Source: Bacilli bacterium (GTDB lineage Bacteria > Bacillota_I > Bacilli_A > RF39 > UBA660). From it: a stretch of 36,568 bases of DNA. Below the pieces are notes generated by a model. That model was not told the origin of the DNA. It saw nothing but the letters and a program-made list of their open reading frames with translations, and ran no database searches. The position numbers and the translations under genes are program-made. This document shows positions 1 through 36,568 of this stretch, one piece after another. The stretch is from positions 1 to 36,568 of the forward strand of contig JAAWCL010000110.1 of assembly GCA_022793235.1 (NCBI GenBank). Reading direction: 5' to 3'. Each line of letters starts with the position of its first letter. The stretch's first letter is position 1.

Positions 1-931
1 AGTAAATGTAGAGGTGAATGGAGTAGAACTAGATAAGAGTAGTGCAACAGTAAAACTAACAAACTCTCTACAATTAAATGCCACCATAACACCTGCTTTT
101 ACAACAGGAGATAGAAATCTTACTTGGACAAGTAGTGATCCAAGAATTGCAACCGTTACCAATACAGGGTTAGTTGAAACTAAAGGAGTAGGAACAACTA
201 CAATTACAGCGACAGCTCCAAATGGAAAGAGTGCTTCAGCAAGTATCAAAGTAGAAGTAGATAACCCAAATATAGCAGGAGCTTATACTTATAATGAGAC
301 AACCTGTCCGACAGGAAAAGAGGACACATGTGAAATAAATACATGTTTATTAAATAAAACAGCAAGTTCTTGTCCAGCAGGAACAGCAATCATTTATAAA
401 GTAAATGATACAACGACTCAAGATTTTCACGTATTGAAAGATAATGGAAATACTCTTACATTAATTTCTACTCAACCAATTGTAACAGGTATTCCCTGGA
501 ATACATCTGGTAATAATGCTGATGGACCATTAACCGTTTTATCATCATTAGAAAATGCCACAAATAACTGGATAAATGTACCACAAATAACATATAATGG
601 AACAACTTATGGAAGTAATAGTTGTGATTCTTATAACGTATGCTCAAATAACATATATTCAATGGGAAATCGTACAGCAAGAGCAAGATTACTTACAGTA
701 CAAGAAGCAAGTAGTGTAGGATGTACAGATACAAGTAATTCTTGTCCAAGTTGGCTATACAGAAAAAACAGTGTAGGATATTGGACTATGTCAGCTGTAG
801 ACTATAATTCAGAATATGCATGGTACGTAACAGGAGATCAAAATGGAGGAAGTCACTATGCTATATATTTTGATGCTCGTGTGCAACTTGATAGTATGGA
901 CACACATGCTGTAATAGAAATTAGTAAATAA
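1..931 (+). CDS. Big_2 Ig-like surface protein with cysteine-containing C-terminal domain (5' partial)
   Basis: The reading frame is open from base 2, so the gene begins before the window; the GTG at 14 is only an internal codon. The first ~80 residues form a bacterial Ig-like Big_2 domain: L-x-A-T-I-T-P, L-T-W-T-S-S-D, A-T-V, G-x-V, G-T-T-T-I-T-A. About 225 residues follow with regularly placed cysteines (TCPTG, DTCEINTC, SSCPAG, SCDSYNVC, GCTDT, SCPSWLY) and an R-A-R-L-L-T-V-Q-E-A ... GYWTMS ... AWYV ... VIEISK pattern. That pattern is typical of the C-terminal domains on secreted prepilin-like or Big_2 proteins of gut Firmicutes. No sorting motif or C-terminal membrane segment is visible, so attachment must come from the missing N-terminus. 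The usual G-V-R-P-V-I before ISK reads T-H-A-V-I here. Role in adhesion or display is inferred. Confidence 0.75.
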   Translation, partial: VNVEVNGVELDKSSATVKLTNSLQLNATITPAFTTGDRNLTWTSSDPRIATVTNTGLVETKGVGTTTITATAPNGKSASASIKVEVDNPNIAGAYTYNETTCPTGKEDTCEINTCLLNKTASSCPAGTAIIYKVNDTTTQDFHVLKDNGNTLTLISTQPIVTGIPWNTSGNNADGPLTVLSSLENATNNWINVPQITYNGTTYGSNSCDSYNVCSNNIYSMGNRTARARLLTVQEASSVGCTDTSNSCPSWLYRKNSVGYWTMSAVDYNSEYAWYVTGDQNGGSHYAIYFDARVQLDSMDTHAVIEISK

Positions 932-1056
932 ATTTGATATTTAAATTTCTTTTTATTAATATTAAGTGTAGTTAATCTTTTAAAATAGATTAGCTATTTT
1001 CCTGTTTTATACACTATAATTAAAGAGTAGTATTAAGTGATTTAAAGTTTATTTAG

Positions 1057-1254
1057 ATAAAGAAAAAATTTTTAGTACTACATGATAGCAGTATCATTTA
1101 TGGTGATTTTATTTACTTTATTTTTGCACCAGTTCCTTGGACATACCATGGTGGAGATTATCGTTCTGGTAAGATCACAGGTTGTTTCGCATTTTCTCGC
1201 GATACAGCTACAGTAATTAATAACAATGGAAGTCGGTTAAAAGAAATACTATAA
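1057..1254 (+). pseudogene. Start-less C-terminal domain fragment, cassette 1
   Basis: The frame is open from the TAG at 1054-1056 to TAA at 1252-1254 but has no ATG, GTG or TTG start with a ribosome binding site. The translation contains IYGDFIYF, then P-W-x-x-x-G-G-x-Y, G-x-x-x-G-x-F-A-F and N-G-S-R-L, ending four residues before the stop. This resembles the P-W-x-x-R-G-G ... A-G-x-F-x-F ... F-R-P-V-L pattern of C-terminal domains on secreted or phage-tail-like proteins of gut bacteria. It may be a decayed 3' end of a surface protein gene or a silent donor cassette. Sequence alone does not decide. Confidence 0.5.
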
Positions 1255-1497
1255 TACAATGTATGTTTTAACTATTAGTATATAATAGAGAACAGAATAG
1301 AATTATAGATATATAAATAAAATGAATAAATGTGCTTTTACGGTGATGATTGCTACTTAGTAAATAAAACATTTACTTGGCCTGTATACGGGGCCACTTG
1401 GTATTATGGAACGATAGCTGGCATTTTCTGCTTGCGAACATCAATAGGAGAAAAAAATAGAGATGATGGAAGTCGGTTCAATACTTACTCACTATAA
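1099..1497 (+). repeat. Two in-register 240-bp units
   Basis: The YGD codons start at 1099 and 1339, and the identical 12-mer TGGAAGTCGGTT starts at 1227 and 1467: 240 bp (80 codons) in both cases, so the units are in the same frame. The shared ACTATAAT over each stop codon is at 1248 and 1491, an offset of 243 bp. Base identity between these anchors is low although the protein pattern is kept. Confidence 0.6.
1330..1497 (+). pseudogene. C-terminal domain fragment, cassette 2 (55 codons)
   Basis: ATG at 1330 to TAA at 1495-1497, with no Shine-Dalgarno sequence. The product reads MCFYGDD ... TW ... YG ... YYG-T-I-A-G-I-F ... DDGSRF. It aligns without gaps to the fragment at 1057-1254: shared YGD, W 11 residues on, G four further, G-x-I-x-G-x-F and G-S-R at identical spacing. 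A stop (TAA 1327-1329) lies just upstream. It is too short to be a free-standing protein of this family, so I read it as a gene remnant or an unexpressed cassette. Confidence 0.5.
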
Positions 1498-1614
1498 TAT
1501 AGAATAGTTTAAAATAACTAGAAGTTATATAAAACATGATAGTATAGAAAAAAACAATTACCCATAATAGACCAATAAAAATAATGAAATTTTATAGTAT
1601 TTTTATTGAATCTA

Positions 1615-1623
1615 TGTTATAAT
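1615..1623 (+). promoter_or_regulatory. Extended -10 promoter of typA
   Basis: TGT followed by TATAAT at 1618-1623 makes an extended -10 element. No good -35 lies 17 bp upstream. The start codon of typA is 36 bp downstream of it. Confidence 0.55.
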
Positions 1624-1658
1624 CTTAGAAGTTTATATGAAATAGGTGAGGTGTTTTT

Positions 1659-3479
1659 ATGAAAAAGAGAAATATTGCAATAATAGCCCATGTTGACCAT
1701 GGAAAAACAACATTAGTAGATGAAATATTAAAGACTTCTGGGATGTTTAGAGAAAATGAAGATGTAAGTAATGTTTCTATGGATTCAAACCAAATAGAAA
1801 AAGAAAGAGGAATAACTATACTTGCTAAAACAACAGCCCTTGATTACAAAGAACATAGAATTAATATTTTAGATACTCCAGGTCATGCAGATTTTGGTGG
1901 AGAAGTAGAACGTATTATGAACATGGTAGATGGTGTTGTTTTAGTAGTGGATGCCTATGAAGGAACAATGCCACAAACAAGATTTGTTTTGAAAAAAGCC
2001 TTTGAAGCGAAAGTAAAACCAATCGTGGTAATTAATAAGGTGGATAAACCAAGTGCAAGATGTAGTCAGGTACTGGATGAAATACTTGATTTATTTATAG
2101 AACTTGGAGCTGATGACTCTCAACTTGATTTCAAAGTAGTGTATGCTTCTGCTTTAAATGGTACTTGCTCTCTGAGCGATGATATAAATACACAGACTTC
2201 TGGATTTGAAGAACTCCTAGATTTAATACTATCAGAAATTCCATCACCAAATGGAGAAGAAAAAGAAGTTTTACAATTTCAACCAGCTCTTTTAGATTAC
2301 AACGAATTTGTAGGTAGAATTGGAATAGGTAGAGTACAAAATGGACAAATCAAAGTGGGGCAAATGGTGAGTTGTTGCAGACTGGATGGTTCTATAAAAC
2401 AATTTAGAGTTCAAAAATTATTTGGTTTTTATGGATACAATAGGATAGAAATAGAAAGTGCAGAGGCTGGAGATATTATTGCGGTAGCAGGATTAAGTGA
2501 TATATCTGTAGGAGAAACGCTATGTGAAGTAGGAAAAGAAAAGCCTCTTCCTAAATTACACATTGATGAGCCAACATTACAAATGACCTTTGGTACCAAT
2601 ACATCACCATTTGTAGGACGTGATGGAAAAATTGTTACAGCAAGAAAAATAGAAGAACGACTAAATAGAGAGATGCAAAAAGATGTCAGCCTAAAAGTAG
2701 AAAACTACACAAATGAATCATTCTTAGTCTCTGGTAGAGGAGAACTACATTTAGGAATCTTAATTGAAAATATGAGACGTGAAGGGTTTGAATTGGAAGT
2801 ATCTAAACCACAAGTTATCATCAAAGAAGAAGATGGAATAAAAATGGAACCTTATGAAGAGTTACAAATTGATGTACCAGAAGAAGTAGTTGGAAGTGTA
2901 ATTGAACAACTTGGCCTTCGTGGTGCAATTATGGATAGTATGAGCAATATAGAAAATCAAACAAGACTAATCTATACAGTACCTTCACGTGGATTGATCG
3001 GTTTTTCTACCATCTTTATGACCCTAACTAAGGGATATGGAATCATGAGTCATTCCTTTAAAGAGTATAGACCTATGACAAATGTAAATGTAGGAGAAAG
3101 AAAGCTAGGAGTATTAGTTTCTATGGAAAATGGAGCAGCTACCAGCTATTCTATTGGAAATTTGGAAGATAGAGGAATTATGTTTATAGAACCAGCTACA
3201 GAAGTATATGAAGGTATGATTATAGGAGAATGTAATCGAGAAAATGATTTAGCAGTAAATGTGGTAAAAGGGAAAAATTTAAGTAACGTACGTGCATCAG
3301 GTAGCGATCATACAGTTGTTTTAAAAAGACCAAGACCAATTAGTCTAGAATATGCCCTAGATTATATAAATTCAGATGAGCTAGTAGAAGTAACTCCGAA
3401 CTTTGTTCGACTACGTAAAAAAATATTAAATACAGAAGAACGAAAAAAAATAGACTCACGTAAAAAAAGCGTAGCCTAA
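1659..3479 (+). CDS. typA: TypA/BipA ribosome-associated translational GTPase
   Basis: 606 residues, the usual length. It binds the ribosome as a GTPase and helps large-subunit assembly and growth under cold or other stress. Visible motifs: G1 HVDHGKTT near residue 10, the RGIT switch segment (ERGITI), G3 DTPGHADFGGE, and G4 NKVDKP near 128. The EF-G-like domains and the BipA-specific C-terminal domain follow, with SRGLIGF and a basic tail. The start is fixed by AGGTGAGG eight bases ahead of ATG. It stands alone between an extended -10 promoter and a weak terminator. Other translational GTPases (LepA, EF-G) are excluded by the length and the lack of domain IV. Confidence 0.96.
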   Translation: MKKRNIAIIAHVDHGKTTLVDEILKTSGMFRENEDVSNVSMDSNQIEKERGITILAKTTALDYKEHRINILDTPGHADFGGEVERIMNMVDGVVLVVDAYEGTMPQTRFVLKKAFEAKVKPIVVINKVDKPSARCSQVLDEILDLFIELGADDSQLDFKVVYASALNGTCSLSDDINTQTSGFEELLDLILSEIPSPNGEEKEVLQFQPALLDYNEFVGRIGIGRVQNGQIKVGQMVSCCRLDGSIKQFRVQKLFGFYGYNRIEIESAEAGDIIAVAGLSDISVGETLCEVGKEKPLPKLHIDEPTLQMTFGTNTSPFVGRDGKIVTARKIEERLNREMQKDVSLKVENYTNESFLVSGRGELHLGILIENMRREGFELEVSKPQVIIKEEDGIKMEPYEELQIDVPEEVVGSVIEQLGLRGAIMDSMSNIENQTRLIYTVPSRGLIGFSTIFMTLTKGYGIMSHSFKEYRPMTNVNVGERKLGVLVSMENGAATSYSIGNLEDRGIMFIEPATEVYEGMIIGECNRENDLAVNVVKGKNLSNVRASGSDHTVVLKRPRPISLEYALDYINSDELVEVTPNFVRLRKKILNTEERKKIDSRKKSVA

Positions 3480-3501
3480 TTAAAAATAATTTTTGAAAAA
3501 T

Positions 3502-3525
3502 AACTAGATTTAGTTGTTTTTTTTT
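3502..3525 (+). terminator. Weak intrinsic terminator after typA
   Basis: A 5-bp stem AACTA (3502-3506) / TAGTT (3511-3515) is followed by a run of nine T. The stem is short, so read-through into the next gene is likely. Confidence 0.45.
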
Positions 3526-3567
3526 CTTTAATTTATTATAATTATATTAAGGTAGGGTGACATTTTA

Positions 3568-4200
3568 ATGACAAAAAGAAGTAAAAAAGAGGCAGAAGAC
3601 CTATTGCAAACACATGTACTAAATTTAAAAGAGATTAGACAAGCCGCTGAAAAAATGGCAAAAATAAAGTACAAAAGAACATCTGTATACATCAGTCTTC
3701 TGGGGATATTTTTAATCGTATTTGGTCTCATTTTTCCCAAATTTAAATCCTTATTTATAAAAGAAACAAAAAAAGATGCAATAGAGTATGCAACCAAAAT
3801 AGAGAAAAATACAATTATATGTTTATCAGAATATATTGAAGAATCAAATACTTACAAAATTGCAACAAAAAGTACATATACCTTTGACTCTCTAGGTTTA
3901 TCCAATAAAGAAAGTATAACTACTATTTCTATGGTAAATCAAAGTGATTTAACCTCATTACTGGCATTAAATAGTCGCTATAAAAGTTTATATCCAAACG
4001 CAAATGGAGTAATCAATTCAATATCTGTGAAAAATAATATTTTATATTTTAAACAGAATATCACAGATTATAATTTATTTGATATAAATAGTTATAATCC
4101 AGAAATTAATTATGTAAATAAAACAAATGTATTTGTCGGTAGAGAATCTATGGATACAGTAAAGAAAAAAGAAATCCTTCTAGGATCCTCTTGTAGTTAA
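3568..4200 (+). CDS. Hypothetical single-pass membrane protein
   Basis: 210 residues, family not recognised. Residues 1-40 are a charged, helical cytoplasmic segment; about 42-62 (VYISLLGIFLIVFGLIF) form one membrane helix. The rest is a soluble, probably extracellular, region rich in S, N and T (KSTYTF, ITTISMVNQSDL, NANGVINSISV). The lone cysteines are at ICLS near residue 84 and at the very end (SSCS). The start is supported by AGGTAGGG upstream of ATG 3568. TATAAT at 3537-3542 with TTGTTT 17 bp before it could be its own promoter, overlapping the typA terminator. It is convergent with rpmB. Confidence 0.75.
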   Translation: MTKRSKKEAEDLLQTHVLNLKEIRQAAEKMAKIKYKRTSVYISLLGIFLIVFGLIFPKFKSLFIKETKKDAIEYATKIEKNTIICLSEYIEESNTYKIATKSTYTFDSLGLSNKESITTISMVNQSDLTSLLALNSRYKSLYPNANGVINSISVKNNILYFKQNITDYNLFDINSYNPEINYVNKTNVFVGRESMDTVKKKEILLGSSCS

Positions 4201-4220
4201 AAGCCATTTAAGGCTTTTTT
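4199..4220 (+). terminator. Intrinsic terminator, probably bidirectional
   Basis: 7-bp stem AAAAGCC (4199-4205) / GGCTTTT (4212-4218), six-base loop, then T residues. It sits between two convergent genes and can also be read from the minus strand as a terminator for rpmB. Confidence 0.8.
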
Positions 4221-4247
4221 ATATTTTTATAAATAAAAAAAGAGCCA

Positions 4248-4424
4248 TTAGGCTGCTGTTTGTCTTCTAAGAGTTCTTATCTCTCTAGCTGTCAATCTCA
4301 CTTTAGTACCGTCTTCTAATCGATAAACTTGTAAATTCAATTTTCTAGCTCTATTAGATGTATTTAAGGCATGAGAACGATCTCTTCCCTTTAAAGGCTT
4401 TTTTGCTGTAGCTTTTACTGCCAT
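4248..4424 (-). CDS. rpmB: 50S ribosomal protein bL28, short form
   Basis: 58 codons, too short for many gene callers. The translation carries the bL28 core: P-L-x-G-R-D-R-S-H-A-L-N-T-S-N-R-A-R-K-L-N-L-Q, then G-T-K-V-R-L-T-A-R-E-I-R-T-L. The protein is a structural part of the large ribosomal subunit. The N-terminus is reduced: the C-x-x-C / V-T-G-K start seen in many homologues is replaced by MAVKATAKKPLKG, and no zinc-binding cysteines remain. The start is fixed by AAGGAGGA seven bases before ATG. A good -35/-10 pair lies at 4470-4498. A weak 4-bp stem with a T-run (minus strand, about 4254-4234) follows the stop, backed up by the hairpin at 4199-4220. Confidence 0.88.
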   Translation of the reverse strand: MAVKATAKKPLKGRDRSHALNTSNRARKLNLQVYRLEDGTKVRLTAREIRTLRRQTAA

Positions 4425-4469
4425 AATAGATTCCTCCTTTACTTGTAATTCATATGCATCTGCTTATTA

Positions 4470-4498
4470 ACTCTATCATAAAATCCTAAATAAGTCAA
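4470..4498 (-). promoter_or_regulatory. Sigma-A promoter of rpmB
   Basis: Read on the minus strand: TTGACT (4498-4493), 17-bp spacer, TAGAGT (4475-4470). It overlaps the space after the 3' end of the neighbouring coiled-coil gene. Confidence 0.65.
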
Positions 4499-4508
4499 TT
4501 GAAAAAGC

Positions 4509-6377
4509 TTATATTGTATTATTTTCATCAGTAACTAACTCTTCTTTATGTAAAACCTTCACTTTATCATCATTGATCTCTAAATTTTTCTGTTGTTCCT
4601 TTCTAATTTGCTCCAAATCAAATTCTTTTTCTTTTAGATTACTTTGCATTTGATTAAGATTATTAAGAAGTTCCTGACACTCTGGAACATGATTAATATA
4701 TTCTCTATATTCAGTTTTAAAATTATAAATCATTTCATCAAGAGAAAGAGAACACTTATGCAAAGTATCAGCCATCATATTTAACTCATTTAAACGTCCT
4801 AAAATTTCATGACTAAAATCTTCTACTGTAATTTTTCTATATCGTTTATACTGTTTTTGGAGTTTAGGTCTTAAAGCTCTTCTAAAAAAATACATATAAG
4901 CAAGTGTAGCCACAGTAACTTGTCTAGCACCAGAAGTATTAGGTAGCATCATACCAGCAGCTAACAACTGTAATAACCTTTTACTTTGATTATTTAGTAC
5001 AGTAACAGTAGTTTCTATGCGTTCTTCTACTCTTTCAGAATTTGCAAGTTTTTCTTGTAAATTTTGTAAGAGTTTTTCTTGTTCGATTTGAAACTTTTGA
5101 AAATCTTCATTAAATACTTGAAGATTTTCAAATCCTTTTTTCATCAAGTCTATTTCCTTTTCATCATAAGAAATATCCTCCTCTTTATCCAATACATGTT
5201 CTTCAAACTTATCCTTTTTACTTTCTAATTCTGTTATTTTATCAGAAAGTAAGATGTAAAGTTCAGAATCCTTTAACTCATCAATGACAATACCTTTTCC
5301 TAATATATCCATATATTCATTTACAATATTCCGTAAATAATCATCATCATATCTAGAAATATTATCTAAATCAAGCTTTCTTTTTAACTCCTCGATTTTT
5401 AAAATGACAGAATTTAATTTATGAATTAATTCCTTCATATTCTCACTAGTATAAGTAGCATCCTCCTCATCCACCAAAGTATTATATTCATAAATTAACT
5501 TTTTTAAATCATAACGAATACTTCTTAGTTCATTTTCATAGGCCTCTATAAGTTTAATATTTGTTAAACGACTCAAATGATCTGATAAAAAATGCTCTTT
5601 TCTCTCTTTTTTTTCTTGATGAGAATGAAAAAGAAAACTGCCTGTAAAGATTGCAGAAGCATTTAAAAGGGGAGGAGTCCTTCTTTTTAAAGTGTAAGAT
5701 TGCTTTTCTTTTTTTAATCCCTCATTTGCCTGAATATTTATGGCTTTATGTTCATGCCCTATATCTAAGTTAAAAGAAGAATAGTCTCTTTGTAATACAG
5801 ACGACTGCTTTTGAGAATCTTGTTCTTTGGTATCAAAAACTGTATCATCATGTTTCTCTTCAAAAGAAAGGTTAGAAGATTTACTTTGAGAGAATGTATC
5901 TTCTATATCTTCCAAAAGAAGTATCTCATCTTGTTGCTCTTGCACCTCATCTTTTTTAGATGCATCTATAGGCAATTTTATAGAATCAAAAGAGGGTTTA
6001 GATTCTTGTGCATCATAACTTTCTTTTTGAAATTTTTTCTCTTCCTCTTTTTCTAATTTCAAAGTTTCAATTTCTACCAATAAATCCTTATTTTTATTCT
6101 CAAGTAATTGTTTTTCTTCTTTTTCATGCTTTTGATCAGTCTGTACGTTTTTCTCCTTCTTTTTACTAGGTGTGATGACTTCTAAAGTATTGGCAACTAA
6201 GAGTATAGGGATAATTTTAATAAATGTTTCTAAATCAATTCTTTTAATACTTTTTTGCTTTCTACTTTTTTTCTGTACTTTTTCAATCTCTTCTAATTTT
6301 TTCTTTTGATTTCTTGTAAGAATGAAAGTTCTTCTACGATCATTCTTTCCACCTTTGGCACCTATACTTTCATCCAT
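4509..6377 (-). CDS. Large coiled-coil protein, function unknown
   Basis: 622 residues from the chosen start. An ATG 10 codons upstream (6407) is in frame, but GGAGGG lies eight bases before the ATG at 6377, which decides the start. Order: a basic N-terminus (DRRRTF, QKKKLEEIEKVQKK), a short hydrophobic stretch near 50-66 (FIKIIPILLVANTLEVI), a long acidic E/K/Q-rich disordered region to about 230, then long coiled coils from about 270 to 460. A hydrophobic patch follows near 465-490 (LLQLLAAGMMLPNTSG, VATLAYMYFF) and coiled coil to the end. There are no catalytic motifs. It may be a cytoskeletal or envelope-scaffold protein; that is speculation. TAAAC/TATAAT-like elements lie upstream, but the promoter is not clear. 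Confidence 0.8.
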   Translation of the reverse strand: MDESIGAKGGKNDRRRTFILTRNQKKKLEEIEKVQKKSRKQKSIKRIDLETFIKIIPILLVANTLEVITPSKKKEKNVQTDQKHEKEEKQLLENKNKDLLVEIETLKLEKEEEKKFQKESYDAQESKPSFDSIKLPIDASKKDEVQEQQDEILLLEDIEDTFSQSKSSNLSFEEKHDDTVFDTKEQDSQKQSSVLQRDYSSFNLDIGHEHKAINIQANEGLKKEKQSYTLKRRTPPLLNASAIFTGSFLFHSHQEKKERKEHFLSDHLSRLTNIKLIEAYENELRSIRYDLKKLIYEYNTLVDEEDATYTSENMKELIHKLNSVILKIEELKRKLDLDNISRYDDDYLRNIVNEYMDILGKGIVIDELKDSELYILLSDKITELESKKDKFEEHVLDKEEDISYDEKEIDLMKKGFENLQVFNEDFQKFQIEQEKLLQNLQEKLANSERVEERIETTVTVLNNQSKRLLQLLAAGMMLPNTSGARQVTVATLAYMYFFRRALRPKLQKQYKRYRKITVEDFSHEILGRLNELNMMADTLHKCSLSLDEMIYNFKTEYREYINHVPECQELLNNLNQMQSNLKEKEFDLEQIRKEQQKNLEINDDKVKVLHKEELVTDENNTI

Positions 6378-6447
6378 AATATTCCCTCCAAAATGGTTAT
6401 AATCCATATTATATTATCATAAAATAGTAAAGTTTAATACATTTTTC

Positions 6448-6476
6448 TTGACTTTAAAAGGATATAGGTGTAAATT
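6448..6476 (+). promoter_or_regulatory. Promoter of the leader peptide / RSH unit
   Basis: TTGACT (6448-6453), 17-bp spacer, TAAATT (6471-6476). The -35 is strong and the -10 mediocre (4 of 6). Confidence 0.45.
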
Positions 6477-6505
6477 TTTTTTAATATTTATGAGGAGGCG
6501 GTAGT

Positions 6506-6586
6506 ATGAAAGTAAATATTTTTACTAATAGCATAATAAAGAACGATAATCTTTCTTTCCCTACATGCGCCTTCAATGTATTATAA
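6506..6586 (+). CDS. 26-residue small ORF, candidate leader peptide
   Basis: ATG 6506 to TAA 6584-6586, preceded by GAGGAGG with a seven-base spacing, one of the best ribosome binding sites in the window. The peptide starts MKVNIFTNSI and ends PTCAFNVL, with one cysteine and no run of a single amino acid. An intrinsic terminator starts five bases after the stop and the RelA/SpoT-like gene follows. This layout fits a leader peptide with attenuation of the downstream gene. A short secreted or signalling peptide is possible, but no signal sequence is seen. The strength of the site argues that it is translated. Confidence 0.5.
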   Translation: MKVNIFTNSIIKNDNLSFPTCAFNVL

Positions 6587-6590
6587 AAAT

Positions 6591-6614
6591 ACCTAAAGTT
6601 TTTGGGTGTTTTTT
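6591..6614 (+). terminator. Intrinsic terminator / attenuator ahead of the RSH gene
   Basis: 7-bp stem ACCTAAA (6591-6597) / TTTGGGT (6601-6607) with one G-U pair, three-base loop, then GTTTTTT. An alternative pairing, ATACCT (6589-6594) with AGGTAT (6623-6628), uses the 5' arm of this stem and would cover the Shine-Dalgarno of the next gene. The two structures exclude each other. Confidence 0.65.
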
Positions 6615-6630
6615 GGTATAGGAGGTATAT

Positions 6631-7980
6631 ATGAATGAATCAAGTAAACTAATCACATTAATAGAAAATTTATCAATTATAAGCATAGAAAAGTTAATAA
6701 ATATTTTAAATTATCTAAACAAAGAAGAAAAATTACAAGTAGAAAAAGCTTATGAATTTGCTTCTTTAAAACATCAAAATCAATATAGAAAAAGTGGAGA
6801 CCCCTACATTACACATCCACTATCAGTAGCCTATATTTTATCTTATTTTTATAAAGCAGATAAAGACACAATAATCGCAAGCCTACTACATGATGTAGTA
6901 GAAGACACAAAAACATCTATTTTAGATATAGAAAGAATGTTTGGAAAAGAAGTGTCTATCTTAGTAGATGGTATAACAAAATTTGATTCTAAAAAATTTA
7001 AAGATAAAACAGAAAAAGTAGCAGCGAACCAGAGAAAACTAATGACAAGTATATTAAAAGATCCAAGAAGCAGTATTATAAAAGTCTGTGATAACTTGCA
7101 TAATATTTTAACATTACAATATCATAAACCTGAAAAAAGAATAGAAAATGCAATGGAATCCCTAGAATATTATGTTCCACTAGCAAAAAGACTCGGAATG
7201 AATACTATGGCAACGATGATTAGTGATTTAGCATTAAAATATATTAGTACAAACTCACATTATAAAGAAGTTCAAACCTTCTTTAGTGAATTTATTTTGA
7301 ATAATTATAATCATATTATTGAATTAAAAAGGGATATACAAGCTATTTTAAATACTAAAAATATAGAGGAAAAAATAGAAATAGAATATAAGGATTTATA
7401 CTCCATGCATGAACAATTATCTAAAAGCGATAATCTAAATCAGTTTCGTGACATGGTTCAATTGAAAATCATTGTCAAAAATGAGGAAGACTGTGCAAAA
7501 GTCTATGCGATATTATCTAAAATATATCCCATTTTCCATGAACACTTTAGAGATTATATAAAATGCCCAAAAGCAGAACTTTATAAATCAATAGATGGTC
7601 CTATAGAACAGAATACGATGGTACAAATTAGAACAAAGGAAATGGATAAAGTGGCAAAAGATGGAATTGCATCATATTGGAACATATATGGAAAAAATGC
7701 CAAAACACAAATGATAGAAGTATTAAAAAATAAATCAAATTTCTATGCAGCACTAATGAGTATGAATAATTATTATAAAGAAAATATAGATTTTCTTTAT
7801 GCCATTCATACAATTGTTAATGAAGAAAGTCTAGATACAATTCTTTATGGAACAATTGAAGAAAATCCATTTTACTCTTCTATGATACGTAAAATAATAG
7901 ATATGTATTTTGATGACAATTTAAAGCTTGTAGCAAAGTATAGTCTAGAAATTAAATCACCACCAGTGTACAAAAAATAG
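6631..7980 (+). CDS. RelA/SpoT-like HD protein with degenerate synthetase domain
   Basis: 449 residues, against roughly 700-750 for full RSH enzymes. The N-terminal HD hydrolase domain is intact: H62 in THPLSVAYIL, H87-D88 with E91-D92 in LLHDVVEDT, and D154/H157 in DNLHN. It should bind Mn2+ and remove pyrophosphate from (p)ppGpp. The second domain aligns with the synthetase (FRDMVQLKIIV, HFRDYIKCPK, VQIRTKEMD, GIASYW). D274 is kept, but the catalytic Glu of the E-x-Q-I-R-T motif is Met330 and the Y-Q-S-L-H motif reads YKSI. TGS and ACT domains are absent. I infer a hydrolase-only or regulatory protein. The start has AGGAGG five bases upstream; a leader peptide and terminator precede it. Confidence 0.82.
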   Translation: MNESSKLITLIENLSIISIEKLINILNYLNKEEKLQVEKAYEFASLKHQNQYRKSGDPYITHPLSVAYILSYFYKADKDTIIASLLHDVVEDTKTSILDIERMFGKEVSILVDGITKFDSKKFKDKTEKVAANQRKLMTSILKDPRSSIIKVCDNLHNILTLQYHKPEKRIENAMESLEYYVPLAKRLGMNTMATMISDLALKYISTNSHYKEVQTFFSEFILNNYNHIIELKRDIQAILNTKNIEEKIEIEYKDLYSMHEQLSKSDNLNQFRDMVQLKIIVKNEEDCAKVYAILSKIYPIFHEHFRDYIKCPKAELYKSIDGPIEQNTMVQIRTKEMDKVAKDGIASYWNIYGKNAKTQMIEVLKNKSNFYAALMSMNNYYKENIDFLYAIHTIVNEESLDTILYGTIEENPFYSSMIRKIIDMYFDDNLKLVAKYSLEIKSPPVYKK

Positions 7981-8004
7981 TAATAATTTTTTTATGGAAA
8001 CAAG

Positions 8005-8033
8005 TTGACATTTATAATGTTCACATATAGAAT
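8005..8033 (+). promoter_or_regulatory. Sigma-A promoter
   Basis: Perfect -35 TTGACA (8005-8010), 17-bp spacer, TAGAAT (8028-8033). It drives the two small coiled-coil genes. Confidence 0.75.
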
Positions 8034-8065
8034 GAAATGTAAGATAAAGAGAATAGGGAGGGAAT

Positions 8066-8569
8066 ATGGAAAAGGAAAAAAAAGATTTAGAAACAAAAAG
8101 AAATTCTAAGATAGAAATAGCCTATGACTTTGACCATCCACTAGATTTTAGTTTATATAAAATAACATCTACCTATGAAGAAAAAAACACAAAGAAAGAT
8201 ATAAAAATTAATTTTGATAAGGTAGATGAATACAGAATACAAATAACAAAATATTTCAAAAATATAAATCATGAATTAACAAAAATTATGTCAAAGTTTA
8301 CAAAATTAAAATCAGTAGTAAAAGATACAAATGAAATAGATTTGATAATAAAATCATGTAAGAAAAAAATAGTACTCAATGAAAATAAAATAGAAAAATT
8401 GCAAGAAGCTATAAATACGGATATAAAAGAGATTATAATATCTAGCCAAAAAGAGCAACAAGAGTTAAGAAAAAGAGTAACAGAACTTGAACAGTTAATG
8501 GCTGCTCAAATTATTTTTAACAATAATGTAAATACAAAAGTTCAAGAACAACTAAAAAGTAAAACATAA
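8066..8569 (+). CDS. Small coiled-coil protein, function unknown
   Basis: 167 residues, very rich in Lys, Glu, Ile and Asn, no membrane segment and no signal peptide. After a charged start, a short possible beta region (IEIAYDFDHPLDFSLYKI) is followed from about residue 55 by continuous amphipathic helix with heptads (LTKIMSKFTKLKSVV, IEKLQEAI, LRKRVTELEQLMAAQ). GGGAGGG stands just ahead of the ATG. It shares a promoter with the next gene, 21 bases downstream, so the two proteins probably act together. No family recognised. Confidence 0.75.
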   Translation: MEKEKKDLETKRNSKIEIAYDFDHPLDFSLYKITSTYEEKNTKKDIKINFDKVDEYRIQITKYFKNINHELTKIMSKFTKLKSVVKDTNEIDLIIKSCKKKIVLNENKIEKLQEAINTDIKEIIISSQKEQQELRKRVTELEQLMAAQIIFNNNVNTKVQEQLKSKT

Positions 8570-8590
8570 AAAAAGAAGAAAGGAAGTAAA

Positions 8591-8830
8591 ATGACAAAAA
8601 AATATATAAATATAGATAATTGTTGTAATGAAATAGCTATATCTTGTAATAAAATAACGGATTGGATGACAAAAATAGAAGAAAATATGGAATATATGGA
8701 AAAAAATATCTGGAATGGTGGAAAAAGAAGCGAAGAGCAATATCAAAATTTAAGGGGATTGTTAATAAAATTACAAGGCTTAATAGAAAATGTAGAGGAA
8801 ACAGTTTATAAAGTGAAAGATACAAAGTAA
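8591..8830 (+). CDS. WXG100-like small helical protein
   Basis: 79 residues, predicted all-helical. W41-N-G43 sits in the middle between two amphipathic helices, which is the helix-turn-helix plan of WXG100 (ESAT-6-like) proteins. It is a little shorter than the usual ~100 and has an extra N-terminal CCNEIAISC stretch. WXG100 proteins are substrates or partners of type VII secretion. No EssC/EccC-type ATPase of that system is in the window (the FtsK/HerA-like ATPase at 9160 is of another type). AAGGAAG provides the binding site. The family call rests on one short motif plus length and helix pattern, so it is tentative. Confidence 0.55.
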   Translation: MTKKYINIDNCCNEIAISCNKITDWMTKIEENMEYMEKNIWNGGKRSEEQYQNLRGLLIKLQGLIENVEETVYKVKDTK

Positions 8831-8839
8831 AAAAAATAT

Positions 8840-8868
8840 TTGCAAAATTATAAATGTTATGATAATAT
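8840..8868 (+). promoter_or_regulatory. Promoter of tRNA-Pro
   Basis: TTGCAA (8840-8845), 17-bp spacer, TAATAT (8863-8868). A TATAAT three bases further on is an alternative -10. Confidence 0.55.
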
Positions 8869-8912
8869 AATATCAGTAGTGAAGAAGACCATATCTAATT
8901 ACTATTTTTTAT

Positions 8913-8989
8913 CGGAAAGTGGCTCAACTTGGTAGAGCACTTGGTTTGGGACCAAGGGGTTGCAGGTTCAAATCCTGTCTTTCCGACCA
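8913..8989 (+). tRNA. tRNA-Pro (anticodon TGG)
   Basis: Full cloverleaf: acceptor CGGAAAG / CTTTCCG, D-stem GCTC / GAGC, anticodon stem CTTGG / CCAAG with loop TTTGGGA (anticodon UGG), T-stem GCAGG / CCTGT with loop TTCAAAT, discriminator A, and CCA encoded in the DNA. It reads all or most proline codons by wobble. Confidence 0.97.
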
Positions 8990-9027
8990 TTATAAAATAA
9001 TCTCCAAAAATGAGGAGAAAAATATAG

Positions 9028-9063
9028 AAATATCGATTTTAAAAGAAAAGTCGATATTTTTTT
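9028..9063 (+). terminator. Intrinsic terminator downstream of tRNA-Pro
   Basis: 9-bp perfect stem AAATATCGA (9028-9036) / TCGATATTT (9051-9059) with a 14-base loop, followed by a short T tract. The same stem can be read in reverse. Confidence 0.6.
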
Positions 9064-9106
9064 CAAAATTAGTACTTTGGATAGTAAATCATAATTGTAT
9101 TTGACG

Positions 9107-9135
9107 TTGATATTTCAACACTTTTTTGTTATACT
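9107..9135 (+). promoter_or_regulatory. Promoter of the HerA-like gene with an overlapping inverted repeat
   Basis: TTGATA (9107-9112), 17-bp spacer, TATACT (9130-9135). The inverted repeat GTTGA (9106-9110) / TCAAC (9115-9119) overlaps the -35 and could be an operator; five base pairs is short, so chance is possible. Confidence 0.55.
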
Positions 9136-9159
9136 TTTTATAGAATAAAGAGGTGTCTT

Positions 9160-11211
9160 ATGATAGGAAAAATTATTGAAATAAATAACAATACAGCAAT
9201 TATAGAACTAACAATTGATATTACAAAACAGCCTAATTTAGTAGGACTTCACATAGTTTTTGAAGACAATCAAAAAAAAATAGTAGGAGAAATTGAATAT
9301 GTAAGTAAAACTACAATGAAAGCAAACATTATTGGAGAATTAAATCAAAAAGACTTTATTCCAGGAACAGCGCTCAAACCTTCCTTTAAAAGTAACATTC
9401 GTATGATTGCTTTAGAAGAACTCACAAGTATTTTAGGAGAACAAAAATTATCTAAAAACGAAGTAAGTTTAGGAGTAAGCAATGTCTATGAAAACTATCC
9501 CATTAATATTAATATCAACAATTTTTTCAGCAATCACTTTGGAATACTTGGAAACAGTGGAAGTGGAAAAAGCTTTACAGTAGCAGGACTATTTCAAAGA
9601 CTATTTTTTAATTCAAACGCAATCTGTGTAGGTGCAAATATCTTTTTATTTGATGCATATGGGGAATATACAAGCGCCTTTAGTACACTAAAAATGAAAA
9701 ACCAAGCTTTAAATTATAAAGTATATACAACAAATCCAAATGACTCCTCAAATCAGTTAATACGCTTGCCACTACCTCTTTTAGATGTGGATGATCTAGC
9801 ACTTCTCTTAAACGTTGATGACCCAAATCAATTGCCAATCATTGAAAAAACCTTAAAATTAGTTCCAGTTCTAATTGGAAATACACCAAATGTCATAAGA
9901 CATAAAAACGATATTATCGCTCGAGCAATAGAAGATATTCTATTAAGTGGAATAGATACAACAAAAATCCGTGACCAAGTAACTGCAATTTTAACTAAAT
10001 TTAGTACAGCAGAATTAAACTTAGAAAGCAAAATTGTCCAACCTGGTTATACAAGAACCTTAAAACAATGTTTATATATTGATAAAACAGGAAAAATGCA
10101 AGAAATAGAACTAGTTGTAAACTTTATTAGTACCTTTATAGATGATACCTTAACATTAGAAGTACCAAAAGAAACAATATATTATACCCTAAATGATCTA
10201 GAACAAGCAATGGAATTTGCACTAATTAGTGAAGGAATACTTAAAAGTGATAAAGTTTATGATCTGGCCAATGTTCTTTTAGTACGTCTTCATTCAATTA
10301 ATAACAGCCCAGATAGAGAATATTTTAATTATCCAGATTATATAGATACAGCTCGTTTTATAGATACCTTACTCACTACTCCAAATGGAGGAAAATGTCA
10401 AATTGTAAACTTCAATATTAGTTATATTGATGATAGATTAGCAAAAGTAATCACAAAAATTATATCAAGACTCTTATTTAAATTATCAGTCCAAAATCAA
10501 AATAGAGGAAGCATACCTTTTCATATCGTAATAGAAGAAGCACATCGTTATGTTCAAAAAGATACAGATACAAAAATTTTAGGTTATAATATTTTTGAGC
10601 GAATAACAAAAGAAGGAAGGAAATATGGTATTATTTTAGGACTAATTACGCAAAGACCATCAGAATTATCTGATACAGTTGTTTCTCAATGTTCAAATTT
10701 TATTATCCTTAGAATGTCACACCCAAAAGATTTGAACTACATTAAAACTATGGTTCCAAATGTTTCTTTAGAAATAGTAGAAAAAATTAAAAACTTAAAA
10801 GCTGGAAACTGTGTAGCCTTTGGAACAAACTTTAAAATACCAATATATGCCCATGTCTTCCCTCCGAATCCTCCACCATTATCAAATAATGTAGATATGG
10901 TAAAATGTTGGTATAATGAAGGAATAGGTGGAACAAATTCTACTAGTGTAATCCCTACAAGTCAAATAAAAGAAATCGACATTAGAAAAGAAAATATAGA
11001 ATATAAAGCACCTACATACCAAGTAACAAACATAAATGATGATATAAATAGAAATGCTGCCTCCTCAATCAATAATAACGTCTTTGTAAATAGTATGGCC
11101 AAAATAGACAACAGCATGGTAACTAAAAATGGAGCCTCTTCTTTCTTTGCTAAAGAAAAAGAATCACCTCCACTCATTATAGAAAATAACAATATAGAAA
11201 AGAATACATAA
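9160..11211 (+). CDS. HerA-like hexameric ATPase (HAS-barrel + DUF87 AAA motor)
   Basis: 683 residues. The N-terminal ~85 residues look like the HAS beta-barrel. The motor domain has Walker A GNSGSGKS near residue 130, a long insertion region, Walker B I-V-I-E-E-A-H-R near 454-461, and ITQRPSELSD followed by S-Q-C-S-N-F-I-I-L-R-M (sensor and arginine-finger region), as in the HerA/FtsK clade. The last ~120 residues are polar and probably disordered. HerA translocates DNA, in archaea with the nuclease NurA and in bacteria often with a SIR2 or nuclease partner in phage defence. No nuclease is adjacent here: tRNA upstream, a membrane-anchored hypothetical downstream. Binding site AGAGGTG fixes ATG 9160. 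Confidence 0.85.
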   Translation: MIGKIIEINNNTAIIELTIDITKQPNLVGLHIVFEDNQKKIVGEIEYVSKTTMKANIIGELNQKDFIPGTALKPSFKSNIRMIALEELTSILGEQKLSKNEVSLGVSNVYENYPINININNFFSNHFGILGNSGSGKSFTVAGLFQRLFFNSNAICVGANIFLFDAYGEYTSAFSTLKMKNQALNYKVYTTNPNDSSNQLIRLPLPLLDVDDLALLLNVDDPNQLPIIEKTLKLVPVLIGNTPNVIRHKNDIIARAIEDILLSGIDTTKIRDQVTAILTKFSTAELNLESKIVQPGYTRTLKQCLYIDKTGKMQEIELVVNFISTFIDDTLTLEVPKETIYYTLNDLEQAMEFALISEGILKSDKVYDLANVLLVRLHSINNSPDREYFNYPDYIDTARFIDTLLTTPNGGKCQIVNFNISYIDDRLAKVITKIISRLLFKLSVQNQNRGSIPFHIVIEEAHRYVQKDTDTKILGYNIFERITKEGRKYGIILGLITQRPSELSDTVVSQCSNFIILRMSHPKDLNYIKTMVPNVSLEIVEKIKNLKAGNCVAFGTNFKIPIYAHVFPPNPPPLSNNVDMVKCWYNEGIGGTNSTSVIPTSQIKEIDIRKENIEYKAPTYQVTNINDDINRNAASSINNNVFVNSMAKIDNSMVTKNGASSFFAKEKESPPLIIENNNIEKNT

Positions 11212-11297
11212 GAAAGGTCAAATTGATTTTTCTTTTTCTTTATATGGACTAGATAAAATAAATAAAATCATGTAAAATATCTCTTAAGGAGTTATTT

Positions 11298-11996
11298 ATG
11301 AAAAATAGAATAAAAAAAATAAGTTCGATTATCATGAAACTACTATTAGTTTGTGTCATTTTCTTTGCAATAGGAAATGTTGTATATAGAAAACATGAAG
11401 AAAAAAAATTTCAAGAAGAAATGAATAAGCTGATAAATAAAAATTTAACCACAGATACATTTAATACACCTCCAAAAACAGATGGAACATATAAAAAAAT
11501 AGAAAAAATGATTAAAAATTATTTAAATATGTACTCTATGAAGGCAAGAAAAGTCTTAGAAATAATGAGTGATGAGAAACTAAAAAGTGTCTTATCTTAT
11601 GAAAACTATATAGCAGATGGGCCATCATTTACGAATACACTGGAATACTTAACAACAAAAAAAGAAACATTTAATAAAGAGATGGAAGAGTTAATTATCT
11701 TAACAAAAAAGGAAACCATATTAAAAAAAATAGATAAAAAATATTCACCCTATTATAGGGATTTATATACCCAGTACATGTTAGGTTCAGATTTTCAAGC
11801 AGAAATAGAAAAAAGTATTACAGAATTAAAATTATCACGAGAAAACATAAACAATTTAATTGACAAAGAAAAAAAGGTAATAGACTTTTTAGTACAATGT
11901 AAAGAATGGACAATGAAGGAAACAAAAATAATGTTTTATAAGCAAGATGATTTAAATACTTACAACACCTTAATAGGAGAAGTAGCAGGAGAGTAA
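11298..11996 (+). CDS. Membrane-anchored hypothetical protein
   Basis: 232 residues. A basic N-terminus is followed by one membrane helix at about 12-30 ([19 protein letters not shown]); no lipobox, so an uncleaved anchor is likely. The outer part is all-helical and charged (Lys/Glu rich) with no recognised domain. AAGGAG precedes ATG. The stop lies four bases before the start of the FAD oxidoreductase gene, so the three genes to 15076 look like one operon. The context suggests an envelope role, but the sequence does not show one. Confidence 0.72.
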
Positions 11997-12000
11997 CTAT

Positions 12001-13578
12001 ATGAAGAAAAATAAAAAAAATGAGGTAGTAATCATAGGTGCAGGACCAGCAGGCCTAACAGCAGCTTATTATTTACTAAAAAACACAAAAGACTATAAAG
12101 TAACAATTTTAGAAGAAGAAAATGTAGCAGGAGGAATTTCAAAGACAATAACATATCATGGAAACAAGATGGATTTAGGAGGACATCGTTTCTTTTCTAA
12201 AAATAGGATCGTAAATGATATTTGGAAAGAAATCTTACCTATTCAAGGAAAAAAGAGTATTGACGACAAAATTTTAGGAATAGAAAAAAATTTAGAGGAG
12301 ACGGATATAGATCCAGAAAAAGAAGATGAAGTCTTACTAATTAGAAATCGAGTATCTAGAATCTATTATGATAAAAAATTTTTTGACTATCCAATAAATT
12401 TAACATGGATGACCATAAAAAAATTAGGATTTATAAAAACAATAAAATGTGGTATGAGTTATATAAAAAGTATATTTATTAAAAGAAAAGAAGAAAATCT
12501 AGAAAATTTTTATATTAATCGTTTTGGAAAATGTTTATATCAAATTTTTTTTAAAAATTATACAGAAAAAGTATGGGGCAAAGAGCCAGCAAAAATATCA
12601 CCTGATTGGGGAAGTCAACGTGTAAAAACCTTATCTATATTCAAAATTATAACTAATTATTTTACCAAGATTTTACATTTAAAAAACAAAAAAATAGAAA
12701 CTTCTTTAATTGAAAATTTTTATTATCCAAAATATGGTCCAGGACAAATGTGGGAAGAAATGGCTTCAAAAATCGAAAATATGGGTGGTAAGATTATCTA
12801 TAATGCTAAAGTAAATAAAATTTATAAAAAAAATAATAAAATCATAGAATTATTTTATGAAAGAAAAAAGAAAAGTTATAGTATTCAACCTGATTATGTA
12901 TTATCTTCTATGCCCTTAAAAGATTTATGTATCATAATGAATAATGTTGAAAAAGAAGTGATGAATATTGCCAAAAATCTTCCATATCGAGACTTTATAA
13001 TAATAGGCTTAGTACTAAGTGATATAGATTTAAAAAATGAGACAAAAATAAAGACCCTTTGCAACCTGATTCCAGATAACTGGATATATATTCAGGAAGA
13101 AGAAGTAAAAATGGGACGCATTCAAATATTTAATAATTGGTCACCTTATTTAGTGCATGACCCATATAACACAATATCACTTGGACTAGAATATTTTTGT
13201 GAAGAAGGAGATAGACTTTGGAATATGACTGATAATGAACTACTATCATTCGCCATATCAGAACTAAAAAAAATAGGCATGGCAACACATGAAGATATCC
13301 TAGATTATCACATTGAAAGAGTAAAAAAAGCTTATCCAGCTTATTTTGGTAGTTATAACAATCTAGAAGTAGTCAGGAACTATTTAGACAAAATAGAAAA
13401 TCTTTATCCAATAGGAAGAAATGGACAACATCATTATAACAACATGGATCACTCTATGTTGACAGGGATAGAAGCAGTAAAAAATATTATGTCAAATAAA
13501 AAAGAAAAAACAAATATTTGGAGCATTAACGCAGAAAAGGAATATTTAGAGGAAAAAGAAGATGAAAAAAGTATTTAA
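12001..13578 (+). CDS. FAD-dependent oxidoreductase (amine oxidase / UDP-galactopyranose-mutase-like fold)
   Basis: 525 residues. The N-terminal Rossmann FAD motif is [16 protein letters not shown], then [10 protein letters not shown] and [10 protein letters not shown], a signature of the protoporphyrinogen-oxidase-like / carbohydrate-modifying FAD proteins. The C-terminal FAD motif is [18 protein letters not shown], followed by the last helix. Members next to glycosyltransferases usually act on nucleotide sugars or polyprenyl-linked sugars; haem synthesis genes are absent here. It overlaps the next gene by 17 bases, a sign of coupling. The exact substrate is unknown. Confidence 0.82.
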
Positions 13579-15076
13579 AAAAATAAAAGAGAAAATAGCA
13601 AAATATCATCCCCCTAAACCAGTTTTGTTTTTATACTTTTTTATTCCTATAATCATAGCAGTAAGTCGTGCTATAGTATTAGATAATGATATTTGGTTTT
13701 TGTTGAATACAGGAAAATATGTAGTAAACAATGGTTTTCCTATAACAGAACCTTTTACAATTCACTCAAATTTTTCTTTTATTGTTCAACAATGGTTAAC
13801 AGATGTTATATTTTATTTCATACATCATCTTTTTGGTGGATGGGGACTATTCATTTTAACAATGCTTTTATTTCTTTTAATTTTATTTATTAGTTACAAA
13901 TTATGTATGTTAGTAAGTGAAAATAGAATGCATCTCTCTGTACTTCTATCCTCGATTATGGGATTTTTATATACCTTATTTTATGTAAGAAGTAGGCCAC
14001 AAATGTTTGACTTTATTATTTTTCTAAGCTTATTTTACTGTCTAGAAACCTATATTCGAAAGAAAAATACCAAATATCTATATATTTTGCCTGTATTATC
14101 TATACTTTTAATTAATTTACATGCCTCAGTTTGGTTTTTACTCTTCCTATTTACACTACCTTATCTAATAGATACTTACTCCTTCAAAATACTTTGTTTT
14201 AGGAGTGAAAAATATGAAAGAAAACCCTTATTACTTGCCATATTCTTTATGTTTATATCAGGTCTTATAAATCCATATGGAATAGACTCGATTGCCTATA
14301 TCTTCACATCCTACAATAGTGTCTATATTAATAATACAGTAAATGAAATGAAAGCCCCAATTATTAATACAGCACAGGGACTTTTCATATACACTACTAT
14401 CTTTTTAGTGCTATTAATCTTTATGTGTAATAAGAAAAAAGAAATTAAAGTACGTTATTTTTTGCTATTTTTGGGAACAACTTATTTATCTCTTTGTAAT
14501 ATAAAAAGCTATAGTTATTTTATTACCACTTCTATTTTCTTCTTGGGAGATTACCTAAAAGAGTATTTTGAAATATATAAAGAAAAATATTACTATTCAA
14601 AAGTTTTTAAAATAAAATATGCTATTTGCCTAAGTATTCTTTTCCTTCTCCTAGCAGGAACAGTATATATGAATTATAGTAATTTTGAAAAAACAGCCTT
14701 AACACCTATCGTAGATTATATGGAAAAAAAATTACATATAGATAAGGAAAGCAAAATATATACAATGTATGATGATGGAGGCTATGTAGAATATAGAGGA
14801 TATAAAGCCTATATTGATCCAAGAGCAGAAATATTTCTTAAAAAAAATAATAAAAAAGAAGATATTTTCAAAGAATATTACAAATTACAACTTGGACAAG
14901 AAAATTGTAAAGATTTTCTCTTAAAATACGACTTTGATTATTTAATTTTATATGAAAAGGACTATCTATATAAGTATTATATTCAAACAGAAAAAAACAC
15001 CTTATATGAACAAGTATACAGCTCGACTTATTATGGGAAAAAAAGATATCTTTATAAAAAGAAAAGTAACAAATAA
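13562..15076 (+). CDS. Polytopic membrane protein, GT-C glycosyltransferase-like
   Basis: 504 residues with about ten membrane helices and a C-terminal soluble portion from ~385. The first outer loop has [13 protein letters not shown] and then P-F-T ... [10 protein letters not shown], the D-x-D-x-W ... T-G-x-x-I ... H-E-W-L pattern of bacterial GT-C fold transferases that use polyprenyl-phosphate sugars. The acidic pair in that loop is the likely catalytic or metal site. AGAGGA ahead of ATG lies inside the FAD gene, and the two probably work on one glycan. The extracytoplasmic tail ([24 protein letters not shown]) occurs in the same family. Confidence 0.7.
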
Positions 15077-15089
15077 ATAGACATTTTTC

Positions 15090-15118
15090 TTGACAAGTAT
15101 AGAATTCCTTTCTAAAAT
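15090..15118 (+). promoter_or_regulatory. Sigma-A promoter of the efflux permease
   Basis: Perfect TTGACA (15090-15095), 17-bp spacer, TAAAAT (15113-15118). Confidence 0.75.
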
Positions 15119-15145
15119 AAAAACAGTAGAAAAAGGAGAAAGGCT

Positions 15146-16006
15146 ATGTTTGATATAATAAAAGACACAGTATTAGATAGTGTTCGATTACTTCCATTTC
15201 TATTTATTGCATTTTTAATTATTGAATTTTTTGAACACAAATTAAAAGATAAAAGTAAAAAAGTAATTTCTAAGTCTAAAAAATTTGGACCCTTAGTAGG
15301 GAGTATTTTAGGAATATTTCCTCAATGTGGTTTCTCTGTAATCGCTACAAACTTCTATATTACAAGAATAATTAGCTTAGGGACTTTAATATCTATTTAT
15401 CTTTCTACAAGTGATGAGATGCTACCTATTTTATTAAGTGAAAAAGTCCCTCTTATAGAGATAGTCAAAATTCTTTTTATAAAAATTTTCATTAGCATGC
15501 TTATAGGAATAATAATAGATATACTTCTTTCAAAAAAAGAAAAAAGAAAGATTCAAAAAGAAGAACTAGATTGTGAAATATGTCATGATGAGCATTGTGG
15601 TTGTGAAAAAAGTATTCTAAAATCGGCTGTATTTCATACAGCAAAAACCCTATTTTTTATCCTTGTAGTTTCCTTTTTCTTAAATATAGTCTTTCACTAT
15701 ATTGACAGTGAAATTTTATCCAAAACATTTATGAAAAATAATATATTTGCCCCTTTTCTTACAAGCTTAATTGGCTTAATACCAAGTTGTGGTGCAAGTA
15801 TTATGATAACTGAATTATTTTTAAATGAAGTAATAAATTTTTCCTCTTTAATAGCAGGACTTTTAACAGGAAGTGGAGTAGCTATTCTCTTGTTATTTAA
15901 ACAAAATAAGAATAAAAAAGAAAATCTACTGATTTTGTTACTTGTATATTTAATAGGATCTATAAGTGGAGTAGTATTAGAATTAATTCGACTACTTATA
16001 GGATAA
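15146..16006 (+). CDS. Putative manganese / arsenic efflux permease (10-TM family)
   Basis: 286 residues with about eight to ten membrane helices arranged as two related halves. Each half carries the same signature: F-P-Q-C-G-F-S in the first, I-P-S-C-G-A-S in the second. S-T-S-D-E-M-L-P sits after the first. Between the halves, a cytoplasmic loop has a cysteine/histidine cluster (CEICHDEHCGCE, about residues 147-158) that could bind metal. This matches the family annotated as arsenic efflux protein or putative manganese transporter; the substrate is not settled. It has its own promoter and AAAGGAG binding site. No ArsR-like regulator is adjacent. Confidence 0.8.
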   Translation: MFDIIKDTVLDSVRLLPFLFIAFLIIEFFEHKLKDKSKKVISKSKKFGPLVGSILGIFPQCGFSVIATNFYITRIISLGTLISIYLSTSDEMLPILLSEKVPLIEIVKILFIKIFISMLIGIIIDILLSKKEKRKIQKEELDCEICHDEHCGCEKSILKSAVFHTAKTLFFILVVSFFLNIVFHYIDSEILSKTFMKNNIFAPFLTSLIGLIPSCGASIMITELFLNEVINFSSLIAGLLTGSGVAILLLFKQNKNKKENLLILLLVYLIGSISGVVLELIRLLIG

Positions 16007-16171
16007 AATGATTCAAAATGAAGTGATATATTTTAAAAAAAATAGTCATAATAAAAAAATTAAGAAAAAATGGTATATTAGTAATAATATGCTTTTTTAT
16101 TGTAATGAAAAATTATGTATTTAAATTTATTATAATATTTGATATTCTATGAATAGAAGGAAAGTGTTTAT

Positions 16172-16801
16172 ATGAAGATAGAAAATCCAAAGTTAGGAAA
16201 AAATGAACAAAAAGATTTCTATAAATGTTTAGAAGAAGATAATTTTGCAAGTGCCAATATTGAAAATACAGAAATAAAACAAGAAGTAATAATAGAAGAT
16301 ATAACAATAGATTCTTGTACATTCAAAAATATAGACTTTACCAAAGTAATATTTAGAAATGTAGACTTAATAGATGTATGTTTTGAGAATTGTAATCTAT
16401 CAAATAAAGATTTTGATGAACGATTAATAAATAGAGTCATATTTAAAAATACAAAACTAACAGGCTCCTCTATGATCGATACATCACTTAAAGATGTACA
16501 AATAATAGATTGTAATGCTACGTATTTAAATTTAGCAGGAAGTAATATAAATAAATTAAGCCTAAAAAGTAGTGATTTCTCAAATGTAAGTTTTTTTGAT
16601 GCAAAAATAAAAAATATGGAAGTGGATAAAGTGAATTTTAATAAGACAGAATTTATTAAAGTAAATTTAGAAAATGTTGACTTTTCAACTTCTAATATAG
16701 AGGATATAATCATAGATAAAGATTCATTAAAGAACATAATAATAGATAGTTTGCAAAGCTTAGATATTGTTAGACTTTTAGGAGTAAAGATAAAAGAATA
16801 G
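16172..16801 (+). CDS. Pentapeptide-repeat-like protein
   Basis: 209 residues. From about 40 to 185 the chain follows the five-residue coil rule with a central F/L/I (CTFKNIDFTKVIFRNVDLIDVCFENCNLSNKDF ... in successive fives), giving a right-handed quadrilateral beta-helix. There is no membrane segment or signal peptide, so it is cytoplasmic. Family members such as Qnr/MfpA protect DNA gyrase, but most have no known role, and none can be assigned here. It leads a three-gene cluster: PAP2 phosphatase starts eight bases after its stop. A large antisense open frame across it is a by-product of codon bias. Confidence 0.8.
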   Translation: MKIENPKLGKNEQKDFYKCLEEDNFASANIENTEIKQEVIIEDITIDSCTFKNIDFTKVIFRNVDLIDVCFENCNLSNKDFDERLINRVIFKNTKLTGSSMIDTSLKDVQIIDCNATYLNLAGSNINKLSLKSSDFSNVSFFDAKIKNMEVDKVNFNKTEFIKVNLENVDFSTSNIEDIIIDKDSLKNIIIDSLQSLDIVRLLGVKIKE

Positions 16802-16809
16802 GTGAAAAT

Positions 16810-17475
16810 ATGTCCCAAAATATAAGAAAAAGAATAATAAAAAATATAGATTATATTATAGCCTTAATCTTAACTATAATTGTAATAAGAATAACAAGAG
16901 TTGTATTTCAAAATGAAATAGTAGAACTCGATACAAATTTTTACAAGTTTGTAGTAGAAAACATAAGAAATAAGTATTTAACCTATTTTATGAGAGCTGT
17001 TACAATATTAGGAAGCAGTATAGTAATTATACTAATATGTATCTTTGTAATGATAAGAATAAAAAAGAAAAAAATAGTAACATGTATTTGTGTAAATCCT
17101 ATAATTATAGTTGTACTAAACTATATATTAAAAAATATAGTAGCCAGAAAAAGACCAGAAGAATTCTTTCTCATTATAGAAAAAGGATTTAGTTTTCCTT
17201 CAGGACACTCTATGGTATCAACAGCTTTTTATGGTTTTTTCATTTACTTACTATATAAATATTATAAAGATAAGAAGAAATATATATTAATAGGTATAAA
17301 TATAATTTTAATACCACTTATTATGTTTTCTAGAGTATACCTAGGTGTTCATTATTTAAGTGATATTATAGCAGGTTGCTTAATTTCCATTATTTATTTA
17401 ATTATCTACATACGAATCATAAATAGATTGATAAGAGAGGAAGTAGGATATGAAAACAAAAAATCTATTTCATAG
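16810..17475 (+). CDS. PAP2-family membrane phosphatase
   Basis: 221 residues, about six membrane helices. The three-part PAP2 active site is complete: K-N-I-V-A-R-K-R-P, P-S-G-H-S, and S-R-V-Y-L-G-V-H-Y-L-S-D with the nucleophilic His. Substrates in Gram-positive bacteria are undecaprenyl pyrophosphate (BcrC-like), phosphatidylglycerol phosphate or phosphatidic acid. The 26-base overlap with dgkA favours a role in lipid carrier or lipid phosphate turnover. Start ATG 16810 has a weak AGGTGA site just upstream. Confidence 0.9.
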   Translation: MSQNIRKRIIKNIDYIIALILTIIVIRITRVVFQNEIVELDTNFYKFVVENIRNKYLTYFMRAVTILGSSIVIILICIFVMIRIKKKKIVTCICVNPIIIVVLNYILKNIVARKRPEEFFLIIEKGFSFPSGHSMVSTAFYGFFIYLLYKYYKDKKKYILIGINIILIPLIMFSRVYLGVHYLSDIIAGCLISIIYLIIYIRIINRLIREEVGYENKKSIS

Positions 17476-17815
17476 CTTTGATTGTGCTTTTAAAGGACTT
17501 ATATACGGCATAAAAACAGAAAGAAATATCAAAATTCATGTTTTGAGTATGATAGGAATCATTATATTAGGATTTATCTTTAAAATAAATAAAACAGAAT
17601 GGTATATATGTTTATTATTATTTGGAAATGTTATTTCACTAGAATATATAAATACTGCTTTAGAAAAAATAGTAGATTTGTATTCCCCAAATAGAAATGA
17701 GTTAGCTCGAATTGCTAAAGATGTAGCAGCAGCAAGTGTATTAGTTTCCGCAATCGTTTCAGCGACAATTGGTCTTATGATATTTTTACCAAAAATAATA
17801 GAAGTTATAATGTAA
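17450..17815 (+). CDS. dgkA: Diacylglycerol / undecaprenol kinase
   Basis: 121 residues, normal length for the integral-membrane DgkA family. Three membrane helices are visible. Hallmarks: S-F-D-C-A-F-K-G-L near the N-terminus, E-Y-I-N-T-A-L-E-K-I-V-D-L (the catalytic E-x-x-N-T-x-x-E segment), and A-K-D-V-A-A-A-S-V-L. In Gram-positive bacteria the usual substrate is undecaprenol, making the lipid carrier for peptidoglycan and wall polymers. It starts inside the PAP2 gene with a GAGGAAG/AGGA site, so the phosphatase and the kinase are made together. Confidence 0.93.
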   Translation: MKTKNLFHSFDCAFKGLIYGIKTERNIKIHVLSMIGIIILGFIFKINKTEWYICLLLFGNVISLEYINTALEKIVDLYSPNRNELARIAKDVAAASVLVSAIVSATIGLMIFLPKIIEVIM

Positions 17816-17979
17816 AAATATGTAAAATTATAGATAAGAAAAATAAATGTATGATAATATAAAATTACAGTCTATAATAACACCAAAAAAGTCTTTAAAA
17901 TAACAATTTAAGGAAAATATTAGACTTTATAGAAAGAATATGTATAATACAGAATTAACGAAAGAAATAGGAGGTTTAA

Positions 17980-19110
17980 ATGAGAATAATAGATAAATTA
18001 AAAAAATTAAAAGATTGTGTAGAAGAAGCAAGAGAGTATTTAAAAGAAGGTAATATTTTAGCAGAGGCCCGTAAAGAGCTAGATGAAGTACAGAAAAATA
18101 CTACTGAAGAAGAGTATGAGATAAAAAAGGAAGAATTTCTAAAATTATATAATAAGTTAAGAGAAAAAGAGGAACAAATGTGGTGGCATCAACTAACAAA
18201 GGAGCAAAGAGATAAATTACATCCACTGGTTTTAACTGTATACAAAATAAAAAATAGAATAGATGGATTTGATTGTAAGGTAATAAAGGATGAAAGAAAG
18301 AGAAAATTCATATCAATTATGCAAGAAAAAAATATAAAGAAATTACAAATATCTTGGAAAACTTTTGAGAAAAAACAAAAAGAAGAAAAAAGACCTGTTA
18401 TATATGTGCTAACTCATGTAGGAAAATATGATATTCAAGTAGTTAGTGAAGCAATAAAAAAACACTATACTCTATTATCAGGTGATTATGAACATATTCA
18501 AGGGACAATTGATGCCATATTCCTAGGAATAAATGGTGTAGAGTATTTTTGTGAAATTGATAAGGAAGAGAGAAAAACTATTCAGCCTAGAATGATCCAA
18601 GATTTACAAAATGGCATTGACTTAATGTACTTTATTGAAGGAACATGGAATATGACTGAAGAATTACCAGTTATCCCTGCTTATTGGGGAGTAGTTGACG
18701 TGGCCAAAAAAGGAAATGCCTTAATAACACCTATAGCGTGTGCTCAATATGATAAGAGATTTAAAACAAATATCGGAGAATATTTCCATATGGAAGACTA
18801 TGGAGAAGGAACAAAAGAAAAAACAAGAGGAATTACCGACTTAAGAGATGAACTAGCAAGGTTAAACTATGAAATTTGGGAGACAGAAGAACCACTAGTA
18901 AGAAGTGAAATACCAGATAACTACTGGGAAGATTACTGCCAAGCAAGGTTTGCTGAATGGCCATATTTTAATCATGAGTATATAAATAAATTAGTATACA
19001 AACCAAAAGGAGTAACAAAAAGAGACGAAGTTTATGAACCTGTAAAAAAATTAGAAATAAACAAGAAAAATGCATTTTTATTTTATAAAAACAATAAAGA
19101 TAGGATTTAA
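17980..19110 (+). CDS. PlsC-like lysophospholipid/glycerol-phosphate acyltransferase
   Basis: 376 residues. The H-x4-D motif is H146-V-G-K-Y-D151; the second conserved block is F-I-E220-G-T-W-N (the F-P-E-G-T-R equivalent) and a third, T-P-I-A, follows about 30 residues on. These mark the LPLAT acyltransferase superfamily. The first ~120 residues are a charged coiled coil (KEEFLKLYNKLREKEEQMWWHQL), not part of the usual enzyme, and no membrane helix is obvious. The acceptor could be a lysophospholipid or a glycolipid. GGAGG lies before ATG; TATAAT at 17943-17948 may be its -10, with a poor -35. Confidence 0.78.
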   Translation: MRIIDKLKKLKDCVEEAREYLKEGNILAEARKELDEVQKNTTEEEYEIKKEEFLKLYNKLREKEEQMWWHQLTKEQRDKLHPLVLTVYKIKNRIDGFDCKVIKDERKRKFISIMQEKNIKKLQISWKTFEKKQKEEKRPVIYVLTHVGKYDIQVVSEAIKKHYTLLSGDYEHIQGTIDAIFLGINGVEYFCEIDKEERKTIQPRMIQDLQNGIDLMYFIEGTWNMTEELPVIPAYWGVVDVAKKGNALITPIACAQYDKRFKTNIGEYFHMEDYGEGTKEKTRGITDLRDELARLNYEIWETEEPLVRSEIPDNYWEDYCQARFAEWPYFNHEYINKLVYKPKGVTKRDEVYEPVKKLEINKKNAFLFYKNNKDRI

Positions 19111-19144
19111 TTCATTTAAATGCCTATTTTTTATTGCTATATTA

Positions 19145-19173
19145 ATGACAAGTAAAAAAAAAAGAGGTATACT
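19145..19173 (+). promoter_or_regulatory. Promoter of the phosphorelay operon
   Basis: ATGACA (19145-19150, 5 of 6), 17-bp spacer containing a run of ten A, TATACT (19168-19173). Confidence 0.6.
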
Positions 19174-19209
19174 TAATATAAAGTAGTAATGAAGTAAAGA
19201 GGTGTAAGA

Positions 19210-21036
19210 GTGTCAAATGGTTATTTAACAGGATGTGGGTTAGTAATATCAATTTTAATTATGTTTATGTTGACATTAAAGAAAAGCATAAAAAATGATG
19301 AAACAAGTATATTCAAAAAAATGTTATTGTGTAATGTTTTAGAATCAATGTCAACAAGTTTGATAGTAATAGTAGCTTTAACAATTAATACAAATTTTCT
19401 ATTTAAAATTTTAAACAGAATAGATGTTATGTTAATTGTGACATGGTGTAGTCTAATGTTTTACTATATTTATGTAATTACAATAGAAAAGAAAGAAAAT
19501 GTAAAAAGATTTATATATATTATAAATGGTATCATCTATACATTAGCCCTTTTCTTAGGAGTAGCAATAATTAATGATAAGGGTATATTAAATTCTACAG
19601 GACCTCTTACATATCTAGGACTTGGAGGAGCATTAATCTATATTTTATTAATGATTTTAATACTATTAGGTTCAAATAAAAGAAAAAATATAGATAAAAA
19701 GAAATATATCCCTCTTTATTTTCTAATTATACTATTAATAATTATTGCAATTCTAAGAATTGTTATACCCGAAATTAACTTTGTTTCTATTGCATTTAGT
19801 CTAATAGATATGATAATGGTCTTTACTATAGAAAATCCAGATGTAAAAATGATAGAGGAGTTAAACATTGCGAAGAAAGAAGCAGAGGTAGCAAATAATG
19901 CTAAAACAGAATTTTTGGCCAACATGTCACATGAAATAAGAACACCACTAAATGCTATAACAGGTTTTTCTCAAGCCTTAGCAGAAGAAGAAGGAATGCC
20001 AGAATCAGCTAAAGAAGATATAAAAGATATAATAATGGCTTCCAATAGTTTGTTAGAAATTGTAAATGGAGTATTAGATATTTCCAAAATAGAAGCAGGA
20101 AAAATAGAAATTATTAATAAAACATATACACCCTTTGATATGTTTAAAGAATTAGAAAGTCTAACAAAAGTAAGAATAGGAGAAAAACCAATAGAACTAA
20201 GAACTTATATAGATGCAACGATTCCAAAAAGACTTTTTGGAGATCATGTAAGAATAAAACAAATTATATTAAACTTACTAACAAATGCTGCAAAATATAC
20301 AGAAGAAGGATACATTGATTTCAAAGTAAGTTCCGTAATAAAAGAAGATGTATGTAGATTAATTATATCAGTAGAAGATACAGGAATGGGAATTAAAACA
20401 GACCAGGTTGATAAACTATTTAATAAATTTAGTAGGTTAGATGAAGAAAAAAACATAACAATAGAAGGAACAGGACTAGGGCTTGCTATAACAAAGAAAT
20501 TACTAGAATTAATGAATGGAAAGATAACAGTTCAAAGTATTTATGGAGAAGGTTCTAAGTTTACAGCTTATATCGATCAAAAAATAGTAAGAGAAGAACA
20601 AAAAGAAGAAAACATAGAAGAAGTAATAGAAAATCTCGAAACACAAAACGAAACACAAAGTTCCACACTAGATAATAGAAAAGTATTAATAGTAGATGAC
20701 AACAAATTAAATTTAAAAGTAGCACAAAAACTTCTTTCAAAATATAATCTTTTAGTAACAACATTAGAAAGTGGTGTAGAATGTATAGAACATATTGAAA
20801 GAGGAGAACAATATGATATTATATTATTAGATGATATGATGCCAAAAATGAGTGGAAAAGAAACTTTAAAAAAATTAAAAGAAAATGAAAATTTTAAAAT
20901 ACCAACTATTGCTCTAACAGCAAATGCTATTTCAGGAATGAAAGAAGAATACTTAGCTCTAGGTTTTGACGACTACTTAGCAAAACCAATAGAAAAAATA
21001 GAATTAGAAAGAGTATTAAAAGAATACTTAGATTAA
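19210..21036 (+). CDS. Hybrid sensor histidine kinase (6-7 TM sensor, HisKA, HATPase_c, receiver)
   Basis: 608 residues starting at GTG, supported by AGAGGTG. Residues 1-205 have about seven membrane helices and no large outer loop, so the signal is sensed in or at the membrane. The H-box is N-M-S-H241-E-I-R-T-P-L-N. ATP-binding motifs follow: [23 protein letters not shown]. The C-terminal receiver has V-D-D-N near 497, phospho-acceptor D541 (D-I-I-L-L-D541-D-M-M-P), T in A-L-T-A-N and K in L-A-K-P. A Glu/Gln-rich linker joins the parts. The next gene, 21 bases on, carries the HPt domain needed to pass on the phosphate. Confidence 0.93.
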
Positions 21037-21057
21037 AAATGAAAGGGAGAAGGAAAA

Positions 21058-21816
21058 ATGAAAGATAAAGAATTTTTAATTCAAAATGGTGTAAATGTCG
21101 AAAAAAGTCTAGAATTGTTTGGAGATATGGAAACATACAATGATACGCTAAAAGTATTTATAGAAGATATAGTATCAAAAAAAGAAAATTTAAATAAATA
21201 TAAAGAAATAGCAGATATGGCAAATTATGCGATATATGCTCATTCAATTAAAAGTGATGCCAGATATTTTGGATTTGATCATTTATCAGAATTAGCCCTA
21301 AATCATGAAATGGCTGGAAAACAAAATAATATGTATTATGTAACAAATAATTATGAAGAATTTATGAAAGAATTAGCCAGAATAGAAAGAGTTTGCCATG
21401 AATATATGAATATACCTGTTGTGAAGGAAGAACAAATAATTACTATTAAAGATGAAGCCATTCTAGTAGTAGATGATTCTCCAGTAATTAAAAAGTTCAT
21501 TCAAAATATATTTCATGATAAATATCAAATTATTGAAGCAAGTGATGGAATAGAAGCTATTAATAATCTAGCTACAAACCCAAAAATTAATAAAATGCTA
21601 CTAGATTTAAATATGCCAAATTGCAATGGTTTTGATGTACTAAATTATCTAAGTCAAAATAATTTATTTACAAAAATAAAAGTAACAGTTATTACAGGAA
21701 TAGGAAATTATGATATTGTAGAACAAGCAAAAAAATATCCAATAAAAGGAGTCTTATTAAAACCCTTTAATGAAAGAGACATTAAAAATGCTTTAGAAGA
21801 AACAGAAATACTATAA
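21058..21816 (+). CDS. HPt-receiver phosphorelay protein without output domain
   Basis: 252 residues. The N-terminal HPt domain has the phosphorylated His in A-H62-S-I-K-S-D-A-R-Y-F-G. A receiver follows from about residue 135: V-V-D-D-S, D183 in L-L-D183-L-N-M-P, T in V-I-T-G, and K in L-L-K-P-F. No DNA-binding, GGDEF or other output domain is attached. The order HPt then REC in one chain, made next to a hybrid kinase, suggests a route kinase H - kinase D - HPt H62 - D183, with the last receiver acting by protein contact or as a phosphate sink. AGGGAGAAGG precedes ATG. Confidence 0.9.
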   Translation: MKDKEFLIQNGVNVEKSLELFGDMETYNDTLKVFIEDIVSKKENLNKYKEIADMANYAIYAHSIKSDARYFGFDHLSELALNHEMAGKQNNMYYVTNNYEEFMKELARIERVCHEYMNIPVVKEEQIITIKDEAILVVDDSPVIKKFIQNIFHDKYQIIEASDGIEAINNLATNPKINKMLLDLNMPNCNGFDVLNYLSQNNLFTKIKVTVITGIGNYDIVEQAKKYPIKGVLLKPFNERDIKNALEETEIL

Positions 21817-21821
21817 AAATG

Positions 21822-21843
21822 AAGTAGAGAAATCTACTTTTTT
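21822..21843 (+). terminator. Intrinsic terminator of the phosphorelay operon
   Basis: 7-bp stem AAGTAGA (21822-21828) / TCTACTT (21833-21839), GAAA tetraloop, then T run. Confidence 0.85.
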
Positions 21844-21854
21844 ATCTGTATCGA

Positions 21855-21883
21855 TTGATGATATTTCCAATTTGGTATATAAT
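21855..21883 (+). promoter_or_regulatory. Sigma-A promoter of the GT2 glycosyltransferase
   Basis: TTGATG (21855-21860), 17-bp spacer, perfect TATAAT (21878-21883). Confidence 0.7.
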
Positions 21884-21917
21884 AGATGAAGGTTAAACGT
21901 TAGAAGTAGGTGGTAAA

Positions 21918-22859
21918 ATGCAAAAAGAAAAAATATCGATTGTAATTCCTTGTTACAATGAGCAAGAAACCATACCTATTTTTTATAAGGAAGTAACTAA
22001 AATAGCAGATGAAATGAAGGATTTAGATTTTGAACTTTTATTTATAAATGATGGTTCAAATGATAATACGTTAAATAAAATAAAGGAATTAGTCAAAATA
22101 GATACAAGAGTAAGATTTATATCTTTCTCAAGAAATTTTGGTAAAGAAGCTGCAATCTATGCAGGGCTAGAACAAGCAGTAGGAGATTATGTAACAATAA
22201 TGGATGCAGATTTGCAAGATCCACCTTCAATGTTAAAAGAAATGTATCAAGTACTAAAAATAGAGAAGTATGATATGGCAGGAACTAGAAGAGTTACAAG
22301 AAAAGGAGAACCACCTATACGAAGTTTTTTTGCTAGATGTTTCTATAAAATAATCAATAAAACCTCAAATATAGAAATGATAGATGGTGCAAGAGACTAT
22401 AGATTAATGACAAGGCAAGTAGTAAATGCAGTTCTTTTATTAAAGGAATATAATAGATACTCGAAGGGGCTATTTAGTTTTGTAGGATTCAAAACTAAAT
22501 GGTTAGAATATGAGAATGTAAAAAGAGTAGCAGGAGAATCAAAATGGTCCTTCTGGAAATTATTTTTGTATGCAATTGAAGGAATAGTAGCTTTTACAAC
22601 AGTTCCACTATCTATAGCAGCTATACTAGGGTTAGTAATTTGTATTGTATCTTTTATAGCCATCATTTTTATAATTGTCAAAACAATAATATTTACAGAT
22701 CCAGTAGGTGGTTGGCCATCACTTGTTTGCATTTTATTGTTTATGAGTGGAATACAACTACTTTGTATGGGAATAATAGGAAAATATTTAGCAAAAACAT
22801 ATTTAGAAACAAAAAAAAGACCCATCTATATTATAAAAGAAACAGAAAAAGATCTATAA
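21918..22859 (+). CDS. GtrB/DPM1-like polyprenyl-phosphate glycosyltransferase (GT2)
   Basis: 313 residues. The GT-A domain starts I-V-I-P-C-Y-N-E-Q-E and has F-I-N-D-G-S-N-D, the S-R-N-F-G-K-E-A-A motif and the metal-binding M-D-A-D-L-Q-D-P-P near residue 96. Two membrane helices lie at about 230-255 and 265-290. This is the GtrB/YkcC/YkoT group, which loads a sugar from UDP or GDP onto undecaprenyl phosphate on the inner face. The lipid-linked sugar would then be used by a GT-C enzyme outside, such as the protein at 13562. It is transcribed alone. Confidence 0.92.
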   Translation: MQKEKISIVIPCYNEQETIPIFYKEVTKIADEMKDLDFELLFINDGSNDNTLNKIKELVKIDTRVRFISFSRNFGKEAAIYAGLEQAVGDYVTIMDADLQDPPSMLKEMYQVLKIEKYDMAGTRRVTRKGEPPIRSFFARCFYKIINKTSNIEMIDGARDYRLMTRQVVNAVLLLKEYNRYSKGLFSFVGFKTKWLEYENVKRVAGESKWSFWKLFLYAIEGIVAFTTVPLSIAAILGLVICIVSFIAIIFIIVKTIIFTDPVGGWPSLVCILLFMSGIQLLCMGIIGKYLAKTYLETKKRPIYIIKETEKDL

Positions 22860-22879
22860 TGGAATGGGTCTTCTTTTTT
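22817..22879 (+). terminator. Long-loop intrinsic terminator straddling the stop codon
   Basis: 9-bp perfect stem AAGACCCAT (22817-22825) / ATGGGTCTT (22864-22872), then CTTTTTT. The 5' arm is inside the end of the glycosyltransferase coding region; the loop is about 38 bases. Confidence 0.65.
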
Positions 22880-22925
22880 GCATAAAAAAGGAAAACTGCA
22901 AGAAATAAAAAATACTTTTCAAGAG

Positions 22926-22954
22926 TTCACATCTAAAAATTTCCATGATATAAT
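22926..22954 (+). promoter_or_regulatory. Extended -10 promoter of the prepilin-like gene
   Basis: TTCACA (22926-22931), 17-bp spacer ending in TGA, TATAAT (22949-22954). Its position supports the GTG start at 22980 and excludes upstream starts. Confidence 0.7.
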
Positions 22955-22979
22955 AAATTATAGAGTAGAGGTGGATAAA

Positions 22980-25772
22980 GTGAAAAGAATAAGAAATAAT
23001 AGGGCATTTACGCTAGTAGAACTTTTAGCTACCATAATAATTATAGGAGTTTTAAGTGGTACAGCAGTGGTTGGAGTATCAAAAAATATAACAAAGTCGC
23101 ATGAGAAATATTGCGATTCACAAGTAGATATGCTAAGAATAGCAGGAAAAGATTATTTTAATGATCATTTAACACTTTTGCCAATGAGTATAGGAAAAGA
23201 TAGTTGTGTCACTTTAAATACCCTGATAAATAGCAAATATATAGAAATAATGAAAGATTATAATAATAACACTTGTAATCAGACAAATACCAAAGTATGT
23301 GCCATAATGAATACAAAAAATAGTTATTACTATACAACTTATCTAGATTGTAGTGGATGTAATGCAAACAATAATAAAACAAACTCTTCATCTACACCTA
23401 AAATAGAATTTAGTCCAAATAGTGCAAACAATGTAAAGAATAAAGATATAACAGTAAAAATGCAACTAACAGATCCAGAGTATCCAATAATAAGCTATGC
23501 TTACAAAATATATCAAGTAACAGAAGGTGGAGACGTAGAAGTAGAATCAATCGATTTTAAAGAATACAAAGGAAGCGATATCAAAATAAAATTGAACAAA
23601 AAGGGAACCTATTACATAAAAGGATATGCTTATAACTCTAAGGGTGGGTACAAAGAACAAACAAGTGGAAGATATAATTTGAAATATACAATTGGAACCA
23701 GTGGAAACTCAGGAACATGTAATGGCCAGATATCAATAACAGCCAAGAAAAATGATGAAGGAGTAATAGCAAAAGTAAATTCAAAAGAATGGATGAAAGG
23801 AAGTCTTTCTATAACAGTACAGCGAAAAGGAGATATAGAAAGTTATGATATTTATATTGCAAAACTAAATGCAGTATATAAAAATCCAATAGATTATGAT
23901 AACTTAAACTATGTAAAAGTAGTCTCTAAAGCAACAGCAAATAGTAGAACCATTACATACCCTGCAACAGATACGGGAAAATACATTGTCTATGTCATAG
24001 GATACAATGATCAAGGAGATGTGTGTTCGACTATGGCAGACACCAAAGCAGGGAAAACAGAGTTTTATCAAGATAATACAGACCCTTCTTGTGAAACACT
24101 AGGAGCCCCTGGTAGATGGGTAAACTACCCAGTAACTTTAACACCAAAATGTACAGACCTAGATAGTGGCTGTGATCATTCTAAAAGTAGTAGTAACACG
24201 ATAGCAATAGAGTTTAATGACCTAGCCAGTCCAGGAAGAGTTTATGATAATGTAGGAAATTATACAACATGCCCTTATGTGTTAGTACAAATTGATATGA
24301 CTAAACCAGTCTGTGAAATGAATGGAGAAGGAGAAGAAGGAAATAATGATTACTACGTAAGTGATTTATATGTAAGATTAACAGCCTATGATCCTGGATC
24401 CATATCAAGCGGATTAAAAGGTTATGCTATAGATGATGCAAGAGAGGCAGCCTTTTATGAAGCAAACCATGGAAAGAAAATGGATGGAGAATTAAGAACC
24501 GAAGAAACAGGAATATATTATCATAATAGATATTGTTCTGCAGTAGATAATGCTGGAAATGAAAGTGATTTCTGGGTACCTGATGCTGAAGGAGATATAT
24601 GGTTTGGTGGAGAACTTTGGTATACAGAACGTGGAAATTTAAAATATAGGATAGATAAAACCCCTCCAACTTATGAGATAAGCCTAAGTGGTGAAAGAAT
24701 AGGAGGAGGATATGCAGATGGAGGAATCTTATCTGTTAAATGCAGCGACGAAGGAGGAAGTGGTGTCGCAGATGGAGATAAAATTTTATCACTTTCAGGA
24801 TCAGTTGTTGAACTAAGAGGATTCTGTGAAGATATGGCAGGAAACCAATCAGAAGAGTATTATAGAATGCTGAAAAAATGTGCCAGTCCAACATGTGGTC
24901 CTAAAAAATGTAGAAATAAGGCCTGTGGAGTAGAGTCCTACAGAACTTGTAGTAGCTATGCCTGTGGAAGTTATTGCTCTAGCTGGTATGATCCAAGTGT
25001 AGGTGGTGGTTGTGCCAGTTGGAGTCCTTATACATGTACCCATTCCAGTTGTGGAGTAGCAAGCTATAGAGAATGTGAGACACCTGCTTGCGGTTATAAA
25101 GACTGTTGGGTAGAAGAAGGAGACACTTGCACAACAGGGGGAGGACCAACTAGTACAGGAGGTGGTTCAGATGATCCACCAATAGCAGTACCGCCATCGA
25201 AACCAGAGAAAGAAAAAGATAAAGAAAAACCAAAATGCAGCACCTATTTTGGAGGGAATAAAAAATGGAAAAAAAGTGGCTATGTAGAAGTAGGAGTCAA
25301 CTGTATTGATTCAGGTTCTGGTTGTAAACAAGCAAAAGTAACCAAAAGAATTTCAAACGAAGCAAAAACAAAAAAAGTCTCCTTTACAATAGAAGATAAA
25401 GCAGGGAATAAAACAACATGTACACACGAATTTGACATTTATATTGACAAAACCCCACCAACGATTTCTTTCGGAGGAATGACAAATGTCAATAAAGACA
25501 ATTACCAAACACAATGTCCAGGATATCCAGATATGATTATGCGAGTAGATGGAAATGTAAAAGATAATTTAAGTGGAATTGATAAATCTAAATCAAAATA
25601 TACAATTGGACCAGATTCCAATGAAACCAGAGATTACCCTACTGTTGTTGGAGAAGGAAGCAAGAGCGGAACAGATGGATTTTGTTCAAGAAAAAAGAGC
25701 TTGTATGTTAGATATACTCTCTGTGATTTAGCAGGAAATTGTAATAATGGAACCCATAGTAAAAGTTATTAA
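22980..25772 (+). CDS. Prepilin-type, cysteine-rich Ig-like surface protein
   Basis: 930 residues from GTG 22980 (AGAGGTGG upstream). The N-terminus has a class III/type IV prepilin signal: basic MKRIRNNRA, then F-T-L-V-E-L-L with Glu at +5 after the likely A9/F10 cut, and a hydrophobic stretch to ~30. A pseudopilin-like section with C-x-x-C ends near 125. Ig-like or fibronectin-like modules follow, each opened by D-x-T-x-P-x-C or D-K-T-P-P-T (about 365, 438, 558, 822). Residues ~634-717 hold 14 cysteines with two copies of C-G-V-x-S-Y-R-x-C. A Gly/Ser/Pro-rich and K/E-rich linker (PPSKPEKEKDKEKPKC) comes next. Very long for a pilin, it is more likely a tip adhesin. No PilD, PilB or PilC gene is in the window. 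Confidence 0.8.
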   Translation: MKRIRNNRAFTLVELLATIIIIGVLSGTAVVGVSKNITKSHEKYCDSQVDMLRIAGKDYFNDHLTLLPMSIGKDSCVTLNTLINSKYIEIMKDYNNNTCNQTNTKVCAIMNTKNSYYYTTYLDCSGCNANNNKTNSSSTPKIEFSPNSANNVKNKDITVKMQLTDPEYPIISYAYKIYQVTEGGDVEVESIDFKEYKGSDIKIKLNKKGTYYIKGYAYNSKGGYKEQTSGRYNLKYTIGTSGNSGTCNGQISITAKKNDEGVIAKVNSKEWMKGSLSITVQRKGDIESYDIYIAKLNAVYKNPIDYDNLNYVKVVSKATANSRTITYPATDTGKYIVYVIGYNDQGDVCSTMADTKAGKTEFYQDNTDPSCETLGAPGRWVNYPVTLTPKCTDLDSGCDHSKSSSNTIAIEFNDLASPGRVYDNVGNYTTCPYVLVQIDMTKPVCEMNGEGEEGNNDYYVSDLYVRLTAYDPGSISSGLKGYAIDDAREAAFYEANHGKKMDGELRTEETGIYYHNRYCSAVDNAGNESDFWVPDAEGDIWFGGELWYTERGNLKYRIDKTPPTYEISLSGERIGGGYADGGILSVKCSDEGGSGVADGDKILSLSGSVVELRGFCEDMAGNQSEEYYRMLKKCASPTCGPKKCRNKACGVESYRTCSSYACGSYCSSWYDPSVGGGCASWSPYTCTHSSCGVASYRECETPACGYKDCWVEEGDTCTTGGGPTSTGGGSDDPPIAVPPSKPEKEKDKEKPKCSTYFGGNKKWKKSGYVEVGVNCIDSGSGCKQAKVTKRISNEAKTKKVSFTIEDKAGNKTTCTHEFDIYIDKTPPTISFGGMTNVNKDNYQTQCPGYPDMIMRVDGNVKDNLSGIDKSKSKYTIGPDSNETRDYPTVVGEGSKSGTDGFCSRKKSLYVRYTLCDLAGNCNNGTHSKSY
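24924..25106 (+). repeat. Two copies of a cysteine motif inside the prepilin-like protein
   Basis: Copy 1 at 24924-24977 reads CGVESYRTCSSYACGSYC; copy 2 at 25050-25106 reads CGVASYRECETPACGYKDC. The spacing of the first three cysteines and the SYR and ACG blocks are kept, while third-position bases differ, so the duplication is old. Confidence 0.75.
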
Positions 25773-25790
25773 TAAGTGTACTGAAAAGTG

Positions 25791-25826
25791 ACTATTCAAA
25801 TAAAAAATGAATAGTTCTTTTATTTT
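25791..25826 (+). terminator. Intrinsic terminator of the prepilin-like gene
   Basis: 8-bp stem ACTATTCA (25791-25798) / TGAATAGT (25808-25815), nine-base loop, then TCTTTTATTTTT. Confidence 0.75.
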
Positions 25827-25886
25827 TAAATGAAAAAAGTAAACATATAAAAAGACATGTCTACTTATAAGAAATAAAAATAATAA

Positions 25887-27047
25887 TTAAATTTCTCCTC
25901 TATTTTTGGATAAATGGTTGTAGTAAAAAATAAGTCCCAAATAAATACTAACAGCAGGGTAAATAAGTACATGACCAGATGTCTCACTAATTAAAAGAAA
26001 GAATAAAAAGGAAAGCAAATAAACATTTCTAATTCTAGATTTATAACCATAATAAAGAATAAAAATAACAATCAAAATAAAACCAAGCACTCCATATTTA
26101 TAAAATAAATCAAAAAAATCAATCTCAACATCTTTACGATTTTGATCATATTTAAGACCAAATACCTTTTCATGAAAAGAAGAATGCTTGTAAAAACCAT
26201 GATTCTTTTCAATAAAACTAAAACGATCATTAAAAAGAACCTTGTTGATACCTTTTAAAGAAAAAATATGTTCCACTTCAAAAAATTCAGCTTGAACCAA
26301 AGCATTTTTATAAGCTCTAGTTTTTGTAATAGCAAGACTACTAAGAATCATAATAAAAATAATAACAATTAAAATAGGAAGTTTTCTTTTTCCTCTAAAA
26401 TAATAAGAAAAAGGAGTATACAGAAAATATAAAAAAGTAATAATACAACCAAGTAACATCACCTTAGTACCTGTAAGCATTCCAACAATCGAAATAAGTA
26501 AAGTAATAAGAATACAAGATATATAATTTTTATTTTGAGACAGAAAATATAAAACAAGAGGAAGTAGAATAATTAATATGGCACTAAATTCATTAATAGA
26601 ATGAAAGAGTCCAATAAATCCCTCTTTATCAACCCCTACCTCGTATACAGCATGAGAAAGATTAAAAAAATAACAAAAAAGAAATAGTCCTATATAAGAA
26701 AATAAAATAGAAAAAATAACTTTTGGTGGAATATTTTCCATATAATAATAAAAAAATAAAGTTGTAAAAGGCAAATAAAAGAGTTTAAAAGAAAAATTTA
26801 TAGATTGTAATAAAGAGTAATCATATAAAAACAAATAACTGATAAAATAAATAAATAAAATAGTCGTTAAAAGAAGCGCAGATTTTTGACTATTTTTATG
26901 CATTAGAGTATAGAAAATAACACTAATCAAAAAAATCCCTCTTATAAGAATATGAATATTTCCAGCTAGACCACTACCTGCATAAATATCTAAAAAAGGT
27001 TGTAAAATAAGAAATACAATGACAAATAATCTAAACTTCTTTTCCAA
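25887..27047 (-). CDS. O-antigen ligase / Wzy polymerase-like membrane protein
   Basis: About 386 residues with ten to eleven membrane helices. One large outer loop around residues 240-315 (LVQAEFFEVEHIFSLKGINKVLFNDRF ... EIDFFDLFYKYGVLGF) contains the E-x-D ... Y-G-x-x-G pattern typical of the Wzy_C/WaaL superfamily. The reaction would be joining of undecaprenyl-linked glycans or their transfer to an acceptor outside the membrane. A GTG at 27056 is in frame but touches its AGGA sequence; TTG at 27047 lies eight bases after AGGAAG and is the better start. It is the only minus-strand envelope gene here, with its own promoter at 27068-27096. Confidence 0.75.
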   Translation of the reverse strand: MEKKFRLFVIVFLILQPFLDIYAGSGLAGNIHILIRGIFLISVIFYTLMHKNSQKSALLLTTILFIYFISYLFLYDYSLLQSINFSFKLFYLPFTTLFFYYYMENIPPKVIFSILFSYIGLFLFCYFFNLSHAVYEVGVDKEGFIGLFHSINEFSAILIILLPLVLYFLSQNKNYISCILITLLISIVGMLTGTKVMLLGCIITFLYFLYTPFSYYFRGKRKLPILIVIIFIMILSSLAITKTRAYKNALVQAEFFEVEHIFSLKGINKVLFNDRFSFIEKNHGFYKHSSFHEKVFGLKYDQNRKDVEIDFFDLFYKYGVLGFILIVIFILYYGYKSRIRNVYLLSFLFFLLISETSGHVLIYPAVSIYLGLIFYYNHLSKNRGEI

Positions 27048-27067
27048 AATAGTCACTTCCTAACATT

Positions 27068-27096
27068 ATTTTATATTATTAATATAGCTTTTACAA
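27068..27096 (-). promoter_or_regulatory. Promoter of the Wzy-like gene
   Basis: Minus strand: TTGTAA (27096-27091), 17-bp spacer, TAAAAT (27073-27068). Confidence 0.6.
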
Positions 27097-27218
27097 GAAG
27101 AATTTAAACATAAAAGGCCAACCAAATAGAATGAAATAAAATGTACATAGTATTTACAAAAAAAATAATTTTATTTACAGATATAAGAATCGAAAATTTA
27201 CAAATTTCTATCTTTTCA

Positions 27219-27246
27219 TTGACTAAAATAAGAAGTAAGCTATAAT
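27219..27246 (+). promoter_or_regulatory. Sigma-A promoter
   Basis: TTGACT (27219-27224), 16-bp spacer, perfect TATAAT (27241-27246). Confidence 0.75.
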
Positions 27247-27268
27247 TTAATTAATGAGGTGGCGTTTT

Positions 27269-27847
27269 ATGAATACAGCATATTATAGAGAATTACAACG
27301 AAAAGAATTAAGGAAAAACATAATATTTACTATATGTATTTTATTATTTGCAACTTTAAGTACCTATTATATTTATAATAAATTTGTAAGTAAGAGAGAT
27401 GAAATATTAAAATCAAATTCTTTAGAAGTAATATTTCATGAACAAAACGGAAATCATTTTTCTATAAATAAACTTTCTCCTATAAGCGACAATGTAGGTC
27501 TATCAACAAAAGCATATAGATTTACAATTAAAAACAATACAAATAAAAGAGTAAAATACAAGGTAAGACTAAAACAAGACAAGGAAAAAATAAAGCAAGA
27601 CAATTGTGTAAATACACAAATCCCAAACAGTATCATAAAATTTGCCATACATGCAAAAAATAAAGAAAATAATATTTATAATTTAGAAGATTTAGAGAAT
27701 AACACAGTGGTAGTAAAAGAATTAGGAGCAAAAGAAGCAGAACAATATACCATACGATTTTGGACTTCTATTAATAACGCTTTAGCATTAGAAGATAGTC
27801 ATTCCTATCATTATCATGGTATAATTGAAGTAATAGAACAAGAATAA
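27269..27847 (+). CDS. Secreted or anchored beta-rich protein, TasA/camelysin-like paralogue 1
   Basis: 192 residues from ATG 27269, chosen because GAGGTGG lies eight bases upstream; an ATG five codons earlier has no such site. One membrane helix at about 18-38 (IIFTICILLFATLSTYYIY) is followed by a beta-rich outer domain with Y-R-F-T-I-K-N-N-T-N-K-R-V-K-Y-K-V-R-L and Y-T-I-R-F-W ... H-S-Y-H-Y-H-G-I-I-E-V-I. The same plan and spacing occur in the next gene (F-V-I-N-N-I-G ... Y-Q-L-K-I ... Y-S-L-R-I-W ... L-H-F-H-P-K-L-T-I-E-A-I), so the two are paralogues. TasA/camelysin-like fibre proteins have this pattern, but no SipW peptidase is nearby; the family call is tentative. Confidence 0.6.
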   Translation: MNTAYYRELQRKELRKNIIFTICILLFATLSTYYIYNKFVSKRDEILKSNSLEVIFHEQNGNHFSINKLSPISDNVGLSTKAYRFTIKNNTNKRVKYKVRLKQDKEKIKQDNCVNTQIPNSIIKFAIHAKNKENNIYNLEDLENNTVVVKELGAKEAEQYTIRFWTSINNALALEDSHSYHYHGIIEVIEQE

Positions 27848-27859
27848 AAGTAAAAATTC

Positions 27860-27888
27860 TTTACTTTGCATAAAATTATTTGTATAAT
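27860..27888 (+). promoter_or_regulatory. Promoter of paralogue 2
   Basis: TTTACT (27860-27865), 17-bp spacer, TATAAT (27883-27888). The -35 lies in the 3' arm of an 8-bp inverted repeat AAAGTAAA / TTTACTTT directly after the previous stop codon. Confidence 0.55.
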
Positions 27889-27892
27889 CTTA

Positions 27893-27911
27893 TTATACAA
27901 TGTTATACAAT
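27893..27911 (+). repeat. Direct repeat TTATACAAT x2 at the transcription start
   Basis: Identical 9-mers at 27893-27901 and 27903-27911, 10 bp apart (one helical turn), placed over and just after the predicted start site. This is the layout of a tandem operator. Confidence 0.5.
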
Positions 27912-27928
27912 AGAAAAAGGGTGAAAAA

Positions 27929-28507
27929 ATGGAGAATACAAAGAAAATAAAATTAAAAATAGTAGGACTTTTAGTTGTTCTATTAATAATTGTAGTAGGA
28001 GTAAGTTATGCGGCATTTACATTTACGAAAAAAGGAGAAACACGAAATATAGTATCAACAGGTACATTAGAAATGAGAGTAACATCAATGAATACATTAT
28101 CCTTAACTGATGCTGTTCCCACAAGAGATATAGATGGACAGTCCTCTGATCCATATACATTTGTAATCAATAATATAGGAACAGCAAGTTCAAGTTATCA
28201 ATTAAAAATAGTAGAAGATACAAAAGAATATGAAAAAGATGGTTGTACAGATAAAAAAATGCCTTGGAACAAGTTAAGATATTCTCTTACAAGAAATGAT
28301 GAGGTAACCCAAACAGGTAATTTAGGAGAGACGAAAGGAATTTTAGATGAGGCAACAATTGAAAATAAGGGAGAAAAAAACTCTTACAGCCTAAGAATTT
28401 GGATAGACCAAGAAGCAGGAATGGAAGTTGCAAACCTACATTTTCATCCAAAGCTTACTATTGAAGCAATCGTTGCAGGACGAGGAGATTATGAAACAGG
28501 ACAATAA
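27929..28507 (+). CDS. Secreted beta-rich protein, TasA/camelysin-like paralogue 2
   Basis: 192 residues. The N-terminal signal region is KKIKLKIVGLLVVLLIIVVGVSYAAF, with a possible signal peptidase site around S-Y-A-A. The mature part begins T-F-T-K-K-G-E-T-R-N-I-V-S-T-G-T-L-E-M, close to the start of TasA/CalY-type secreted fibre proteins (S-x-A-x-F-T, then G-x-L). It has a conserved pair of blocks, Y-T-F-V-I-N-N and Y-S-L-R-I-W-I-D, shared with the gene upstream. Own promoter, direct-repeat operator candidate and terminator. Surface filament or matrix role is inferred from the pattern only. Confidence 0.6.
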   Translation: MENTKKIKLKIVGLLVVLLIIVVGVSYAAFTFTKKGETRNIVSTGTLEMRVTSMNTLSLTDAVPTRDIDGQSSDPYTFVINNIGTASSSYQLKIVEDTKEYEKDGCTDKKMPWNKLRYSLTRNDEVTQTGNLGETKGILDEATIENKGEKNSYSLRIWIDQEAGMEVANLHFHPKLTIEAIVAGRGDYETGQ

Positions 28508-28541
28508 GTCTAGTAAGTAGTTCTATTAGACTTCTTTTTTT
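28506..28541 (+). terminator. Intrinsic terminator of paralogue 2
   Basis: 7-bp stem AAGTCTA (28506-28512) / TAGACTT (28527-28533), then C and a T tract. The 5' arm includes the last bases of the stop codon. Confidence 0.75.
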
Positions 28542-28577
28542 CTTTGTTTATGAATAAACTTAGATAGGAGGAAAAAT

Positions 28578-29666
28578 ATGAGGGTAATCATTGTAGCAGG
28601 TGGAACAGGAGGTCATATTTATCCAGCACTTGCCATTTTAAATAAAATAAAAAAAGAAGAAAAAGAGAGTAATTTCTTATATATAGGTACAACAGACAGA
28701 ATGGAAAAAGAGATTATACCAAAAAAAAATATTCCCTATATTGGCATTCCTATGCAAGGACTAAATAGAAAATATATCCTAAAAAATATAAAAGTATTAA
28801 ATAAATATAGGAAAGCGTATTATAAAGCAAAACAGATTATAAAAGAATTTAATCCAGATATTGTAATAGGTGTAGGAGGCTATATCACCTCTCCCGTTTT
28901 AAAAGCAGCACACACACTTCATTATAAAACAATTATTCATGAACAAAACTCCTATCCAGGTCTTTCCAATAAAATATTATCAAAAAAAGTAGATAAAATA
29001 CTAGTTTCCTTGCCTGAAACGATAAACTTTTTTCCAAAAGAAAAAACAGTATACACAGGAAACCCACGTAGTGAAGAAATCGCTCTAATTAAAAAAGGAA
29101 ACAAGCAAAATTTGCATTTTTCAGCAGATAAAAAATTAGTAATTATTGTTATGGGCTCTTTGGGCTCCAAAACAATAAATAAGAAGTTATTAGATTTGAT
29201 GCCAGCTTTTCAAACAAAAAACTATGAGGTACTAGTAATTACAGGTAATGCATACTATGAAGAATATAAAAAAATAAATATTCCATCTAATGTAAAAATA
29301 TATCCCTTTATTGATAATCTAATTGAAATAATGAAAGTAGCAGACTTAATTATTTCAAGAGCAGGGGCTTCCACTATAGCAGAAATTACAACAATAGGAC
29401 TTCCATCTATTTTAGTACCATCACCTTATGTAACAAATAATCATCAATTAAAAAATGCTAAAGAATTAGAAAAAGTAGGAGCTTGTGTGATTTTAGAAGA
29501 AAAAGATTTTTCAGAGCAATCACTATTACAAAATATAGATGAAATCCTAAATAACAAAGAAAAATATAGGAAAATGCAACAGGCAAACAAGAAATTAGGC
29601 GTGACGGATAGTGCTACTAGGGTGTATAATGAAATAAAAAAATTAGTAAAGGGCGAGTTCAAATGA
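28578..29666 (+). CDS. murg: MurG UDP-GlcNAc:lipid I N-acetylglucosaminyltransferase
   Basis: 362 residues, standard length. It adds GlcNAc to undecaprenyl-PP-MurNAc-pentapeptide to make lipid II on the inner face of the membrane. Motifs: G-G-T-G-G-H-I-Y-P-A at 8-17, G-V-G-G-Y-I-T-S-P near 98, H-E-Q-N-S-Y-P-G-L-S-N, and in the C-terminal domain M-G-S-L-G-S-K, S-R-A-G-A-S-T-I-A-E and P-Y-V-T-N-N-H-Q-L-K-N-A. AGGAGG stands before ATG. The TGA stop overlaps the ATG of murB (ATGA), so the two are translationally coupled. Confidence 0.97.
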   Translation: MRVIIVAGGTGGHIYPALAILNKIKKEEKESNFLYIGTTDRMEKEIIPKKNIPYIGIPMQGLNRKYILKNIKVLNKYRKAYYKAKQIIKEFNPDIVIGVGGYITSPVLKAAHTLHYKTIIHEQNSYPGLSNKILSKKVDKILVSLPETINFFPKEKTVYTGNPRSEEIALIKKGNKQNLHFSADKKLVIIVMGSLGSKTINKKLLDLMPAFQTKNYEVLVITGNAYYEEYKKINIPSNVKIYPFIDNLIEIMKVADLIISRAGASTIAEITTIGLPSILVPSPYVTNNHQLKNAKELEKVGACVILEEKDFSEQSLLQNIDEILNNKEKYRKMQQANKKLGVTDSATRVYNEIKKLVKGEFK

Positions 29667-30568
29667 CAGAGTTTTTAAAAGAGATAATACAAAAAAATCT
29701 TGGAAAGATAGAAGAAAATGTATCTTTACAAAAATACACAACCTATAAAGTAGGAGGAGTCTGTAGGGCACTCATTTATCCCAAGGATATAGACAAATTA
29801 GTAGAGATCCTAAGATTAATAAAAAAATATAAAATTCCCTATAAAATAATTGGAAATGGTTCAAACTTACTATTTAGTGACAAGGAATATAATGGAGTTC
29901 TTTTAAAACTAAACTTTTTAAATAAACTAGAGATTATAGGAAATAAAGTAATTGTAGGAGCAGGATATCCCCTAATAAAACTGTCACTCTTAACAGCAAA
30001 ACATGCTTTAACTGGTCTTGAATTTGCATCAGGCATTCCTGGAACAATAGGTGGTGCAATTTTCATGAATGCAGGAGCCTATAAAAGTGATATGGGCTAT
30101 ATTACCTCTTCAATAAAAGTGATTACAAAAGACTTACAAATTATTACCTTAACAAATAATGAACTAGATTTTCACTATAGAACTTCTTTCTTAAAAAAAC
30201 ATCCAGAATATATTTGTATAGAAGCAACTCTTAAATTAAATTATGGAAAAAAAAGTGAGATAGAAAAAGTAATTAAAGATAGAAGAGAAAGAAGAATAAA
30301 ATCTCAACCATTAGAATATCCCTCTGCAGGATCTGTTTTTAGAAATCCAGAAGAAATACCAGCAGGAAAATTAATAGAAGATTTAGGATTGAAGGGAGTA
30401 ACAAAAGGTGGAGCAGAAGTAAGTAAAAAACATGCCAATTTTATAATCAATGCAAAACAGGCAACTGCACAAGACATCAAAGAATTAATTGAATACGTTC
30501 ATGATACAGTTTTAAAGGAATATAATATTGATCTAAAAGTAGAGCAAGAATTTGTAAACTGGGAGTAA
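29663..30568 (+). CDS. murB: MurB UDP-N-acetylenolpyruvoylglucosamine reductase
   Basis: 301 residues, the short type II MurB. A FAD enzyme that reduces enolpyruvyl-UDP-GlcNAc with NADPH to UDP-MurNAc. FAD-binding signature: T-T-Y-K-V-G-G-V-C, I-G-N-G-S-N-L-L-F, and G-L-E-F-A-S-G-I-P-G-T-I-G-G-A-I-F-M-N-A-G-A-Y. The active-site segment is S-A-G-S-V-F-R-N-P, followed by A-G-K-L-I-E-D-L-G-L-K-G. The end has H-A-N-F-I-I-N and a conserved Glu near E-Q-E-F. The Ser in S-A-G-S-V-F-R is the proton donor in this family. It lies between murG and ftsQ as in the division/cell-wall cluster of Bacillus. Confidence 0.97.
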   Translation: MTEFLKEIIQKNLGKIEENVSLQKYTTYKVGGVCRALIYPKDIDKLVEILRLIKKYKIPYKIIGNGSNLLFSDKEYNGVLLKLNFLNKLEIIGNKVIVGAGYPLIKLSLLTAKHALTGLEFASGIPGTIGGAIFMNAGAYKSDMGYITSSIKVITKDLQIITLTNNELDFHYRTSFLKKHPEYICIEATLKLNYGKKSEIEKVIKDRRERRIKSQPLEYPSAGSVFRNPEEIPAGKLIEDLGLKGVTKGGAEVSKKHANFIINAKQATAQDIKELIEYVHDTVLKEYNIDLKVEQEFVNWE

Positions 30569-30572
30569 TAAT

Positions 30573-31253
30573 ATGACCAAAACAATAGTAAAAAAGAAAA
30601 AATTAAGAATAGGAAGATTATTATTTTTATTATTATTTGTAGCAGTTATAGGACTTTTTCTATACTTCCTAGCCACGACAAAAATAAAAAATATAATTAT
30701 TAAAGGAAATAAGCTTCTATCAGATGAAGAAATAATGAAAATAGCTAAAATCGAAACTTACCCAGAATTTTTTTTAACATGGAATAGTCAAATAAAAGAA
30801 AGACTAGAAAAAAGTCCCTTAATAGAAAATGTATCAATAAAAAAAGATTTTCATAATACAGTAAAAATAAAAGTAAAAGAACAAGAACTCTTAATAAAAA
30901 AAGAACAAACAGCAAAATATGTAACAGCCAAAAATGAAGAAGTAGAATATAAAAAAAATCTTAGAGTGCCAACTCTAAAAAATGAAGTGCCAGAAAAAAA
31001 ATTTAAATCCTTAATAATAAACTTAAAAACAGTAAATAAAGATATTTTAGGTCAAATTGCGGAAATAAAATATGTACCAAATGAATATGATAAAGATCGC
31101 TTTTTATTATATATGAATGATGGAAACTCAGTATATTTAACACTTACAAAATTTGAAATGATTAATTATTATCATAAAGTTTTAGTACAATTAGAAGGAA
31201 GAAAAGGAATCCTCTACCTAGATAGTGGAAATCATTTTAAAATTATGGAATAA
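30573..31253 (+). CDS. ftsQ: FtsQ/DivIB cell division protein
   Basis: 226 residues. Bitopic: a basic N-terminal tail (KKKKLRIGR), one membrane helix at about 15-33, then the POTRA domain beginning K-I-K-N-I-I-I-K-G-N-K-L-L-S-D-E-E-I, and a beta domain with N-V-S-I-K-K-D-F-H-N-T-V-K-I-K-V-K-E-Q. The order and the sequence pattern fit FtsQ/DivIB, which joins FtsL/DivIC at the septum. It starts four bases after the murB stop with GGGAG upstream and ends in a strong terminator, closing the operon. The N-terminal tail is short. Confidence 0.9.
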   Translation: MTKTIVKKKKLRIGRLLFLLLFVAVIGLFLYFLATTKIKNIIIKGNKLLSDEEIMKIAKIETYPEFFLTWNSQIKERLEKSPLIENVSIKKDFHNTVKIKVKEQELLIKKEQTAKYVTAKNEEVEYKKNLRVPTLKNEVPEKKFKSLIINLKTVNKDILGQIAEIKYVPNEYDKDRFLLYMNDGNSVYLTLTKFEMINYYHKVLVQLEGRKGILYLDSGNHFKIME

Positions 31254-31258
31254 TGGAT

Positions 31259-31297
31259 AAATAGCATTTTCTAAAGAAAATTTTGCTATTTTTTTTA
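31259..31297 (+). terminator. Intrinsic terminator of murG-murB-ftsQ
   Basis: 8-bp outer stem AAATAGCA (31259-31266) / TGCTATTT (31284-31291), with an inner TTTTC / GAAAA stem around the loop, then T-rich. Confidence 0.85.
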
Positions 31298-31379
31298 TTT
31301 TATTTATTGTATAATAGACTCTATGAAAGGAGAAATATAAAAAATAAAAAGGTAATAAGTTTAATAAGTAAGGTGAAGT

Positions 31380-31934
31380 ATGAAGTTTTTTAGAAGTAAA
31401 GACAATAAAGAATATTTAATAATACAGTTACAAGAGTATTTAGAATATATATATTTTTATGGACAACCAAAAGTGGAAGAAGAATTACAATATAAGAAAA
31501 TGATAAGAACAATAAGTAATTGCAATTTTTCCATGGATAGTCAAATTGCAATTCACAAAAATAGTCTTTTAGGACAATTTGTATTAGAAAATGTAGATGG
31601 TGTAAGGATTATAGATGAAGACTGCAAAATAACAGAAGAAAAAATAAGAAATGCCATATTAATTGCCATTTATGATAATGTAGATTTTAAATTACTTAAT
31701 AAATTAGAAACAATATTTAGGGATGGAAAAAGAGGTTCAATTGTAGAACTAGAAAAAATGGGATATAACAGAGACATATTAAAGCAAATTGCAGAAACAG
31801 AAGATATAGATACTCATATAAAGAAAAAGAACAATGAGTATATACCAAAAAATTTTATTGTATTTGAAAATAGAGAAATAATGTATAAAAATCTTTTGAA
31901 TGGAGATTATCAATATAAAAAAGAATTAAAATAG
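31380..31934 (+). CDS. Hypothetical cytoplasmic protein
   Basis: 184 residues, mixed alpha/beta, no membrane segment, no recognised motif. The middle (SMDSQIAIHKNSLLGQFVLENVDGVRIID) and a run of short helices after it do not match a family I know. AAGGTGA precedes ATG 31380, and TATAAT at 31310-31315 may be the -10 of the operon. It ends 17 bases before miaB, so it is probably co-transcribed with miaB, the ricA-like gene and perhaps cotE. Confidence 0.72.
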   Translation: MKFFRSKDNKEYLIIQLQEYLEYIYFYGQPKVEEELQYKKMIRTISNCNFSMDSQIAIHKNSLLGQFVLENVDGVRIIDEDCKITEEKIRNAILIAIYDNVDFKLLNKLETIFRDGKRGSIVELEKMGYNRDILKQIAETEDIDTHIKKKNNEYIPKNFIVFENREIMYKNLLNGDYQYKKELK

Positions 31935-31951
31935 AAGTGGAAGTGAGGTAT

Positions 31952-33364
31952 ATGAATTTACCAAATTACAAAGAAGCGAGAAAAAGAGAAAAAAATTATA
32001 AAAGAATTAGCTATATATTAGATAAAAAATATATAGGTAAATATAGTGAAAAAAAATATTTTCTAAAAACATATGGTTGTCAAATGAATGAACATGATAG
32101 TGAAAATATAAAAGCATTACTAGAAAAGATGGGATTCATAGAAATTGAAGAATATGAACATGCAGATTTAATATTGTTAAATACCTGTTCAATAAGAGAA
32201 AATGCCCACAATAAAGCATTTGGAATGTTAGGAAGATTAAAACATTTAAAAGAAAAGAGAAAAGATTTAATAGTAGGTTTATGTGGTTGTATGGCTCAAG
32301 AAGAAGGCGTAATCGACCAAATTATGAAAAAATATAAGTTTGTAAACTTTGTATTTGGAACCCACAATATAAATCATCTTCCAGAAATAGTAGATAAAGC
32401 AATAATAAAAAATAAACAAGAAATAGAAGTCTTTTCAAAAGAAGGAGATTTAATAGAAAATATGCCTGTAAGACGTGCGAATAGTTATAAGGCCTATGTA
32501 AATATTATTTATGGTTGTGATAAGTTTTGCACATATTGCATCGTTCCCTTTACAAGAGGAGGAGAACGTAGCAGAAGAAAAGAAGACATCTTAAAGGAAA
32601 TCGATAGTTTAGTAAAAGATGGCTATCAAGAAGTAACCTTATTGGGTCAAAATGTAAATGCTTATGGAAAAGATTTATATGATGACTATGGATTAGGAGA
32701 CTTATTAGAGGATGTAAGTAAAACAAATATTCCAAGAATTCGTTTTACAACCTCTCATCCATGGGATTTTACAGATAAAATGATAGATATAATAGCAAAG
32801 TATGATAATATTATGCCTAGTATTCATCTCCCTCTACAATCTGGTAGTAGTAAAATATTAAAATTAATGGGCAGACGCTACACAAAAGAAAGTTATTTAG
32901 AGCTATTTAATAAGATGAAAGAAAAAATACCAAATGTTGCAATATCTACAGATATTATTGTAGGTTTTCCAGGAGAAACAGAAGAAGACTTCTTAGAAAC
33001 ATTAGAAGTAGTCGAACATTGTAAATATGACAATGCCTTTACTTTCATTTATTCAAAAAGAGAAAATACAGCTGCAGCAAAATTAAAGGATGAAATAAGT
33101 CAATCAGAAAAGGAAAACAGATTACAAAGACTAAATAACATAGTAAATAAATATTTTTTAGAAAAAAATAAAAAGCTAGTAGGATGTACAGTAGAAGTAT
33201 TAACAGAAGGAAAAAGTCCAAAGAAAGAGAATTTGTATTATGGATATACTAAGACCAATAAATTAGTAAATTTTGATGGACAAAATATAAAAGAAGGAGA
33301 ATTAGTATCTGTTAAGATTACAGATGCTAAAACATGGAGCCTAGATGGAAAAGTATTTAAATAA
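31952..33364 (+). CDS. miaB: MiaB tRNA methylthiotransferase
   Basis: 470 residues from ATG 31952; a GTG five codons upstream has no binding site. It converts i6A37 to ms2i6A37 in tRNAs reading UNN codons, using two 4Fe-4S clusters and SAM. First cluster: C in K-T-Y-G-C-Q-M-N, C in N-T-C-S-I-R-E, C in G-C-M-A-Q. Radical SAM cluster: Y-G-C-D-K-F-C-T-Y-C-I-V-P. Then S-T-D-I-I-V-G-F-P-G-E-T and a C-terminal TRAM domain. The N-terminal extension of ~35 residues is normal for Bacillus-type MiaB. It overlaps the ricA-like gene by 20 bases. Confidence 0.96.
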   Translation: MNLPNYKEARKREKNYKRISYILDKKYIGKYSEKKYFLKTYGCQMNEHDSENIKALLEKMGFIEIEEYEHADLILLNTCSIRENAHNKAFGMLGRLKHLKEKRKDLIVGLCGCMAQEEGVIDQIMKKYKFVNFVFGTHNINHLPEIVDKAIIKNKQEIEVFSKEGDLIENMPVRRANSYKAYVNIIYGCDKFCTYCIVPFTRGGERSRRKEDILKEIDSLVKDGYQEVTLLGQNVNAYGKDLYDDYGLGDLLEDVSKTNIPRIRFTTSHPWDFTDKMIDIIAKYDNIMPSIHLPLQSGSSKILKLMGRRYTKESYLELFNKMKEKIPNVAISTDIIVGFPGETEEDFLETLEVVEHCKYDNAFTFIYSKRENTAAAKLKDEISQSEKENRLQRLNNIVNKYFLEKNKKLVGCTVEVLTEGKSPKKENLYYGYTKTNKLVNFDGQNIKEGELVSVKITDAKTWSLDGKVFK

Positions 33365-33701
33365 CAACTCAAGTGAGAAACTTGATAAAATAATAAAATA
33401 TATAATGAATAGTAAACCCTATATAAAGGTAAAAGAATTAAAAGAGAAAATGAAAAAAGATACATCCTTAATGAATTTAATAAATGATGTAAAAGCTTTA
33501 CAAAAAACCTATATTAAAAGTGGAAAAGATAAAAAAATAAAAAAGGACTTAGACGAAAAATTAAATCATCTAAATAAAAATAATTTATATGCAGAATATA
33601 ACTATTATTTAGAACAAGTAAACAAAATGATCGATTTTGTAAATGAAGAATTAAATGCCTATTTCCATAATTTAACAAATAACATAGTATTAGATAAATA
33701 A
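33345..33701 (+). CDS. ricA: YlbF/YmcA family protein, probably RicA
   Basis: 118 residues, all-helical. K-P-Y-I-K-V-K-E-L-K-E-K-M-K-K-D near 25-40 and the following Q-K-T-Y-I-K-S segment match the Com_YlbF fold. In Bacillus, YmcA (RicA) sits directly after miaB (ymcB), as here, and works with YlbF and YaaT in the Y-complex that directs RNase Y mRNA processing and affects sporulation, competence and biofilm. Position is the main reason to choose RicA over YlbF. GGAG five bases before ATG 33345 lies inside miaB. A terminator follows. Confidence 0.75.
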   Translation: MEKYLNNNSSEKLDKIIKYIMNSKPYIKVKELKEKMKKDTSLMNLINDVKALQKTYIKSGKDKKIKKDLDEKLNHLNKNNLYAEYNYYLEQVNKMIDFVNEELNAYFHNLTNNIVLDK

Positions 33702-33706
33702 CAAAT

Positions 33707-33734
33707 AGTAACAATTTTTGTGTTACTTTTTTTC
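33707..33734 (+). terminator. Intrinsic terminator after the ricA-like gene
   Basis: 7-bp stem AGTAACA (33707-33713) / TGTTACT (33721-33727), seven-base loop, then seven T. Confidence 0.85.
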
Positions 33735-33752
33735 TATTTCTTGCATAGACTA
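33725..33752 (+). promoter_or_regulatory. Possible sporulation-sigma (sigma-K/E-type) promoter of cotE
   Basis: GCATAGACTA at 33743-33752 fits the sigma-K -10 consensus gCATAnnnTA and 7 of 8 positions of the sigma-E -10 CATACAnT. AC at 33725-33726, 16 bases upstream, fits the minimal sigma-K -35. No sigma-A pair is visible here. The implied leader is very short, about 14 bases, and chance matches are common in AT-rich DNA. Confidence 0.35.
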
Positions 33753-33771
33753 AAGTAGAGGAGGGAAAAAA

Positions 33772-34299
33772 GTGGCAAATTATCGTGAAATCGTTACAAA
33801 GACAGTAATAGGAAAAGGCAAAAAAACGTTTATAACTAATAGTAGAAAATCGGTTGAAAATACCCCATCTACCATATTAGGATGTTGGGTAATTAATCAT
33901 ACTTTTAAAGGGGAAAAGTATGGAGAAAAAGTAAATATAAAAGGAAGTTATGATATTAATGTTTGGTACTCTTATGATAACGACACAAAAACAGATGTTA
34001 TAAAACAAACAGACCATTATAATGAAATCGTAACAATAAAAAATAATCGTGAAGTATTAAATGAGGAAATCATAGTAAGAAGCTTAAAACAGCCTAGTTG
34101 TACAAAAGTAGAAATAGATGGAAATGATATTGTATATACTATAGAAAAAGAGTTAGGAATTGAACTAGTAGGAGATGAAAAAGTAAAAATAGAAACAAGT
34201 GAAGAAGAAGATCCTTGGGATGAAATAATTGATGATGTAGGAGATCAAATTGAAAACACAGTACAAGAGAATTATATAGACGAAAGTAAAGATATATAA
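33772..34299 (+). CDS. cotE: CotE-like outer spore coat morphogenetic protein
   Basis: 175 residues from GTG 33772 with AGGAGGG upstream. The N-terminus N-Y-R-E-I-V-T-K-T-V-I-G-K-G-K-K, then P-S-T-I-L-G-C-W-V-I-N-H, G-S-Y-D-I-N-V-W-Y-S-Y-x-x-D-T-K-T-D-V, and L-K-Q-P-S-C follow Bacillus CotE through its length. The C-terminus is acidic (EEEDPWDEIID), also as in CotE. In Bacillus, CotE assembles the outer coat, is placed by SpoIVA-dependent steps, and its gene follows ymcA, exactly as here. mutS, next in Bacillus, is missing. No other sporulation gene lies in the window. Confidence 0.85.
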   Translation: MANYREIVTKTVIGKGKKTFITNSRKSVENTPSTILGCWVINHTFKGEKYGEKVNIKGSYDINVWYSYDNDTKTDVIKQTDHYNEIVTIKNNREVLNEEIIVRSLKQPSCTKVEIDGNDIVYTIEKELGIELVGDEKVKIETSEEEDPWDEIIDDVGDQIENTVQENYIDESKDI

Positions 34300-34335
34300 T
34301 TCTTTTATTCTTGTCATATTTTGTAGAAAAATATT

Positions 34336-34364
34336 TTGACAGTAACTATCAAATATGGTAATAT
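34336..34364 (+). promoter_or_regulatory. Strong promoter of the + strand structured RNA
   Basis: Perfect TTGACA (34336-34341), 17-bp spacer ending in TGG (extended -10), TAATAT (34359-34364). The predicted start is about G34371. No ribosome binding site or ORF follows. Confidence 0.75.
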
Positions 34365-34370
34365 TAAATT

Positions 34371-34663
34371 GTCAAAAGATTTGCAAAGTAGGAAAGGTTT
34401 TTAGTTGATAATGCTAATAAAAAGTATTATTTACTAATGATGTTTTTCATGGAAGAATACCCACACTACTATGAAAAATAGAAATAGTAATATCAACGTA
34501 CCTATCATATTTAATCTTTTCTAGCTGTAGGTTTTGACAGGCAAGTAAGAAGATATATAATGCATGATATATCACTTTACTTACCCACATGTGGAGAACT
34601 CTATTTTTTCCGTAGTAGGGTTTTCTAAGAAATAAAGACGCTTGCCTGTGAGGCGTGTTTTTT
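34371..34663 (+). ncRNA. Candidate structured RNA of about 290 nt, two domains
   Basis: Domain I is closed by TAGGAAAGGTT (34389-34399) with AATCTTTTCTA (34513-34523), 11 bp with two G-U. Inside are GTTGATA (34404-34410)/TATCAAC (34491-34497), a side hairpin AATGCT/AGTATT (34410-34428, sharing A34410 with the GTTGATA arm), TTACTA/TAGTAA (34431-34436/34485-34490) and TTTTTCAT/ATGAAAAA (34443-34450/34471-34478). Domain II is closed by ACAGGCAAG (34537-34545)/CTTGCCTGT (34641-34649) and holds hairpins TAAG..GATATAT/ATATATC..CTTA (34546-34583) and GAGAACTCTA/TAGGGTTTTC (34594-34603/34616-34625). TACCCACA occurs in both domains, at 34458 and 34582. It lacks the sequences I know for RNase P, tmRNA, SRP and T-box; 6S and raiA are not excluded. 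Confidence 0.65.
34638..34663 (+). terminator. Terminator of the structured RNA, overlapping its closing helix
   Basis: ACG [CTTG] CCT GTG AGG CGT followed by GTTTTTT: six base pairs with a four-base bulge. The 5' arm is part of the CTTGCCTGT strand of the domain II closing helix, so the two pairings compete. Confidence 0.6.
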
Positions 34664-34691
34664 AAATGTATAGATTGATATTTATTATCTA

Positions 34692-34725
34692 AAAAAGCTA
34701 TTAATGAATAAATTAATAGCTTTTT
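34692..34725 (+). terminator. Long perfect hairpin, bidirectional terminator
   Basis: 14-bp perfect stem AAAAAGCTATTAAT (34692-34705) / ATTAATAGCTTTTT (34712-34725), loop GAATAA. It separates the two opposing RNA units and can stop transcription from both sides. Confidence 0.8.
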
Positions 34726-34831
34726 CTTGATTTTATATAATAAGAAAAAGATTTATGATAATATATTTTTATTAATGAAACCTATCTTTAAATATAGAAC
34801 AATTTAAAAATAGCTAAGAAAAATAGGATAT

Positions 34832-34985
34832 GAAAAAATAAAAAAAGACTATCCGAATAAATCAAATAATCTTTTAATTTCTATTGAAGCTACACCCCCT
34901 GAAAGGGTAGCTTCTTAAAAAAGAATAAAAAGGGGTTGGCTAGTGTGATACTAGCGACCAATTCGCCTAATAACCGAATTGGTGA
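34832..34985 (-). ncRNA. Candidate small RNA of about 150 nt on the minus strand
   Basis: Between a minus-strand TTGACA-17-TAAGAT promoter and a 10-bp terminator lie three clean hairpins in + coordinates: ACCAATTCG/CGAATTGGT (34957-34965/34975-34983), GCTAGT/ACTAGC (34939-34944/34950-34955) and GAAGCTAC/GTAGCTTC (34886-34893/34907-34914) with inner C/G pairs. An unpaired CAACCCCTTTTT stretch between hairpins 2 and 3 can pair with AGGGG in hairpin 3, a possible pseudoknot. There is no ORF with a binding site. It looks like a free-standing regulatory RNA; no known family is recognised. Confidence 0.6.
34840..34875 (-). terminator. Terminator of the minus-strand RNA
   Basis: Minus strand: AAAAGATTAT (34875-34866) / ATAGTCTTTT (34852-34843), 10 bp with one G-U, followed by a long T tract (A-run at 34832-34846 on +). 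Confidence 0.75.
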
Positions 34986-34990
34986 TTACT

Positions 34991-35019
34991 ATCTTAATCA
35001 TTCTTGAGGCATTTGTCAA
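34991..35019 (-). promoter_or_regulatory. Promoter of the minus-strand RNA
   Basis: Minus strand: perfect TTGACA (35019-35014), 17-bp spacer, TAAGAT (34996-34991). Confidence 0.7.
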
Positions 35020-35066
35020 CATTTTTTTAACATTTTTTTATGAAATACAGACTATATAAGAAATAG

Positions 35067-35095
35067 TTGAAAATTTTACCAAAAAATAGTATAAT
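35067..35095 (+). promoter_or_regulatory. Sigma-A promoter of the transglutaminase-like gene
   Basis: TTGAAA (35067-35072), 17-bp spacer, perfect TATAAT (35090-35095). Confidence 0.75.
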
Positions 35096-35124
35096 TAGAA
35101 TGTTTTACTAACGGGGGAAACTTT

Positions 35125-36405
35125 ATGAAAGAAATAAAAATTATAACAAAAAGAAATAGAATAAGAATGGTATTAGGTGCTTTAATTCTTAGCTCATCCA
35201 TAGGAGTATCGAATAAAAGAAAAGAAAAAAGACCAGATCCTATATCAGAAGGTATATATGAATATGTGTATGATACAGAAAAGGAAGGATTACACATAAA
35301 ACAAGATTTAGAGGAAATAAAAACTTTAATAGTTAGTGCAGAAGACTGTGATTTTAAAGATATAGCGCGTTTTCCAAATCTACAAGAAATAAAAATACTA
35401 AATCCAGAAAAACTAACAAAAGAAGATAAAATTTATATTAATTCCTATGAAGATATAAAAAAAATAAAATTAATTTTAAATGGAACGAGTATACAGAAGA
35501 AAAACATCATAGATTTATCTTGGATTGATGAAAAAATAAATATAGTCATAGATAAAAATGCAAATTTAGAACTATTTAGAAAAGATTTAGTAGATCTATA
35601 TTTATATAACCTATATAATAATTTAAATGAAAAGGACAAAAATAGAATTTCATTTGAATGCTTAAATAAGGAAAGAATGGAAGAATTAACAAAATGGCAT
35701 TATATATTAAGTAGTATTGTAAACTCATTTTCCTTTACAGAAGAAACAACAGAAGAAGAAAAAGTAATGACAATTGCCTATTATGTAACAAGAGCACTAG
35801 AATATGATCCAGAAATAGCAGAAAGACTAAATAGTGAAACAAAAAAACTATATGATGAGAAAATATATTATTACAATCATAATTTATTAGGAGCTCTTTT
35901 TAATAGAGAGGGAAATTATGGAATATGTTGTAATTATGCAGCTTTAACCAGTATACTAGGATATTACGCAAATGTGCCCTTAAAATATACAAGTGGAATA
36001 TATGATGAAGGAGAAAACAACCAACATGCTTGGTGTACTTATAAGGATACAATTGTAGATACAACTTTTCTAGATGAAAACTCCTCTTATATAAGTCTTA
36101 GTGAAAAACTATATAACACATTGGATGAAGAAAAAAAAGAAAGATATATAAGATACATAAGAAAAATAGTATTTGAAACATCAAATCTTTATAAAGCACA
36201 AAAAACTATATTAGAAAAATTGTATGATCAAAATGAAGAAAAGAACTACATTATAAACGAAGAAGAAATGGAAATATATAATTTGAATCAAAAACTATTA
36301 TTAATTTATGAAATGATTAATGCAATTTCCATCTTATTACTTGGAGAAAATTTAGTAAATAAAAAGGATAAAGAAAAAAAGTATTGCAAAACAAAAAATA
36401 AATAA
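35125..36405 (+). CDS. Transglutaminase-like (papain-fold) protein with N-terminal membrane anchor
   Basis: 426 residues. A basic start (KRNRIRM) and a short hydrophobic stretch (VLGALILSSSIGV, about 15-27) suggest export or anchoring. Residues ~45-130 have spaced leucine/isoleucine strands (IKTLIVS ... LQEIKIL ... IKKIKLILNG), somewhat LRR-like. The catalytic core has G-I-C268-C-N-Y-A, H301 in N-N-Q-H-A-W, and D312 in I-V-D-T-T-F-L-D: the Cys-His-Asp triad of the transglutaminase core family. Bacterial members act as peptidases or cross-linkers at the surface; which one applies is unknown. GGGGG lies before ATG. It has its own promoter and no clear terminator. Confidence 0.78.
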   Translation: MKEIKIITKRNRIRMVLGALILSSSIGVSNKRKEKRPDPISEGIYEYVYDTEKEGLHIKQDLEEIKTLIVSAEDCDFKDIARFPNLQEIKILNPEKLTKEDKIYINSYEDIKKIKLILNGTSIQKKNIIDLSWIDEKINIVIDKNANLELFRKDLVDLYLYNLYNNLNEKDKNRISFECLNKERMEELTKWHYILSSIVNSFSFTEETTEEEKVMTIAYYVTRALEYDPEIAERLNSETKKLYDEKIYYYNHNLLGALFNREGNYGICCNYAALTSILGYYANVPLKYTSGIYDEGENNQHAWCTYKDTIVDTTFLDENSSYISLSEKLYNTLDEEKKERYIRYIRKIVFETSNLYKAQKTILEKLYDQNEEKNYIINEEEMEIYNLNQKLLLIYEMINAISILLLGENLVNKKDKEKKYCKTKNK

Positions 36406-36414
36406 CAGAAAAAT

Positions 36415-36443
36415 TTGGTATTTTTCAAAGATTATGTTATAAT
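36415..36443 (+). promoter_or_regulatory. Promoter of the rimP operon
   Basis: TTGGTA (36415-36420), 17-bp spacer, TATAAT (36438-36443) preceded by TGT, an extended -10. Confidence 0.65.
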
Positions 36444-36455
36444 ATTGACAGAAAG

Positions 36456-36479
36456 GAGTGGGAAAGATGAATCCCACTC
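36456..36479 (+). promoter_or_regulatory. Leader hairpin upstream of rimP
   Basis: 7-bp stem GAGTGGG (36456-36462) / CCCACTC (36473-36479), ten-base loop. GAGTGGG...CCCACTC hairpins commonly precede the rimP-nusA-infB operon in Firmicutes. There is no adjacent long T tract, so it is more a leader element than a plain terminator. Confidence 0.55.
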
Positions 36480-36507
36480 TTTAGTTTTAAAAATGAAAGG
36501 AGTATTT

Positions 36508-36568
36508 ATGTTTAAAGAATTAGAAGAAAGAATAAATGAAAGTATTAAAGAAAAAAAACTTTTTGTAG
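36508..36568 (+). CDS. rimP: Probable ribosome maturation factor RimP (3' partial)
   Basis: Only the first 20 codons are inside the window (MFKELEERIN...LFV). AAAGGAG six bases before ATG fixes the start. The peptide alone is not diagnostic; the amphipathic first helix and the leader hairpin and promoter in front of it fit RimP, which helps assemble the 30S subunit and normally opens the nusA-infB operon. Other genes beginning with such a helix cannot be excluded. Confidence 0.5.
   Translation, partial: MFKELEERINESIKEKKLFV

Follow-up and report, generated by a model that had tools for sequence, protein, structure and literature searches.

The 825-nucleotide spacer between cotE and a transglutaminase-like gene of a gut bacterium probably accommodates two independent, convergent RNA genes: RNA A on the plus strand and RNA B on the minus strand, the latter probably acting in trans as an antisense RNA. 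As judged from sequence, RNA B is a new RNA family of a known kind, a small regulatory RNA, that is not included in Rfam 15. Roughly nine in ten genomes of a large family of uncultured gut bacteria with small genomes have retained it. RNA A is a probable transcript of this lineage and an orphan. Transcription is predicted for both.

The window, that is the whole stretch of 36,568 nucleotides that was analysed, is one complete contig (C42) of a draft genome of 1.6 Mb in 279 contigs, the close relatives of which are uncultured gut Bacilli. The genes to the left of the spacer code for MurG, MurB, an FtsQ-like POTRA protein, MiaB, a YlbF-like protein and CotE, and the gene to the right codes for a protein with a transglutaminase core. 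The transglutaminase-like gene is rare, being found in 4 of 193 genomes. The initial annotation described the 825 bases as free of protein genes, and indeed no open reading frame of at least 60 amino acids lies wholly within positions 34300-35124. A minus-strand frame of 73 amino acids (35076-35297) overlaps the gene next to the spacer.

Folding z-scores were calculated along the whole contig, on both strands, in 810 windows of 180 nucleotides. The top rank is held by 34831-35010 on the minus strand (z about -7). The strongest fold of the window, at 34840-34985 on the minus strand of the spacer (z about -5 to -7), had been missed by the initial annotation; direct folding of 34838-35012 (minus) gave a z-score of -5.2. 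Positions 34561-34740 on the plus strand rank fourth (z -5.3). The second rank belongs to 4951-5220 on the plus strand (z -6.8), which is inside a minus-strand open reading frame of 632 amino acids (4509-6407) that has no Pfam match. The minus-strand fold of the spacer is RNA B, which has the following features:

34991-35019, minus strand: promoter, TTGACA-17-TAAGAT
34840-34985, minus strand: approximate transcript, the ends being placed from the promoter and the terminator; z -5.2, homologues present
34957-34983, minus strand: helix 1, ACCAAUUCG...CGAAUUGGU, enclosing a loop whose length varies
34939-34955, minus strand: helix 2, GCUAGU-AUCAC-ACUAGC, nearly invariant
34920-34940, minus strand: single-stranded segment GCCAACCCCUUUUUAUUCUUU, a candidate seed
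34886-34914, minus strand: helix 3, the terminator hairpin, all 7 pairs of which covary across the family
34836-34871, minus strand: second terminator hairpin of the window copy, GAUUAUUUGA..UCGGAUAGUC followed by a T-run, predicted from sequence and fold

A DNA search with 34836-35020 (minus) gave a match in 42 of 60 relatives at E <=0.01. In most family members the matches have 80-93% identity over 70-180 nucleotides, and they extend across genera. The covariance model of RNA B, R3, was built after 31 copies had been aligned. It matches 34878-34988 (minus) in the window and finds RNA B in 298 of 338 genomes and 144 of 150 genera of the family, nearly always as one copy. The draft state of the genomes may explain part of the absences. 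In a class-wide sample R3 matched 49 of 395 genomes, every one from the same family; the 341 genomes from elsewhere in the class gave no match. Rfam 15 has no match on RNA B in 12 relatives, and its best match in the window (E 0.12) is that of a microRNA model on another hairpin. The core sequence of RNA B does not occur in the literature searched. One locus (L288, 2000-2350; G351:C1) carries a tandem pair of RNA B copies, both of which have a promoter and a terminator of their own.

A sigma-A-type promoter, TTGAC[AT]-15..18-TAnn[AG]T, is recognized by its consensus upstream of all 77 copies. A T-run directly follows helix 3 in 68 of the 77, and a second terminator follows the first in many copies. 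The segment GCCAACCCCUUUUUAUUCUUU is nearly letter-perfect across copies and is unpaired in the predicted fold. In the alignment of 78 copies 98.0% of the cells are paired, double-sided changes occupy 155 cells compared to 40.5 in shuffles, and the covariation score is 0.286 versus 0.042-0.069 when the partners are slid; this alignment had been made to fit the structure and thus favours it, but the margin is nonetheless large. Covariation is concentrated in helix 3, where 7 of 7 pairs have changed on both sides. Two pairs of helix 1 covary, and helix 2 hardly varies. A small protein encoded on the plus strand is rejected as an explanation of this conservation because the loops change length without keeping the reading frame and the stems covary.

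The terminator hairpin also invites the reading that RNA B is a cis-acting leader, a riboswitch or an attenuator, in which helix 3 would be the regulated terminator. The loop of helix 3 is CAGGGGG in 66 of 77 copies and could pair with an upstream CCCC. However, this sequence is missing in the other 11, and a universal CCCC/GGGGG pseudoknot was discarded for that reason. The second terminators behind the first also fit a leader poorly. RNA B is not the leader of the downstream gene, because in 26 of 31 loci, that of the window included, the next open reading frame has the opposite orientation, and a leader function is thus very improbable. The neighbour of RNA B in the window is the transglutaminase-like gene. 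Upstream, recG is found within 1.5 kb in 34 of 77 loci, and it is divergent every time.

RNA B, which would be made from about 34985 down to 34840, resembles a housekeeping gene for a small RNA that belongs to the family as a whole, and most likely functions as a trans-acting antisense RNA. Its two 5' hairpins and the terminator hairpin would present the invariant C/U-rich strand. This segment, flanked by stable hairpins, has the appearance of a seed, which would pair with purine-rich AAAAGGGG stretches of mRNAs. In some genera the best candidate target is rsmH.

Complementary sites were sought with the exact 15-mer AATAAAAAGGGGTTG in 136 family genomes, in which a control pattern had 0 matches. 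Outside the gene of RNA B itself the 15-mer occurs in few places. Two of these are inside rsmH, in genera g6 and g80 (L281 and L285), where the complement extends perfectly over 23 nucleotides with a predicted energy of -35.7 kcal/mol, compared to a background best of -24.2 among 140,908 windows. The other sites are at the start of a parB-like gene in one genome, in G017, in a prophage of G011 and in a leader of G015. The shorter pattern AAAAGGGGTT is found in rsmH, at the same codons, in 5 of 8 genomes of the window's genus, and other protein genes do not recur. In that genus the rsmH complement has one bulge (L227, L223, L225, L226 and L244), and its pairing is worth about -22 kcal/mol, a value that the background reaches a few times per Mb, or several times per genome. 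The rsmH gene of G032 has no site complementary to the invariant segment of RNA B. Since the segment is invariant nevertheless, rsmH cannot by itself explain its invariance. The complementarity is not family-wide, which makes rsmH a candidate target rather than an established one. At the G015 site (L161, at about 2532-2571; G015:C25) an opposite-strand leader contains a 26-nucleotide exact complement of the RNA B tail, overlapping an intrinsic terminator hairpin. RNA B might act on this leader by antitermination.

Helix 2 and the tail of RNA B also occur outside the RNA. Exact copies of this module, CGCTAGTATCACACTAGCCAACCCCTTTTTATTCTTTTT, were found upstream of terminase genes in a prophage and in two IMG/VR contigs:

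L159, 2193-2279: module in the prophage
L248, 4310-4346, minus strand: module in an IMG/VR contig
L249, 8114-8150, plus strand: module in an IMG/VR contig

In L248 and L249 the module is directly behind a tRNA-like ...CCCACCA end, which the Rfam tRNA model scores with 35 bits and in which ARAGORN calls no tRNA. The tRNA-like end closes a non-coding stretch of about 700-900 nucleotides. These copies suggest that helix 2 and the tail form a self-contained module, perhaps recognized by a host factor, and they agree equally well with an antisense seed and with a module for protein binding or processing.

The phage copies are the main support for a rival explanation, in which the hairpin GCUAGUAUCACACUAGC and the C/U-rich tail would serve RNA B to bind a protein, such as RNA polymerase, an RNase or a regulator of translation, in the manner of 6S or CsrB-type RNAs, and complementarity to mRNAs is secondary. 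It is exactly helix 2 and the tail that the phages have copied behind tRNA-like RNAs, and the near invariance of both over the aligned copies exceeds what pairing with changing mRNAs would demand. On the other hand, a 23-nucleotide perfect complement in two diverged rsmH genes would be unexpected, and 6S RNA itself has a separate gene in this genome. Protein binding is possible, and is regarded here as a minority view beside the antisense function. A broader and rather speculative proposal combines these observations: as a family-wide regulator, RNA B would link some signal to genes of the cell wall and of division (rsmH, the first enzyme gene after mraZ in the mraZ cluster, and parB in one genome), and phages would have captured the hairpin-plus-tail module, which they would carry behind tRNA-like RNAs in order to exploit or titrate the host factor by which it is recognized. 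The conservation of RNA B suggests an important role and makes it a ready object for tests. The complementarity to rsmH and the phage-borne module make the mechanism directly testable.

RNA A, on the opposite strand, is the element that was originally reported in the spacer, as an undescribed-looking structured RNA with two domains. Its features are:

34336-34364, plus strand: promoter P1, TTGACA-17-TAATAT with TG before the -10 element
34369-34538, plus strand: domain 1, predicted by folding, with a closing helix UGUCAA../..UUGACA, an 11-bp helix and two inner hairpins
34534-34561, plus strand: internal promoter with a 12/12 consensus, TTGACA-16-TATAAT, overlapping the border of domains 1 and 2
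34540-34585, plus strand: first hairpin of domain 2, which doubles as a 46-nucleotide imperfect DNA palindrome over the internal -10 element
34592-34627, plus strand: second hairpin of domain 2, 14 bp, predicted by folding
34638-34662, plus strand: intrinsic terminator, a hairpin (34638-34656) and a T-run, the left arm of which can alternatively pair with 34537-34545

The strong extended -10 promoter and the terminator claimed by the initial annotation are both present. The internal promoter is the sole 12/12 consensus promoter of the whole window, where 0.13 would be expected. The alternative pairing that competes with the terminator hairpin has 9 bp, ACAGGCAAG (34537) with CTTGCCTGT (34641). 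Neither this pairing nor the internal promoter had been mentioned in the initial annotation. The fold of 34369-34662 has an energy of -79.0 kcal/mol versus -54.8 +/- 4.9 for dinucleotide shuffles (z -4.93), and 0 of 200 shuffles are as good. The minus strand of 34330-34680 folds less strongly (z -2.5). The unusual degree of pairing on the promoter strand is thus confirmed, but some of the helices that had been stated to be perfect include G-U pairs, 16 among 100 pairs in all. AT-rich hairpins form easily, and the other strong folds in the window call for caution with RNA A. The reverse strand of the first hairpin of domain 2 matches the hairpin's own covariance model. The 8-mer TACCCACA is present once in each domain, at 34458-34465 and 34582-34589, at or near unpaired positions.

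No Rfam 15 model matches RNA A at gathering scores, and none matches 33900-34900 up to E 10. The 6S RNA of this genome (RF00013) was located elsewhere, at C49:15217-15398, with a good score of 61.5 bits, and there is no 6S match at the RNA A locus, in line with the original opinion that RNA A is not 6S. The Cas9 HNH_4 domain has no match in the genome, which is about 91% complete, so that this result is not final. No CRISPR array was seen in the window. Neither a reverse transcriptase nor a transposase is among the ten proteins encoded at 27254-36405, the contig ending at 36568. For these reasons RNA A was rejected as an Rfam member, a 6S RNA, a tracrRNA or a retron RNA. Its size and two-domain layout, and the two promoters, which are frequent in tracrRNA genes, are what speaks for a divergent form of a known RNA (6S, RNase P, tmRNA, SRP, tracrRNA or retron RNA). 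Against the results above, this explanation is largely refuted and very improbable.

Covariance models of the two domains, R1 and R2, each made from a single sequence, match only their own genome among 291 genomes of the family, and the best other match has E 0.04. A search of 88 sequences from cotE neighbourhoods (about 0.9 Mb) with both models found nothing convincing, and RNA A has no second copy in its own genome. Short DNA matches in relatives (best E 3e-6 over 45 nucleotides) are at scattered, unrelated sites and were dismissed as AT-rich chance similarity. RNA A has no relatives in these sets, therefore there is no covariation for its helices. The lack of covariation in relatives is one half of what the initial annotation had named as a refutation. 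The promoter-strand fold, the absence from Rfam and the distinction from 6S RNA have stood, but the reading of RNA A as an RNA class is not supported. RNA A serves as a caution that a strong fold and good signals in a single genome are not evidence of a class.

Several other readings of RNA A were considered and rejected. It is not phage- or plasmid-borne, as judged by the lack of plasmid, phage or viral matches. A link to the transglutaminase gene was dismissed on account of the rarity of that gene. RNA A is not an antisense partner of RNA B: their duplex is no better than that of shuffles (0.99 as good), and no interaction is predicted.

The congeners possess cotE, yet in the loci that were read the region downstream of it differs. 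By reading of the sequences, cotE is followed by galE-like and ribosomal S16-like genes in G002 and by an FtsA-like gene in G007. In G003 (L032, G003:C6) the region codes for a small protein followed by a reverse transcriptase and has what may be a template repeat, an arrangement that resembles diversity-generating retroelements. In G004 (L034, G004:C33) a CRISPR array with the repeat GTTTTAGATCTATGTCATTTTGAATGGTACTCAAAC is directly behind cotE, and no cas gene was recognized within the 1.5 kb read.

The reverse transcriptase and the array in this flank of congeners, the 46-nucleotide palindrome and the restriction of RNA A to its own genome would all agree with a fragment of a mobile element that has decayed or fallen silent, an inverted-repeat DNA structured as a palindrome rather than a functional RNA. 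Against this, the ten proteins at 27254-36405 include neither of the two enzymes named above, the genome has no second copy, plasmid, phage and viral sequences gave no match, and the strong promoters and the terminator are intact. This explanation deserves serious attention, but is the less probable one. Most likely, RNA A (about 34369-34662, plus) is a genuine, sigma-A-promoted and intrinsically terminated transcript of about 290 nucleotides, and a shorter form of about 95 nucleotides would start from the internal promoter. Within this lineage it would be accessory or evolve fast, it would not represent a conserved class, and its likeliest roles would be those of a small regulatory RNA or a mobile-element remnant.

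Both RNAs can be compared with well studied systems. RNA A is similar to the tracrRNA of type II CRISPR systems in having two promoters, hairpins and a terminator, and the corresponding site of a congener is occupied by a CRISPR array, but this genome has no Cas9 HNH_4 match and the window no visible array. Domain 1, closed by an inverted repeat and containing a small and a long inner hairpin, is reminiscent of retron msr-msd RNA, whereas the neighbouring proteins tested include no reverse transcriptase. RNA B is like 6S RNA (RF00013) in being small, structured, by prediction independently transcribed, and nearly universal in its clade. Unlike 6S RNA, it does not form a single rod, has no 6S match and coexists with a separate 6S locus. 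Small RNAs of the RsaE/RoxS type act in trans in Gram-positive bacteria and have seeds that are single-stranded and rich in C. RNA B differs from them in having no Rfam similarity, in being confined, within the genomes sampled, to a single family of uncultured Bacilli, in that its targets are candidates, and in that its module is found in phages. Nevertheless, RNA B shares with this type its own promoter and terminator, an intergenic, single-copy gene, a conserved C-rich unpaired segment and candidate targets at purine-rich sites of mRNAs.
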